From assembly GCA_004298385.1 (NCBI GenBank), contig SCTX01000039.1, forward strand, positions 1 through 50,223: a DNA stretch of 50,223 bases, written 5' to 3'. Made by a program: the position numbers and the translations under genes. This stretch comes from Betaproteobacteria bacterium (GTDB lineage Bacteria; Pseudomonadota; Gammaproteobacteria; Burkholderiales; SG8-39). The notes beneath the pieces were generated by a model, which searched no databases, was not told where the DNA came from, and saw nothing but the letters and a program-made list of their open reading frames with translations. Below are positions 1-50,223 of this stretch, one piece after another. Each line of letters starts with the position of its first letter. Positions within the stretch are counted from its first letter, which is position 1.

Positions 1-30
1 AGAATAATAACCACTAAACGCCGATACGGA

Positions 31-1404
31 TCAGCCCGCGAAGAGCTGAACCAGCGCCTGACAGTCTGCGGCCGGTGCTTGCCAGATCGTCCTGCAAGCC
101 GCCGTCATATCGAATTGGGGCGCGGCGTCGCGCGCCAGGTTGGTCGCCTTCGCGCGAATCGCATCGGTGGTCAGCGGGTGCGCCGACGTGCCCCGACTGT
201 CCATCACTTTCGCGCTGCGAACCGAACCGTCCGCCATTGTCAATTCCACGGCAGCGCCCATGTGCTCGGGATATTCAGCCTCGATCTCCAGATCCTGTTG
301 GCCCTCGACCTTGTCCGCCAGCGCCAGAATCTCCTCGTTTCCCAGGTGCTCGTCGCGATAGGCGTCGAAGCGGTGCGGGCCGACGGCTAGGGTTGCGCCA
401 ACGACGTAGGGAAGGCTATATTGCGCCGCCATGACGGAGGTCGGGCGGCGCAACATGTGCTGATCGAAGATGACGCCGGGCCCGCGCACTAGGATGTGCC
501 GAATCCCCGCCGCGGGTTCGCGGAAGCCTTCGGTGGCCTCATCCAGCGCATCGATCAAGGAATGGAACAAGCGGCAGCACGAATAAGGCTTCATGCTGAT
601 TTGATGAATCTGCAGCGGAGCGCGCGGGTCGACGTCGAAGAGTTGTGGCCGTGGCTCCCGGGTGTAAAGCGCCAGCAATCCGTATTTGCCATCCAGCGCT
701 CTCGATGGCGCCGAGACGCCACGCTTCGCCATGCCCGCGGCGAGGATGCCGTTCTGCGCCGCGTAACCGGCATGCAGCCGCTTGACCATCGTCCCTGCGG
801 GCTCGTCGGAGAACTGCATCGAGCCGCCGGTCAACGAGAGCGCATGTCCCCATGCGCGCGCCAAGGCCGGGGCATCGAGGCCCTGCAACAGGGCTGCGGC
901 GGTGGCGGCGCCGAACGAACCGAATAACGACGTCGGATGGAAGCCGGCAGCAACGACGCGCGAGGCGTTGGCAGCCATTCCTACACGCGCCATGGTTTCG
1001 TATCCGGCGGCGATGGCCGCGCACACAGCGATCTCGTCGACATGCGTCCCGGCCGCGACCGCCAGCGCCGTCGGAATGACGACTGCGCCGGGGTGGCTCA
1101 TCGAGGCGTCATGAGTGTCGTCGAGTTCGTAGCCATGCGCAGCCGTGCTGTTGACCAGTGCCGCCACCGACGGGGCGACCGTAAAGCCGGCGCCAACGAC
1201 CGGCGCAACGCCGCTGCCGCGGAAGGGCGTTGCCCAATCGCGCAACGCCAGCGTCCACGGCAGCTGACTGCCGCAAAGTGACACGCCCAGAAGATCGAGC
1301 AGGAGACGGCGCACCTGTTCCAGGTCGGCGGGTGCCAAGCGGGACTTGCCGAGCTTGACCATGTTCTCGGCAAATCGCAACGACAGATCCTGCTGTTCCG
1401 ACAT
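31..1404 (-). CDS. MmgE/PrpD family protein
   Basis: A 457-residue protein of the MmgE/PrpD family, which includes 2-methylcitrate dehydratase and related (de)hydratases and isomerases acting on small tricarboxylic or carboxylic acids in the cytosol. The all-helical N-terminal part carries the family block around AAHGYELDDTHD, followed by the HPGAVVIPTALA segment. The C-terminal alpha/beta domain contains the KPYSCCRLFHS region. Length is normal for the family. It is the last gene of a minus-strand series that starts with an ABC importer, 83 nt downstream of an enoyl-CoA hydratase. It therefore probably handles an intermediate of the imported acid rather than methylcitrate itself, because no prpB or prpC is nearby. 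The family is certain; the substrate is not known. Confidence 0.85.
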   Translation of the reverse strand: MSEQQDLSLRFAENMVKLGKSRLAPADLEQVRRLLLDLLGVSLCGSQLPWTLALRDWATPFRGSGVAPVVGAGFTVAPSVAALVNSTAAHGYELDDTHDASMSHPGAVVIPTALAVAAGTHVDEIAVCAAIAAGYETMARVGMAANASRVVAAGFHPTSLFGSFGAATAAALLQGLDAPALARAWGHALSLTGGSMQFSDEPAGTMVKRLHAGYAAQNGILAAGMAKRGVSAPSRALDGKYGLLALYTREPRPQLFDVDPRAPLQIHQISMKPYSCCRLFHSLIDALDEATEGFREPAAGIRHILVRGPGVIFDQHMLRRPTSVMAAQYSLPYVVGATLAVGPHRFDAYRDEHLGNEEILALADKVEGQQDLEIEAEYPEHMGAAVELTMADGSVRSAKVMDSRGTSAHPLTTDAIRAKATNLARDAAPQFDMTAACRTIWQAPAADCQALVQLFAG

Positions 1405-1487
1405 CGGGCCTTTTCTCGGCTGCTTGGTCCCTGCGGCTGCGGCTTACACCGCCTCGATCCGGCGCCAAAGCGCTCGCCCTGCGCCCG

Positions 1488-2270
1488 TCAGCGTCCCTTG
1501 AAAATCGCTTCGCGCTTTTCCAGGAAGGCGCCGATTCCCTCGTTCTTGTCGTCGGTGTTGTAGATCGCCGTGACCAGGAAACGCTCGAACTCGATGGCCG
1601 ACGCGAGGTCCATCTGTATTCCCGCGCGTACGGCACGCTTGACATAGGCCACGCTGAGCGGTGCGCGCTTCTCATATACCCGGACCATGGTCTTCGCCTG
1701 TGCCAGCGCTTGGCCGGCGGGAACCAGGCGCTCGACAATGCCGGCGCGGAAGGCATTCTCCGCATCGATAGGCTCGGCCGAAAACAGGATGTCGAGGGCC
1801 TTGCCGACGCCGATCAGGCGGGGCAGACGTTGCGTGCCGCCGGCGCCGGGGACGGTACCGATCTTCGACGATGTCAGGGCGAAGCTCGCACCCGCGCCTG
1901 CGACCCGGATGTCGCACGCCAGTACAAACTCGAAGCCGCCGGTCATGCAGAATCCTTCGATTGCCGCGATGACCGGCTTGTCGAGCTTTTCGATGGTGTC
2001 GTTGAGTCGGTCCCAATGCTTCATGTAGTCGACACAGTCACGCGTCGACTTGACGCGCATCGCTTCGTTCAGGTCCGCGCCGGAGGAAAAGTACTGTTGG
2101 CCGCCGGTGATGATGACCGCGCGCACGCTGTCGTCGTTTTCCACCGAACGGGATGCATCGGCGATTTCGCGCATCATTTCAATGCTGAATGCGTTTCGAC
2201 GCGCGGGACGGTTGAGCTTGATGACAAAGGCTGCTCCATCCTGCGTGGTGACGATGGTATTGGTGGTCAT
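1488..2270 (-). CDS. enoyl-CoA hydratase/isomerase family protein
   Basis: A 260-residue crotonase-fold protein. The oxyanion-hole segment FSSGADL (61-67) and the block GGFEFVLACDI (111-121) are present. E114 falls at the position of the first catalytic glutamate of rat enoyl-CoA hydratase. The segment before PGAGGTQRL reads ALTSSKIGT, so the second catalytic glutamate appears replaced by S134. With one acidic residue, isomerase, hydrolase or lyase activity is as likely as hydration. It lies 30 nt downstream of the alpha/beta hydrolase and upstream of the MmgE/PrpD gene in the same operon, which points to a CoA-linked degradation route for the acid taken up by the ABC importer. Family assignment is sure; the reaction is inferred. 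Confidence 0.85.
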   Translation of the reverse strand: MTTNTIVTTQDGAAFVIKLNRPARRNAFSIEMMREIADASRSVENDDSVRAVIITGGQQYFSSGADLNEAMRVKSTRDCVDYMKHWDRLNDTIEKLDKPVIAAIEGFCMTGGFEFVLACDIRVAGAGASFALTSSKIGTVPGAGGTQRLPRLIGVGKALDILFSAEPIDAENAFRAGIVERLVPAGQALAQAKTMVRVYEKRAPLSVAYVKRAVRAGIQMDLASAIEFERFLVTAIYNTDDKNEGIGAFLEKREAIFKGR

Positions 2271-2300
2271 CGGACGGTATGCTCCATGAGGGATTGTGGG

Positions 2301-3155
2301 TCAGTTGAGGTGAACTGCGCGCGCCGCCCCGGTCGGGCCGAGGAATTGCATCATCAGTCGGGTGGTCTCGTGCGAGCGCTCGTATTGGACCCAGTGTCCG
2401 GCGCCGGCTACGGTTTCGAACGAAAGCGATGGCAGGGCTGCTCTCGCGATGGCGATCCGCGCGTCGATGGAAGGGAAGGGCGTCTTGTCCAGGGCGCCAT
2501 AGATCACCTGGACCGGGCACTGCACTTCGGCCAAAAAGCCGGCCAGCCGGTTCGACCAACTGATGCGCTTGTTATTGAACCGCGCGCGCGCCAGATTGGC
2601 GCGGTGAATCTCGATCGCCGGCGCGTCCAGCGACGCGGAATCGGCGAGCATCATGGCCAGCAGATTGTGACGCAGGAAATCGCGCAATCCGTCTTCGCCG
2701 GGCGCGAAGCTGCGGCGTGATCGCTGATCGAGAACGCGCCCGGTCGGCTGTTCGAATCCACTGGGCGCAAGCAGGCATAGACGGCGAATCTGCGCGCCGA
2801 GGCGCGCGGCGATGCCGGCGGCGATAAGCCCGCCGAACGAGAAGCCGGCAAGGTCGGTCTGCGTCTCGGCCCCAACCATTTGCCGCAATGCGGTCGCGAC
2901 CAGCGCGACATAGCCATCGACCGAGATGTCGGCCGCTACGTCGGGCGATTCGCCATAGCCGGGTAGGTCCGGTGCGAAGACTAGGCGATGTCGCGCGAGA
3001 GCGGGGAGATTGCGGCGCCAGTGCAGCCAGGAACCGTATCCGCCGTGCAGCAGGACGAGTGCTTGCCCTGCGCCAAAGCGCCGGTATACCAAGCCGCCGG
3101 GGGTACGTTCCCGCGCCATCGAACCCGGATCGAGGACGGAAGGCTCGCTGCTCAT
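2301..3155 (-). CDS. alpha/beta hydrolase
   Basis: A 284-residue alpha/beta-hydrolase-fold enzyme. The catalytic triad can be read directly: S106 in the nucleophile elbow GFSFGG, D223 in YGALDKTP, and H254 in GAGHWVQ. The oxyanion motif LLHGGYGSW is near residue 36. No signal peptide is seen, so it is cytoplasmic. The ATG overlaps the stop of the upstream LivG gene in ATGA, a sign of translational coupling. This fold includes meta-cleavage product hydrolases, haloperoxidase-like enzymes and esterases. The context suggests hydrolysis of an ester, lactone or ring-cleavage product of the imported compound, but the sequence does not settle the substrate. Confidence 0.85.
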   Translation of the reverse strand: MSSEPSVLDPGSMARERTPGGLVYRRFGAGQALVLLHGGYGSWLHWRRNLPALARHRLVFAPDLPGYGESPDVAADISVDGYVALVATALRQMVGAETQTDLAGFSFGGLIAAGIAARLGAQIRRLCLLAPSGFEQPTGRVLDQRSRRSFAPGEDGLRDFLRHNLLAMMLADSASLDAPAIEIHRANLARARFNNKRISWSNRLAGFLAEVQCPVQVIYGALDKTPFPSIDARIAIARAALPSLSFETVAGAGHWVQYERSHETTRLMMQFLGPTGAARAVHLN

Positions 3156-3898
3156 TTCCCCTCAGCTTCCATGGGCGCGCCCAGATAGGCTTCGATAACC
3201 TCGGGCAGCTCGATCACCGCGTCCGGCAGGCCTCGGACCAGTTCGCGGCCAAAATTGAGAACATAGACGTAATCCGACAGCTCGACGATGACATGCACGA
3301 GGTGCTCGATCATGACGATCGTGGTGCCGGCCTCCCGTATCCGCCGCAACACCGTCATGATGTCCTCGATCTCCTCGTGCGTCAGGCCTGCCATGACCTC
3401 GTCAAGCAACAGCAACTTTGGATTCGTCGCCAGCGCGCGAGCCAGTTCGAGCTTCTTCTTGGCGCCGAGCGTCAGCGACCCGGCGGCCAACTGCGCCTGC
3501 GCCTCCAACCCGACCAACCGCAGCGCGCCTACGGACTCGACGCGCGCCTGCGCCAGGCTGCGGTGAACGCCGCTGCGTGAGAACAATGCGCCGGCCATCA
3601 CGTTGTCGAGCACCGACATTTCGTCGAACGGCTGCACCACCTGGAACGTGCGGCCGATACCCAGCCGTGCAATGCGATAAGGCGGCAAACCGTGGATAGT
3701 CTCGCCTTCGAATACGATCGATCCGGACGTCGGCGTCAGGTAGCCGGTGATGAGATTCAGCAGCGTTGTTTTTCCGGCGCCGTTCGCGCCGATGATTCCA
3801 AGGAACTGGCCTTCGGCGACGGAAAGCGTGAGATCGTCGATCGCCTTCAAACCCCCGAAGGACTTGCCCAGTCGCGAAACTTGCAGCATCGCCTTCAC
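3152..3898 (-). CDS. livG: ABC transporter ATP-binding protein, LivG type
   Basis: One of the two ATPases of a branched-chain-amino-acid-type (HAAT family) importer, 248 residues. Walker A is GANGAGKT (37-44) and Walker B is LLLLDE (162-167), followed by VMAGL as is usual in LivG. The ABC signature is not LSGGQ but a LTLGAKKKLELARAL segment (142-156), a variation common in LivG-type proteins. The start is GTG at 3898, overlapping the stop of livF (GTGA); an in-frame ATG at 3889 is an alternative. In this operon livF comes before livG, the reverse of the usual order. The cargo is more likely an aromatic or aliphatic acid than an amino acid, judging from the catabolic genes downstream. Confidence 0.9.
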   Translation of the reverse strand: MKAMLQVSRLGKSFGGLKAIDDLTLSVAEGQFLGIIGANGAGKTTLLNLITGYLTPTSGSIVFEGETIHGLPPYRIARLGIGRTFQVVQPFDEMSVLDNVMAGALFSRSGVHRSLAQARVESVGALRLVGLEAQAQLAAGSLTLGAKKKLELARALATNPKLLLLDEVMAGLTHEEIEDIMTVLRRIREAGTTIVMIEHLVHVIVELSDYVYVLNFGRELVRGLPDAVIELPEVIEAYLGAPMEAEGK

Positions 3899-4680
3899 CC
3901 GAATCCCCCCTCGCGCTGCGTGCTAATCGGCGAAACCTTGACCGGTGCGGGGCCTTGATTGGTACGCCGCGGCGCCAGGAATGCTTCTTGCACCAGCTTC
4001 GAGTTTCGCAACTCCGCGGCCGAACCGGCAAACGCGATGCGGCCGTTGGCCAGCACATAGCCCCGGTGCGCGATCGACAATGCCGCGCGCACATTTTGCT
4101 CGACGAAGAGAATGCTGACGCCTTGTTCCGCCGTCCGCACGATCGCGCGATAGACATCGAGGACAATCTTCGGCGCCAGGCCGAGCGACGGTTCATCCAG
4201 CACCAGGAGTTTGGGGCGAGCCATCAGCGCCCGCCCGATGGCGAGCATTTGCTGTTCTCCCCCGGACATCAGACCGGCCTTCTGCGTTCGGCGTGACGCC
4301 AGTATGGGGAATAGTTCGTACACCTCGGCCAAGGTGCGCTTGCGCTGCGGCCTCGCGCGGCGCGAGTACGAGCCGAGCAGGAGATTTTCGTTGACCGTGA
4401 GATTCGGAAATACCTGGCGTCCCTCCGGCGCCAGGCTCACACCCAACTCCACCCGATGGTTCGCGGCGATGTTATCGATCGGCGTGCCGGCAAATGCGAC
4501 CTGGCCGCCCCAAGGTTTGAGCAAACCGGTCAACACACGCGTCGTGGTTGTCTTGCCCGAGCCGTTGGCGCCGATGAGGCAGACCATCTCGCCTTCGCGA
4601 ACCACGAGCGACAGGTCTTGCAGCACGACCGATTCGCCGTAGCCGGCCCGAATGTTGGAAAGAGACAGCAGTTCGGTCAT
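3895..4680 (-). CDS. livF: ABC transporter ATP-binding protein, LivF type
   Basis: The second ATPase of the importer, 261 residues from the ATG at 4680. A longer open frame extends upstream to 4845 but lies inside livM and lacks family similarity, so it was not used. Walker A is GANGSGKT (37-44), the signature SGGEQQ (139-144), and Walker B LLVLDE (158-163), followed by PSLGLAPKIV, which is diagnostic of LivF. The start codon overlaps the livM stop as ATGA. The protein works on the cytoplasmic face with LivG to power the LivH/LivM channel. Confidence 0.92.
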   Translation of the reverse strand: MTELLSLSNIRAGYGESVVLQDLSLVVREGEMVCLIGANGSGKTTTTRVLTGLLKPWGGQVAFAGTPIDNIAANHRVELGVSLAPEGRQVFPNLTVNENLLLGSYSRRARPQRKRTLAEVYELFPILASRRTQKAGLMSGGEQQMLAIGRALMARPKLLVLDEPSLGLAPKIVLDVYRAIVRTAEQGVSILFVEQNVRAALSIAHRGYVLANGRIAFAGSAAELRNSKLVQEAFLAPRRTNQGPAPVKVSPISTQREGGFG

Positions 4681-5654
4681 CGTGTCGTGCGGGTCGGCGT
4701 GGAATCGTCGGCGGGCGGCGCCTTGGCGACCGATCGGAACAAACGGTCGACGCCGCCCTGGATGCCCTTGGGCAGATAGAGCACGCAGATGGCGAGTGTC
4801 ACGCCGAAGACCAGCAGGCTGACGCCCTCGACGTGGCCCAGCCATTGGCGCGTCACTTCACCCAGCCCGGCGGCGGCCAAGGTACCGAGGATCGGTCCCG
4901 TCAGCGTGTAGATCCCGCCCAGGATCGGAGCAATCTGCGCCATGAGCGTAATGTGCAGATTGAACGCGACGCCGGGATCGAGATAACCGCCATACCAAAC
5001 GCTTACGGCGCCGGCATAGGAGGCCATTGCGCCGGAGACGATGACGATCGAGACGCGGTAGAGCATTGGATGAATACCCAGCATCTGCGAGGCCCGCTCG
5101 TTCGCTCGCATTGCCCGGAAGGCGTAGTGATAACGCGTCCGGCCGATGTACCAGGAGAGGCACGCCGTCACTACGGCGCCGAAACTGGCTGCGATGTTTA
5201 CCGCTAGCGCGCCGGGGAACAGCGCCGAGTTCAGGTACGCGCCTTGCGCGCCGCCGGTCAGGTCGGGCAGCATGACCGCGATGACGCGGAGACCCTCCGA
5301 CATGGCCAGCGTGGCGACGGCGAAATAGATGCCGCGAAGCCGACCGGTGATCAGCGCCAGACCCGCGCCGATCACCGCGCCGCCGAGCATTCCGAACACG
5401 AGCGACGGCAGGAACGGGATGCCAAAGTGATTGGCACATAGGATCGCGACGTAGGATCCCACGCCCCAGAATCCAGAGTGTCCGAGCGAGATCAATCCTG
5501 CCCCGGCCATCATGTTCCAACTGATGGCGATGATCGCCAGCGTGCAGGTGCGGAAGGTGAGGTCGGCGAGGCTCGGAGAGCCGATGAAAGGGACCGCAAG
5601 CACCGCGATGGCAAGTACGAAACCTGCCCATCGCAGGAACAGTTCGGGACGCAT
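4677..5654 (-). CDS. livM: ABC transporter permease, LivM type
   Basis: A 325-residue inner-membrane permease with about nine hydrophobic segments and the LivM-type block SWNMMAGAGLISLGHSGFWG (positions 45-64), followed by the cytoplasmic EAA-like loop RTRYHYAFRAMRANERASQ that contacts the ATPases. It starts 6 nt after livH and its stop overlaps the livF start. With LivH it forms the translocation pore. The soluble C-terminal tail (VDRLFRSVAKAPPADD) is short, so there is no ATPase fusion as in some LivM-LivG proteins. Confidence 0.92.
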   Translation of the reverse strand: MRPELFLRWAGFVLAIAVLAVPFIGSPSLADLTFRTCTLAIIAISWNMMAGAGLISLGHSGFWGVGSYVAILCANHFGIPFLPSLVFGMLGGAVIGAGLALITGRLRGIYFAVATLAMSEGLRVIAVMLPDLTGGAQGAYLNSALFPGALAVNIAASFGAVVTACLSWYIGRTRYHYAFRAMRANERASQMLGIHPMLYRVSIVIVSGAMASYAGAVSVWYGGYLDPGVAFNLHITLMAQIAPILGGIYTLTGPILGTLAAAGLGEVTRQWLGHVEGVSLLVFGVTLAICVLYLPKGIQGGVDRLFRSVAKAPPADDSTPTRTTR

Positions 5655-5660
5655 CAGCGC

Positions 5661-6533
5661 TTAGGCCTCGGCATCGCCGAACAGGCCATACGGCCGAATG
5701 ATCAATATGGCGGTGATCAACACGAACGCCACACCCTCCGCCCAGCCCGAGCCCTCGGCTACATAGTACGCAAATCCGGTTTCCGCAAAGGCGAGCACGA
5801 AGGCGCCGACCACCATGCCGACGATGCTGCCCATTCCCGCGACAATCACGATCGCGACCGCCTTGACCAGCATCGGGAAACCCATGAAGGGCGTGACTGT
5901 AATGATGAAACTGACCACGACCCCGGTGGCGACGCCCAACGCCGAACTGAGGGCGAACGAGAGCGCGTAGATGCCCTTGACGTTGATGCCCATTAGTGTC
6001 GCGGCATCGCTATTCTGCGCGACCGCGCGCACCGCGCGCCCGTCCTCCGCCCACTTCAGCCACGCGATCAGCATCGCTACCAGCAGGACGGCAACGCCGC
6101 AGCCGATCAGGCGGCCGTAGGGGATGAACGCGTCCCCGATCGTCAAGGCCTTCAAGGCGTATTCCGGCGTGGTCGAGCGCGAATTGCCGGACCAGAGAAT
6201 CACCGCGATATGTTGTATCACCAGGCCGATCGCGAAGGTTAACAGGATCTGGTTGATGTTCGGCGCGGTCAGCACGCGCTCGATGAAAGCCTTGAACAGC
6301 AACCAGCCGCAGGCGAAGCCGAGGACGATCACCGCCGGCATCACCGCCAGCGGATCGAGCCCCCATCCCGTGAACAGCCAGAACGCCGCATACGCACCGA
6401 GCATAATGAACTCGCCGTGCGCGAAATTGATGATTCGGGTGACGCCGAAGGCGAGCGCGAAGCCGATCGCCATCAGCGTGTAGAGTCCGCCGAGCAGAAT
6501 CGAATCGATCAGGAATTGCGGCAACAAGCTCAT
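5661..6533 (-). CDS. livH: ABC transporter permease, LivH type
   Basis: A 290-residue inner-membrane permease with about eight hydrophobic helices. The N-terminal segment LLGGLYTLMAIGFALAFGVT and the following INFAHGEFIMLGAY block are hallmarks of LivH. The EAA-like loop GRAVRAVAQNSDAATLMGIN (around 165-184) is the ATPase contact. It is the first permease gene after the receptor gene (135 nt gap) and is followed by livM after 6 nt. Confidence 0.92.
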   Translation of the reverse strand: MSLLPQFLIDSILLGGLYTLMAIGFALAFGVTRIINFAHGEFIMLGAYAAFWLFTGWGLDPLAVMPAVIVLGFACGWLLFKAFIERVLTAPNINQILLTFAIGLVIQHIAVILWSGNSRSTTPEYALKALTIGDAFIPYGRLIGCGVAVLLVAMLIAWLKWAEDGRAVRAVAQNSDAATLMGINVKGIYALSFALSSALGVATGVVVSFIITVTPFMGFPMLVKAVAIVIVAGMGSIVGMVVGAFVLAFAETGFAYYVAEGSGWAEGVAFVLITAILIIRPYGLFGDAEA

Positions 6534-6668
6534 CGCCTATCCGTTTTCGACAATTTGATTAGACGGCCCGCCCATGCCTTGCGCCGAAACGACCCGCGTC
6601 CCACCCAGCCAGGCCGAGGGTAAGGCCGGCTCGCCAGCGCCCGGAAGCGCGCCGGCTGGCCTGGATCA

Positions 6669-7916
6669 TTATTTGCAAGTCTGCAGAGTGCCGTTCGCGA
6701 TGTCTTTCGGAAAGATCAACTTGCTGACGTAGCCGTTGCCTTCCTTGACCCGTTGGAACACCACCATCTCGCCGAACGCCTGGTGGGGCGTGATCTCGCT
6801 CGGCTTGAACTTGCTGTGAAGGCCCATCGGCGACTTGTAGTCCTGTCCCACCAACCAGGTTTTGAGCACGTCGCGATCGACGGATTTGGTCGCCTCCACT
6901 GCGAGCAGCGCCAGCACCGTGGAAACATAATAGCCGGCCTCGAGAAATTCCGGCTCCTTGCCGTACTTCGCCCGCCAGGCAGCTTCCCAAGCGGCTGCCG
7001 CAGGCAGCAGTTTGGGCTCGCGCGGGTCGGCCGGATACGCAAGCCCGTTGACCCAGGTGGTAACACCGGTCCAGCAATTCTGGGCCTCGCCGACTGCCTG
7101 CTGCCATTCGGTGAGTTGCGCCTGAGCGGTGCCCACCAGATACGGGATCCCGGTCTTTGCGGTATAGACCTGCTTGGCGAATTGGACGGCATCCGTCGTC
7201 TGCATTAGCGCATACAGAATGTCGGGACGGGTTGCGCGAACCTTGATGATCGCGGAATTGAAGTCGGCCGAGCCTTCGCGCACCAGTTCATTGGCAACGA
7301 TCTCGAAGCCTGCCTCCTTGACATAGCGGCGCGCATCATCGATATGTGCCCGCCCGTAAGCCCCGTCGGTAAAAACGAACGCGACTTTTTTCTTGGTCCC
7401 GACGGCCGCCTTCAACGCGTCCACATTGTTGATGTGATAGTAATAGGCCCATGCGTACGTATGGAAAAAGTACGGGTCCGGACCGACTTCCTTCTCGATC
7501 TTCGATGACGAACCGCCGGGCAATATCCAGATCGGCCGCTCCTTGAATTTTTTCCAGGGAGGCACGGCGGTGGCGGCGACGTTCGAGCCGTCCGGACCGA
7601 TGATCAGATCGACTTTTTGGGTCTGGATCAGATCGTTTATGATTGAGACCGTCAACGCGTTGTCGGATTGCGTATCGGCGAAAATCAATTCGATCTTGCG
7701 TCCGCCTGCCGAGTCGCCGCGCGTTGCCTTCCACATCTCAAGCGCGTGTTCGATGCCGTTTTTGGCTTGCACGCCGTAGGCGACGTATTTGCCGGAGAGC
7801 GACGCGGGCGCGCCGATCTTGAATACACCTTGGGCCTCCGCGCTGGAGAGCCCGATGCCCAGCGACAGCACGCCGAGCCCCATTGCGTAAACCAGATTCC
7901 AGAATCCGTTCAGCAT
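6669..7916 (-). CDS. ABC transporter substrate-binding protein (LivJ/LivK-like)
   Basis: Periplasmic receptor of the importer, type I periplasmic-binding fold (Peripla_BP_6 family), 415 residues. The ATG at 7916 was chosen because an AGGAGGAG Shine-Dalgarno ends about 8 nt upstream and the protein then begins with a clean signal peptide (hydrophobic core VYAMGLGVLSLGIGL, cleavage expected near AEAQ, residues 26-29). A second ATG 6 nt upstream is too close to the ribosome site. Recognisable parts are IGAPASLSGKYVAYGVQAKNG near the N-terminus and LIIGPDGSNVAATAVP in the middle. Homologues bind aromatic acids or amides as often as amino acids. It heads the operon ending with MmgE/PrpD. Confidence 0.9.
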   Translation of the reverse strand: MLNGFWNLVYAMGLGVLSLGIGLSSAEAQGVFKIGAPASLSGKYVAYGVQAKNGIEHALEMWKATRGDSAGGRKIELIFADTQSDNALTVSIINDLIQTQKVDLIIGPDGSNVAATAVPPWKKFKERPIWILPGGSSSKIEKEVGPDPYFFHTYAWAYYYHINNVDALKAAVGTKKKVAFVFTDGAYGRAHIDDARRYVKEAGFEIVANELVREGSADFNSAIIKVRATRPDILYALMQTTDAVQFAKQVYTAKTGIPYLVGTAQAQLTEWQQAVGEAQNCWTGVTTWVNGLAYPADPREPKLLPAAAAWEAAWRAKYGKEPEFLEAGYYVSTVLALLAVEATKSVDRDVLKTWLVGQDYKSPMGLHSKFKPSEITPHQAFGEMVVFQRVKEGNGYVSKLIFPKDIANGTLQTCK

Positions 7917-7922
7917 CTCCAT

Positions 7923-8604
7923 CTCCTCCTTTACCTGCGTGATTGATATTTCGCCGCTAAATACGCCACTTCGTTGCGCTACTCCTCGGGGGACCGCGGG
8001 GCAGCATAAGGCACACCATCCGACCGGGAGTTCACCGCGCAAACTTCCTATCGCGAGGCTGCCCCACTTCAGTCCGGCGCTTTTTTTGCGCTTCAGTTTT
8101 AATACAGTTTTACATGCAAAGTTGCTGAAGTCAATGCGCGAGTCCGTTCCGAAATGGAATAGGGAGGCAGGCGTGGTGGTCATTGGTTTCGTCGGCGCGG
8201 GCGCTGCGACCGCGATAACGGCACATGACCTGGGCGCCACAGCCCTGCCGCTACAGAAGGCGCCCGAGGCAGAGGAGGGCGGCAACACGCCCATCCGAGA
8301 CTCTACAACGCAGGCGAGCTAGGGTCGATCTACGGCTGCCTGAATTAGGGCAGGCAATATCGGTGAATGCCTGGCGTTCGGCCGCATTTGCGCTCGCAAG
8401 GGGGTCGCAGAATCGCCTTGGGGCGAATAGGATCGATGCTCGTTCGCGAATCCCCCGCTGAGGGAACAGGGCCAAGTGCTGGCATCGGCGCGCTTTTTGA
8501 GGCAAAATCTCTCGTAAGCGCTTGATCGCCGCGGTTTTTCGCGTCTTGTTCCGCCGTGCATCAAGTCCGGTTTCGCGCTCATATTGAAGATTTGAGGTAA
8601 GCAC
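7923..8604. other. intergenic region between divergent genes
   Basis: About 680 nt separate the minus-strand importer operon from the plus-strand HNH gene. It holds the candidate promoter near 8107-8134 and a short GCGC-T7-GCGC hairpin (8077-8091). Open frames cross it on both strands but show no recognisable domain, no ribosome site and no family-like composition. Nothing else is supported. Confidence 0.5.
8107..8134 (-). promoter_or_regulatory. candidate sigma-70 promoter for the ABC importer operon
   Basis: Read on the minus strand, TTGACT (8134 to 8129) is followed after 16 nt by TAAAAC (8112 to 8107), 5/6 and 4/6 matches to the consensus. Transcription would begin near 8100, leaving a leader of about 180 nt before the receptor gene. 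This is only a pattern match in an AT-richer patch. Confidence 0.35.
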
Positions 8605-9195
8605 ATGGCGGAGATTCCGCTCATACTGACGCTCGACATGCACGGAGTCCCGCATCGTTGGGTGACCTGGCAGCAGTCCTGCTATTACTACGCCAAGAGC
8701 CTGGTGGCATGGACGTTGGGCGAGCGTGCGTTCACGTTCTACGGCGGCACATCGCGCAAGACCGGCGAGCGCTCCAGCATCACCGCCAATTCCATCATCG
8801 CCATCAAGGGCAAGGCGATGGCGGCGCGGGGCTTTTCCCAGGTGCCGCCGCTCAGCAATCGCGAGCTGTTCCGCCGCGACCGCCACATCTGCGCCTACTG
8901 CGGTGCCGAGTTCGGATATCTGCGCCTCACCCGCGACCACATTACGCCGCTGTCGCGCGGCGGCCGCGACCACTGGATGAACGTGGTGTCGGCCTGCCGC
9001 CACTGCAACAGCGTCAAGCGCAACCGCAAGCCCGAGGAAGCCGGCATGGAATTGCTGTACACGCCTTACGTGCCGAACAAGGCCGAATACCTGATACTCA
9101 CCAACCGCAAAATCCTTTCCGACCAGATGGGTTTCCTGGTCCAGCACGTCGCCGCGCACAGCCGCGTCATGCCGCACGCTTTGGTGCGCGCCTAG
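8605..9195 (+). CDS. HNH endonuclease family protein
   Basis: A 196-residue protein with a zinc-ribbon HNH domain: CxxC at C96/C99, D111-H112 as the metal-binding core, N126, and the second CxxC pair C131/C134 followed by N135. The N-terminal 80 residues (around TWQQSCYYYAKSLVAW) are a conserved extension seen in small housekeeping-like HNH proteins of beta- and gammaproteobacteria. A GAGG ribosome site lies 7 nt upstream of the ATG. Such proteins are predicted nucleases of unknown cellular role. The next gene, a DNA glycosylase, starts at the base after the stop, so a DNA-repair link is plausible but inferred. Confidence 0.85.
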   Translation: MAEIPLILTLDMHGVPHRWVTWQQSCYYYAKSLVAWTLGERAFTFYGGTSRKTGERSSITANSIIAIKGKAMAARGFSQVPPLSNRELFRRDRHICAYCGAEFGYLRLTRDHITPLSRGGRDHWMNVVSACRHCNSVKRNRKPEEAGMELLYTPYVPNKAEYLILTNRKILSDQMGFLVQHVAAHSRVMPHALVRA

Positions 9196-9810
9196 GTGAC
9201 TCCTGGTTACTGGCTGCGCGCCAAGCGCGCGCTGGCGCGCCGCGACGCCGTGCTCGCGCGCATCATCCGCGCCCATCCGCGCATCGCGCTCGCGCGCCGA
9301 GGAGAGCCGTTCAAGACGCTCGCCCGGTCCATCGTCGGCCAGCAGATTTCGGTGAAAGCGGCCGAATCGGTATGGAACCGGGTGCTCGCTGTCGCTCCAG
9401 CGGCGACGCCCGAACAGATCCTCAAGGCGCGCCGCCGGCTGCGCCGATGCGGCCTGTCACAGCGCAAAGCCGAGTACATCGCGGACCTCGCGCGCCACTT
9501 CTCCGACGGCACCATTCATGCGCGCGACTGGCCGCACATGGACGACGAGGCGGTGATCGCCGAACTCATCCAGGTGCGCGGCATCGGCCGCTGGACGGCG
9601 GAGATGTTTCTGATGTTCAACCTGCTGCGGCCCGACGTGCTGCCGCTGGACGACCTGGGCCTGCAGAAGGCGATCAAGCTGCACTATTTCGACGGCGAGG
9701 GCGTCACGCGCGAGCGCATGCGCGAGCTTGGCGCAAACTGGGCGCCGTGGCGTTCGGTCGCCGCCTGGTACCTGTGGCGCAGCCTCGACCCGGCGCCGGT
9801 GGAATACTAA
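9196..9810 (+). CDS. DNA-3-methyladenine glycosylase II-like (HhH-GPD)
   Basis: A 204-residue AlkA-type base-excision repair glycosylase without the N-terminal domain of E. coli AlkA. The helix-hairpin-helix is VRGIGRWTAEMF (127-138) and the GPD segment ends in LPLDDLGL, with D153 the likely catalytic aspartate (D152 next to it). The early block SIVGQQISVKAA (45-56) is typical. Translation appears to start at GTG 9196, directly after the stop of the HNH gene, implying coupling. No iron-sulfur cluster cysteines are present. Its expected role is excision of alkylated purines from DNA. Confidence 0.88.
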   Translation: MTPGYWLRAKRALARRDAVLARIIRAHPRIALARRGEPFKTLARSIVGQQISVKAAESVWNRVLAVAPAATPEQILKARRRLRRCGLSQRKAEYIADLARHFSDGTIHARDWPHMDDEAVIAELIQVRGIGRWTAEMFLMFNLLRPDVLPLDDLGLQKAIKLHYFDGEGVTRERMRELGANWAPWRSVAAWYLWRSLDPAPVEY

Positions 9811-9908
9811 GGGCGCCTAACGGAATTTCCGTTAGGCGACCGATTTAGGAGAGCACGAGGGGCCAAGGAAGGGGTGGGACCCTTCCTTCCCACCCAGGTT
9901 CCCTCGTG
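9811..9908 (+). repeat. structured intergenic repeat, copy 1
   Basis: Directly after the glycosylase stop lies a perfect 11-bp inverted repeat (CGCCTAACGGA, 9814-9824; TCCGTTAGGCG, 9828-9838). It is followed by an 8-bp outer stem CACGAGGG/CCCTCGTG (9854-9861 / 9901-9908) enclosing two mutually exclusive inner stems: AAGGAAGGG/CCCTTCCTT (9865-9873/9880-9888) or GGGTGGGA/TCCCACCC (9872-9879/9888-9895). A related but shorter element occurs at 42991-43052. The copy lies between a stop codon and the accA leader, so it may act as a terminator or RNA-processing site. It lacks a T-tract. Confidence 0.55.
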
Positions 9909-10006
9909 TTGTTAAGCACTTTTTAATGCTGCCGCAGCGTCTGCGTACGCTGGCGGGACAGTGGGATAAAATAAGATGTTCTTCGCATTCATCGCAGCTT
10001 GAGCAT

Positions 10007-10975
10007 TTGAAAACGACTTTCCTCGAATTCGAGCAACCCATTTCCGATCTTGAAGCGAAGATCGAGGAGTTGCGTTTTGTGCAAGACGACTCGGCGGTGG
10101 ATATCTCGGAGGAAATCGCGCGGCTGCAGAAAAAGAGCAATGCGCTGACCAAGGACATCTACGCCAAGCTCACCCCCTGGCAGATGGCGCAGGTCGCGCG
10201 TCATCCGCAACGCCCGTTTACGCTTGACTACATCAATCTGTTGTTTACCGATTTTGAGGAACTGCACGGCGACCGCTCCTACGCCGACGACTTGTCCATC
10301 GTCGGTGGCTTGGCGCACTTCAACGGCCAGTCGGTGATGGTGATCGGGCAGCAGAAGGGCCGCGACACCAAGGAAAAGATCCTGCGCAACTTCGGCATGC
10401 CGCGTCCGGAGGGCTACCGCAAAGCCATGCGCCTGATGCGTCTGGCGGAAAAATTCGCGATTCCCGTGCTCACGTTCGTCGATACGCCCGGCGCCTATCC
10501 CGGCATCGGCGCCGAGGAGCGCGGTCAGTCCGAGGCGATCGGCCACAGCCTCTACGTCATGGCCGAGCTGAAAGTGCCGATCATCTGCACCGTGATCGGC
10601 GAGGGTGGATCGGGCGGCGCGCTCGCGCTTGCCGTGGGCGACATCGTGATGATGCTGCAATACGCCATCTATTCGGTGATCTCGCCCGAGGGTTGCGCCT
10701 CGATTCTGTGGAAAAGCGCCGACAAGGCGGCCGAGGCGGCGGAAACGATGGGTATTACCGCCAACCGCCTGAAGACCCTGGGCCTGATCGACAAGATCAT
10801 CAGCGAACCTCTGGGTGGCGCCCACCGCGACCACGCGGCCATGGCGCAGGGTTTGAAAAAGGCGCTACAGGACGCGCTACGCTCTCTCGCCAACAAGGGC
10901 GTCGACGAGCTGATCGAGGCGCGCTTCGACCGCCTGATGGACTATGGCAAGTTCAAGGAAGCCGAAACCGAATAG
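10007..10975 (+). CDS. accA: acetyl-CoA carboxylase carboxyltransferase subunit alpha
   Basis: The alpha subunit of the carboxyltransferase that, with AccD, transfers CO2 from biotin-AccB to acetyl-CoA, giving malonyl-CoA for fatty-acid synthesis. The start is placed at TTG 10007 because the homologous N-terminus ([12 protein letters not shown]) begins exactly there. An in-frame ATG at 9926 would add 27 unrelated residues. The product has 322 residues, like other AccA proteins. Family blocks include [41 protein letters not shown] and the oxyanion region [10 protein letters not shown]. The ribosome site is weak (GAG just upstream), which fits a limiting or regulated start. The 3' end overlaps the tilS start. 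Confidence 0.95.
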
Positions 10976-12326
10976 CGCGGACGGCGTCGAAGCCGCGGTA
11001 GGCGCAGCGCTCAAGCCTTTGCTCTTTCCCCGGGCGCGGCTGGTGCTGGGGCTGTCGGGCGGACTCGACTCGGTGGTGCTGCTGGAGGTGCTGCGCCGGC
11101 TTACCGGGCAACTCGGTTTTCGCCTGTCGTGCGTACACGTCAACCATGGCATCAGCCCGAACGCGCGCCGCTGGGCTGCGTTTTGCGCACGCCACTGCAA
11201 GCGCCACGCAATCGCGCTGGCATTGCACGAGGTCGATGTCGAACATTATCGCGCCGAGGGTTTGGAGGCCGCCGCGCGCCGCGCCCGCTATCAGGTCTAC
11301 GCGCGGCAACAAGCCGATTTCATCGTGCTCGCCCAGCACTCGGACGACCAGGCCGAGACAATGCTGCTGCAGTTGCTGCGCGGCGCCGGGGTGAAGGGCG
11401 GGGCGGCAATGCCGCTGATGCGGGAGCAGGATTCGGGCAGGAAAGGCAAAAGGACACGGGCACCCGCCATCCTGCGGCCGATGCTCGCGCTCTCGCGCAA
11501 AGAAATCGAAGCCTACGCCAAGGCGAACAAGCTCAAGTGGATCGAAGACGAGAGCAATGCCGATACCCGCTACGACCGCAATTTTCTGCGGCACCGGGTG
11601 TTGCCTGTGATCGGGCAGGCCTTTCCCGGCTACCGCGCTACGCTGGCGCGTGCCGCCGGACATCTGGCCGAGGCGAGCCAGGTTCTGGATCAACTGGCGG
11701 AACTCGACGCGAAACTCGCCGTGAACGGAAACAAGCTCGTGTTGGCCGAGTTGAGACGGATCGGCGTCGCTCGTACGAAGAATCTAGTGCGCTGGCTGTT
11801 GCTGCAGCAAGGCGATGCGGCGCCCGAGGCGGATCGCCTGCAGGAAGGATTACGTCAGTTGTTCCAGGCGCGCGTTGACGCCGCCGTGCACGTTCCGCTC
11901 GGTGCCTGCGAACTGCGCCGATATGCCGGCTGCGCCTATCTGCTGCGACCGCTGGTGGAAGTGCCTGGGGAATTGCGGCGCGACTGGGACGGCAACCGCG
12001 TGTGGTCCCTGCCCGAACTGGGCGGGACATTGCATTTCGTGCGCGGACCAGGCGCCGGCCTGGATTGCGCCTTGATTGGCGCGAGAGGACTGAGCGTAAG
12101 TTTGCGGCAAGGAGGCGAGAAACTGCGCTTGCGGTCCGGCGGTTCAACGCGCAGTCTGAAAAACCTGCTGCAGGAAGCGCGCATGCCGCCCTGGGAGCGC
12201 GAGCGCCTGCCCCTGATCTATTGCGCCGATGCGCTGGTAGCGGTTCCCGGCCTGGGCGTGGCAAGCGGCTGGCAGGCCAGAGGCGGCAATGTCGGTTGGA
12301 CGATCACTTGGCGGCGGCAAGAATAG
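10944..12326 (+). CDS. tilS: tRNA(Ile)-lysidine synthase
   Basis: Modifies C34 of the CAU-anticodon tRNA-Ile to lysidine, an essential step that lets it read AUA and be charged with isoleucine. The N-type ATP pyrophosphatase P-loop SGGLDS (38-43) is intact, followed by the CVHVNHG block, an [21 protein letters not shown] segment split over 107-127, and the conserved [14 protein letters not shown] region. At 460 residues it has the full length with C-terminal domains. The start at 10944 overlaps the accA end by 32 nt, an arrangement seen in other betaproteobacteria. No better start exists downstream. Confidence 0.93.
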
Positions 12327-12399
12327 ACCACTTCCGCGGCTGTCATGCACCATGCATGGCGGCGCTACCTGCCGACGCGACACTCGGACAATTCACAGA

Positions 12400-12428
12400 T
12401 TGTTCCGGTAACAGGCTTTCGATAGAAT
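12400..12428 (+). promoter_or_regulatory. candidate promoter for the first Bug receptor gene
   Basis: TTGTTC (12400-12405) and TAGAAT (12423-12428) are separated by 17 nt. The -10 matches 5 of 6 bases, the -35 only its first three. It sits between the tilS stop and the receptor gene at 12510, with a leader of about 75 nt. Confidence 0.4.
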
Positions 12429-12509
12429 AGACAAGCCAGGGTGTTTTCGCGTTTTCGATGCCGGTATCGCCCCCCTCTCCCCCTCCAATCAATCAACCGA
12501 GAGGAAATC

Positions 12510-13475
12510 ATGACGCCTATGTTCCGCCGTTACCTTGTCCTGCTGTCCTTAGTATGCTGCCTGACGCCGCTTGCCGCCTGGAGTGATGCCTACCCGAGCA
12601 AGTCGATTCGCCTGGTCATCCCTTTCTCTCCCGGAGGGGCGACCGATGTGGTGGCGCGGATCGTCGCGCAAAAACTGACCGAGGCGTTTAAGCAATCGGT
12701 GGTGGTGGATTCCCGGCCCGGCGCCAACGGCATCATCGGCACCGATATCGTCGCCAAGGCCGCTCCCGACGGCTACACCCTGCTGGCATCGGTGGCCAGC
12801 GCCCACACCTTGAATCCCAGCATTTACAAGCTGCCCTACGATCCGCTGAAGGATTTCGTGGCGGTGTCCCTAGTGGCCAACCTGCCCATTATGGTCGTGG
12901 CCCATCCGTCGCTACCTGCCAAGACCATCCAAGAGTTTATCGCCTTGGCGAAATCCAAGCCCGGTCAGATCAACTTTTCCTCCGGCACCAGTCTGATCCA
13001 ACTCACCGGCGAGTTGTTCAAGTCGGCCACCGACACCAATATCGTGGCCATCCCCTACAAGGGCACCGGGCCGCAACTGACGGCAGTGCTGGCCGGAGAG
13101 GTTTCGCTGACCTTCGATCCGTTCACTGCCCTGTCCCAGGTGAAAGCCGGCAAGCTCCGCGCCTTGGCGATTCTCGCTCCCAAGCGCTCGCCCCTGCTCC
13201 CGGATGTCCCCACTCTCGAGGAAGCCGGCGTTCGGGGAGTGGATGTCGCTTCCTGGGTCGGAATCCTCGTTCCGGCCGGCACTCCCAATGAAATCGTGAA
13301 TCGCTTGCAGGGGGAAATCGCCAAAATCGCCGCCATGCCGGACGTGAAAGAACGATTCGCCAGCATCTCTTACGAACCTGTGGGCAGTACGCCGGAACAG
13401 TTTGCCAATCTCATTCGGGTGGAACTCGCCAAATGGGCCAAAGTCGTGAAAGAGACCAATTTCAAAGTCGAGTAA
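12510..13475 (+). CDS. Bug/TctC family tripartite tricarboxylate transporter receptor
   Basis: A 321-residue periplasmic receptor. The ATG at 12510 follows a GAGAGGAA ribosome site. The product begins with a signal peptide (core YLVLLSLVCCLTPLAAW, cleavage near SDA) and enters the mature Bug start YPSKSIRLVIPFSPGGATDVV. Further family blocks are VDSRPGANGIIGTDIVAKAAPDGYT (split over 71-95) and LPYDPLKDF. Bug proteins bind small carboxylates such as dicarboxylates, nicotinate or amino acids and usually outnumber the TctAB membrane parts. No tctA or tctB is in the window, so this is an orphan receptor. It lies upstream of two CoA-transferase genes, so an acid activated to a CoA ester is the likely ligand. 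Confidence 0.92.
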   Translation: MTPMFRRYLVLLSLVCCLTPLAAWSDAYPSKSIRLVIPFSPGGATDVVARIVAQKLTEAFKQSVVVDSRPGANGIIGTDIVAKAAPDGYTLLASVASAHTLNPSIYKLPYDPLKDFVAVSLVANLPIMVVAHPSLPAKTIQEFIALAKSKPGQINFSSGTSLIQLTGELFKSATDTNIVAIPYKGTGPQLTAVLAGEVSLTFDPFTALSQVKAGKLRALAILAPKRSPLLPDVPTLEEAGVRGVDVASWVGILVPAGTPNEIVNRLQGEIAKIAAMPDVKERFASISYEPVGSTPEQFANLIRVELAKWAKVVKETNFKVE

Positions 13476-13550
13476 TCACTGTCTATCATATTTGTGGGGC
13501 AGGGATAATGGACAAGACAACTTTCCGATGGAAATCACGCAGGAGGCGAA

Positions 13551-14525
13551 GTGGGCCGATCGCAGACAGATAAGCCGCAGTTTCCGGACACCGGGAGCTT
13601 AGGCAAGGCTAATAAGCGGAGCACAAAAATTGCCTCCGTCGACGAAGTGGTGAGCCTGATTAAACCGGGATGCAAACTCGGCCTTGGTGGCGCCCTGCAC
13701 GAATCGCGGCCCATCGCCTTGCTTCGCGAAGTTGTCAAACGCCGAATCGGAGATCTCTCCCTCTATTCCGGGCCGGTTGCCGGCTATGATGTTGATCTGT
13801 TGATAGGCGCCGGCTTGGTGAAAGAAACCTTCATTCCGGCCATTACGTTCGAATCCCACGGCCTAGCCCCAAATTTCCGTCAGGCGGTGGAGGGAGGGTT
13901 GGTCAAGGCTCATATTCTGGACGTTCTCACCGTGGTGGGCGGCCTGATGGCGGCTGGATTGGGTTTGCCGTTTTTCCCGATAGCCGCGTTGAAAGGAACG
14001 GATGAGGTGAAGTACAACCCCCTCATCAAGAAATTCACCCCGCCGTTTGGGGATGAAGATATTTACGCTGTCCAGCCAATCGTCCCTGATGTTGTTCTAT
14101 TGCACGCGGCCGAGAGCGATCCTTTCGGCAATATCAGGAACTATGGCGCGTTTCGCTCTGTTGACCAACTCCTTGCCAAGGCAGGCAAGACGGTCATTGT
14201 GAGCGTCGATAAGATCGTCAGCCCGGAAACGATCATGCAGGATCCCTATCGGACAACCATCCCCTGTGTATACATACACAAGGTGGTGGAGATTCCCTAT
14301 GGAGCCCATCCGACTGCCTCGCCGTCCATCTATTCGATGGACGATGATCACATCGCCGATTACTGGCAGGCTGCGGAACTTAAGAGAACCGGGCGGAACC
14401 CGGAGGTATTTAAGGACTATCTGCGCCGCTATGTCGATGAACCGGATTCGATCTATCGCTATTTGGAGCTGGTGGGCGGCATGAGAAAGCTCGTTGAGCT
14501 CGAGAAAGAGGAGCGGCAATTGTGA
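13551..14525 (+). CDS. CoA-transferase subunit A (GctA-like, family I)
   Basis: A 324-residue family I CoA-transferase alpha subunit. It starts at GTG 13551 with an AGGAGG ribosome site 4 nt upstream. Recognisable blocks are SLIKPGCKLGLGGALHESRP near the N-terminus, the glycine-rich GGLMAAGLGLPFFP around 128-141, and HAAESDPFGNIRNYGA. It resembles glutaconate CoA-transferase A and the related IpdA family. It forms a complex with the next gene product, whose start overlaps its stop in GTGA. The complex would move CoA from acetyl- or succinyl-CoA to a carboxylic acid. Substrate unknown; the adjacent Bug receptor suggests an imported acid. Confidence 0.85.
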   Translation: MGRSQTDKPQFPDTGSLGKANKRSTKIASVDEVVSLIKPGCKLGLGGALHESRPIALLREVVKRRIGDLSLYSGPVAGYDVDLLIGAGLVKETFIPAITFESHGLAPNFRQAVEGGLVKAHILDVLTVVGGLMAAGLGLPFFPIAALKGTDEVKYNPLIKKFTPPFGDEDIYAVQPIVPDVVLLHAAESDPFGNIRNYGAFRSVDQLLAKAGKTVIVSVDKIVSPETIMQDPYRTTIPCVYIHKVVEIPYGAHPTASPSIYSMDDDHIADYWQAAELKRTGRNPEVFKDYLRRYVDEPDSIYRYLELVGGMRKLVELEKEERQL

Positions 14526-15292
14526 CGAGCCTAGCCTGCAAACCCGTCGAGTTGATGGCTATTGTCCTGGCCCGGGACATCGGCGATGGCGAAAAAGGTG
14601 CCGCCGGAATCGCTGCCGCGGTACCGAATGCCGCAATGTTTCTTGCACGGCGCCTGCACGCCCCCAACTTCAGTATTTGTGGTGAATTGGTCGTCAACCC
14701 CAAGCCTAAACGCCTCTACGCATCCGTCTCGGATCACCGCTACCACTATGGAGCGGAAGCCGAGGAAGGGTTTCTGGAACTTTTTGGCAGCTCCCACAAA
14801 GGTCTGGATTTCTGGTTCCACAGCGGCATTCAGATCGATAAGTATGGGAACGTCAATCTCCACCTGCTTGGGAGCGTAGAGCGTCCCACTTTCAGGGGCC
14901 CGGCCCTCGCGAACGTGTCCTTTGCGGTGACTTCGACGCGCTTCTATTTGTATCCGATGGTCCATAATCGACGGGTGTTTGTCGACAAGGTCGACTTCAT
15001 CAGTGTGCCAGGCAACCTCCAAGGCCCGGAGAGCAAGGCAATGGCAGGCCTCAGGAACGAGGGCCCCAGGCTATGCGTTTCGCCCTTGGCGGTGATGGAT
15101 TTCGACCCCGTCACGCTGCGCATGCGCCTGCGCTCGGTTCACGCAGGACACACGGTAGATGAAGTGCTGGCAAATACGGGCTTCGATCTCATCGTGCCTG
15201 AACGCGTGCCGATTACCGAGCCTCCGACCGAGGAGGAACTGCGTGTGCTGCGCGAGGAGGTTGACCCCGATGGCTTGCTGCGCAGTTACTAG
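14522..15292 (+). CDS. CoA-transferase subunit B (GctB-like, family I)
   Basis: A 256-residue beta subunit, coupled to subunit A by a 4-nt overlap and starting at GTG. E55 in the stretch ICGELVVNPKP sits where the catalytic glutamate (Glu54) of glutaconate CoA-transferase beta would be; that match is inferred by eye. Other conserved parts are SSHKGLDFWFHSGIQID and the FISVPGNLQGPESKA segment. The C-terminal PPTEEELRVLREEVDPDGL tail is typical of GctB/IpdB-like proteins. The pair is likely functional. Confidence 0.83.
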   Translation: MTSLACKPVELMAIVLARDIGDGEKGAAGIAAAVPNAAMFLARRLHAPNFSICGELVVNPKPKRLYASVSDHRYHYGAEAEEGFLELFGSSHKGLDFWFHSGIQIDKYGNVNLHLLGSVERPTFRGPALANVSFAVTSTRFYLYPMVHNRRVFVDKVDFISVPGNLQGPESKAMAGLRNEGPRLCVSPLAVMDFDPVTLRMRLRSVHAGHTVDEVLANTGFDLIVPERVPITEPPTEEELRVLREEVDPDGLLRSY

Positions 15293-15374
15293 ACCGGCCC
15301 GGAAATACTTTGGCCGTTTCGGCGTGACGCACGAGGATACTTGGTTGGGAGCCTAGCTAAGGAGGGTCTGCAGG

Positions 15375-16559
15375 ATGGAGCAAGCACTGACGGGAATACG
15401 AGTGCTGGATCTCACGCTAGCGTATTTGGGCCCCTATGCCACGCAACTGTTGGCGTATATGGGCGCGGAGGTCATTCACGTCGAATCACCCCGCGGCGAA
15501 CTGAGCCGTGGAATTGACGCCCGCGGCGGCACCAGCCATTTGTTTGCTCTGTTGAACAACGGCAAGAAGTCCATCACCTTGGACCTGCGTACGCGGGAGG
15601 GGCAGGACATCTTCAGGCAACTCCTGGGGCGAACCGATATCCTCGTGCAAAATTACGCGTACGGTATTCTGGAGAGCTTCGGCTTCTCATGGGAAACGCT
15701 GCGGGAGATCAATCCCAGGCTGATCTATGCGACCGCGACGGGCTACGGCAGCTACGGCCCCTACCGGGACTGGAGTTCAGTCGATATTGCGGTCCAGGCC
15801 AAGTCGGGGCTCATGAGCGTTAACGGCTACCCGGATCGTCCGCCATGCCGATTAGGTGCGGCAATTACAGATCCGTTCGCCGGCCTGCACCTGCTCACCG
15901 GAGCCTTGGCGGCGCTGTATCAACGGGAAAGAACCGGGCGCGGGCGAAGGATCGAGGTATCGCTGCACGACGCCACCGTAGGCTCATTGGCCGTCAACCT
16001 GGCGGCATACTATGCAAGCGGCCGCGTTCCGGAGCGCCAGGGCAGTGGCCAGACCTCGGGGCTCGCGCCAATGGGCGTGTTCGAAACTTCGGACGGCTAT
16101 TGTGCGCTGACAGCCGTTCAGGACAACTGGTGGAATGGTTTGTTGGAAATTTTGGGTCGCGCCGAACTGAAGTCGGATCCGCGCTTCGCTACGCCAAGCG
16201 CCCGCCGGGAAAACAAGGAGTTGGTGGACCAAATCGTCAATTCCTGGACGCACACCAGGACCAAGCATGAGGTAGAGCAGGAGTTGAACAAACACGGCGT
16301 TCCCGCCGGAGCGGTGTTGGATTTGGAAGACATACTGGGTGATCCTCAATATGCGGAACGCGAGACCTTCGTGGAGACGGAGCACCCAGTACTCGGCCGC
16401 CTGAAGACATTTGGCAATTTCATCAAGTTCTCGGATTCACCGTCACCGAGGCTGAACCCCGCGCCGGCACTCGGTGAAGATAATGATTCCGTATACATTG
16501 ATCTGCTCGGCTACAGCGCCGAGGCGGTGGCCAAGTTCAAGGCGAATGGCGTCATCTAA
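15375..16559 (+). CDS. CaiB/BaiF family (family III) CoA-transferase
   Basis: A 394-residue family III CoA-transferase that exchanges CoA between acids through an aspartyl-CoA anhydride. The N-terminal Rossmann-like part has GIRVLDLTLAYLGPYATQLLAYMGAEVIHVE split over 7-37. D166 in GAAITDPFAGLHLL falls at the position of the catalytic Asp169 of formyl-CoA transferase. Length is standard. It lies 82 nt after the GctB-like gene in the same orientation. Two unrelated CoA-transferases in one cluster suggest sequential activation of two acids or alternative donors. The AAGGAGGG site lies about 8 nt before the ATG. Confidence 0.88.
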   Translation: MEQALTGIRVLDLTLAYLGPYATQLLAYMGAEVIHVESPRGELSRGIDARGGTSHLFALLNNGKKSITLDLRTREGQDIFRQLLGRTDILVQNYAYGILESFGFSWETLREINPRLIYATATGYGSYGPYRDWSSVDIAVQAKSGLMSVNGYPDRPPCRLGAAITDPFAGLHLLTGALAALYQRERTGRGRRIEVSLHDATVGSLAVNLAAYYASGRVPERQGSGQTSGLAPMGVFETSDGYCALTAVQDNWWNGLLEILGRAELKSDPRFATPSARRENKELVDQIVNSWTHTRTKHEVEQELNKHGVPAGAVLDLEDILGDPQYAERETFVETEHPVLGRLKTFGNFIKFSDSPSPRLNPAPALGEDNDSVYIDLLGYSAEAVAKFKANGVI

Positions 16560-16582
16560 TCTCGAGGAGAATGTCCGGGTCT

Positions 16583-16642
16583 CTCATTCGTAGCGATGAA
16601 TGGGGCACGGAATTGGCCAAGCGGGGTAAACCCGTCGAGTGA
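16583..16642 (+). pseudogene. possible 3' end remnant of a Bug/tctC gene
   Basis: A short frame ends at TGA 16640-16642 and reads LIRSDEWGTELAKRGKPVE. It resembles the usual Bug C-terminus, in which LIRSE is followed by an AKW and a KPE-like end. It lies just before the truncated tctC 5' copy, as a Bug 3' remnant does at 21539. The match is short and eye-based, so this is tentative. Confidence 0.3.
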
Positions 16643-16659
16643 CGCTTCCACCGCCCTCT

Positions 16660-16784
16660 TCCCAACCCGGAGAACTGCCCCAAGAGAGCCATCCACCGAA
16701 TCCTCGTCTTATTGACTACCAGCTTAGCTGTCGCTTCCTTGACGGCATACGCTCAAACCTGTCCCAGCAAGCCTATCCGGGTCA
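16660..16784 (+). pseudogene. truncated 5' copy of the Bug/tctC gene found at 21767
   Basis: About 123 nt match the leader, start region and signal-peptide codons of the intact Bug gene at 21767 with only seven differences counted by eye (roughly 94% identity). The match covers 16662-16784 and stops abruptly after the codons for KPIRV. The start codon is lost: the copy has CCCCAAGAG where the intact gene has CCCCATGAG. It therefore cannot be expressed as such. The break point abuts the 3' end of the minus-strand methyltransferase gene, whose last codons lie inside this remnant. High identity implies recent duplication or gene conversion. Confidence 0.88.
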
Positions 16785-17836
16785 CCCAGCGCATAAAAGG
16801 CCATGGCAGGGTTGCGAATGTCGAGGCGCTCGAATCTCGTGAAGCCCGCTTCGCGTGCCATCGCTCTGGCCCGCCCTTCGCCCCAACAGGCACCCAGGCC
16901 CGGCCCGCCCTGCGCCAGCGATTGCGGCACGCAGTGTAGGCAGCTCATTCCGTAGAGCATGCGCGCAAATGGGTTCTGGATGTTTTTCTCCAACTGGTCG
17001 GCTACCTTGGGCTCCACCATCAGATAGGTGCCGCCTTCGTTGAGCGCGGAACGGATGCGTTTCATCGCGCCCAAAGGGTCGGGCAGATCGTGGATTACGT
17101 CGAAGGTGCTGATGAAGTCCCAGCCAGGATCGGTGGGCAAAGCTTCTACAGGCTCGGCAAAAAACGCGATTCGGTTGCCCAAGCCAACTTCGCGCGCATA
17201 GCCGCGCGCGATATCGATCGAACGCGCGTCGAAATCGAGCCCGGCGATGGTCGCGGCCGGGAAGGCCTTGGCCAGCGTTACCGGCACCACGCCGGTGCCA
17301 CAGCCCACATCGAGCGCGCGACCTCCGGCCTGCAGGCGCGCTACCACCTCTGGCATCGCGGGCAGCCAACTGCGCACCAGGCGGTTCTCGTAGACCGAGC
17401 GATTCATCGCCTCCAGAGAACCGGGCAGTTCCGCACCAAAATCGGAAAACGAAACACCTTTGCCCGTCTTGAATGCAGTTACCAACCGCGGCGTCATCGC
17501 CAGAAAACCGGGAAGGCCCTGGAACAAACCGCCGAGGTAGTATTCCGACGAAGCGTCGGTCAGGTACATGGCATGTTCGTCCGGCAGCGCAAACGTGTCG
17601 GCGGCGGGGTCATGCTCGACATAACCCGCGCCGGCCATTACGGCGAGCCATTCCTCGACATACCGGGAAGAGGCCCCGGCGCGCTCAGCGAGCGCATCGG
17701 GGCTCAACGGCCCCGCCCCAGCCATGGCCTTGAACAAGCCGCTGCGATCGCCAACGAACAGCAGTCCGGCAGCCAACGTGGTACCTACATCACCCACGAG
17801 CTTCAACATGAACCGCGTGGATTTTTCCTTGTCCAT
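16724..17836 (-). CDS. SAM-dependent class I methyltransferase with winged-helix N-terminus
   Basis: A 370-residue methyltransferase of the two-domain type (N-terminal winged-helix/dimerisation segment 15-100, SAM-binding Rossmann domain after 170). Motif I is LDVGCGTG (175-182) and an acidic strand end follows at GLDFD. The ATG at 17836 was chosen because an AGGAGA site lies 5-6 nt upstream; a longer frame to 17932 adds a non-conserved stretch. The last about 20 residues (from GDPDRLAGTG to the end) are encoded by antisense of the tctC remnant at 16724-16784, so the native C-terminus has been replaced. The core domain is complete and may still be active. Substrate unknown. Confidence 0.8.
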   Translation of the reverse strand: MDKEKSTRFMLKLVGDVGTTLAAGLLFVGDRSGLFKAMAGAGPLSPDALAERAGASSRYVEEWLAVMAGAGYVEHDPAADTFALPDEHAMYLTDASSEYYLGGLFQGLPGFLAMTPRLVTAFKTGKGVSFSDFGAELPGSLEAMNRSVYENRLVRSWLPAMPEVVARLQAGGRALDVGCGTGVVPVTLAKAFPAATIAGLDFDARSIDIARGYAREVGLGNRIAFFAEPVEALPTDPGWDFISTFDVIHDLPDPLGAMKRIRSALNEGGTYLMVEPKVADQLEKNIQNPFARMLYGMSCLHCVPQSLAQGGPGLGACWGEGRARAMAREAGFTRFERLDIRNPAMAFYALGDPDRLAGTGLSVCRQGSDS

Positions 17837-18073
17837 TAGCGTCTCCTGAACTTTTCGTGCAGCATTGCGGTGGCACGGCACTCTGCGTAGTTGCAAAGTT
17901 GAGCGTCGGTGCGTGTCCGGTTCGGGTCGCAAGCAGCCAACGGCATCGGCTTCGGCTGAATCCCCGGAATAATGTCCCCTCGGAACATTTCCGCTGTCGG
18001 TGCCGTAAATGTGTCATCGAACGTCCGGGCTTTAAGACCGCGAGACGCAACGTGCAGACTCGACTTCAATCGC

Positions 18074-19762
18074 CTACTTCAAGTCCGGGAAATCCTCTTC
18101 TCCAAAGTCAAGCGGGCCGCGTTGCTGGCTGGCGCGATTGCGTGCTTCGTTGTTGCGCAACTCGACCCGGCGAATCTTGCCGGAAATCGTTTTCGGCAGC
18201 TCGGCAAACTCCAGGCGGCGAATGCGTTTGTAGGGCGCCAGCTTGTCGCGCGCAAACGCCATCACCTCACGCGCCAATTCCCTGCTCGGATCGTAACCGG
18301 CACGCAAGGCAATGAAGGCCTTGGGTACCGCAAGCCGCAATGGATCGGGACTGGGTACCACCGCCGCTTCCGCCACCGCTGCATGCTCGATCAGCACGCT
18401 CTCCAGTTCGAAGGGACTGATGCGATAGTCGGAAGCCTTGAACACATCGTCAGCGCGGCCAACGTAAGTGAGATAGCCATCCGCATCACGGTTGGCCACG
18501 TCACCGGTATGGTAGTAGCCGTTGCGCATGGCCTCATCGGTCTTGCCGGCATCACCGGCATAACCCACCATCAAACCGAGCGGGCGCGAATCGAGCGCGA
18601 GGCAAATTTCGCCCTCTTCGGCGAGTTGGTCATCGGCATCGAGCAACACGACGTCGTACCCCGGTAGCGGCCGCCCCATTGAACCGGGCTTAACGGTTTG
18701 CCCCGGCGAATTGCCGACTTGCGCCGTGGTTTCGGTCTGGCCGAAGCCGTCGCGAATCGTGATGCCCCAGGCTTTCTTCACTTGCTCGATAACTTCCGGG
18801 TTGAGTGGCTCACCCGCGCCGATCAACTCGCGCAAACTGGTCTTGTGCGCGGCCAAATCATCCTGAATCATCATGCGCCACACGGTGGGTGGAGCGCACA
18901 GTGTCGTCACTTTGCAACGGGCGAGGACGTCCAGCATGGACGGCGCATGAAAGCGTGCGTAGTTGTAAATAAAGATCGTGGCGCCGGCGTTCCATGGCGC
19001 GAAGAAGCAGCTCCAGGCGTGCTTCGCCCAGCCGGGCGAACTGATGTTGAGGTGAATATCTCCGGGTCGCAGTCCGATCCAGAACATGGTCGACAAATGG
19101 CCGATCGGGTAACTCTGGTGCGTGTGCAACACGAGCTTCGGTTTTGAGGTCGTGCCTGAGGTGAAATACAGCAGCAGCGGATCGCTCGACTGAGTGGCGC
19201 CATCGGGCGTGAAGGTGGGGGAAGCCTGGTAGCCGCTCTCGAACGGCACCCAGCCCGGAACAGCGCCGCCCACGCTGATGCGGGTGTATGCCCCAGTGAC
19301 GTCGCGGAACTTGTCTGTATAGGCCGCACCGGCCACCACGTGCCGCACCTGACCGCGCTCCTGGCGATCGCGCAAGTCTTCCGTCGTCAGCAAAGTCGAG
19401 CCCGGAATCACCACGGCGCCGAGCTTGAACGCCGCCAGCATGGTCTCCCACAGTGGCACTTCGTTACCCAGCATGATGAGCATGCGGTCGCCGCGTCTTA
19501 CTCCTTGCGCGCGCAGAAAGTTGGCGATGCGGCTGGAGCGCTCCGACATCTCGGCGTAAGTAAGTTTGTTCTCGGCGCCGCTCTCATCCACCACCCACAG
19601 GGCCGGGGTTGAATTACCCTTGGCGAAGACGTCGAAATAATCCAGCACCCAATTGAACTGCTCCAGCCTGGGCCAGGTGAACTCGGCGTAAACCTTTGAG
19701 TAATCGGTGTTGTTCGCCTGGAGAAAATCCCTGGCCTTGAGAAACTCGGTGGCTGAATGCAT
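18074..19762 (-). CDS. AMP-dependent acyl-CoA synthetase
   Basis: A 562-residue adenylate-forming ligase that joins a carboxylic acid to CoA at the cost of ATP to AMP. The P-loop-like motif TSGTTSKPK (201-209), DGFGQTET (338-345), HTGD (418-421) and the C-terminal lysine K529 in SGKIRR are all present. It resembles the medium-chain/benzoate-like acetyl-CoA-synthetase subgroup (PRK-type acyl-CoA synthetases with GWAKHAWSCFFAPW). A GGAGGGGGAG ribosome site precedes the ATG, and a good sigma-70 promoter lies at 19864-19893. It is probably monocistronic, because the downstream methyltransferase is 237 nt away. Confidence 0.9.
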   Translation of the reverse strand: MHSATEFLKARDFLQANNTDYSKVYAEFTWPRLEQFNWVLDYFDVFAKGNSTPALWVVDESGAENKLTYAEMSERSSRIANFLRAQGVRRGDRMLIMLGNEVPLWETMLAAFKLGAVVIPGSTLLTTEDLRDRQERGQVRHVVAGAAYTDKFRDVTGAYTRISVGGAVPGWVPFESGYQASPTFTPDGATQSSDPLLLYFTSGTTSKPKLVLHTHQSYPIGHLSTMFWIGLRPGDIHLNISSPGWAKHAWSCFFAPWNAGATIFIYNYARFHAPSMLDVLARCKVTTLCAPPTVWRMMIQDDLAAHKTSLRELIGAGEPLNPEVIEQVKKAWGITIRDGFGQTETTAQVGNSPGQTVKPGSMGRPLPGYDVVLLDADDQLAEEGEICLALDSRPLGLMVGYAGDAGKTDEAMRNGYYHTGDVANRDADGYLTYVGRADDVFKASDYRISPFELESVLIEHAAVAEAAVVPSPDPLRLAVPKAFIALRAGYDPSRELAREVMAFARDKLAPYKRIRRLEFAELPKTISGKIRRVELRNNEARNRASQQRGPLDFGEEDFPDLK

Positions 19763-19863
19763 CTCCCCCTCCCGCGATATGCCTTAGTGATAATCGGGAA
19801 CCGCTCATGAACATGGTGGTGTCGTCAATAGGAATCGAATTCACAAACTTGTAAACATAAATC

Positions 19864-19893
19864 ACTATATAAGTCATTTGTTGTGCCAGTCAA
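19864..19893 (-). promoter_or_regulatory. sigma-70 promoter for the acyl-CoA synthetase gene
   Basis: On the minus strand TTGACT (19893 to 19888) and TATAGT (19869 to 19864) are separated by 18 nt; each matches 5 of 6 consensus bases. The patch is AT-rich against a GC-rich background. The leader to the ATG at 19762 would be about 95 nt. Confidence 0.6.
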
Positions 19894-19984
19894 CACAGCA
19901 ATGTTGGTTTTGAGCGTGTGGCATGGAGCGCGTGCGTTTGTCGAGTTCTAACGCGCATGCAAGCGACCGCGCCCGATACGGGCT

Positions 19985-20117
19985 TCATCCCGCCCGCACG
20001 GCGCCCTTGGCCAGCAAGGCTTCGACATCCGCCGCGCCCAATCCCCATTGCTCCAGCGCCTCGCAGGAATGTTGACCGGGGTTCGGGGTGGGGTCCAGGG
20101 CCGGAGCATCAAATTTC
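19985..20117 (-). pseudogene. C-terminal remnant of a CaiB/BaiF CoA-transferase
   Basis: On the minus strand the frame ending at 19985 reads FDAPALDPTPNPGQHS, then EALEQWGLGAADVEALLAKGAV. That is the usual C-terminus of CaiB/BaiF CoA-transferases (PxLGQHTxEVL, then a helix ending in AAG or KGAV). Only about 44 residues remain. Upstream the frame carries no CoA-transferase sequence, so the gene was truncated by deletion or rearrangement. It lies in a 635-nt gap between the acyl-CoA synthetase and the TRAP receptor, which otherwise holds two promoters and no other gene. Confidence 0.7.
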
Positions 20118-20208
20118 CTGTAGTGGCTGCAACTTGAGCAGGTCCGCGACATGTTGAGAGTTCCAAGCTGCGGCTTTGCGTTTCTTAGGCCGGCTCTTGG
20201 CGTTGCCC

Positions 20209-20238
20209 TTGTCCAAGCGGAACGAATTGAGGTACGAT
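20209..20238 (+). promoter_or_regulatory. candidate promoter for the TRAP receptor gene
   Basis: TTGTCC (20209-20214) and TACGAT (20233-20238) lie 18 nt apart, each matching 4 of 6 consensus bases. The leader to the ATG at 20398 would be about 150 nt and contains a CCCGG-TTAGCG-CCGGG hairpin near 20306-20321. This is a weak call. Confidence 0.3.
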
Positions 20239-20397
20239 GAAAAAGTGTGTAAATGAAAAAAGCGGCGTAGCCTTTCGGTTGGAACTGTGATTTCAACTAA
20301 CGCCCGGTTAGCGCCGGGATGAAAGGGAACGCCACCATGAAAGAGAAGAACACAGGCACCGAGTCTGCCATCGTGTTTGAGCAATTGGAGGTAGGGA

Positions 20398-21432
20398 ATG
20401 AAACTGCTATATAAAGGTCTGGCATTTTTAATGCTACTGAGCGTACTGAGCGGCGCCAGCGCAGTCTTCGCTCAGGAGAAACTGACATTGCGGGTTTCCG
20501 ACCAGTTTCCTACCACCCACTTCGTCCATGACAGCGTCAAGTTTTGGATAGCCGAGGTCGAGAAGGCGACTGGTGGAGCGGTGAGGTTCGATTACTATTC
20601 CGGCGAGCAATTGGGCAAGGCCAAGGATCAGTTGGCGTTGATTCAATCCGGGGTGGTGGATGTCAGCCTGGTGGTGCCGGGCTATGTCTCCGACAAAATG
20701 CCTTTATCCGCCGTAGCGGAGCTGCCGGGGATGGGCAATCCCAATACGTCCTGCGTCGGCAGCATCGCCTACATGAAGCTGGCCCAGGAAGGGATTTTCG
20801 CCAAACAGGAGTATGGCCCGGCCGGCGTGCGGGCCATTTGGGGTTTCGCCTTTCCCCCTTACCAACTCATGATGGCCCAGCGGCGCATTGCCCCATTAAA
20901 GGAGATCGAGGGAGCCAAGATCCGTACTGTAGGCAGTTCCATGGAGTTCCTGGTACGTCATTTGAAGGGGGTGCCGGTGAAGATTTCCGCGCCGGATGCC
21001 TATGAGGCGCTGTCCCGGGGAACCATTGACGGAGTGATGCTTACCCACGCCTCCCTATTCGCCTACAAAATGGAAGGCTTGATCAAATACGCAACCTCGA
21101 GCGGAAGTTTCGGCGGTACGGTGGGAGCGTATAGCATCAGCGAGAAACGCTGGAAGGAACTCCCGGCCACGGTCCAGAAGGCGATTATGGATGCCGGGGA
21201 GAAGGCCACCCGCAACTTGTGCGCTTACATGGAGCGGGATACCCAGGAAGCCCAGGAGAAGCTCAGGCAACGGGGCGTCACCATAGTCACCTTTTCGGCC
21301 ACGGAGCAGAAGGAGCTGGAGGGCATCTATGCCGCTACCGCCACCGAATGGGTGGCGAGCATGGATAAGCGCGGCAAGCCGGGGAGTGAAGCGCTGAAGG
21401 CATTTACCGAGGCCCTGAAGGCCGGACGTTGA
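20398..21432 (+). CDS. TRAP transporter substrate-binding protein, DctP family
   Basis: A 344-residue periplasmic receptor of the tripartite ATP-independent (TRAP) transporters. It has a signal peptide (core GLAFLMLLSVLSGASAVFA, cleavage before QEK). The mature start LTLRVSDQFPTTHFVHD and the central block GAKIRTVGSSMEFLVRHLKGVPVKISAPDAYEALSRGTIDG, in pieces around 172-212, are diagnostic. In DctP the arginine of the IRT block binds the ligand carboxylate. A GGAGGTAGGGA site precedes the ATG. No DctQ or DctM membrane genes are in the window, so it is an orphan receptor, like the Bug proteins on either side. Confidence 0.92.
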   Translation: MKLLYKGLAFLMLLSVLSGASAVFAQEKLTLRVSDQFPTTHFVHDSVKFWIAEVEKATGGAVRFDYYSGEQLGKAKDQLALIQSGVVDVSLVVPGYVSDKMPLSAVAELPGMGNPNTSCVGSIAYMKLAQEGIFAKQEYGPAGVRAIWGFAFPPYQLMMAQRRIAPLKEIEGAKIRTVGSSMEFLVRHLKGVPVKISAPDAYEALSRGTIDGVMLTHASLFAYKMEGLIKYATSSGSFGGTVGAYSISEKRWKELPATVQKAIMDAGEKATRNLCAYMERDTQEAQEKLRQRGVTIVTFSATEQKELEGIYAATATEWVASMDKRGKPGSEALKAFTEALKAGR

Positions 21433-21511
21433 TATGACTTTACCGTCCAGGCCGCTGGATGTCCCCAAGCCGGCCAAAATCGTGAAAGAGACCGGTCGAC
21501 TGGCGGGATAA
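21433..21511 (+). pseudogene. possible C-terminal remnant of a Bug/tctC gene
   Basis: A short frame ending at TAA 21509-21511 reads PAKIVKETGRLAG, similar to the last residues of Bug receptors (AKxVKETGxxx-stop). No start or ribosome site belongs to it. It directly precedes a longer Bug remnant. The match is short, so the call is tentative. Confidence 0.35.
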
Positions 21512-21538
21512 GAACTGACCGAATCTTGGGGACGGCAG

Positions 21539-21718
21539 GTTATCAAGGAAATCATCGGCAAGCTCAACACCGAAATTAACGAGGCCATGAGCAGCCGGGA
21601 AATTCGAGTAACCCCGCTGGCTCAGGGCGCCGAGCTTGCTCCTCAAACCCCAGAGCAACTCGATGCTTTCCTCAAGACTGATATCGCTAAATAGGCGCGG
21701 GTCGTCAAGGAAGCAACG
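21539..21718 (+). pseudogene. C-terminal remnant of a Bug/tctC gene with an in-frame stop
   Basis: The frame reads IKEIIGKLNTEINEAMSS, then an EIR and GAELAPQTPEQLDAFLKTDIAK. This is the standard C-terminal quarter of Bug receptors, where the helix EIVxKLNxEI leads to TPEQFxAFLRxEIAKWAKVVKEA. The codon expected to be TGG is TAG at 21692-21694, after which ARVVKEA continues in frame. The N-terminal three quarters are missing. It lies 50 nt upstream of the intact Bug gene at 21767, so the locus once carried tandem receptors. Confidence 0.75.
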
Positions 21719-21766
21719 TCAAGGCGAAATGACGCCCCCTTTTTTTCCAACCCGGAGAATTGCCCC

Positions 21767-22735
21767 ATGAGAGCCATCCACCGAATCCTCGTCTTATTGA
21801 CTGCCACCTTAGCTGTCGCCTCCTTGACGGCATACGCCCAAACCTATCCCAGCAAGCCTATCCGGGTCATCGTTCCTTTCTCCGCCGGTAGCGCCACCGA
21901 CGTTTTGACCCGCGTGGTGGGAGCCAAGATGGCCGAAGCCTGGGGCCAACAGGTGGTGGTGGACAACCGTCCGGGAGCCAGCGGCATCATCGCCGCCGAA
22001 GCCGCCGCCAAGGCCCCCGCCGACGGCTATACGCTGTTCTTCACCAGCAACACCACGCAGGCCGCCAACCCCAGCCTGTTCGTGAAACTGCCTTACGATC
22101 CGGTGAAGGATTTCGCTCCGATCGCTCCCCTGGCGACGGCCGCCAATCTTCTGGTGGTCAGCCCCTCCCTCGGGGTATCCACCGTCAAGGATCTCATCCA
22201 ACTGGCAAAAGCCCATCCGGGCAAACTCAATTTCGCCTACGGCAGCAGCTTGTCCCGGACCAATGGTGAAATGTTCAAATCCATGGCGGGCATCGACATC
22301 GTCGGCGTACCCTACAAGAGCAATCCCCAGGGGGTCACGGACTTGATCGCCGGCCACGTCTCCATGATGTTCACCGACACCATTACCTCCCTGCACCATG
22401 TCAAGGCGGGCAAGCTGGCGGCATTGGGCATCGGCAGCGGCAAACGCTCCACCTTGCTTCCGGACATTCCCACCGTGGCCGAAGCCGGAGTGCCCGGATA
22501 CGAACTGACCGGATGGCTGGGAGTGTTCGCCCCGGCAGGCACGCCGGACGACATCGTCGCCAAGCTTAACGCCGAAATCAATCGGATTCTGAACTTGCCC
22601 GATATCCGCGAGCGCCTGACTCAACAGGGGCTGGATGTGCTAACCGGCACTCCCGCCCAACTTGGCGCGCTGGTCCGCAGCGAAATCCCCAAATGGGCCA
22701 AGGTCATCAAGGAAGCGGGGATCAAACCCGAGTGA
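21767..22735 (+). CDS. Bug/TctC family tripartite tricarboxylate transporter receptor
   Basis: A 322-residue periplasmic receptor with signal peptide (core ILVLLTATLAVASLTAYA, cleavage before QTY) and the mature Bug start YPSKPIRVIVPFSAGSATDVL. The VDNRPGASGIIAAEAAAKAPADGYT region and the C-terminal EIPKWAKVIKEAGIKPE are canonical. A CCCGGAGAA site lies about 8 nt before the ATG. It is the parent or sister of the truncated copy at 16660-16784. There are no TctAB partners nearby. It closes the accessory block; the next gene is the core gene tadA. Confidence 0.92.
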   Translation: MRAIHRILVLLTATLAVASLTAYAQTYPSKPIRVIVPFSAGSATDVLTRVVGAKMAEAWGQQVVVDNRPGASGIIAAEAAAKAPADGYTLFFTSNTTQAANPSLFVKLPYDPVKDFAPIAPLATAANLLVVSPSLGVSTVKDLIQLAKAHPGKLNFAYGSSLSRTNGEMFKSMAGIDIVGVPYKSNPQGVTDLIAGHVSMMFTDTITSLHHVKAGKLAALGIGSGKRSTLLPDIPTVAEAGVPGYELTGWLGVFAPAGTPDDIVAKLNAEINRILNLPDIRERLTQQGLDVLTGTPAQLGALVRSEIPKWAKVIKEAGIKPE

Positions 22736-22822
22736 TCGCCACACCGCCGCGGAAAAATTCTTTGAGGACACACCGAGGTACCAAGGACTCCGACGCTCTG
22801 CCCTGGGTCGGCGGGGATCTGA

Positions 22823-23296
<474 letters not shown>

Positions 23297-23297
23297 G

Positions 23298-23783
23298 ATG
23301 GCGTGCATCGAAATTAGCCTTGCGCAACAGACCCTGAAGCTGCTGGATGACAGGGGTGGATTGCTGCGCAGCTATTCGATATCAACGTCGAGAAATGGTC
23401 CCGGGGAAAAAAAAGATAGCTTCTGTACACCGCGCGGCCGGCACATCATCCGGGCGAAGATCGGCGCTGGCGTTGCAGAGAACACGATATTCATCGGGCG
23501 CAGGCCGAGCGGCGAGATCTACACTCCGGAACTGGGTGAGCGCCATCCCGGACGCGACTGGATCCTGACGCGCGTCCTGTGGCTGTCGGGTTGCGAATTG
23601 GGGTTCAACCGCCTGCGCAACGTCGACACGATGCGGCGCTATATCTATATCCACGGCAGTCCGGACAATTCGCAAATGGGCAAACCCGGCTCGAGCGGTT
23701 GCATCCGCATGCACAACCGCGACATCATCGAGCTGTTCGATCAGGTGGCGCCGGGTACGCCGGTAGACATCCTCGAAACCTGA
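23298..23783 (+). CDS. L,D-transpeptidase (YkuD domain)
   Basis: A 161-residue YkuD-fold protein. H119 in IYIHGSPD and the SSGCIRMHNRDI block with C135 and R137 form the catalytic motif HGxx...SxGCxRM. L,D-transpeptidases make 3-3 peptidoglycan cross-links or attach lipoproteins. This small form lacks an obvious signal peptide (it starts MACIEISLAQQTLKLLDD), as is common for the short YkuD proteins next to tadA in betaproteobacteria. The longer frame to 23178 lies inside tadA and was rejected. A decayed copy of the last third of this gene lies at 24735-24889, beyond lsrF. Confidence 0.87.
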   Translation: MACIEISLAQQTLKLLDDRGGLLRSYSISTSRNGPGEKKDSFCTPRGRHIIRAKIGAGVAENTIFIGRRPSGEIYTPELGERHPGRDWILTRVLWLSGCELGFNRLRNVDTMRRYIYIHGSPDNSQMGKPGSSGCIRMHNRDIIELFDQVAPGTPVDILET

Positions 23784-23800
23784 TTAACTTCCGGGCGGTG

Positions 23801-24697
23801 TCAGATACGGCGGCCCGTTTGCTCTTGCTGCAAAGACTGGTACAACTCATAGGCGTGTTCGGGTTTCATCTGTTCATGCACGACTTTGTTGACCGCCTGT
23901 AGCATAGCCGACGGTGCGTCCGACTGGAAAATATTGCGGCCCATGTCCACGCCTGCCGCACCTTCCTGCACCGCGCGATACGCCATGGTGAGGGCATCAA
24001 GCTCGGGGAGTTTCTTGCCACCGGCCATCACCACCGGAACGGGACAGGAAGCGGTTACCGTCTCGAAACCCTCGGTGACGTAATAGGTCTTGACGAACTG
24101 CGCGCCGAGCTCGGCGCAGATGCGGCAGGCCAGACGGAAGTAGCGTGCGTCTCGCACCATGTCCTTGCCGACGGCGGTCACGCCAAGCACCGGGATTCCA
24201 CGGCCGAGCCCTGCGTCCACGAGCCGTGTCATGTTGTGGACCGATTGTGACTCGAATTCACCACCGATGTACACCTGCACTGCGACGGCCGCCACGTTGA
24301 GGCGCGTCGCATCGTCCATGTCCACCGCAATGTGCTCGTTCGAAAGCTCTTTGAGGATGCTCGGCCCGCCGCTCGCACGCAGCACGACGCCGCTTTGCAA
24401 AGACGAAGGGATGGTGCTGCGCAGGATGCCGCGGGTGCACATCAGGGCGTCCGCGCTCTGGAGCAGGGGAACGATGGTAACGTCCACCCGCTCGAGGCCG
24501 GCGGTGGGGCCCTGAAAGTAGCCGTGGTCCACGGCCAGCATCACGGTCTTGCCGGAGCCAGGCTGGAAAATGCGCGAAAGCCGGTTCTGCATCCCCCAAT
24601 CGAGGGCGTTCGCGCCGCGGATGTTTGACTGCGGGGCTTTTATGGGAATGTCGAGGAAATATTCCTTGGTGTCCTTGAGATTGTCGGCGTCAGCCAT
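23801..24697 (-). CDS. lsrF: LsrF-like 3-hydroxy-5-phosphonooxypentane-2,4-dione thiolase / DhnA-type aldolase
   Basis: A 298-residue TIM-barrel class I aldolase-like protein, closely similar by memory to E. coli LsrF over its whole length: [14 protein letters not shown] (31-44), [20 protein letters not shown] (52-71), and [12 protein letters not shown] near the end. K203 in FVKTYYV coincides with the LsrF active-site lysine. The ATG at 24697 was preferred over a TTG eight codons upstream because the LsrF N-terminus begins there. LsrF acts on the autoinducer-2 breakdown product. No lsrK, lsrR or lsrACDB is in the window, and the gene instead follows mtnA and an aldolase fusion, so its natural substrate here may be another phosphorylated dione or ketose. 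Confidence 0.85.
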
Positions 24698-24734
24698 GCT
24701 CGCATTTCCCTCTTTGTGCAAGAAATCTGGCCGT

Positions 24735-24889
24735 CAGTATACACGCAGGTTCACGGCTTCCGGACGGCGCGTCCAGGCGCAAGCCCGGCTTGATCAGCAT
24801 ACGCGCGCATGCACAAGCGCGAGATCGTCGAACCGGTCGATCAGGGTGCGCCGGGGGCGCTGTCAGGCGGCCTCTAAACCTGATCAGCG
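24735..24889 (+). pseudogene. decayed 3' copy of the L,D-transpeptidase gene
   Basis: This stretch aligns nearly without gaps to the last 150 nt of the L,D-transpeptidase gene (about 23638-23790). Shared anchors include GCCCGGCT/ACCCGGCT, CGCATGCACAA, TCGATCAGG, GCGCCGGG and CTAAACCTGAT/CGAAACCTGAT. The reading frame is broken (in-frame TGA near 24791) and the catalytic cysteine codon is gone. It lies in the same orientation as the intact gene, with lsrF in between. Its 3' end overlaps the last codons of mtnA on the other strand by a few bases. Confidence 0.75.
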
Positions 24890-25924
24890 CCCAAACAGGC
24901 CGCGGATCTGGCTCGCGTCTGGCCGGTTAATCACACCCTTTTCGGTAATGAGGCCGGTGATCAACGCCGCAGGCGTGATATCGAACGCGGGGTTGGCGAC
25001 GCTGACGCCCTCGGGCGCCCAGCGCACGCCGCGAAAGCCGGTGACTTCCGCGGCGTCGCGCTCTTCGATCGGAATGGCGCTGCCATCGGCGCTGGCGCTA
25101 TCGATGCTCGAGAGCGGCGCGGCAACGTAGAACGGGATGCGATGGCGCTCGGCCAGCACCGCCAACGTGTAGGTGCCGATTTTATTCGCCGCATCGCCGT
25201 TGGCGGCAATGCGGTCGGCGCCGACGACGATGACGTCGATGCGGCTCTGTTGCATCAGATGACCCGCCATATTGTCCGTCACCAGCGTCACGGGAATATT
25301 TTCCTGCACCATTTCCCAGGCGGTGAGCCGCGCGCCCTGCAGATAAGGGCGGGTTTCGTTGGCGATCACGCTGATGCGCTTGCCGGCATCGCGCGCCGAG
25401 CGGATCACGCCCAACGCCGTGCCGTGGCCGGCGGTGGCAAGCGCGCCGGCGTTGCAATGGGTCATGATGCGGGCGCCATCGGCGATTAGCGGCGCGCCGT
25501 GGCGCCCGATGGCGCGGCATATCCCGATGTCGTCGCCGTGTATTTGCCGCGCCAGTGCCAGCAGCGATTCTGCGGCCGTCTGCGTGGACTCGTTGCGGGT
25601 TTGCGCATGGACCTCGCGCATGCGCGCTATGGCCCAGAACAGATTGACCGCCGTCGGGCGGCTCGCTGCCAGCACCTTGAACGCATGTTCCAGCGCGCTG
25701 TCGAATTGCGCACGCGCCGCGCCGGCATGGCGTTGCGCTTCCACTGCCACGCCGTAGGCGGCGGTGCAGCCAATCGCGGGGGCGCCGCGCACGACCATGG
25801 CGCGAATCGCATTTGCTGTTTGCACCGCATCCGCGCAGGCGACGTACTCGAATTCAAGCGGCAGCCGCCGCTGATCGATCAGTTCCAGCCGGCCGTCGCG
25901 CCAGCGCAAGGTTTCGACTTGCAT
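24884..25924 (-). CDS. mtnA: S-methyl-5-thioribose-1-phosphate isomerase
   Basis: Isomerises methylthioribose-1-phosphate (and 5-deoxyribose-1-phosphate) to the ribulose form. It has 346 residues. C157 in MTHCNAGALAT and D237 in VVGADRIAANGD match the catalytic Cys/Asp pair of bacterial MtnA. MVVRGAPAIGCTAAYG (43-58) and the ETRPYLQGARLTAWE block are also typical. It starts 3 nt after the stop of the aldolase/dehydrogenase fusion, so the two are coupled. The rest of the methionine salvage pathway (mtnB, C, D, K, P) is absent from the window, which suggests that the ketose product goes to the aldolase instead. Confidence 0.93.
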   Translation of the reverse strand: MQVETLRWRDGRLELIDQRRLPLEFEYVACADAVQTANAIRAMVVRGAPAIGCTAAYGVAVEAQRHAGAARAQFDSALEHAFKVLAASRPTAVNLFWAIARMREVHAQTRNESTQTAAESLLALARQIHGDDIGICRAIGRHGAPLIADGARIMTHCNAGALATAGHGTALGVIRSARDAGKRISVIANETRPYLQGARLTAWEMVQENIPVTLVTDNMAGHLMQQSRIDVIVVGADRIAANGDAANKIGTYTLAVLAERHRIPFYVAAPLSSIDSASADGSAIPIEERDAAEVTGFRGVRWAPEGVSVANPAFDITPAALITGLITEKGVINRPDASQIRGLFGR

Positions 25925-25927
25925 GAT

Positions 25928-27898
25928 CTAGATCACCCTTTCGTTGCCGCCATCCACCGGCACTTGCGCCGCCGTAGTTTTGGCGAACAAGGGACCGCAC
26001 ATCTCGGCGGCGAGTTCGGCGACGTCGCGGCTCCTGACCTCGGTCCTGAGAATATTATTTGTCTTGTATTCTTCCACGCTGAGGCCATAGTGCTTGGCCC
26101 GCTGTGATAGCACCTCGTCGGTCCAGATGCCGGTATCAAACACCGCGTTCGGATGGACGGAGTTGATGCGGATCCCGTCCGCCCCCCATTCCAGCGCGGC
26201 GACCCGGGCGAGCTGGTTGAGCGCGGCCTTGGAGGCCGAATACGCCGCTGCGCCCGGACCCGGCGCCGGCACGTTCTTGGAGCCGATGACCACCACGCGT
26301 CCGCCCTTGGGCGCGAGCTTGAGCAGGGGATGGCAGGCACGCAGCAGGTAGAGGTTGGCGTCAAGGTTGATGGCCATGATTTTGTGCCATTCCTCGGTAG
26401 CGAGCTCGCTGATCTTGCGGCTGGCCGCGAAAATGCCCGCGTTCAGCACCAGCATGTCGAGGCCGCCGAAGGCCAGAACCGCGCGCTCCAGCGCGATCTT
26501 GATCGCCTGCTCGTCGGTTAGGTCGCACCTCGCGCCGAGGAAATCCCCGCGCCGGTAAAGAGTCTCAACCGCAGGATTGATATCCAGTCCGACTACGGCC
26601 GCTCCGCGCGCGAGCAGTGCTTCGACGCAGGCTTTTCCGATACCGGAAGCGGCGCCAGTGACCAAGGCGATTTCTCCGCTGAAAGGCGGCGGCGTGACGC
26701 CTTTTCGCAACTTGGCTTGCTCCAGGTCCCAGTACTCGACCTCGAATAGTTCGCGTGCGGGTAGGGCATGGTAGCCGCCCAGAGCCTGCGAGCGCTGCAT
26801 CACCTGCATGCTGTGCCGGTACAACTCGGCCACTATCGCTGCGTCTTGCGCGTTCCGGCCGGCAGCGGCTAGGCCGAATTCCGCGTCGAGCACCATGCGC
26901 GGCGCCGGATCGAGCATGGTCTTGGGTTGCTTCGCGTGCGGAGCGTGCGCGTCGAAATAGGCCTTATAGCCGCGCGCGTAAGCGTCCACGTCGTCGCCGA
27001 GCATGGGCACGCGCTTGGTGCGGATGATATGGTCGGGCGTGACCGGTCCTTGCTGCGAGAGTTGGGCGAGGTCTGGGCGCTGCGCGAACGCCAGCGTGTC
27101 GTCGTCGACCAAGGTCGCCATAATCATCGGCGCGCCGGCCGCAGCCGACAACTGGCGCCGCAATTGCGCCTGCCGCAGCATCTCGAATCGAGCCGGTCTG
27201 ATGCCGGAGACCGCGATGTCCCAGGCCTGCCGCGCCTTCAGATATTCCTCGGCGCGGCGCACCAGTTCGATCATGCGCTCGTAGGATTGCCGTGCGCTAT
27301 CGCCGAAAGAGATAATGCCATGATGCATGAGCAACACGCCTACCGTATGGGCGCAAACCTGGCGCGCATGCTCGCGGGCGCACGCCCTGGCCAGGTCGAA
27401 ACCCGGCATGACATAAGGGACGATAACGACCGTATCACCGTAGATCTCGCGCATGCGGCGTTCGCCCTCAGGAGCGTTGGCGATGGCCAATACCGCGTCG
27501 GCATGCGTATGGTCGACGAACTTGTAGGGCAGGCAGGCATGCAGGATAGTTTCGACCGAAGGCGTGGGCGCTGCAGATTCGAGCGTATGGGTGGCCAACT
27601 CGTTTGCGAGCTGCGTGTCCGACAGCGCATCCAACTGCACCAGCCGTCGCAAATAGTCCAGCGCCACCGGCGCGAAGCCGGCTGCCTCTATGGTCTCCAG
27701 GTCCCAGCCGCTGCCCTTGATGTACAGGACGTTCTCGTTCTCGCCGAACAGGTTCTTTCGCACCAGCTTGACCGAGGTGTTGCCGCCGCCATGCAGCACC
27801 AGGGTCTTGTCGCGCCCGAGCAGGCGCGAGCTATAGACGCGCAACTCGATCTCACTCCGGCATTGCGCCGCTTCCTTGTCGTCCCAGAGACTGTGCAT
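25928..27898 (-). CDS. class II aldolase / short-chain dehydrogenase fusion
   Basis: A 656-residue two-domain enzyme. Residues 1-400 form an AraD/FucA-type class II aldolase with the glycine loop HGGGNTS (36-42) and zinc ligands H130, H132 in DHTHAD and H192/H193 in LMHHGIISF. Residues 405-656 form a short-chain dehydrogenase with TGAASGIG (414-421), NAG (486-488) and the catalytic S540, Y553, K557. The ATG at 27898 begins the conserved MHSLWDDKEA. Related fusions are annotated as rhamnulose-phosphate aldolase/alcohol dehydrogenase. Here mtnA follows after 3 nt, which favours cleavage of 5-deoxy- or methylthio-ribulose-1-phosphate to dihydroxyacetone phosphate plus an aldehyde, with the second domain acting on a product. 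The architecture is certain; the pathway is inferred. Confidence 0.88.
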   Translation of the reverse strand: MHSLWDDKEAAQCRSEIELRVYSSRLLGRDKTLVLHGGGNTSVKLVRKNLFGENENVLYIKGSGWDLETIEAAGFAPVALDYLRRLVQLDALSDTQLANELATHTLESAAPTPSVETILHACLPYKFVDHTHADAVLAIANAPEGERRMREIYGDTVVIVPYVMPGFDLARACAREHARQVCAHTVGVLLMHHGIISFGDSARQSYERMIELVRRAEEYLKARQAWDIAVSGIRPARFEMLRQAQLRRQLSAAAGAPMIMATLVDDDTLAFAQRPDLAQLSQQGPVTPDHIIRTKRVPMLGDDVDAYARGYKAYFDAHAPHAKQPKTMLDPAPRMVLDAEFGLAAAGRNAQDAAIVAELYRHSMQVMQRSQALGGYHALPARELFEVEYWDLEQAKLRKGVTPPPFSGEIALVTGAASGIGKACVEALLARGAAVVGLDINPAVETLYRRGDFLGARCDLTDEQAIKIALERAVLAFGGLDMLVLNAGIFAASRKISELATEEWHKIMAINLDANLYLLRACHPLLKLAPKGGRVVVIGSKNVPAPGPGAAAYSASKAALNQLARVAALEWGADGIRINSVHPNAVFDTGIWTDEVLSQRAKHYGLSVEEYKTNNILRTEVRSRDVAELAAEMCGPLFAKTTAAQVPVDGGNERVI

Positions 27899-28030
27899 GT
27901 TTCGCCCGCGAAGAAGGCGCGTATTATAACCGCCGTGCCAGCGCAGCCGTTTTCCGTTCACCTGTGCAACTGGGACCAAGCGCACGGCCTGCCGCATACT
28001 GAGCGTGCGCTTGAATGCCAAAACTTATGC

Positions 28031-28048
28031 CGCCGGGTTCTCCCGGCG
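28031..28048 (-). terminator. possible terminator of the ygfZ-NRDE operon
   Basis: A perfect 7-bp hairpin CGCCGGG/CCCGGCG (28031-28037/28042-28048) with a 4-nt loop lies about 75 nt past the NRDE stop in its direction of transcription. Only a short T run (TTTT) follows about 6 nt later, so termination would be weak. The surrounding 224 nt have no gene. Confidence 0.35.
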
Positions 28049-28122
28049 TTACGGCTTCGCCATCTCGGGGTCGGAGTTCGTGGAGGCAGGCATAGCCCAC
28101 GTCCCGATGCAACGCGATCTGG

Positions 28123-28887
28123 CTACCGCTCCAGGCTGAAGTGCAGGCTGACGGTAGGGCCGATATTGCCGCCGGGCAGAATGGTGCGTTCGGCGAAACT
28201 GACGCTGCCGTCCACGCCGAAAATCACCGCGGTTGAGGCGCGCGTTCCATATTTCGGCGAGACGATCAGTGCCGGCGACAACACGCGTTCCATTTCCGCG
28301 CCGATACCGGTATCGGGCAGCTCGCTCTCTGCCGCCGGTTCACGGTCATGGAGCAGATTCAGGAGCGCTTCGGCGCCGAACTCCCCCTCCAGTGCCGCCT
28401 GCAGGCGCCGCTTGCCGAGTTCGACTTTTGGCCAGGGCGTATCGAGCAGATGATTCGACAGCCCGTGGATTCCTGGCGACAGCTGTTGTACCGAACCCGT
28501 GCGGCTGGAGAGATAGAAAACGCCGTCGATATCACCGGCCAGCAGGTTGAAGCCGTTGTAACGCGGTGCTTCGATTGCGACGTCGCCGAGGTATTCGCGC
28601 GGCTCCTGGTCAGACGCAAGAAAGTCGCTTACCAGTTGACCGCGCGAGGGCGCATCGGATTTGCGCTCGCGCGGGTCACGAAAATTGGTGAGCGCGGCAA
28701 AACGGCCCGCACGCGTCACGCCCAGCCAGGTGCCCATGCACTCTAGGTCGCGTCCGGCAAGTATGTGTGGAAGGTCTTGCCAGAACGCCGCCCTGGCCGT
28801 GGGCCGCTGGTAATATTCGTCGCGGTTGGCTGCGATCACCAAAGGAAAATCGGAGTGCGCGCCATGCGCGATCAGGATCAGGCACAT
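28123..28887 (-). CDS. NRDE family protein (TANGO2 homologue)
   Basis: A 254-residue protein of the NRDE/TANGO2 family with Cys2 as the expected N-terminal nucleophile (MCLILIA) and the name-giving N21-R22-D23-E24 motif. Later blocks such as MGTWLGVTRAGRFAALTNFR and GLSNHLLDTPWPKV are typical. Animal TANGO2 is linked to lipid or heme handling; the bacterial function is unproven. It begins 10 nt after ygfZ on the minus strand, an operon that hints at a shared role with the folate-dependent iron-sulfur factor. Confidence 0.87.
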   Translation of the reverse strand: MCLILIAHGAHSDFPLVIAANRDEYYQRPTARAAFWQDLPHILAGRDLECMGTWLGVTRAGRFAALTNFRDPRERKSDAPSRGQLVSDFLASDQEPREYLGDVAIEAPRYNGFNLLAGDIDGVFYLSSRTGSVQQLSPGIHGLSNHLLDTPWPKVELGKRRLQAALEGEFGAEALLNLLHDREPAAESELPDTGIGAEMERVLSPALIVSPKYGTRASTAVIFGVDGSVSFAERTILPGGNIGPTVSLHFSLER

Positions 28888-28897
28888 TGGGACGGCG

Positions 28898-29929
28898 TCA
28901 GGCGGAGTAGGGTAGGGGCTGGATGCTCAATGCTGGTCCATCGGCGGACTTGAAGTGCACGGTGGACTGGGCGAGGCTCGCCGTTTGCATCACCGCCAGC
29001 AGATCGTAGCCGCCGTCCGGCGCCGCCTGGGCGTTGACCACCATGCCGCTCGCCTGTCCATCCAGCGCACTGCTGATAAGCTCGTCCCCCGGCTGCGGCA
29101 TGACCTCTCCCGCCACGTGCGCGAGGACCATGCGGCGCTTGAGTTGACCCAGGTACTGGGTGCGGGCGACGATTTCCTGCCCCGGATAGCAGCCTTTCTG
29201 AAAATTCACGGCGCCGATCAGTTCCATGTTGGCCATCTGCGGCACGAATTGTTCCTGGGTGGCGGGCGTGATCAAGGGCAGGCCGTTTCGAATCTCCAGC
29301 CATTCCCAACAGGGTGCACCGACCGGCCTGAGAACCGCTGTCAGCTTGCGCCACAGTCGTTTTGCCGATTCGAGTTCGGCGACCAACTGAAACCTTGCGC
29401 CGGGCAGCGCGATCAAGGTGCCGTTGGCCGGATCGCGGACGACCTGGTGCGCTTGTTGCGGGAGTGCGGGAAAAAATTCCCGCAATGCCGTAGCGGCGGC
29501 GCGGCCGGCCAGACCCAGGACCGGACGCGACTCGCTCACGTCGACCAGTTTCACCTTGGCGCGCAGCACGAACATGCCCAGCCGCTTTTGCACAGACGGC
29601 AGCAGGGAGCGCGCGAGTTGCAGGTAATAGGCTTGGTCTTCCTGCCACATCAGGAAATTGGCCAGCATGCGTCCTTTGGCAGAGCAGTAGGCTGCGTACT
29701 CGCTGCGCACCGGCGTGAGTTGTTTGACGTCGTTGCTGAGCTGGCCGTGGAGGAAAGCCTGCGCGTCGCCGCCGCCGCACGCTATCAGCCCCAGGTGGTC
29801 GAGCGGGGCAACGATGCCGCCATCGCGTGCCGCGCGCAACTCGGCCGCGGCATCGCCGAAATGGCCGACCGCGGCCGCCTCGATGCGGGCGCCGCGTTCG
29901 AGCAAGAAGTCCTGCCAGGCAGAAGTCAT
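28898..29929 (-). CDS. ygfZ: folate-dependent iron-sulfur cluster protein YgfZ
   Basis: A 343-residue member of the GcvT-like YgfZ/IBA57 family, which uses tetrahydrofolate in maturation or repair of certain Fe-S enzymes. The signature K245-G246-C247-Y-P-G-Q-E252 followed by IVARTQYLGQLKRR is complete, including the conserved cysteine. It is divergently oriented to mltG with a 123-nt spacer, a common arrangement in betaproteobacteria. It is the first gene of a two-gene operon with NRDE. Confidence 0.93.
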   Translation of the reverse strand: MTSAWQDFLLERGARIEAAAVGHFGDAAAELRAARDGGIVAPLDHLGLIACGGGDAQAFLHGQLSNDVKQLTPVRSEYAAYCSAKGRMLANFLMWQEDQAYYLQLARSLLPSVQKRLGMFVLRAKVKLVDVSESRPVLGLAGRAAATALREFFPALPQQAHQVVRDPANGTLIALPGARFQLVAELESAKRLWRKLTAVLRPVGAPCWEWLEIRNGLPLITPATQEQFVPQMANMELIGAVNFQKGCYPGQEIVARTQYLGQLKRRMVLAHVAGEVMPQPGDELISSALDGQASGMVVNAQAAPDGGYDLLAVMQTASLAQSTVHFKSADGPALSIQPLPYSA

Positions 29930-30052
29930 CGGCGTATTGCAGACTGGGAGACGTGGATTATGGCTTAAGTATGCGCGATAATGCGAAATTCAAGCAGGTA
30001 TTCTGGCGTCTCGAAATTCCGGTTGCCCCGGCACGGATAAGCTCGCAAACGA

Positions 30053-31054
30053 ATGTGGTCATGGATCAAACGCATTTTCCTCCTCGCACTCTGCTTGGCG
30101 CTGCTGGCGAGCGCAGGCTTGGGCTGGTATGCCCTCAGCCCGGTGACACTGCGTACTGATCCCGCGGATTTCTCCATCAGGCCCGGCAGCAGCTTGAGAA
30201 GCGCGACACGACAAATGGTCGAATCCGGGGTCGAGTTGAACGCCTGGCAGTTCAATCTGCTCGGCCGGTTGCTCGGAAAAGCCGGCGCCATTAAAGCCGG
30301 CAGCTATGAGGTCGGCCGCGGCGTCACGCCACTGGCCTTGCTGGACAAGCTCGGCGCGGGTGAAGTCAGCCAGGCGGAACTTGTATTTATCGAGGGCTGG
30401 ACTTTCCGGCAGATGCGCGCGGCACTCGACGCGGATGTGGACGTAAAGCATGACAGCGTCGCGCTCAGCGATGCCGAAATCATGGGCCGGCTGGGCGCGG
30501 CCGGGCGCAGTCCTGAGGGGCTGTTCTTTCCAGACACTTATCTTTTTGGCAAGGGTACCAGCGATCTGGACATCCTCAAACGCGCGTACAAGGCAATGGA
30601 CAGACAGCTTCAGGCGGCATGGCAGCAGCGCGCGCCGGATCTGCCCTATCGCAGCCCTTATGAGGCCTTGATCATGGCTTCCGTGATCGAGAAGGAAACC
30701 GGGCAAGCGACCGATCGCTCCTTGATCGGCGGCGTGTTCGTTAATCGGCTGCGCATCGGCATGATGCTGCAGACTGACCCGACAGTCATTTACGGGCTGG
30801 GTGAAAAATTTGACGGCAACTTGCGCAAGAAAGATTTGCTCAAAGATACACCGCATAACACCTACACCCGGGGCGGGTTGCCGCCGACACCCATCGCCAT
30901 GCCCGGCCAGGCTTCGCTTCAGGCGGCGCTGAATCCGGCGAAGACCCAAGCACTGTATTTCGTCGCCCGCGGCGACGGATCAAGCGAGTTCTCGCGCACC
31001 CTGGCCGAGCATGAGCGCGCCGTGACCAAGTACCAGCGGCGGGGAGGGCGCTGA
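30053..31054 (+). CDS. mltG: endolytic peptidoglycan transglycosylase MltG
   Basis: An inner-membrane-anchored enzyme that cuts nascent glycan strands and is thought to terminate peptidoglycan elongation. It has 333 residues: one N-terminal transmembrane helix (about 7-28, [20 protein letters not shown]), a LysM-like region near 75-110, and the YceG domain. E213 in ASVIEKETG falls at the catalytic glutamate position of E. coli MltG (E218), and [10 protein letters not shown] (239-248) is conserved. It starts an operon with tmk one base after its stop, as in many proteobacteria. Confidence 0.94.
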
Positions 31055-31055
31055 G

Positions 31056-31670
31056 ATGCGCGGCAAGTTTGTCACTTTGGAGGGCGTGGACGGTGCGGGC
31101 AAGAGCACCCACCTGGACTGGATCGCCAGGCGCCTACAGGCCGCAGGCAAGAAAGTACAGGTGACGCGCGAGCCCGGCGGCACGCCGTTGGGAGAGGAAT
31201 TGCGCAAGCTGCTGCTGGCGCGGTCTATGCACCTGGAAACCGAGGCCCTGCTCATGTTCGCCGCGCGGCGGGAGCATCTGGACAAGCTGATCCTGCCGGC
31301 GCTGGCGGCAGGCAGTTGGGTGGTTTCCGACCGGTTTACCGACGCTACCTTTGCCTACCAGGGTGGCGGGCGAGGCCTGGATCTGGGCCGTATCGAGACC
31401 CTGGAGCAATGGGTTCATCAGGGACTGCAGCCCGACCTGACCCTGGTATTCGACCTTTCGGTGGAGGAGGGCAAGCGCAGGCGCGTCGCAGCCACCTCCC
31501 AGCCTGATCGCTTTGAGCGGGAAGACCTGGATTTCTTTGCGCGGGTGAGGGCTGTCTATCTGGCCCGGGCTGAGCGCTACCCGCAAAGAATCCGGCTTAT
31601 CGACGCCAGTCGGACGGTTGAAGATATTCGTAAATCACTTGAAGATACTATCTTAACACTTTGTCAATAA
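31056..31670 (+). CDS. tmk: thymidylate kinase
   Basis: Phosphorylates dTMP to dTDP for DNA synthesis. It has 204 residues. The P-loop is GVDGAGKS (10-17), the dTMP-binding [11 protein letters not shown] and [16 protein letters not shown] blocks are intact, and the LID region ([14 protein letters not shown]) is of the arginine-bearing proteobacterial kind. It begins one base after mltG and overlaps the holB start by 10 nt. Confidence 0.95.
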
Positions 31671-32671
31671 ACTATTATCCTTGGCAAGATACGGTATGGA
31701 ATCACCTCGTGGGCATGCGCGGAGGGCTGCCTCACGCCTTGCTGTTCCACGGCCGCCCAGGCATAGGCAAACTGCACCTGGCCGAGGTCCTCGCTCAATC
31801 CCTGCTGTGCGAAAACCGGTTGCATACCGGCTTGGCCTGCGGCGCCTGTCCCGCTTGCGGCTGGTTTGCAGCCGGCAACCATCCCGATTACCGATTGGTT
31901 CAGCCTGAAGCGCTCGCACCGGACGATATGGATGCGGGTGCCGGGGAGACCGACGCAGAGGACAAGAAGAAATCCAGCAAACAGATAAAGATCGAACAAA
32001 TTCGAGCGCTCGGTGATTTCCTCAATGTGGGCGCACATCGCGGCGGCAACCGGGTGGTGCTGATTCACCCGGCCGAAAGCATGAATCCGGGTTCCGCCAA
32101 TGCCTTGCTCAAGAGCCTGGAGGAACCGTCCTCAGGGTTGATTTTTTTGCTGGTATCGCATCAACCGCGGCGCTTATTGGCAACGGTGCGCAGCCGCTGT
32201 CACGCGCTGCCGCTGGCTTTACCGCCACGCGATGTGTCACTGCGCTGGTTACAGGGGCAGGGCGGCGCGGCCACGGCCGCAGGGCTGGCATTTGCCGGCA
32301 ATGCGCCCCTGGAGGCGGCTTTGCTGCAGGACGAGGAGGCCGATACGCGGCGGCGGTTGTTCGACTTGCTCGGCCAAGCATCGACCAGCGCGCTGAGTTT
32401 GGCGGATTACTGCCAGCGCTTGCCGCCGGGTCCCGTGGTGGATTGGATGCTCAAGTGGACCTACGATCTCATCGCGTTGGCGAGCAGCGGGAAAGCGCGA
32501 TACAACGTCGACCGGGAAAAAGCGTTGAACCAGCTCGTGCGTACAATGCCAACGCTCAAGCTGCTGCGCTTCTACAGCGCCTTGGCGTCGATGAAGGCCA
32601 TCTCCGAGCACCCTTTGAACGCCAGGTTGTTCTTCGATGACTTGTTTATTGCGTACAAAGAGATAGTTTAG
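31661..32671 (+). CDS. holB: DNA polymerase III delta' subunit
   Basis: Stator subunit of the clamp loader that places the beta sliding clamp on DNA. It has 336 residues. The AAA+ fold has a P-loop GRPGIGKL in which the Ser/Thr is replaced by leucine, as expected for a subunit that does not hydrolyse ATP. The zinc ribbon C50, C60, C63, C66 is complete, and sensor-region blocks [18 protein letters not shown]-like (here [20 protein letters not shown]) follow. The best start is TTG 31661, overlapping the tmk end, because the usual YPWQ motif lies at residues 6-9 and no ATG precedes it. Confidence 0.93.
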
Positions 32672-32678
32672 ATTTGTC

Positions 32679-33461
32679 ATGCTCGTCGATTCGCATTGTC
32701 ACATCGACTTCGAAGAGTATTCAGGTCGGATCCCGCAAGTCCTCGAAAGCATGAAGCACAATCAGGTCACCCACGCCTTATGCGTGTGCGTGAATCTCGC
32801 CGATTTTGCGCGGGTATTGGCCCTGGCTGAAAATCATCTCCAACTGTTTGCGTCGGTGGGGGTGCATCCGGATCAAGCTGAAGATGCAAGCCCCAAGGTC
32901 AGTGAGCTGATCGAGCGCGCCCGGCGCCCGAGGGTCGTCGCCATAGGTGAAACCGGCCTGGATTACTATCGCCAGAACGGTGATCTGGAGTGGCAAAGAG
33001 CGCGCTTTCGCACGCATATACGCGCCGCGCGCGAGTGCGGAAAGCCCTTGATCGTTCATACTCGCGACGCCGGCGAGGACACCTTGCGCATCATGCGTGA
33101 AGAGCGTGCGGACACGGTTGGCGGAGTAATGCACTGTTTCACCGAAACCCTGGAAGTGGCAAGAGCCGCAATGGAGCTGAATTTCTACATCTCCTTTTCC
33201 GGTATCGTCACCTTCAAGAATGCGGTTGCGATCAAAGAGATCGCGAAGACCGTGCCTCTGGAGCGCATGCTGATTGAAACCGACTCACCTTATCTAGCGC
33301 CGGTGCCGCAGCGCGGGAAAACCAACGAACCGGCCTGGGTCAGGCATGTGGCCGAGGAGATTGCCCGTCTGCGTGGGATCTCCCTGGAAGCCGTGGCTGG
33401 GGCAACCAGCGCCAATTTTTTCCGACTTTTCAGGCCAAATATATTTAATAAAGTACTTTAA
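32679..33461 (+). CDS. ycfH: TatD family metal-dependent hydrolase (YcfH-like)
   Basis: A 260-residue TIM-barrel hydrolase of the TatD family, related to 3'-5' DNases. Metal ligands are visible: H6 and H8 in DSHCHID, E91 in GETGLDYY, H127 in LIVHTRDA, H152 in MHCFTET, and D202 in ETDSPYLAP. Position after holB and tmk is the classical ycfH context of gammaproteobacteria and betaproteobacteria. The spacing is 7 nt to holB and 2 nt to the following ankyrin gene, so all are probably co-transcribed. Confidence 0.92.
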   Translation: MLVDSHCHIDFEEYSGRIPQVLESMKHNQVTHALCVCVNLADFARVLALAENHLQLFASVGVHPDQAEDASPKVSELIERARRPRVVAIGETGLDYYRQNGDLEWQRARFRTHIRAARECGKPLIVHTRDAGEDTLRIMREERADTVGGVMHCFTETLEVARAAMELNFYISFSGIVTFKNAVAIKEIAKTVPLERMLIETDSPYLAPVPQRGKTNEPAWVRHVAEEIARLRGISLEAVAGATSANFFRLFRPNIFNKVL

Positions 33462-33463
33462 TT

Positions 33464-34105
33464 ATGACATATATATTATTGAAATTAATAATAATTATAT
33501 TGTTTATATTTCAGCCACTCGGCGCTATTGCGGATTCCTATGACGAGCTGCTCACCGCGGTCAATTTGAACAACATCCCGATGGCGGAGACACTGTTTGC
33601 GAAGGGCATGGACGTAAATACAACGGATCCAAACGCCAACACGCTTCTCATGCTTGCCGCTCGTGATAGCCATATCGACATGGCAAAACGCTTGCTGGAG
33701 CGGCGAGCCAAAGTCGCGGCCAGGAACCGCTACGGCGAAACGGCGCTGATGCTGGCCGCGGGAAAAGGTGGCCTGGAAATGGTCAAATTGCTGGTGGAAC
33801 ACGGAGCCGGCGTCAACCAGCCGGGTTGGAACCCGCTTATCTATGCTGCCTGGCAAGGCAAAACGGAGGTGGTCAAGTATCTGTTGGAAAAAGGCGCGGA
33901 GATTGACGCCGTTTCGCCGAACGGAATTTCGGCGTTGATGATGGCGGCGCGCGAGGGCCATTTCGATACGGTCAAACTGCTGCTATGGGAAGTCGCCGAT
34001 CCGAACATCAAGAGCGATTCTGGCATGACGGCCCGGGCTTGGGCCCTGAAAACGGGAAATACCGATATTGCAGACTTGCTGAGACAGGCAGGCGCGAAGG
34101 AATAA
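33464..34105 (+). CDS. secreted ankyrin-repeat protein
   Basis: A 213-residue protein with an N-terminal hydrophobic signal (about residues 4-22, cleavage near AIAD) and about five ankyrin repeats from residue 28 to the end (for example NTLLMLAARDSHIDMAKRLL, ETALMLAAGKGGLEMVKLLV, ALMMAAREGHFDTVKLLL). Ankyrin repeats bind proteins; no enzymatic part is present. The first 50 nt of the gene and the preceding 30 nt are strikingly AT-rich and use ATA and TTA codons unlike the neighbours. It lies 2 nt after tatD. Periplasmic ankyrin proteins at the end of the tmk-holB-tatD operon are known in betaproteobacteria, but their partner is not. Confidence 0.88.
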   Translation: MTYILLKLIIIILFIFQPLGAIADSYDELLTAVNLNNIPMAETLFAKGMDVNTTDPNANTLLMLAARDSHIDMAKRLLERRAKVAARNRYGETALMLAAGKGGLEMVKLLVEHGAGVNQPGWNPLIYAAWQGKTEVVKYLLEKGAEIDAVSPNGISALMMAAREGHFDTVKLLLWEVADPNIKSDSGMTARAWALKTGNTDIADLLRQAGAKE

Positions 34106-34194
34106 GCAGTTCGGCTACCAAAAAAGCTAAATGCTGTCATTGCATTTTCAATATGTTAGGTATGGCTGCTATTCCCTCGTTTGGTAATGAGATC

Positions 34195-35448
34195 TTAGAA
34201 GCGCAGGATTCCGCGCAGCGCTTTCACCCCTTCTTGCACCGCATCGGCGGGCGAGGGGCTCTGCGGCTTATCGGCCTGCGCGGGTGACGCATCGGTTTGC
34301 GGCGAGGGCTGCGCGGCCGCTTCCGACCCGCGCCGAGGCGCGTTGGCGCTCGCTCGCCGCCCGCCGCCTTCGCGCTCGGCGAGCATGGTCATCGCGGTGG
34401 ACTTGAGCCGCAGCTTGACCGCCCACTCCTGTTCCCAGACCTGCTTCGGATCCTTCGGCCGCGGCGGATGCACCAGGTTGAGCTCGCTGCCGTAGGCGAT
34501 AAAATTGAACATCGAAGCGTCGCTCTTGAACACGCCTGCGGGGACGGTACACTCGGTGGTCTGCGGCGGCATCACCACTTTCTCGCGAATCAAGCGCTCG
34601 ACTTCGGCTGGCGGGATGTAGTCCATGAGCACTTGGCCCATCTCCTGCACTTCGCTGGAGGACCAGGTCACCAGATCGTTCTGGTTGTCGCCCTGGCCCA
34701 TTGCTGTGGCGAAGTAGCCCGTCGCCGTGGGTACCGTCTTCCATTTCACGGCAAACGCGCCGCCTGGGGTCTTGCGCACCGGGTCAAAGGCGACAGCATC
34801 CATGAAATCATGCCGCGCGCCGACCGCGAAGCGGATCTCGGGCGAGTAGTTGCCGGCGATGGTGTGATCGCCCTGCAGCGAGCCCGCGGGAGGCACCGCG
34901 CGCGAGTCCTCCTGGTTGGGCCAGGCGCCGTAAGTGCGGTTGCGGCCCGGCGCCGGCCCGCGCGGACGCGAAATTCCGCGGCCGCGGAACGCACGTGCCG
35001 CATCCTGCGGATTGAGGCTGGCGAAGTCCATGATCATCGGCTGGCCGGGGCGCACGGTCTCGCCGCAGCCCCAGTAGATCAGCATCCTGCCTTTCGGGCG
35101 CTCGAACCCGGTCTCGTCGTCGTGCTCGCGCATCGGCGCGCGCTCGACGCGCGGGGTGAGGAGCGGCAGGTTCTGCCCCATTGCAAGCGCTGGCGGAATG
35201 GCGTGCGCCGCGTGGGCTTCGCCACCCGCCTTCAGCGATGAGCCGAGGTCGAGCTTCATCCTCTTGCCCCCTTGCATTCCGGGCGGCATAAGACTGCCCA
35301 TGCCAGGCGGCATTTCCATGCCCATGCCGCCCGCGGTTTCCACACTCATCCAGTACACAGCGACCGGCGGCTTGATCTGCTGCGTCTGCGCGAGCAAGGG
35401 CAGCGGGAGGACCACTGCCAGGGACGCGGCAAGAAGGCGCGATTTCAT
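34195..35448 (-). CDS. periplasmic protein of unknown function, Met/Gly/Pro-rich near the N-terminus
   Basis: A 417-residue protein not recognised as a known enzyme. It has a clear signal peptide (MKSRLLAASLAVVLPLPLLA, cleavage before QTQ). Residues 39-62 form a Met/Gly/Pro-rich stretch (GGMGMEMPPGMGSLMPPGMQ). The middle repeats an idea of structured sheets (GRMLIYWGCGETVRPGQP; AVKWKTVPTATGYFATAMG). The latter resembles fibronectin-like domains in which an extracted value is tested. The C-terminus is a low-complexity Ala/Pro/Ser tail. The methionines could bind a metal, but this is only suggested by composition. It is monocistronic, divergent from the sRNA and universal stress gene. Confidence 0.7.
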   Translation of the reverse strand: MKSRLLAASLAVVLPLPLLAQTQQIKPPVAVYWMSVETAGGMGMEMPPGMGSLMPPGMQGGKRMKLDLGSSLKAGGEAHAAHAIPPALAMGQNLPLLTPRVERAPMREHDDETGFERPKGRMLIYWGCGETVRPGQPMIMDFASLNPQDAARAFRGRGISRPRGPAPGRNRTYGAWPNQEDSRAVPPAGSLQGDHTIAGNYSPEIRFAVGARHDFMDAVAFDPVRKTPGGAFAVKWKTVPTATGYFATAMGQGDNQNDLVTWSSSEVQEMGQVLMDYIPPAEVERLIREKVVMPPQTTECTVPAGVFKSDASMFNFIAYGSELNLVHPPRPKDPKQVWEQEWAVKLRLKSTAMTMLAEREGGGRRASANAPRRGSEAAAQPSPQTDASPAQADKPQSPSPADAVQEGVKALRGILRF

Positions 35449-35578
35449 CGGGGGAACCTCTCTTATTGTGCGATCTTCGCATTATGCACCTTTAGCCGCT
35501 GCCAATGCGTCCGCGCATGGTGTTGAAGGTGAAGCCAGGCTTTCTTGCGGGACGAAATCGGATCAGCGGGGCGTGAAT

Positions 35579-35629
35579 GTCGCCAAGGCGACGAAATCGC
35601 TTAAGCGACGATTTATTTCCGATAAATCG
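35579..35629. repeat. three consecutive palindromes upstream of the sRNA promoter
   Basis: Three inverted repeats follow each other: GTCGCC-AA-GGCGAC (35579-35592), TCGCTTAAGCGA (35597-35608) and CGATTTAT-TTCCG-ATAAATCG (35609-35629). They lie between the minus-strand gene start at 35448 and the FNR-type box at 35639. They could be operators or local cruciform-prone sequence. The function is unknown. Confidence 0.5.
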
Positions 35630-35638
35630 CGACCATCT

Positions 35639-35680
35639 TTGACCTTTATCAAATTGCCGGCCTGGACTAGGCGTTAGATT
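35639..35680 (+). promoter_or_regulatory. CRP/FNR-family class II promoter of the candidate sRNA
   Basis: TTGAC-CTTT-ATCAA (35639-35652) matches the TTGAY-N4-RTCAA consensus of FNR/ANR/FixK regulators. The -10 element TAGATT (35675-35680) lies so that the box is centred 41.5 nt upstream of a start at 35687 (40.5 for a start at G35686). That is the exact class II activator geometry. No -35 hexamer is needed or seen. The same spacing recurs at the universal stress gene. Confidence 0.75.
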
Positions 35681-35685
35681 AACTC

Positions 35686-35773
35686 GCCCTTTTGCTGATT
35701 TCCTCCCATCCTTCTGGGCAGAAGGGCTCTTGCGGACACTCGGTTTCCTATTTTCGAGTGTCCGTTTTTCTTT
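35686..35773 (+). ncRNA. candidate FNR-controlled small RNA with CU-rich loop
   Basis: About 88 nt between the FNR-type promoter and an intrinsic terminator. The predicted 5' stem pairs 35686-35696 (GCCCTTTTGCT) with 35717-35727 (GGGCAGAAGGGC region) in 11 pairs, three of them G-U at most. The 20-nt loop (35697-35716) is nearly all pyrimidine and contains TTTCCTCCCATCC, able to pair with Shine-Dalgarno sequences. A 5-nt linker leads to the terminator hairpin. No open frame with a ribosome site lies inside. Such two-hairpin RNAs with anti-SD loops typically repress mRNAs via Hfq. No database similarity is claimed. Confidence 0.7.
35733..35773 (+). terminator. intrinsic terminator of the candidate sRNA
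   Basis: A perfect 10-bp stem CGGACACTCG (35733-35742) / CGAGTGTCCG (35755-35764) with a 12-nt loop, followed at once by TTTTTCTTT (35765-35773). It is the clearest rho-independent terminator in the window, and no protein-coding gene lies upstream of it on this strand for more than 1.5 kb. Confidence 0.88.
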
Positions 35774-35816
35774 CTGAGACTGGATTCTAGCCGCCCATGG
35801 CGGTCTGGACGGCAGC

Positions 35817-35858
35817 TTGATTTTCATCAACATTCGCGGCTCTACTCCACGCTATGGT
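35817..35858 (+). promoter_or_regulatory. FNR-type class II promoter of the universal stress gene
   Basis: TTGAT-TTTC-ATCAA (35817-35830) is a perfect FNR consensus palindrome. TATGGT (35853-35858) lies at the same distance as the -10 of the sRNA promoter, placing the box at -41.5 for a start near 35865. The leader to the ATG at 36010 is about 145 nt. Universal stress genes under FNR/ANR control are known in Pseudomonas and others. Confidence 0.75.
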
Positions 35859-36009
35859 GCAAGCATGGCGCGGTCGTAAGAGTGCTGATCGGTGGGCGCC
35901 ATAATCAAGCCAGCGCCCGGCCTGATCGGTGAATGGACGGTAGGCAAGGGGCGAACCCATGGCGGAGGAGCGGAGCCGCGCACCGACAATACAAATGAAA
36001 GGAGTCACA

Positions 36010-36840
36010 ATGAGCTACAAGACCATCCTGGTTCACATTGATCCCGGCAAACGTTGTTTGGTGCGCGTCGATGTCGCAATCCGCCTGGCGCAGCGGCACG
36101 ATGCCCATCTGGTCGCGCTGCATGCGATCGCGTCGTTTGAACCGCCCGGCTACGTGGTGGCGGAGATGGGACCAGCGCTCATCGAAGCCCAAAGGGAGGC
36201 AGCCGCGAAGGAGCTTGCGCGAAGCAAAAGCGAGTTCAACCAACAGGTGTCGGCTGCGGGCTTCAGCAACGTGGAATGGCGCAGCGCCGTCGATGATCTA
36301 GTCGATGCGATGACCTTGCACGCGCGCTATGCCGATCTGGTTGTGATCGGCCAGACGGACGCTTCGGAAAACTCGCATGTGCCGGCCGACTTCCCCGCGC
36401 GGCTTGTGCTCGCTGCCGGACGGCCGGTGCTGATGCTGCCTACTGTCGGCGGTTTTCCCACGATCGGCAAGCGCATCCTCATCGCCTGGAACCCGAGCCG
36501 CGAGGCCACGCGCGCGGTCACCGACGCAATCCCGCTGTTGCAGCACGCCGACAGTGTGTATGTCATGGCGGTCAACCCGAAGGCCCGCGAACACGGCACC
36601 GTGCCAGGCGCAGATATCGGACTCTATCTCGCGCGCCACGGCGTGCGCGTGGAAGTTAAGACGGATCACGGCGCCGAGATCGACGTGGGCAACGAACTGC
36701 TGTCGCGCGCCGCGGATCTCGACGTCGATCTCATCGTAATGGGCGGGTACGGCCACACGCGGCTGAAGGAGTGGGTGCTGGGCGGGGCCACCCGCACTAT
36801 TCTGAAATCGATGACGGCGCCGGTGCTGATGTCGCACTGA
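36010..36840 (+). CDS. universal stress protein, tandem UspA domains
   Basis: A 276-residue cytoplasmic protein of two UspA folds. The first (1-145) starts YKTILVHIDPGKRC and lacks the terminal glycine motif, while the second ends in MGGYGHTRLKEWVLGGATRTIL, the ATP-binding G-x2-G-x9-G(S/T) pattern. The ATG at 36010 follows an AAAGGAG site; the longer frame from 35959 has none. It is preceded by a perfect FNR box, so it is probably induced at low oxygen. It may help survival during energy limitation. The exact role of tandem Usp proteins is unknown. Confidence 0.9.
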   Translation: MSYKTILVHIDPGKRCLVRVDVAIRLAQRHDAHLVALHAIASFEPPGYVVAEMGPALIEAQREAAAKELARSKSEFNQQVSAAGFSNVEWRSAVDDLVDAMTLHARYADLVVIGQTDASENSHVPADFPARLVLAAGRPVLMLPTVGGFPTIGKRILIAWNPSREATRAVTDAIPLLQHADSVYVMAVNPKAREHGTVPGADIGLYLARHGVRVEVKTDHGAEIDVGNELLSRAADLDVDLIVMGGYGHTRLKEWVLGGATRTILKSMTAPVLMSH

Positions 36841-37073
36841 AATCCGGGTGCGATGGGACTCGCCGGTCCGGACGCCGCGGTCCGGCCCCGGTTTGCGACG
36901 CCCCTGCCGCGGCCAGAGGCAGGAACTCATACTGCGCGATTGCGCACCGGCGCCTAGCGCGCCCGGCGCATCCTATGCGAAAATCGCGGCGCCTTGCTGG
37001 CCTGCGGTCTTGTATCGCTCACCTGTCTATTTCGTGGATAATTCGGGTTTAGCTAATTTCTAGAGGCGTCATC

Positions 37074-39866
37074 ATGAACACCAGGAAATACGTCTACGCG
37101 TTTGAAGAGGGCGACGGCAAGAACAAGATCCTGCTCGGCGGGAAGGGCGCCGGCCTGTGCGAGATGACGCAGATCGGCCTGAACGTGCCGCCCGGCTTTA
37201 CCGTCACAACGGAGGCGTGCCTCGCCTATCTCGAGACGAACAAACTGCCGGACGGCCTGATGGATGAAATCCAGGCGCACATGGCGGCACTGGAAAAGAA
37301 GACCGGCAAGGGTTTCGGCAGCGCCAAGAACCCGCTGCTGATTTCGGTGCGCTCCGGCTCGGCGATGTCCATGCCGGGGATGATGGATACGATACTCAAC
37401 CTGGGCCTCAACGAAACTTCGCTGCAGGGGCTGATCAAGCAGACCGCGAACCCGCGCTTTGGCTATGATGCGTATCGCCGCTTCATTCAGCTTTTCGGCA
37501 AGATCGCGCTGGGCATCGATGACGAACATTTCGATTCCAGGATGGCCGCGCTCAAGCGCAAGCACGATGCGCGCCTCGACCTGGACCTCTCCGCCGAGCA
37601 CCTCAAGGACCTTGCCGGCGAATACCTGGAGATCGTCAAGCGCCATACCGGCAAGCCGTTTCCGCAGGACCCTTATGAGCAGCTCGAGATCTCGGTGGGC
37701 GCGGTGTTTCGTTCCTGGATGGGCAAGCGCGCGGTGGACTATCGCAGGCAGTTCAAGATCACCAAGGACATGGCCAACGGCACCGCGGTCAGCGTCTGCA
37801 CCATGGTGTTCGGCAACATGGGCAGCGATTCGGGCACCGGAGTCGGCTTCACGCGCAATCCCGGTACCGGCGAGAACGTGATCTACGGAGAATATCTGAC
37901 CAATGCCCAAGGCGAAGACGTGGTGGCGGGCATCCGCACGCCCAAGCCCATCGCCGAGATGGAACAGGAAATGCCGGAGATCTACCGCCAGTTGGTGGAG
38001 CTACACAACCGGCTGGAGTCGCATTACCACGAAGTGCAGGATTTCGAGTTTACCATCGAAAGAGGCACGCTTTACTGCCTGCAGACCCGTAACGGCAAAA
38101 TGAATGCCCGTGGCATGGTGCGCAGTTCGGTCGAGATGTTCCACGAAAGGCTGATTTCCAAGGAGCGCGCACTACTGCGCATCGAGCCGCCGATGCTGGA
38201 GCAATTGCTGGTGCCGCAACTGTCGCCGAATTTCCACGGCAAGTCCCTGGCGCAGGGCCTGCCTGCTTCGCCCGGCGCGGCCTCGGGCAAGATTGTGTTC
38301 GACGCCAACACCGCGGAGGCGCGCGGCAACGCGGGCGAGAAGGTGATCCTGGTGCGCGAGGAAACCAAGCCGGAGGACATCCACGGTTTTTTCCGGGCGC
38401 AGGGCATTCTCACCAGCCGCGGCGGCAAGACCTCCCATGCGGCAGTGGTCGCGCGCGGCATGGGCAAACCCTGCGTATCCGGCTGCGAGCAGATCGTGAT
38501 CGACGACAAGGCGCGCAGCGCCGTCATCGGCGAGACCACCTTGCACGAGGGCGACGTCATCACCATCGACGGCGGCACCGGGCATGTCTACGCCGGCGAA
38601 GTGCCGACCGTGGAAGCCGAGTTTTCGGAGGAAATGGGCACCCTGCTGGCCTGGGCGGACGAGGTGGCGCAACTGAAAGTGATGGCCAACGCCGACACGC
38701 CGGAGGATGCGATCCGCGCGCGGGAATTCGGCGCCGTCGGAATCGGCCTGGTCCGCACCGAGCGCATGTTCAACAGCACCGATCGCCTTCCCATCATGCA
38801 GGAAATGATCCTGGCGGAAACAGTGGAGGAACGCCAGGCGGCGCTGGACCGGCTGCTGCCGATCCAGCGCTCGGATTTCATGGGAATCTTCAAGGCGATG
38901 AAAGGGCTGCCGGTGACCATACGCCTGCTCGATCCGCCGATGCACGAATTCCTTCCGACCGCGGCGCAGCTCGAGCTGGAGATCGCCCACCTGCACCATT
39001 TGCGCGATACCATCAAAGGCCTGGAGGAATTGCCGGACACGCTGAAGCTGCTCAACCCCAGGCTGTACCAGCAATATGCCGACGGTCTGACCAAGCTCGT
39101 GGGCGGTTTGCACGCCTTCAAGGAATCGCATTTGGAAGAAGACGTGATTCTCAAGAAGGAAGGGACCCTGAAAAAAGTGCGCGCGCTGGCCGAGGTCAAC
39201 CCGATGCTGGGTCACCGCGGCGTGCGCCTGGGCATCAGCTATCCGGAAATCTACTCGATGCAAATCCAGGCGATTCTCGAAGCCGCGGCCTTGTGCGCCA
39301 GGGAAGGCATCGAAATCTATCCCGAGATCATGGTGCCGCAGGTCGCCACGGTGGAAGAGCTCATGCGCATCCACAGCAAGGTGCAGCGCATCCACAAGGT
39401 GGTGGAACTGACCCACGGCATCAGCGTGCAATTCAAATTCGGCTCCATGCTGGAAGTGGTGCGCGGCTGCCTGCGCGCGGGCCGCATGGCTCAAGACGCG
39501 GAGTTCTTCTCTTTCGGCACCAACGACCTGACCCAGGCCACATTCTCGTTCAGCCGCGAGGATGCGGAGAACAAGTTCCTGCCGACCTACCTCGAGACCG
39601 GCATCCTGCAGGACAACCCGTTCGAGGTGCTGGACATCAAAGGCGTGGGGCAGTTGATGAAAATGGCGGTCGAGAGCGGCCGCCAGACCCGGCCGGAATT
39701 GAAGGTAGGCATCTGCGGCGAGCACGGCGGCGATCCCGCCTCGATCCACTTTTGCCATCACATCGCGATCAACTACGTGTCTTGCTCCGGGCCGCGCGTG
39801 CCGATCGCGCGCCTCGCGGCGGCGCAGGCCAAGCTGCTGGAGGGGAGTTACAAAGGCATTAACTGA
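37074..39866 (+). CDS. ppdK: pyruvate, phosphate dikinase
   Basis: Interconverts pyruvate, ATP and phosphate with phosphoenolpyruvate, AMP and pyrophosphate. It has 930 residues with the full domain order: N-terminal nucleotide-binding domain (FGNMGSDSGTGVGFTRNP near 246-263), swivelling phosphohistidine domain with H455 in GGKTSHAAVVARGMG, and the C-terminal PEP/pyruvate barrel ending with the KVGICGEHGGDP segment. H455 coincides with the catalytic histidine of the Clostridium symbiosum enzyme. An AGAGG site precedes the ATG. The regulatory protein PDRP is not in the window. In chemolithotrophs and facultative anaerobes PPDK saves ATP or serves gluconeogenesis, which fits the FNR-type sites nearby. 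Confidence 0.95.
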   Translation: MNTRKYVYAFEEGDGKNKILLGGKGAGLCEMTQIGLNVPPGFTVTTEACLAYLETNKLPDGLMDEIQAHMAALEKKTGKGFGSAKNPLLISVRSGSAMSMPGMMDTILNLGLNETSLQGLIKQTANPRFGYDAYRRFIQLFGKIALGIDDEHFDSRMAALKRKHDARLDLDLSAEHLKDLAGEYLEIVKRHTGKPFPQDPYEQLEISVGAVFRSWMGKRAVDYRRQFKITKDMANGTAVSVCTMVFGNMGSDSGTGVGFTRNPGTGENVIYGEYLTNAQGEDVVAGIRTPKPIAEMEQEMPEIYRQLVELHNRLESHYHEVQDFEFTIERGTLYCLQTRNGKMNARGMVRSSVEMFHERLISKERALLRIEPPMLEQLLVPQLSPNFHGKSLAQGLPASPGAASGKIVFDANTAEARGNAGEKVILVREETKPEDIHGFFRAQGILTSRGGKTSHAAVVARGMGKPCVSGCEQIVIDDKARSAVIGETTLHEGDVITIDGGTGHVYAGEVPTVEAEFSEEMGTLLAWADEVAQLKVMANADTPEDAIRAREFGAVGIGLVRTERMFNSTDRLPIMQEMILAETVEERQAALDRLLPIQRSDFMGIFKAMKGLPVTIRLLDPPMHEFLPTAAQLELEIAHLHHLRDTIKGLEELPDTLKLLNPRLYQQYADGLTKLVGGLHAFKESHLEEDVILKKEGTLKKVRALAEVNPMLGHRGVRLGISYPEIYSMQIQAILEAAALCAREGIEIYPEIMVPQVATVEELMRIHSKVQRIHKVVELTHGISVQFKFGSMLEVVRGCLRAGRMAQDAEFFSFGTNDLTQATFSFSREDAENKFLPTYLETGILQDNPFEVLDIKGVGQLMKMAVESGRQTRPELKVGICGEHGGDPASIHFCHHIAINYVSCSGPRVPIARLAAAQAKLLEGSYKGIN

Positions 39867-39883
39867 GGGCCAGGATTCAACCC

Positions 39884-40144
39884 GTGCGCATGGCCTGGTT
39901 CGTCTATTTGATCGAGTGCAAGGACGGGAGCATCTACACCGGTATCGCCGTGGACGTAGCTGCGCGCTATGCCGTGCACGTGAGCGGCAAGGGCGCGCGT
40001 TATACCCGTTCCCATCCGCCGCGGCGACTGCTCGCGGCTATCGAATATGCCGATCGATCGGCCGCATCCAAGGCAGAGCACCGGATCAAACGTTTGTCCC
40101 CGCGCGACAAGCGAGAACTCGGCCGCCGGCATGGGGTCCGATGA
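39884..40144 (+). CDS. GIY-YIG nuclease family protein (YhbQ/UPF0213-like)
   Basis: An 86-residue stand-alone GIY-YIG domain: VYLIECKDGSIYTGI (7-21) carries the two motif halves (Y8, Y18-T19-G20), R28 is the catalytic arginine, and the C-terminal helix AASKAEHRIKRLS matches small UPF0213 proteins. The start is GTG 39884, 8 nt after AGGA; an ATG at 39890 is a close alternative. Its role in bacteria is unsettled, possibly DNA repair. It lies 17 nt after ppdK and 24 nt before arfB. Confidence 0.87.
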   Translation: MRMAWFVYLIECKDGSIYTGIAVDVAARYAVHVSGKGARYTRSHPPRRLLAAIEYADRSAASKAEHRIKRLSPRDKRELGRRHGVR

Positions 40145-40168
40145 AGCATATCGGGCGAAGTGGCAATC

Positions 40169-40588
40169 ATGTTGCAAATCTCCGATAAGGTCACGATCCC
40201 GGCCAGGGAGATCGAGCTCAGCGCCATTCGCGCCCAGGGAGCGGGGGGACAGAATGTAAACAAGGTTTCCAGCGCCATACACCTACGCTTCGACATCGGC
40301 GCATCATCGATCCCCGATTTCTACAAAGAACGCTTATTGAAGCTTAAGGATCAGCGCATCACCAAGGAAGGCATCATAGTCATCAAGGCGCAGCAGCATC
40401 GAAGCCGGGAAATCAACAAGGAAGAGGCGTTGAGGCGGCTGCAGGAACTCATCAAAAGCGTTTCCTTGTCCCCCAAGAAACGCAAACCGACCAAGCCGAC
40501 GCGGAGTTCGCAGAAAAAACGGCTCGACAGCAAAACCAGACGCGGCGAGGTCAAGCTTGCCCGAGCCAAGGTCACGGACAGCGTCTGA
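40169..40588 (+). CDS. arfB: alternative ribosome-rescue factor / peptidyl-tRNA hydrolase ArfB
   Basis: A 139-residue ribosome rescue factor that enters the A site of stalled ribosomes and hydrolyses peptidyl-tRNA. The catalytic loop is AQGAGGQNVNK with the GGQ motif at 26-28, followed by VSSAIHLRFDI. The C-terminal tail is strongly basic (KKRKPTKPTRSSQKKRLDSK), as needed to thread into the mRNA channel. The ATG at 40169 was chosen because MLQISDKVTIP aligns with the E. coli start; GTG 40160 is possible. Confidence 0.93.
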   Translation: MLQISDKVTIPAREIELSAIRAQGAGGQNVNKVSSAIHLRFDIGASSIPDFYKERLLKLKDQRITKEGIIVIKAQQHRSREINKEEALRRLQELIKSVSLSPKKRKPTKPTRSSQKKRLDSKTRRGEVKLARAKVTDSV

Positions 40589-40643
40589 GAACCTGCTGCA
40601 AAAAAGGTAGCGCCTACTCTTATATTCCCTGATTTGTCTCGGA

Positions 40644-40657
40644 TTGACAAAGATCAA
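40644..40657. promoter_or_regulatory. CRP/FNR-like box
   Basis: TTGAC-AAAG-ATCAA matches the TTGAY-N4-RTCAA consensus. The right half-site is the first ATCAA of a tandem repeat that follows. No good -10 stands at class II distance on the plus strand. On the minus strand TATAAG (40624 to 40619) is 3 nt closer than ideal. The downstream plus-strand gene is a response regulator at 40819. Confidence 0.5.
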
Positions 40658-40730
40658 GAGACACAGAGATCAAGAGACACAGAGATCAAGAAACACAGAG
40701 ATCAAGAAACACAGAGATCAAGAGAGCTTG
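40651..40730 (+). repeat. 16-bp tandem repeat, 4.6 copies
   Basis: The unit AGATCAAGAGACACAG repeats at 40651, 40667, 40683, 40699 and partially at 40715, with GAGACA changed to GAAACA in copies 3 and 4. Each unit carries one ATCAA half-site of the adjacent FNR-like box. A 7-bp palindrome GAGCTTG-G-CAAGCTC (40724-40738) ends the array. It lies in the 230-nt leader region of the response regulator gene. Confidence 0.9.
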
Positions 40731-40818
40731 GCAAGCTCCGGCGTAAATGGTGCAATATGATGGTTTCGCGGAGTTGCCGCAGACGCCGTTCGAGGCGCTT
40801 TCTGGAAAAGGTGGTCAC

Positions 40819-41622
40819 ATGAACATGGAACAACGCATCCAGATCCGTGACCTGGATGTCTACGCTGTCGCGGACAAGGGCGACGAGGAGTTAAAGAGGG
40901 GATCGACCGGGCTCCCGCATACGGCGCTAGAACTGCTGGTGCTGCTCGACGGCAAGACGAGTATTGCCGAGATTGCCAAGCGAACCAAGGTGCTCTCAGC
41001 CGAGGAAATCCGGCAAACTGCGCAAATGCTGGCGCAGGGCGGCTACATTAAGCCGGCCACGCCGGAGCAGGAACTGAATCTCGATTTCAGCTATTTCTTC
41101 GCCGACCAGCCGGCGGCCGAACCGTCTGCGCAAGTAGCGGAGCAGGCGCGCGGCGAAGCCGAGAGCGGCACAGCGGCGCTGAAGCTCAACGGCTATTACG
41201 TGAGCATCGCGCGCAAGTCGGCCAGGAAGATCCAGCCGGCGAGCGGTTTGAGCTATTCGGTCCTGGTTGTCGAGGACGACCCCGAGTTGCAGCGCGCGCT
41301 CAAATTTCTGCTGACCATGGAACAATTCGTGCCGCGACTTGCATCCAACCGCGACGAGATCCTGGAGGCGCTGCGCACACTGCCTTTGCCCGACGTGGCC
41401 TTGCTCGACGTGGAGCTGCCCGACGCCAACGGTTTCGACGTTCTGGCGCGAATGCGCCAGCATCCGCAGCTGAAATCGATCCCGGTCATCATGCTCACCG
41501 GCCAGGCCCGGCGCGAAGACGTCATGCGCGGGTTGGCTGGGGGGGCCGATGGCTACATTACCAAGCCATTCGATCGCGATGTTCTGCTCACCGGCATCAG
41601 GGCAGTGCTCGGACTGGGCTAG
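40819..41622 (+). CDS. response regulator with N-terminal winged-helix-like region and C-terminal receiver domain
   Basis: A 267-residue protein with reversed order for a regulator: residues 20-80 (ALELLVLLDGKTSIAEIAKR through MLAQGGYI) look like a winged helix, and residues 147-267 are a receiver domain with acidic pocket E152-D153-D154, phosphoacceptor D197 (LLDVELPD), T227 and K249 (TKPF). A linker rich in Ala/Glu (95-125) separates them. The ATG at 40819 follows AAGGTGG; a frame from 40747 exists upstream. No histidine kinase is in the window. DNA or protein binding by the N-terminal part is inferred. Confidence 0.82.
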   Translation: MNMEQRIQIRDLDVYAVADKGDEELKRGSTGLPHTALELLVLLDGKTSIAEIAKRTKVLSAEEIRQTAQMLAQGGYIKPATPEQELNLDFSYFFADQPAAEPSAQVAEQARGEAESGTAALKLNGYYVSIARKSARKIQPASGLSYSVLVVEDDPELQRALKFLLTMEQFVPRLASNRDEILEALRTLPLPDVALLDVELPDANGFDVLARMRQHPQLKSIPVIMLTGQARREDVMRGLAGGADGYITKPFDRDVLLTGIRAVLGLG

Positions 41623-41798
41623 CCGCCGCGCCAGCGAGCGCCCAGTTACTTTGACGAGCAGATGTCGCTCGCGCGCTGAACCGGAGCCGCGCCCAAGCCG
41701 GGTTCCGTGAAACCGACGCAAACCGTTGCGGTACGCGGGCGGCGACGCGATAATCCGGGGCGCGTCGTCTGCCCCCTGAAACCCACCCCGACCCCGAC

Positions 41799-42992
41799 AT
41801 GACCGATATTCCCGCTTCAACCGCGCTCTGGCGCTTTCGTGTCCTCGACCTGTCGCGCGTCCGCGCCGGCCCGACTTGCGTCAAGCAGCTCGCCGATTTC
41901 GGCGCCGACGTGATCAAGATCGAATCGCCGCCGGGCGTGGATCCGAACGAAGGCATGGGCGGGCTCCGCGACGGCCCGGATTTTCAGAATCTGCACCGCA
42001 ACAAGCGCGCAATGACGCTCAACCTCAAGCTGCCCGAAGGCCGCGAAGTTTTCGCCCGTCTGGCCGAAAAGGCGGACGTCGTGGTCGAGAACTATCGTCC
42101 CGACGTCAAGTTCCGCCTCGGCATCGACTACGAGTCCCTCAAGGCGATCAATCCGCGCATCGTCCTCGCCAGCATTTCCGGTTTCGGCCAGGACGGACCC
42201 TACCGCGAGCGGCCGGGTTTCGATCAGATCGCACAGGGCATGAGCGGCCTGATGTCGGTCACCGGTTTTCCCGGCCAGGGCCCGATGCGCACCGGCGCGG
42301 CGATCGCCGACGTCAGCGCCGGCCTGTTTGCTGCGCTCGGCATTCTGACTGCGCTGCTCGAGCGTGAAGTCTCGGGGCAGGGCCAGTGGGTGCAGTCGTC
42401 GCTGTTGATGTCAGGCATTGCGCTGCTCGATTTCCAGGCGGCGCGCTATCTGATGGACGGCGAAGTGCCGCCGCAGGTCGGCAACGACCATCCGACCAGC
42501 ATGCCAACCTCGGCCTACACCACCGCCGACGGCTACATCAACGTCGGCGCCTCGGGCGAGGGCATGTGGAAGCGGCTGTGCCCGGCGATCGCGCGCCCGG
42601 AACTGTTGCAGCGCGCCGAATTCCAGGGCGGCGCCAACCGCGCCAAAAACCGGAAGGCGCTCAACGCGGAGCTGAATGCGGCGTTTGGTGCGAAAAAAAG
42701 CGACGAGTGGATCTCCATCCTCAATGAGGCGGGCGTGCCCTGCGGGCCGATCTACAGTATGGACCAGGTATTCGCCGATCCGCAGGTGCGGCATTTGCAG
42801 GCGGCAGCGATGGTAAAGCATCCGGTATTGGGCGAAATTCGCGTAGTCAATCAGGCTGTGGCGCTGTCGCGCACGCCGGCGACGATGGTGAGCGCGACCC
42901 CGGAAATCGGACAACACACCGGCGAGGTGCTGGCCGAGGTTGGCTATAGCGCCGCCGACATCGCCACATTGCGCAAAAACAAGGTGATTTAG
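41799..42992 (+). CDS. CaiB/BaiF family (family III) CoA-transferase
   Basis: A 397-residue CoA-transferase with the catalytic aspartate D171 in TGAAIADVSAGLFAALG, the N-terminal FRVLDLSRVRAGPTCVKQLADFGADVIKIE segment (13-42), and the HRNKRAMTLNLK block. It differs from the one at 15375 in having the more typical RPGFDQIAQGMSGLMSVTG sequence. A structured repeat separates it from an enoyl-CoA hydratase-like gene 93 nt downstream. The two may act on the same acyl-CoA. Substrate unknown. Confidence 0.9.
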   Translation: MTDIPASTALWRFRVLDLSRVRAGPTCVKQLADFGADVIKIESPPGVDPNEGMGGLRDGPDFQNLHRNKRAMTLNLKLPEGREVFARLAEKADVVVENYRPDVKFRLGIDYESLKAINPRIVLASISGFGQDGPYRERPGFDQIAQGMSGLMSVTGFPGQGPMRTGAAIADVSAGLFAALGILTALLEREVSGQGQWVQSSLLMSGIALLDFQAARYLMDGEVPPQVGNDHPTSMPTSAYTTADGYINVGASGEGMWKRLCPAIARPELLQRAEFQGGANRAKNRKALNAELNAAFGAKKSDEWISILNEAGVPCGPIYSMDQVFADPQVRHLQAAAMVKHPVLGEIRVVNQAVALSRTPATMVSATPEIGQHTGEVLAEVGYSAADIATLRKNKVI

Positions 42993-43052
42993 AGCGCCTA
43001 ACGGAATTAGCGTTTAGCGGCTGATTTCTTGGGAGCACTAGGGTAGGTATCT
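42991..43052 (+). repeat. structured intergenic repeat, copy 2
   Basis: Starting at the stop of the CoA-transferase, the sequence GCGCCTAACGGAATT (42994-43008) and the following CTGATTT and GAGCAC-AGGG ... TCCCTC portions match the element at 9811-9908. The long inner arms are replaced by a 7- to 8-nt spacer. The first hairpin is decayed here (AGCGTTTAGCG instead of a perfect partner). Both copies lie directly after a stop codon. Confidence 0.5.
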
Positions 43053-43085
43053 CCCTCATTGTGAAACAGGTTCTAAGGAGTGGTC

Positions 43086-43868
43086 ATGGCTGAACTCATT
43101 ACACGTAAGGAAAACGCCGTCGGCTGGGTGATATTCTCCAACCCGGCCAAGCTCAACGCGGTCACGCACGACATGTGGATGGCGCTGCCCGGCAAGATCG
43201 CCGCATTGGACGCCGATCCCGAAGTGCGCATGATCGTGATCACCGGCGACGGGGACAAGGCCTTCATTTCCGGCGCCGATATTTCGCAGTTCGAGAAAAC
43301 GCGCGGCAGCGCCGAAGCTCAGGCGATCTACAACCGCAGCGTCGTAGACGCCTACGAAGCTCCGGCGCGTTGCAGCAAACCGGTGGTGGCCAAGATCCGC
43401 GGCATCTGCATGGGCGGAGGCCTGGGGCTCGCCGCAGCCTGCGATGTACGCATCGCTGCCGCAGACGCGGTATTCCGCATGCCGGCGGCGCGCCTCGGGC
43501 TGGGCTATAACTTCACCGGCATCAAGCGCTTCGTGCAGCTTCTGGGCGTGGCCAATACTTCGGATATTTTCTTCTCGGCGCGAAAATTCGACGCGGCGGA
43601 CGCGCTCGTTATGGGTTTCGTCAACCGCATCGTGCCAGTCGCTGATCTCGACCGCGAGGTGGCGGCGTATTGCGAACTGGTGGCGGAAAACGCGCCGCTT
43701 ACCATGGCCGCGGCCAAGTTCGCCATTCTCCAGACGGGGCTGGACCCGGACGCGCGCGATTTGGAACAGGCCGCGCGCATGATCGAAGCCTGCTTCAGCA
43801 GCGAGGACTATCGCGAAGGCCGGCGGGCATTCATGGAGAAGCGCAAACCGAATTTCACCGGGAAATAA
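43086..43868 (+). CDS. enoyl-CoA hydratase/isomerase family protein lacking both catalytic glutamates
   Basis: A 260-residue crotonase-fold protein, starting at ATG 43086 after AAGGAG. The CoA-binding and oxyanion elements FISGADI (60-66) and GICMGGGLGLAAACDV (106-121) are present. At the two positions of the general acid/base glutamates it has G114 and A134 (in FRMPAARLGLG). It therefore cannot hydrate by the classical mechanism. It may be an isomerase, thioesterase, decarboxylase or a non-catalytic homologue. It is probably co-transcribed with the CoA-transferase upstream. Confidence 0.87.
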   Translation: MAELITRKENAVGWVIFSNPAKLNAVTHDMWMALPGKIAALDADPEVRMIVITGDGDKAFISGADISQFEKTRGSAEAQAIYNRSVVDAYEAPARCSKPVVAKIRGICMGGGLGLAAACDVRIAAADAVFRMPAARLGLGYNFTGIKRFVQLLGVANTSDIFFSARKFDAADALVMGFVNRIVPVADLDREVAAYCELVAENAPLTMAAAKFAILQTGLDPDARDLEQAARMIEACFSSEDYREGRRAFMEKRKPNFTGK

Positions 43869-43960
43869 GCCTCGCGCGACCCTCTGGCGTCAAGGGTCTG
43901 GAGCGACAGTCGCTTGCCGCCATGCGCCGAAGATTGCCGCGAAGCGTTGCCGCGCTGCAA

Positions 43961-44404
43961 TTAGCGGCAGACCAGCACCGGTATCTTGCTGTGTATTAGG
44001 ACCTTGTGCGTTTCGCTGCCCAGCACCAGGCCGGATAGTCCGTGCCTGCCGTGGGAGGCCATGAAAATCAGATCGCATTTCTTCTTCTTGGCAGCGTCGA
44101 TGATGGCTTGGTAGGGGCTGTCGCTAATGACGTGCATCACCTCGCACGGCACTTTCTCCACCTCCGCTTCGACTTCGATCGTGGACAGGCATAGGCGCGC
44201 TTGCTTCTCCGTCGCCTCGGCGCGCGTCTTGGCCGAGGGCGCACGCAGGATATAGCCGTCGCCGTAGTAGGTTGAGCTGTAATCGGGCGTGGCGTAAAAG
44301 CCGGTGATCCTGGCGCCTACTGCCTTGGCGAGTTTGACCGCCTGTTTGACGGTCTTGACCGAAAGCTTGGAGCCGTCGGTCGGAACGAGGATGTGTTTGA
44401 ACAT
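43961..44404 (-). CDS. universal stress protein, single UspA domain
   Basis: A 147-residue single-domain UspA protein starting MFKHILVPTDGSKLS. The ATP-binding motif near the end is MASHGRHGLSGLVLGSETHKVL, matching G-x2-G-x9-G(S/T). The ATG at 44404 has an AAGGAAA site upstream; the longer frame runs through non-coding leader. A TTGAC-N4-GTCAA box lies 120 nt upstream, paralleling the FNR-box-controlled stress gene at 36010. Likely induced under oxygen limitation. Confidence 0.9.
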   Translation of the reverse strand: MFKHILVPTDGSKLSVKTVKQAVKLAKAVGARITGFYATPDYSSTYYGDGYILRAPSAKTRAEATEKQARLCLSTIEVEAEVEKVPCEVMHVISDSPYQAIIDAAKKKKCDLIFMASHGRHGLSGLVLGSETHKVLIHSKIPVLVCR

Positions 44405-44516
44405 ATTGTTTCCTTTCTGCTTGGTCGTGGTGTGCTTGCTGTCGCACGAGCAACGCCGTCCGCGCACCGGGAGAAGCGGCTGTCGGCTAAGCTTAGGTCG
44501 CCGATTCCGCCGGGGT

Positions 44517-44530
44517 TTGACCAAAGTCAA
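44517..44530 (-). promoter_or_regulatory. CRP/FNR-like box upstream of the second universal stress gene
   Basis: The palindrome TTGAC-N4-GTCAA fits the degenerate FNR/ANR/DNR/FixK consensus. On the minus strand TAAGCT lies about one base from the class II position, a 3/6 match to a -10, so the promoter is less convincing than those at 35639 and 35817. The leader to the ATG at 44404 is about 80 nt. Confidence 0.55.
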
Positions 44531-44579
44531 GGCAAACTTGAAATGGTGACAAAGCGCCGGTCCCGGGCGAGCGCTCTTT

Positions 44580-45398
44580 TCAGTCGTCCGAACTGACGCT
44601 GCGTATGGTGACGCCACCGGATTTTTCGTCATGCTCGAGTTTGAGCAGCTTTCTCGCCCCGGCCTCTTCGAGCAGCTTGCCGAACGAGCGGAAGCCATAG
44701 AAGGCTTCGTTGAAGCCCGGGTTGCGGCGCTTCAGCGCCTGCTTGACCATCGAGCCCCAGATTTTCTCCTCCTCGCCGCGTTCGGCGATGAGTGCCTCGA
44801 CGGTTTCCATGACAATGTCCAGCGCCTCCTGCTTCTTGTCGCTCTCGTCCTGCGGCAGGGTCTTGGCGACCGCGCCGGAGGCGGCTTTGAGCGTCGGTTT
44901 TTTGCGCAACTGTTTTTTTGCCTTTTCGCGCGCCAGGTCGTCGTAATAGATGAACTCGTCGCAGTTGGCGATCAGCAGGTCGGAGGTGGAGTTCTTCACC
45001 CCGACGCCGATCACCGTCTTGTTGTTCTCTCGCAGTTTGGAGACGAGCGGTGAAAAATCGGAATCGCCGCTGATGATGACGAAGGTATCGACATGCGACT
45101 TGGTATAGCACAGGTCCAGGGCGTCGACTACCATGCGGATGTCGGCCGAGTTCTTGCCCGACTGGCGCACGTGCGGAATTTCGATCAGTTCGAACGCCGC
45201 CTCGTGCATGCCGGCCTTGAACTCACGGTAGCGCTCCCAGTCGCAATAGGCCTTTTTCACCACGATACTGCCCTTGAGCAGCAGTCTCTCCAGCACTTTG
45301 GTAATGTCGAACTTGTCGTATTTGGACTCGCGCACGCCGAGGGCGACGTTTTCGAAATCGCAGAACAGTGCCATGTTGATGTCGGCGGCCGCGGTCAT
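44580..45398 (-). CDS. NYN domain protein with C-terminal LOTUS/OST-HTH domain
   Basis: A 272-residue protein. The N-terminal PIN-like NYN nuclease domain (DUF88/LabA-like) has acidic residues D14 in FCDFENV, D86 in NSADIRM, and D112 and D114 in SGDSDFSPL, the usual metal-binding set. A basic linker (155-170) leads to an OST-HTH/LOTUS-like domain (from KIWGSMVKQALKRRNPGFN to FGKLLEEAG), which binds RNA or G-quadruplexes in other proteins. It is a predicted RNase acting on structured RNA. A GGAG site precedes the ATG. The gene stands alone, divergent from the HAD gene. Confidence 0.88.
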   Translation of the reverse strand: MTAAADINMALFCDFENVALGVRESKYDKFDITKVLERLLLKGSIVVKKAYCDWERYREFKAGMHEAAFELIEIPHVRQSGKNSADIRMVVDALDLCYTKSHVDTFVIISGDSDFSPLVSKLRENNKTVIGVGVKNSTSDLLIANCDEFIYYDDLAREKAKKQLRKKPTLKAASGAVAKTLPQDESDKKQEALDIVMETVEALIAERGEEEKIWGSMVKQALKRRNPGFNEAFYGFRSFGKLLEEAGARKLLKLEHDEKSGGVTIRSVSSDD

Positions 45399-45614
45399 GG
45401 TGATCTCCGGTGAGTATGGATGGTACGGTGGCTTATGTGGCCGGCAGCAGGACCGGGCGCAACGCGGGCCGAGAGGCGTGCGGCGCCTTTCCTTGCAATT
45501 GCCGCTATCCTAGCGCGGAATCGCAGTCGGCGCGCAATTCCGGCTCGGGTCCAAGTCTGCTAGCATTGCCGGCATTGTGTGCGAAACTTACTTCGGCTGA
45601 CAATCCGGGCGCGC

Positions 45615-46232
45615 GTGACCGGGGATAAGACAGTTTCGCGTCCAACGGTGATCTTCGATCTCGGCGGCGTGCTGATCGGCTTCGACTGGATGCGCGCCTG
45701 CGCGCGTCTGGAGGCGGCCGGCGGAGCGCCGGCCGCGGTCATTCGCGACCTCATCCTCGGCGGCGCGGAGAAAGTCGGATTCGATACCGGCCGCCTGGGT
45801 CCGCGGGAATTCGCCGCACGCTGTTGCGCCGCCATCGGGGTGAGTCTGCCCTATGCCGAGTTCGCCGACATCTGGTGCGACATTTTTACCGAGAAGCGCG
45901 AGGTGACCGGTCTGCTGGATGAAATCGGCAGGCATGCGGATCTCGTGCTGCTATCCAATACCGATCCCCTGCATATCGACTGGGTGCGCAGTCGCTGCGG
46001 TTTTCTGGCGAAATTCCGGCGGCTGGTGCTTTCCTACGAAGTCGGTCATGCCAAGCCGGCGCGGCAGATGTTCGAGCGCGCAATCGGACTGTGCGCTCCG
46101 GGAACCAGGATGATCTATTTCGACGACGTGGCCGAATTCGTCTCGGCCGCGCGCGCCTGCGGTTTGCCGGCGGAACAGTTCGTCGACGCGCTCAAGCTCA
46201 GGCGCGATCTTGAGCGATTTGGGGTGCTATAG
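45615..46232 (+). CDS. HAD family hydrolase (YihX-like phosphatase)
   Basis: A 205-residue HAD-superfamily protein. Motif I is VIFDLGGVL with nucleophile D15 (the second acid of DxD is replaced by glycine, as in YihX-type glucose-1-phosphatases). Motif II is LLSNTD, the motif III lysine is in GHAKPA, and motif IV is YFDDVAEFV. The start is uncertain: GTG 45615 gives the usual short N-terminus, and GTG 45579 adds 12 residues. No clear ribosome site is visible for either. Substrate unknown, probably a sugar phosphate or similar. Confidence 0.82.
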   Translation: MTGDKTVSRPTVIFDLGGVLIGFDWMRACARLEAAGGAPAAVIRDLILGGAEKVGFDTGRLGPREFAARCCAAIGVSLPYAEFADIWCDIFTEKREVTGLLDEIGRHADLVLLSNTDPLHIDWVRSRCGFLAKFRRLVLSYEVGHAKPARQMFERAIGLCAPGTRMIYFDDVAEFVSAARACGLPAEQFVDALKLRRDLERFGVL

Positions 46233-46346
46233 ACACCGGTCCTAGTTCGCGGACTGTCGCCGATGCCCGGATACTGCGACAGCATAGACAAAACGGATTC
46301 TTGGGGTTAGCCTCAATATCCATAGACGCCCTTAATAAGGAATCCC

Positions 46347-46766
46347 ATGTTTTCACCAGATTATTTCAACGAGTTTGGCGCCAAGGGCTTGCCAGGACAC
46401 CTCGGTATCGTTGTCACGTACGTAGGCGAAGGCGAGGTCAGGGCAGAGGTCCAGGCGAAACCTTTTCTAATGGCGCCGAACGGCATCTTGCACGCTGGCA
46501 GCGTAGTGACGCTCGCTGACACATCGGCAGGTTACGGGTGTATCGCTAGTCTCCCGCCCGCCGCTTCCGGGTTTACAACAATCGAGCTCAAGTCCAACCA
46601 CCTTGGCGCGGTCCGAGGGGGAACCGTCGAGTGTGTTGCCAGGGCCGTTCACCTTGGAAGGACTACGCAAGTGTGGGATGCCGTTGTCAGCCACAAGGAA
46701 TCAAATAAGACCATCGCCATGTTCCGTTGCACGCAGTTGGTGATCTATGCGAAGCAAAGCGCCTAA
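46347..46766 (+). CDS. PaaI-like hotdog-fold thioesterase
   Basis: A 139-residue acyl-CoA thioesterase of the PaaI/YdiI group. The segment NGILHAGSVVTLADT (45-59) has the conserved HxG-like HAG and the catalytic D58 of the hotdog helix. An AAGGA site lies 6 nt before the ATG. Its base composition is less GC-rich than its neighbours (for example the first 50 nt). The stop codon sits inside GCGCCTAAC, a sequence also found at the start of the intergenic repeats. It probably releases CoA from dead-end acyl-CoA esters. Confidence 0.88.
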   Translation: MFSPDYFNEFGAKGLPGHLGIVVTYVGEGEVRAEVQAKPFLMAPNGILHAGSVVTLADTSAGYGCIASLPPAASGFTTIELKSNHLGAVRGGTVECVARAVHLGRTTQVWDAVVSHKESNKTIAMFRCTQLVIYAKQSA

Positions 46767-46988
46767 CCCGCTCGATCTGACGTCCCCCGGCATGCCCCGG
46801 TCTGCGGCTCGGCTTAGTTTCAATCGCGCCATGACCCGTCAGGAGTTCTCGGTTTTGCCGTGGCTGGAGACCCAGCGAGGGCCCAACCAGGCCGACACGA
46901 GCTAGAATTCGCGAACCCGATCCCCTTGGTTCTCTGATCCTTTCGGATTCGATATCAAAGCAGCAGCAACCGTTTCCAGGAGACCGCA

Positions 46989-47816
46989 ATGACCCTGAAA
47001 GGCAAGACCCTGTTCATCACCGGAGCTTCGCGCGGCATCGGCCTCGCCATCGCCAAGCGCGCGGCCGCCGACGGCGCCAACATCGTCATCGCGGCCAAGA
47101 CGAAGGAGCCGAACCCGAAGCTGCCGGGCACGATTTACACAGCCTCCATGGAGGTCGAGGCCGCCGGAGGCCGGGCCCTGCCGCTCGCCGTCGATATCCG
47201 CGAGGAGGGGGTTGTGCTCGCCGCCGTCGCCAAGGCGGTGGAAACTTTCGGCGGCATCGATATCCTGGTCAACAACGCGAGCGCCATCAGCTTGACCGAC
47301 ACCGAGCACACGCCGATGAAGCGTTACGACCTGATGAACGGCATCAATGCGCGCGGCACCTATCTTTGCACCCAGGCCTGCTTGCCCGAGCTGAAGAAGG
47401 CCGCCGCCGCGGGCCGCAACCCGCAAGTGCTGAACCTGTCGCCGCCGCTGTCGATGCAGCAGCGCTGGTTCGCGCCGCACACGGCCTACACCATGGCCAA
47501 GTACGGCATGAGCTTGTGCACGCTCGGCCATGCGGGCGAGTTCAGGAAATACGGCATCGCCGTCAACAGCCTTTGGCCGCGCACCGTCATCGCCACCGCG
47601 GCGCTGCAGATGATCCCGGGCGTGGACGTGAACCGGGGCCGCAAGGCGGAGATTCTCGCCGATGCGGCGTATCTCATCCTTACCGGGCCGAGTTCGAACA
47701 GCGGCAACTTCTACATAGACGATGAGGTGCTGGCAGCCCACGGGATGACGGATCTGGAGAAATACTCGGTCAAGCCGGGAACGAAGAACTTCATTCCGGA
47801 TTTCTTCTTGGACTGA
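46989..47816 (+). CDS. short-chain dehydrogenase/reductase (HSDL2-like)
   Basis: A 275-residue SDR. The cofactor motif is TGASRGIG (11-18), NNAS (95-98) follows, and the catalytic Y167 and K171 lie in AYTMAKYGM; the serine is S151 or S155 in NLSPPLSM. The KTKEPNPKLPGTIYTA loop and the C-terminal SGNFYIDDEVL are typical of the subgroup with hydroxysteroid-dehydrogenase-like protein 2, which has been linked to fatty-acid metabolism. A CAGGAGA site precedes the ATG. Likely NADP-dependent, judged by the basic residues after strand 2. Confidence 0.88.
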   Translation: MTLKGKTLFITGASRGIGLAIAKRAAADGANIVIAAKTKEPNPKLPGTIYTASMEVEAAGGRALPLAVDIREEGVVLAAVAKAVETFGGIDILVNNASAISLTDTEHTPMKRYDLMNGINARGTYLCTQACLPELKKAAAAGRNPQVLNLSPPLSMQQRWFAPHTAYTMAKYGMSLCTLGHAGEFRKYGIAVNSLWPRTVIATAALQMIPGVDVNRGRKAEILADAAYLILTGPSSNSGNFYIDDEVLAAHGMTDLEKYSVKPGTKNFIPDFFLD

Positions 47817-47866
47817 GGCGGCCCTGCGCCGCTTTATCGGCAAATCGACAAGGGCCGCTCGGACGA

Positions 47867-47902
47867 TGCTACAATATGACTATCTCCGTGACCATCTGGT
47901 CA
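47867..47902 (+). promoter_or_regulatory. toxin-antitoxin promoter and palindromic operator
   Basis: An extended -10 TGCTACAAT (47867-47875) is followed by the inverted repeat TGACCA-TC-TGGTCA (47889-47902), which would overlap the early transcript region. Such a palindrome near the start fits autoregulation by the Phd-type antitoxin. A TCGACA at 47845-47850 could be a -35, but the 19-nt spacing is long. Confidence 0.6.
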
Positions 47903-47924
47903 TGGAATCATCCGGGGGAGCAGC

Positions 47925-48176
47925 ATGGGTGCCTACAGCATTGCCGAAGCCAAAGCCCATTTGAGCGCCCTGCTGGAACAGGTCGCGCGCGGTGAGGTGG
48001 TCACGCTGACCAAGCGCGGCAAGCCGGTCGCTCGTATCGTGCCCGCGGGCCAACTGCCTGCCAAGCCAAAGCTTGATCTGGTTGCATTGCGCAAATTCCG
48101 GGCCGACCTGCCTGTGGCCCGCATTAATTCCGCGGAAATGGTGCGCAAGATGCGCGCTGAAGCGGACGGCTGGTGA
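47925..48176 (+). CDS. Phd/YefM-type antitoxin
   Basis: An 83-residue antitoxin. The N-terminal DNA-binding part SIAEAKAHLSALLEQVARGE (5-24) and the block VVTLTKRGKPVARIVP (25-40) are the Phd/YefM fold. The variable C-terminus (RINSAEMVRKMRAEADGW) would wrap and neutralise the toxin. Its stop overlaps the GTG start of the toxin (GTGA). A GGGGGAGCAGC site precedes the ATG. It likely represses its own operon via the TGACCA/TGGTCA palindrome. Confidence 0.9.
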   Translation: MGAYSIAEAKAHLSALLEQVARGEVVTLTKRGKPVARIVPAGQLPAKPKLDLVALRKFRADLPVARINSAEMVRKMRAEADGW

Positions 48177-48601
48177 TTTACGCGGACACGAATGTTCTGC
48201 TCTCGCTGTTCTGCCCGGACAGCCTGAGCGCAGCGGCGGCGGCGTGGTACGAGAATGCGAGCGAGCCGGTGTGCATCAGTCCTTGGACGGTGATGGAATT
48301 CCGCTCGAACATGGGACTGCGGGTGCGCAAAGGCTTGCTGCCCCGCGGGAAGAGCATGGCGGTAATGAGGCAATTCGATTCCGCGACCATCGCCAATTTT
48401 CACCTGCTTGCGCCTGCTCATGAGCATTTCATTCGCGCCGGCGAGTGGCTGGCCAAACCCGAATGTGCCTTGCGCAGCGCCGATGCGCTGCATCTTGCCA
48501 TTGCATTCGGCCATGGTTGCAAACAGTTCGTCAGCTTCGATCTGGCATTGGGCGCAGCGGCGAAGAAGCTCGGTTTGCCCGTTGTCGGGCTGAAGGCCTG
48601 A
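48173..48601 (+). CDS. vapC: VapC-like PIN domain toxin
   Basis: A 142-residue PIN-domain RNase toxin. The acidic active site is visible as D5 (ADTNVLL), E42 (VMEFRS), D104 (SADALHLA) and D123 (SFDLAL). The start is GTG 48173, coupled to the antitoxin stop. VapC toxins cut tRNA or rRNA; the target here is unknown. The partner is of Phd/YefM rather than VapB fold, a mix commonly seen. A third gene begins 25 nt downstream. Confidence 0.9.
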   Translation: MIYADTNVLLSLFCPDSLSAAAAAWYENASEPVCISPWTVMEFRSNMGLRVRKGLLPRGKSMAVMRQFDSATIANFHLLAPAHEHFIRAGEWLAKPECALRSADALHLAIAFGHGCKQFVSFDLALGAAAKKLGLPVVGLKA

Positions 48602-48626
48602 CTGCCACGAGTGTCGGCAGCTACCG

Positions 48627-49397
48627 ATGAAAATACTCGAATACATCGGCCTCGACACCTTCCGCGTCAAGGCCAGCTATCGCAAGGTGGCCGATGCCAT
48701 CGCGCGCCGGGACTTTCGCGCGGCGCAGGTGAAGAAGCTGGCCAATCTCGGCCATGGGAAGTTCTACCGCGCCAAGCTCGACGACGCCGACCGCCTGCTG
48801 TTTTCCCTGGTCCGGCACGGGGACGAGGTCTGCGCCCTGATGCTGGAAGTGATCGCCAATCACGATTACGACAAGTCGCGCTTCACCCACTGGCAGCGCC
48901 GAGGCTACGGCGCTTTCGAGACTGCGGCAATTCTGGAAGCCTGGAAGCACCTGCCCGCCAATGTGGTGCGACCCGAGCGTAACCGGCGAGCGCATCTTTC
49001 GAGCGTGCTTTCGCGCAATGAGGTCGAACGCGACTATGCCTACAATCGGGCGCTGTTCATGCGCGCCGCCCAAGGCTGGTATCAATTCAATCCGAAACTC
49101 CTGGTGCGTCGCCGGCAGGGCGACGAGGAGCTATGGACGCCGATCTACGCCGCGCTCAATCTGCCGCTGATCAACGAGTTTTCCCGGGAAGATGGCTGGG
49201 AAAGCGTGTGGGACCGGATCGCCGCTTACCTGGCCCTGGCAGGAATGCCCGAGCGCACGATTCCGATCGCCGCCGAACGCGCGCTCGCGCGCAAGGAGGC
49301 GTTGGCGCGCGAACGGGAAAAGCATGAGACCGAAGCGCGTACCGCCCTCGAACGCCGGCGGGAACGGCCGGCCGCAAGCCGGCCTGCACGGCACTGA
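48627..49397 (+). CDS. hypothetical protein with RelE/ParE-like N-terminal segment
   Basis: A 256-residue protein not assigned to a characterised family. The first about 90 residues (KKLANLGHGKFYRAKLDDADRLLF, then ALMLEVIANHDYDKS) resemble a RelE/ParE-type fold of the kind found at the N-terminus of some large UvrD-like helicase proteins. The middle has aromatic-rich segments (RAAQGWYQFNPKLLVRRRQGD), and the C-terminal 40 residues form a charged helix (ALAREREKHETEARTALERRRER). There are no helicase motifs. It could be a truncated relative or an independent protein. It follows the toxin by 25 nt and so belongs to the same transcript; a role as third component of the system is inferred. Confidence 0.65.
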   Translation: MKILEYIGLDTFRVKASYRKVADAIARRDFRAAQVKKLANLGHGKFYRAKLDDADRLLFSLVRHGDEVCALMLEVIANHDYDKSRFTHWQRRGYGAFETAAILEAWKHLPANVVRPERNRRAHLSSVLSRNEVERDYAYNRALFMRAAQGWYQFNPKLLVRRRQGDEELWTPIYAALNLPLINEFSREDGWESVWDRIAAYLALAGMPERTIPIAAERALARKEALAREREKHETEARTALERRRERPAASRPARH

Positions 49398-49424
49398 AGC
49401 GTGAAGATTCCCTAGAATCAAACT

Positions 49425-50223
49425 TCACATATTCGGATAATTCGGCCCGCCGCCGCCCTCGGGCACGACCCAGTTGATGTTCTGCGTCGGGTCCTTGATG
49501 TCGCAGGTCTTGCAATGCACGCAGTTCGCTGCATTGATCTGCAGCCTGTCGCTGCCATCGTCGTTCTTGACGAATTCGTACACGCCCGCCGGGCAGAAGC
49601 GTTGCTCGGGCCCGGCGTACAGGGCGAGATTGACGTTCACCGGGACGGAGGCGTCCTTGAGCGTCAGGTGGCAGCGCTGGTTTTCCTCATGGTTGACGTT
49701 GGATATGAACAGGGATCCGAGCTTGTCGAAAGTGAGTTTGCCGTCGGGCTTGGGGTAGTCGATCCTGGGACAATCGGCGGCTTTCCTGAGCTGGCTGTGG
49801 TCGTCGTGGTTGTGCAGTGTCCAGGGCGCCTTGCCCTGGAACACGAAGGTGTCGATCGCTGAGTACGCGAGCCCGCCCCACAAACCCCAGCGGAAAGACG
49901 GACGGATGTTGCGCACGCGGTAGAGTTCATCCCAGATCCAGGTACTGCGGATTTTTTCCGGATAGCTGGTGACTTCTTTCGTTCCCTCCTGCGCCAGTGC
50001 GTCGTACACCGCTTCGGCCGCGGTCATTCCCGATTTCATCGCGGTGTGGGTGCCCTTTATCTTGGCGTTGTTGAGAAAACCGGCCGTGTCGCCGACGAGC
50101 ATGCCGCCGGGAAAAGTGAGCTTGGGCAGCGACTGGAATCCGCCCTCGCTGATCGCGCGCGCGCCGTAGGCGATGCGCCGCCCCTCCTCGAAAAAACCGC
50201 GAATCGCCGGGTGCGTCTTGAAG
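49425..50223 (-). CDS. electron-transfer flavoprotein-ubiquinone oxidoreductase (3' part, continues past the window)
   Basis: The C-terminal 265 residues of ETF-QO, which passes electrons from acyl-CoA dehydrogenases via ETF to quinone at the inner membrane. The frame stays open to the window edge, so the start lies beyond 50223. Visible are the flavin-domain segment [20 protein letters not shown], the [20 protein letters not shown] block, and the 4Fe-4S ligands in [27 protein letters not shown]. It supports the view that the organism relies on beta-oxidation-like pathways, in line with the many CoA enzymes here. Confidence 0.94.

Follow-up and report, generated by a model that had tools for sequence, protein, structure and literature searches.

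A conserved candidate small RNA with an FNR-type promoter and an anti-Shine-Dalgarno hairpin loop in a Burkholderiales lineage known from metagenomes

To our knowledge, FNR-activated small RNAs have been described from few groups. Escherichia coli FnrS is a short RNA with a class II FNR-type box centred at −41.5 (PMC3032703), and the gonococcal FnrS (FnrS/AniS of Neisseria) is presented as a 5′ stem-loop followed by an unstructured part and a terminator (PMC3032703, PMC4423775); the targets of the neisserial RNA were termed elusive in 2017 (PMC5362039). NmsRA and NmsRB of Neisseria meningitidis possess three stem-loops and two conserved UC-rich anti-Shine-Dalgarno sites, one of which lies in a hairpin loop, and these sequences are reported to down-regulate translation, with no FNR control mentioned in the portion of that account used here (PMC5362039). 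In Burkholderia cenocepacia, which belongs to the same order as the genome studied here, the double-hairpin RNAs ncS03, ncS05, ncS27, and ncS62 (Betaproteobacteria toxic small RNA, RF02278) are short RNAs built of two hairpins with an unpaired CU-rich stretch complementary to ribosome sites (PMC5688073), and ncS27 has been described for growth arrest and nutrient deprivation (PMC10987360). Finally, S17S of Bordetella pertussis, with its betaproteobacterial homologues, carries CU-rich sites expected to mask ribosome binding, a 27-nt region conserved across Betaproteobacteria, and a terminator hairpin; many targets have been proposed for it, and direct repression of one has been reported (PMC11722255). 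The candidate RNA reported here resembles the betaproteobacterial double-hairpin RNAs and S17S most closely in design and the enteric and gonococcal FnrS RNAs most closely in promoter, and no description of it or of its lineage was found in the open-licence literature.

The candidate lies on contig SCTX01000039.1 of a Betaproteobacteria bacterium (assembly GCA_004298385.1), of which we analyzed positions 1 to 50,223 of the forward strand (50,223 nucleotides, hereafter the window). The original prediction, made from the letters of this DNA, had proposed a low-oxygen small RNA (sRNA) of about 88 nt at 35639–35773. As claimed there, this interval holds, on the plus strand, an FNR-type box TTGAC-N4-ATCAA (TTGACCTTTATCAA, 35639–35652, centre 35645.5), a −10 element, a hairpin whose 20-nt loop is CU-rich, and a terminator, and the box, hairpin, and terminator are conserved in 12 copies from 11 genomes; several details were revised. 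The −10 hexamer had been read as TAGATT at 35675–35680 in exact class II geometry; this geometry holds within one base either way, but A35678 and T35679, invariant in the 12 copies, favour TTAGAT at 35674–35679 as the probable hexamer. From the geometry, transcription is predicted to start at 35686–35687, and position 35687 would lie 41.5 nt from the box centre. The 5′ hairpin (35687–35726) has a stem of 10 conserved pairs (35687–35696/35717–35726) in place of the 11 first proposed, since the additional pair G35686–C35727 occurs only in the window's copy. Its loop (35697–35716, GATTTCCTCCCATCCTTCTG) contains the anti-Shine-Dalgarno motif CCTCC and, described earlier as a pyrimidine loop, is pyrimidine-rich (16 of 20 nt) but not all pyrimidine. 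A linker (35727–35732; mean identity 0.83, 3 of 6 columns invariant) leads into the intrinsic terminator (35733–35773), which consists of a 10-pair stem (35733–35742/35755–35764), a variable loop, and a U-tract at 35765–35773.

A sigma-70 promoter scan listed nothing for the sRNA, as expected of an activator-dependent promoter without a −35 element. The sRNA terminator was likewise absent from the list of a simple terminator scan (loop limit 8) though the fold shows it plainly, probably because its loop is longer than that limit. Two mechanically called ORFs overlap the RNA or its promoter, at 35156–35677 (+) and 35492–35833 (−); neither a 7-nt deletion in one homologue nor the conservation pattern resembles what coding would produce. 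The analysis supports a free-standing, non-coding sRNA candidate of about 86 to 88 nt.

The RNA from 35683 to 35773 was predicted to fold at −37.9 kcal/mol, compared with −19.3 kcal/mol (SD, 2.6) for shuffled sequences (z = −7.1), and none of 200 shuffles was as good. In the window's copy, the loop bases UUUCCUCCC had predicted unpaired probabilities of 0.78 to 1.0, and their pairing with GGGAGGAAAU was predicted at −17.2 kcal/mol. An alternative hairpin, CCUUCU/AGAAGG, was rejected as the main form, as it reached −7.0 kcal/mol versus −17.9 kcal/mol for the main hairpin in the window's copy and −4.0 versus −14.1 kcal/mol in the A variant.

The sRNA region was searched for in 40 genomes, comprising the window's own (G000), 13 others of its genus, and 26 from outside the genus. 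It was matched in the window's genome and in 10 of the 13 congeneric ones, and no match was found in the 26 genomes outside the genus; the three congeneric genomes lacking a match (G004, G005, and G010) are drafts that are 82, 77, and 84% complete, respectively. Among the 11 matches in other genomes, 7 have their start at 35638, immediately ahead of the box, and 6 extend to 35773–35774, where the U-tract ends. Alignment of the 12 copies, two of which come from G013, revealed that conservation is confined to the box, the −10 element, the RNA body, and the terminator stem. Mean pairwise identity was 0.98 in the two half-sites of the box, where 9 of 10 columns do not vary, 0.46 in the spacer, and 0.66 in the −10 element; 1.00, 0.99, and 0.96 for the 5′ stem arm, hairpin loop, and 3′ arm, respectively; 0.93 and 0.97 for the terminator arms and 0.58 for the terminator loop; and 0.48 and 0.42 for the upstream and downstream flanks. 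The distance from the box centre to the first stem base is 41.5 nt in 11 of the 12 copies and 40.5 nt in one. As judged from the aligned sequences, this conservation and spacing are the pattern of a class II activator-dependent promoter followed by a structured RNA, and the conservation indicates that the sRNA gene is real. The original prediction had held that absence of the box or stems in close relatives would speak against it; both are conserved, as are two bases of the −10 element, and the covariation that it had proposed to look for turned out to be slight. That the elements are mere chance palindromes in an intergenic region with no gene might be read from the promoter and terminator scans, which list nothing, yet this reading is contradicted by the conservation pattern, the position, and the fold, and we give it almost no credence.

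Covariation across the 12 copies did not exceed its shuffle control, with 125 of 500 shuffles reaching the observed score; the RNA varies too little for covariation to be more than slight. Among the terminator pairs, one is A-U in 6 copies, G-U in 4, and G-C in 2, and the sole variable pair of the 5′ stem is U-G in 9 copies and U-A in 3. In the hairpin loop, 19 of 20 columns are invariant while the terminator loop drifts; this suggests that the sequence of the hairpin loop is under selection, as would be the case for a loop that has a pairing partner. A role in titrating a protein, as a CsrA/RsmA sponge or a ProQ ligand rather than through base pairing, would agree with the stable double-hairpin shape, which ProQ favours. 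However, the loop contains no GGA, this triplet being located inside the terminator stem, and the invariant part of the RNA is the loop, complementary to ribosome sites; we consider titration very unlikely.

The sRNA lies just upstream of usp in 11 of the 12 copies. In the window, this universal stress protein gene (36010–36840, +; Pfam PF00582, 73.9 bits when queried from codon 2) is followed by a pyruvate phosphate dikinase gene (37074–39866, +; Pfam PPDK_N and PEP-utilizers), and the divergent upstream gene (34195–35448, −; 417 aa) has no Pfam match, a short motif of it being found in 8 of the 12 homologous loci. The position beside usp could mean that the hairpin and terminator act in cis, as a leader or attenuator of usp-ppdK, but usp has a box of its own. 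This second FNR-type box (TTGATTTTCATCAA) is located at 35817–35830 (+), with TATGGT about 22 nt further on (by eye), and each of the 11 syntenic copies has an exact box beyond the terminator, 120 to 131 nt after the start of the sRNA stem. Since usp has its own box after the terminator, the sRNA and usp look like two separate promoters under one kind of regulator. Moreover, the second G013 copy (G013 C2), on another contig, lacks a usp motif throughout its 3.1-kb locus and any further box in the 500 nt that follow and still keeps its own box, hairpin, and terminator, which fits a stand-alone trans-acting gene. On this evidence, a leader function appears very improbable. Beside the same G013 copy, a chrB-b RNA (RF03086) was detected at L019:106–164 (+), with 42.6 bits versus a gathering cut-off of 36.5, near a transporter-like ORF (by eye).

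Exact TTGAYNNNNRTCAA sites occur four times in the window versus 0.12 expected, a number reached by 0 of 100 shuffles. They are found at 35639 (the sRNA), 35817 (before usp), 40644, and 44517. The box at 40644 (TTGACAAAGATCAA) runs into a tandem array (40644–40725; period 16, 4.9 copies of ACAGAGATCAAGAGAC) in which each unit repeats the ATCAA half-site, and box and array lie upstream of a response-regulator ORF at 40747. The box at 44517–44530 (TTGACTTTGGTCAA on the minus strand) is exact and lies upstream of a second usp, which runs from 44404 down to 43961, at 113 nt from its start codon.

Six HTH_Crp_2 proteins above the cut-off were found in the window's genome. An FNR encoded on contig C30 carries the cysteine cluster CSNCSLREMC, another cysteine within DQHSCNAVAL, and the ETVSR motif, residues that we take to be cluster ligands and DNA contacts, and it scored 249 bits against the NCBIfam Fnr model (cut-off, 228). 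By its sequence, this FNR is the likeliest reader of the box. Two further FNR-like proteins of the genome have ETVSR and no N-terminal cysteine cluster; Fnr is their best model, yet their scores of 153 and 162 bits fall below the cut-off. They lend some weight to an arrangement in which the RNA and its mechanism are the same and a cysteine-less FNR/FixK/DNR-like protein recognises the box, with nitric oxide, a sensor kinase, or another cue as the signal; because the same genome encodes a full FNR with CxxCx5C that passes the Fnr cut-off, we see this as a possible but not a probable arrangement. As the two cysteine-less proteins could read the same box, oxygen is only the presumed signal. Of the low-oxygen sRNA first proposed, the free-standing RNA of roughly the stated length and its conserved class II box were upheld, whereas the response to oxygen would depend on whether FNR or a cysteine-less paralogue is at work.

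No Rfam family matched at gathering anywhere in the window, and at E ≤ 10 the interval 35600–35800 gave only four chance-level matches, including RsaE with 13.4 bits (cut-off, 79). We assume that FnrS is among the Rfam families, and none of these matches the sRNA, which provides no sign of relationship to FnrS by descent and accords with the earlier statement that the RNA is no obvious homologue of the named ones. Membership in RF02278 was rejected as well: no match reached gathering (50 bits) in the window, with none at E ≤ 10 for 35600–35800 and none at E ≤ 1 for L015, L016, and L019. The RF02278 model works in the genus, since members over the cut-off were found in 7 of the 14 genus genomes (0 of 14 control genomes), none of them being the window's genome. 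Seven of the eight RF02278 RNAs listed (L048–L052, L054, and L062) share an upstream block (CTTGARCATTGATGG and similar).

The design features of RF02278 are nonetheless present in the window RNA, namely, two hairpins, the second of which is an intrinsic terminator, and a CU-rich stretch predicted to be unpaired and complementary to ribosome sites. It differs from the ncS RNAs in that its anti-Shine-Dalgarno sequence forms one large 5′ hairpin loop, transcription is predicted to begin at the stem, and the promoter is of FNR type. The S17S RNA, which shares the CU-rich sites and terminator hairpin, is set apart in that it is described as processed by RNase E from a 190-nt RNA, is enriched in the Bvg+ mode, and has a 5′ single-stranded site (PMC11722255). 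As for FNR-activated sRNAs, the window RNA is likewise short and shows the features of the class, with the box 41.5 nt from the stem in all copies but one and an FNR with cysteine ligands in the same genome. The 5′ stem-loop plus terminator is shared with the gonococcal RNA, in which the unstructured part follows the stem-loop, whereas here the loop itself is exposed. The anti-Shine-Dalgarno hairpin loop is shared with NmsRA/NmsRB, which differ in having further stem-loops and a second such site.

With R1, a model of the window RNA, 4 of 399 genomes in a sample of the order, searched with stricter filters, were matched (two of the genus itself and two weak, at 29 to 31 bits), and in the family, 14 of 98 genomes were matched (11 of the genus and 3 weak, at 32 to 36 bits). 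Thus, R1 gave no strong match outside the genus among these 399 order and 98 family genomes. The five weak loci outside the genus are hairpins with TCCTCC and a terminator, and none has TTGA-N6-TCAA within 90 nt upstream. Matches in named genomes amounted to 16 stretches, of which 11 are in metagenome-assembled genomes titled Burkholderiales, Betaproteobacteria, or Proteobacteria; the other five (Clostridiaceae, Bacillota, Nitrospira twice, and Anaerocolumna) look like chance. A search for the design itself (box plus YCCTCCY at 40 to 60 nt) matched 58 of the 399 order genomes, from which 66 distinct sites were folded, one of them truncated at a contig end. Four came through a hairpin-plus-terminator filter: the window, the two copies of the window RNA (type 1) in G013, and L184. 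In the family, it matched 29 of 98 genomes (45 rows; 31 distinct sites from 30 of the loci were folded), and 8 of 9 type-1 sites passed, as did L238, which is the same G319 site as L184, and L217, which was discounted as having passed via a long-range fold that looks like chance. The filter misses some sites, and the arrangement looks rare outside the genus. A reversed-pattern control of this search is an unfair null because FNR boxes are real promoter elements. The L184 site (G319:C24:2360–2760, +), in another genus of the family and in one genome only, has an exact FNR-type box, TTGATCTGGGTCAA, after which come a GC-rich hairpin whose loop carries CTCCTCCTCCC and then a terminator.

A second RNA of like design (type 2) was found in the genus search below the RF02278 cut-off, and its stem and loop sequences are unrelated to those of the window RNA. 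It consists of a box NTGAY-N4-RTCAA, a 9-pair stem (CGTTCAAAG/CTTTGAACG), a 19-nt CU-rich loop with CUCCUCC, and a terminator, and its members are L057, L055, L063, L064, L056, L065, L066, L067, L104, and L106. In the eight aligned copies, the box centre is 41.5 nt from the stem in 6 and 42.5 nt in 2, and 7 have another base in place of the box's first T; the covariation score (7 distinct sequences) was reached by 6 of 500 shuffles. A model built from these eight copies, R2, exceeded 70 bits in 11 of the 14 genus genomes; of the three copies not aligned, L104 and L106 carry a box that deviates at one position, and L105 (G005) lacks one. The copy in the window's genome (L057/L139, G000:C12:20529–20606, −) is flanked by a GGDEF-type gene on one side and by response-regulator-like and usp genes on the other (by motif or eye). 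In the loci given, neither R1 against the type-2 RNA nor R2 against the window RNA produced a match at E ≤ 1, so either the stems have diverged beyond recognition or the layout arose twice. R2 matched 66 of the 399 order genomes and 35 of the 98 family genomes; among the 50 R2 loci listed, L104 and L106 alone have a box in the class II position when up to one mismatch is tolerated. Eighteen of the 28 loci from the order contain TCTCCTCC, as RF02278 RNAs do (by eye), and several of the rest appear to be no more than terminators. The original prediction had contained neither this second RNA nor the usp box at 35817, a pattern within the window, nor the likeness to double-hairpin RNAs.

A third RNA type (L126, G000:C139:441–512, +; also L107, L127, L129, and L130) has an anti-Shine-Dalgarno hairpin with stems around GCGTCC..GGACGC. 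No FNR-type box was visible in the G000:C139 copy, and none was found when its relative L107 was scanned. Instead, a conserved stretch of non-FNR type, AGGAAATA-TTCACAG, precedes a CATAAT-like −10 and is perhaps another regulator's site.

As the best explanation of the window RNA, we propose a repressor that is activated by an FNR-family protein, acts in trans, and uses its loop to mask ribosome sites, a reading that we hold with reasonable though far from full confidence. At low oxygen, the iron-sulphur FNR, or an FNR-like paralogue, would bind the box and switch the sRNA on, and the adjacent usp, through its own box, would be switched on together with it. The loop UUUCCUCCC would then pair with Shine-Dalgarno regions, for which the ideal site is GGGAGGAAA, and lower translation by masking them in the manner of the NmsR and S17S anti-Shine-Dalgarno sites. 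The action of the sRNA would be in trans and through short sites, and several messages would probably be affected, not a single one.

The original prediction had looked to targets whose ribosome sites pair with the loop; such sites were found, and none is a convincing shared target. A search of 14 genomes for 13-nt loop complements (at most 1 mismatch) gave 51 sites versus 15 for the reversed control, and 12 of the 51 were the sRNA gene itself. In 6 of the remaining 39, an ORF of at least 50 aa with a possible start codon begins within 13 nt; a single one of these (L261/L284) is found more than once, and it seems to lie within a longer gene. A site with GGATGGGTGGAAA followed by TCAGG in three genomes was dismissed, as it lies antisense inside a phosphatidylserine-synthase-like gene (name by eye). 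The shorter site GGGAGGAAA followed by ATG occurred 35 times versus 9 for the reversed pattern in the 8 of 14 genus genomes searched, once in the window's genome; the recurring ones (30 sites translated) were discarded, since they either lie antisense to ribosomal protein L3, in three genomes, or are near-identical sites with short frames, in G009 and G006. A GGGAGGAAACCGCGGAATG stretch is identical in four contigs of these two genomes (G009:C80 and G006:C254, C355, and C359; L319 and L324) and is perhaps the end of a mobile element. Overall, no conserved sense-strand target emerged from the 14 genomes for long sites or from the 8 genomes for short sites (30 translated). The targets are likely to be several messages with short sites or to differ between species, and this is the weakest step of the account.

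More speculatively, the lineage may run a modular battery in which one anti-Shine-Dalgarno loop logic is placed on several unrelated stems and under different promoters, at least two of them FNR-type, so that falling oxygen would bring a broad, dosage-controlled damping of translation initiation instead of regulating a few targets; the loops of such a battery would mimic the anti-Shine-Dalgarno end of 16S rRNA. We offer this tentatively, as an idea with a modest chance of being right. What is new in the window RNA is that a single anti-Shine-Dalgarno hairpin loop is placed under FNR-type control, an arrangement that recurs in the genus; the parts themselves are known. It provides a conserved candidate in a Burkholderiales lineage known from metagenomes, located beside a usp gene with its own FNR-type box and accompanied by a second RNA of like design. 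If confirmed, it would put the betaproteobacterial anti-Shine-Dalgarno hairpin design under oxygen-type control and would offer a compact setting for testing promoter input and loop output separately.
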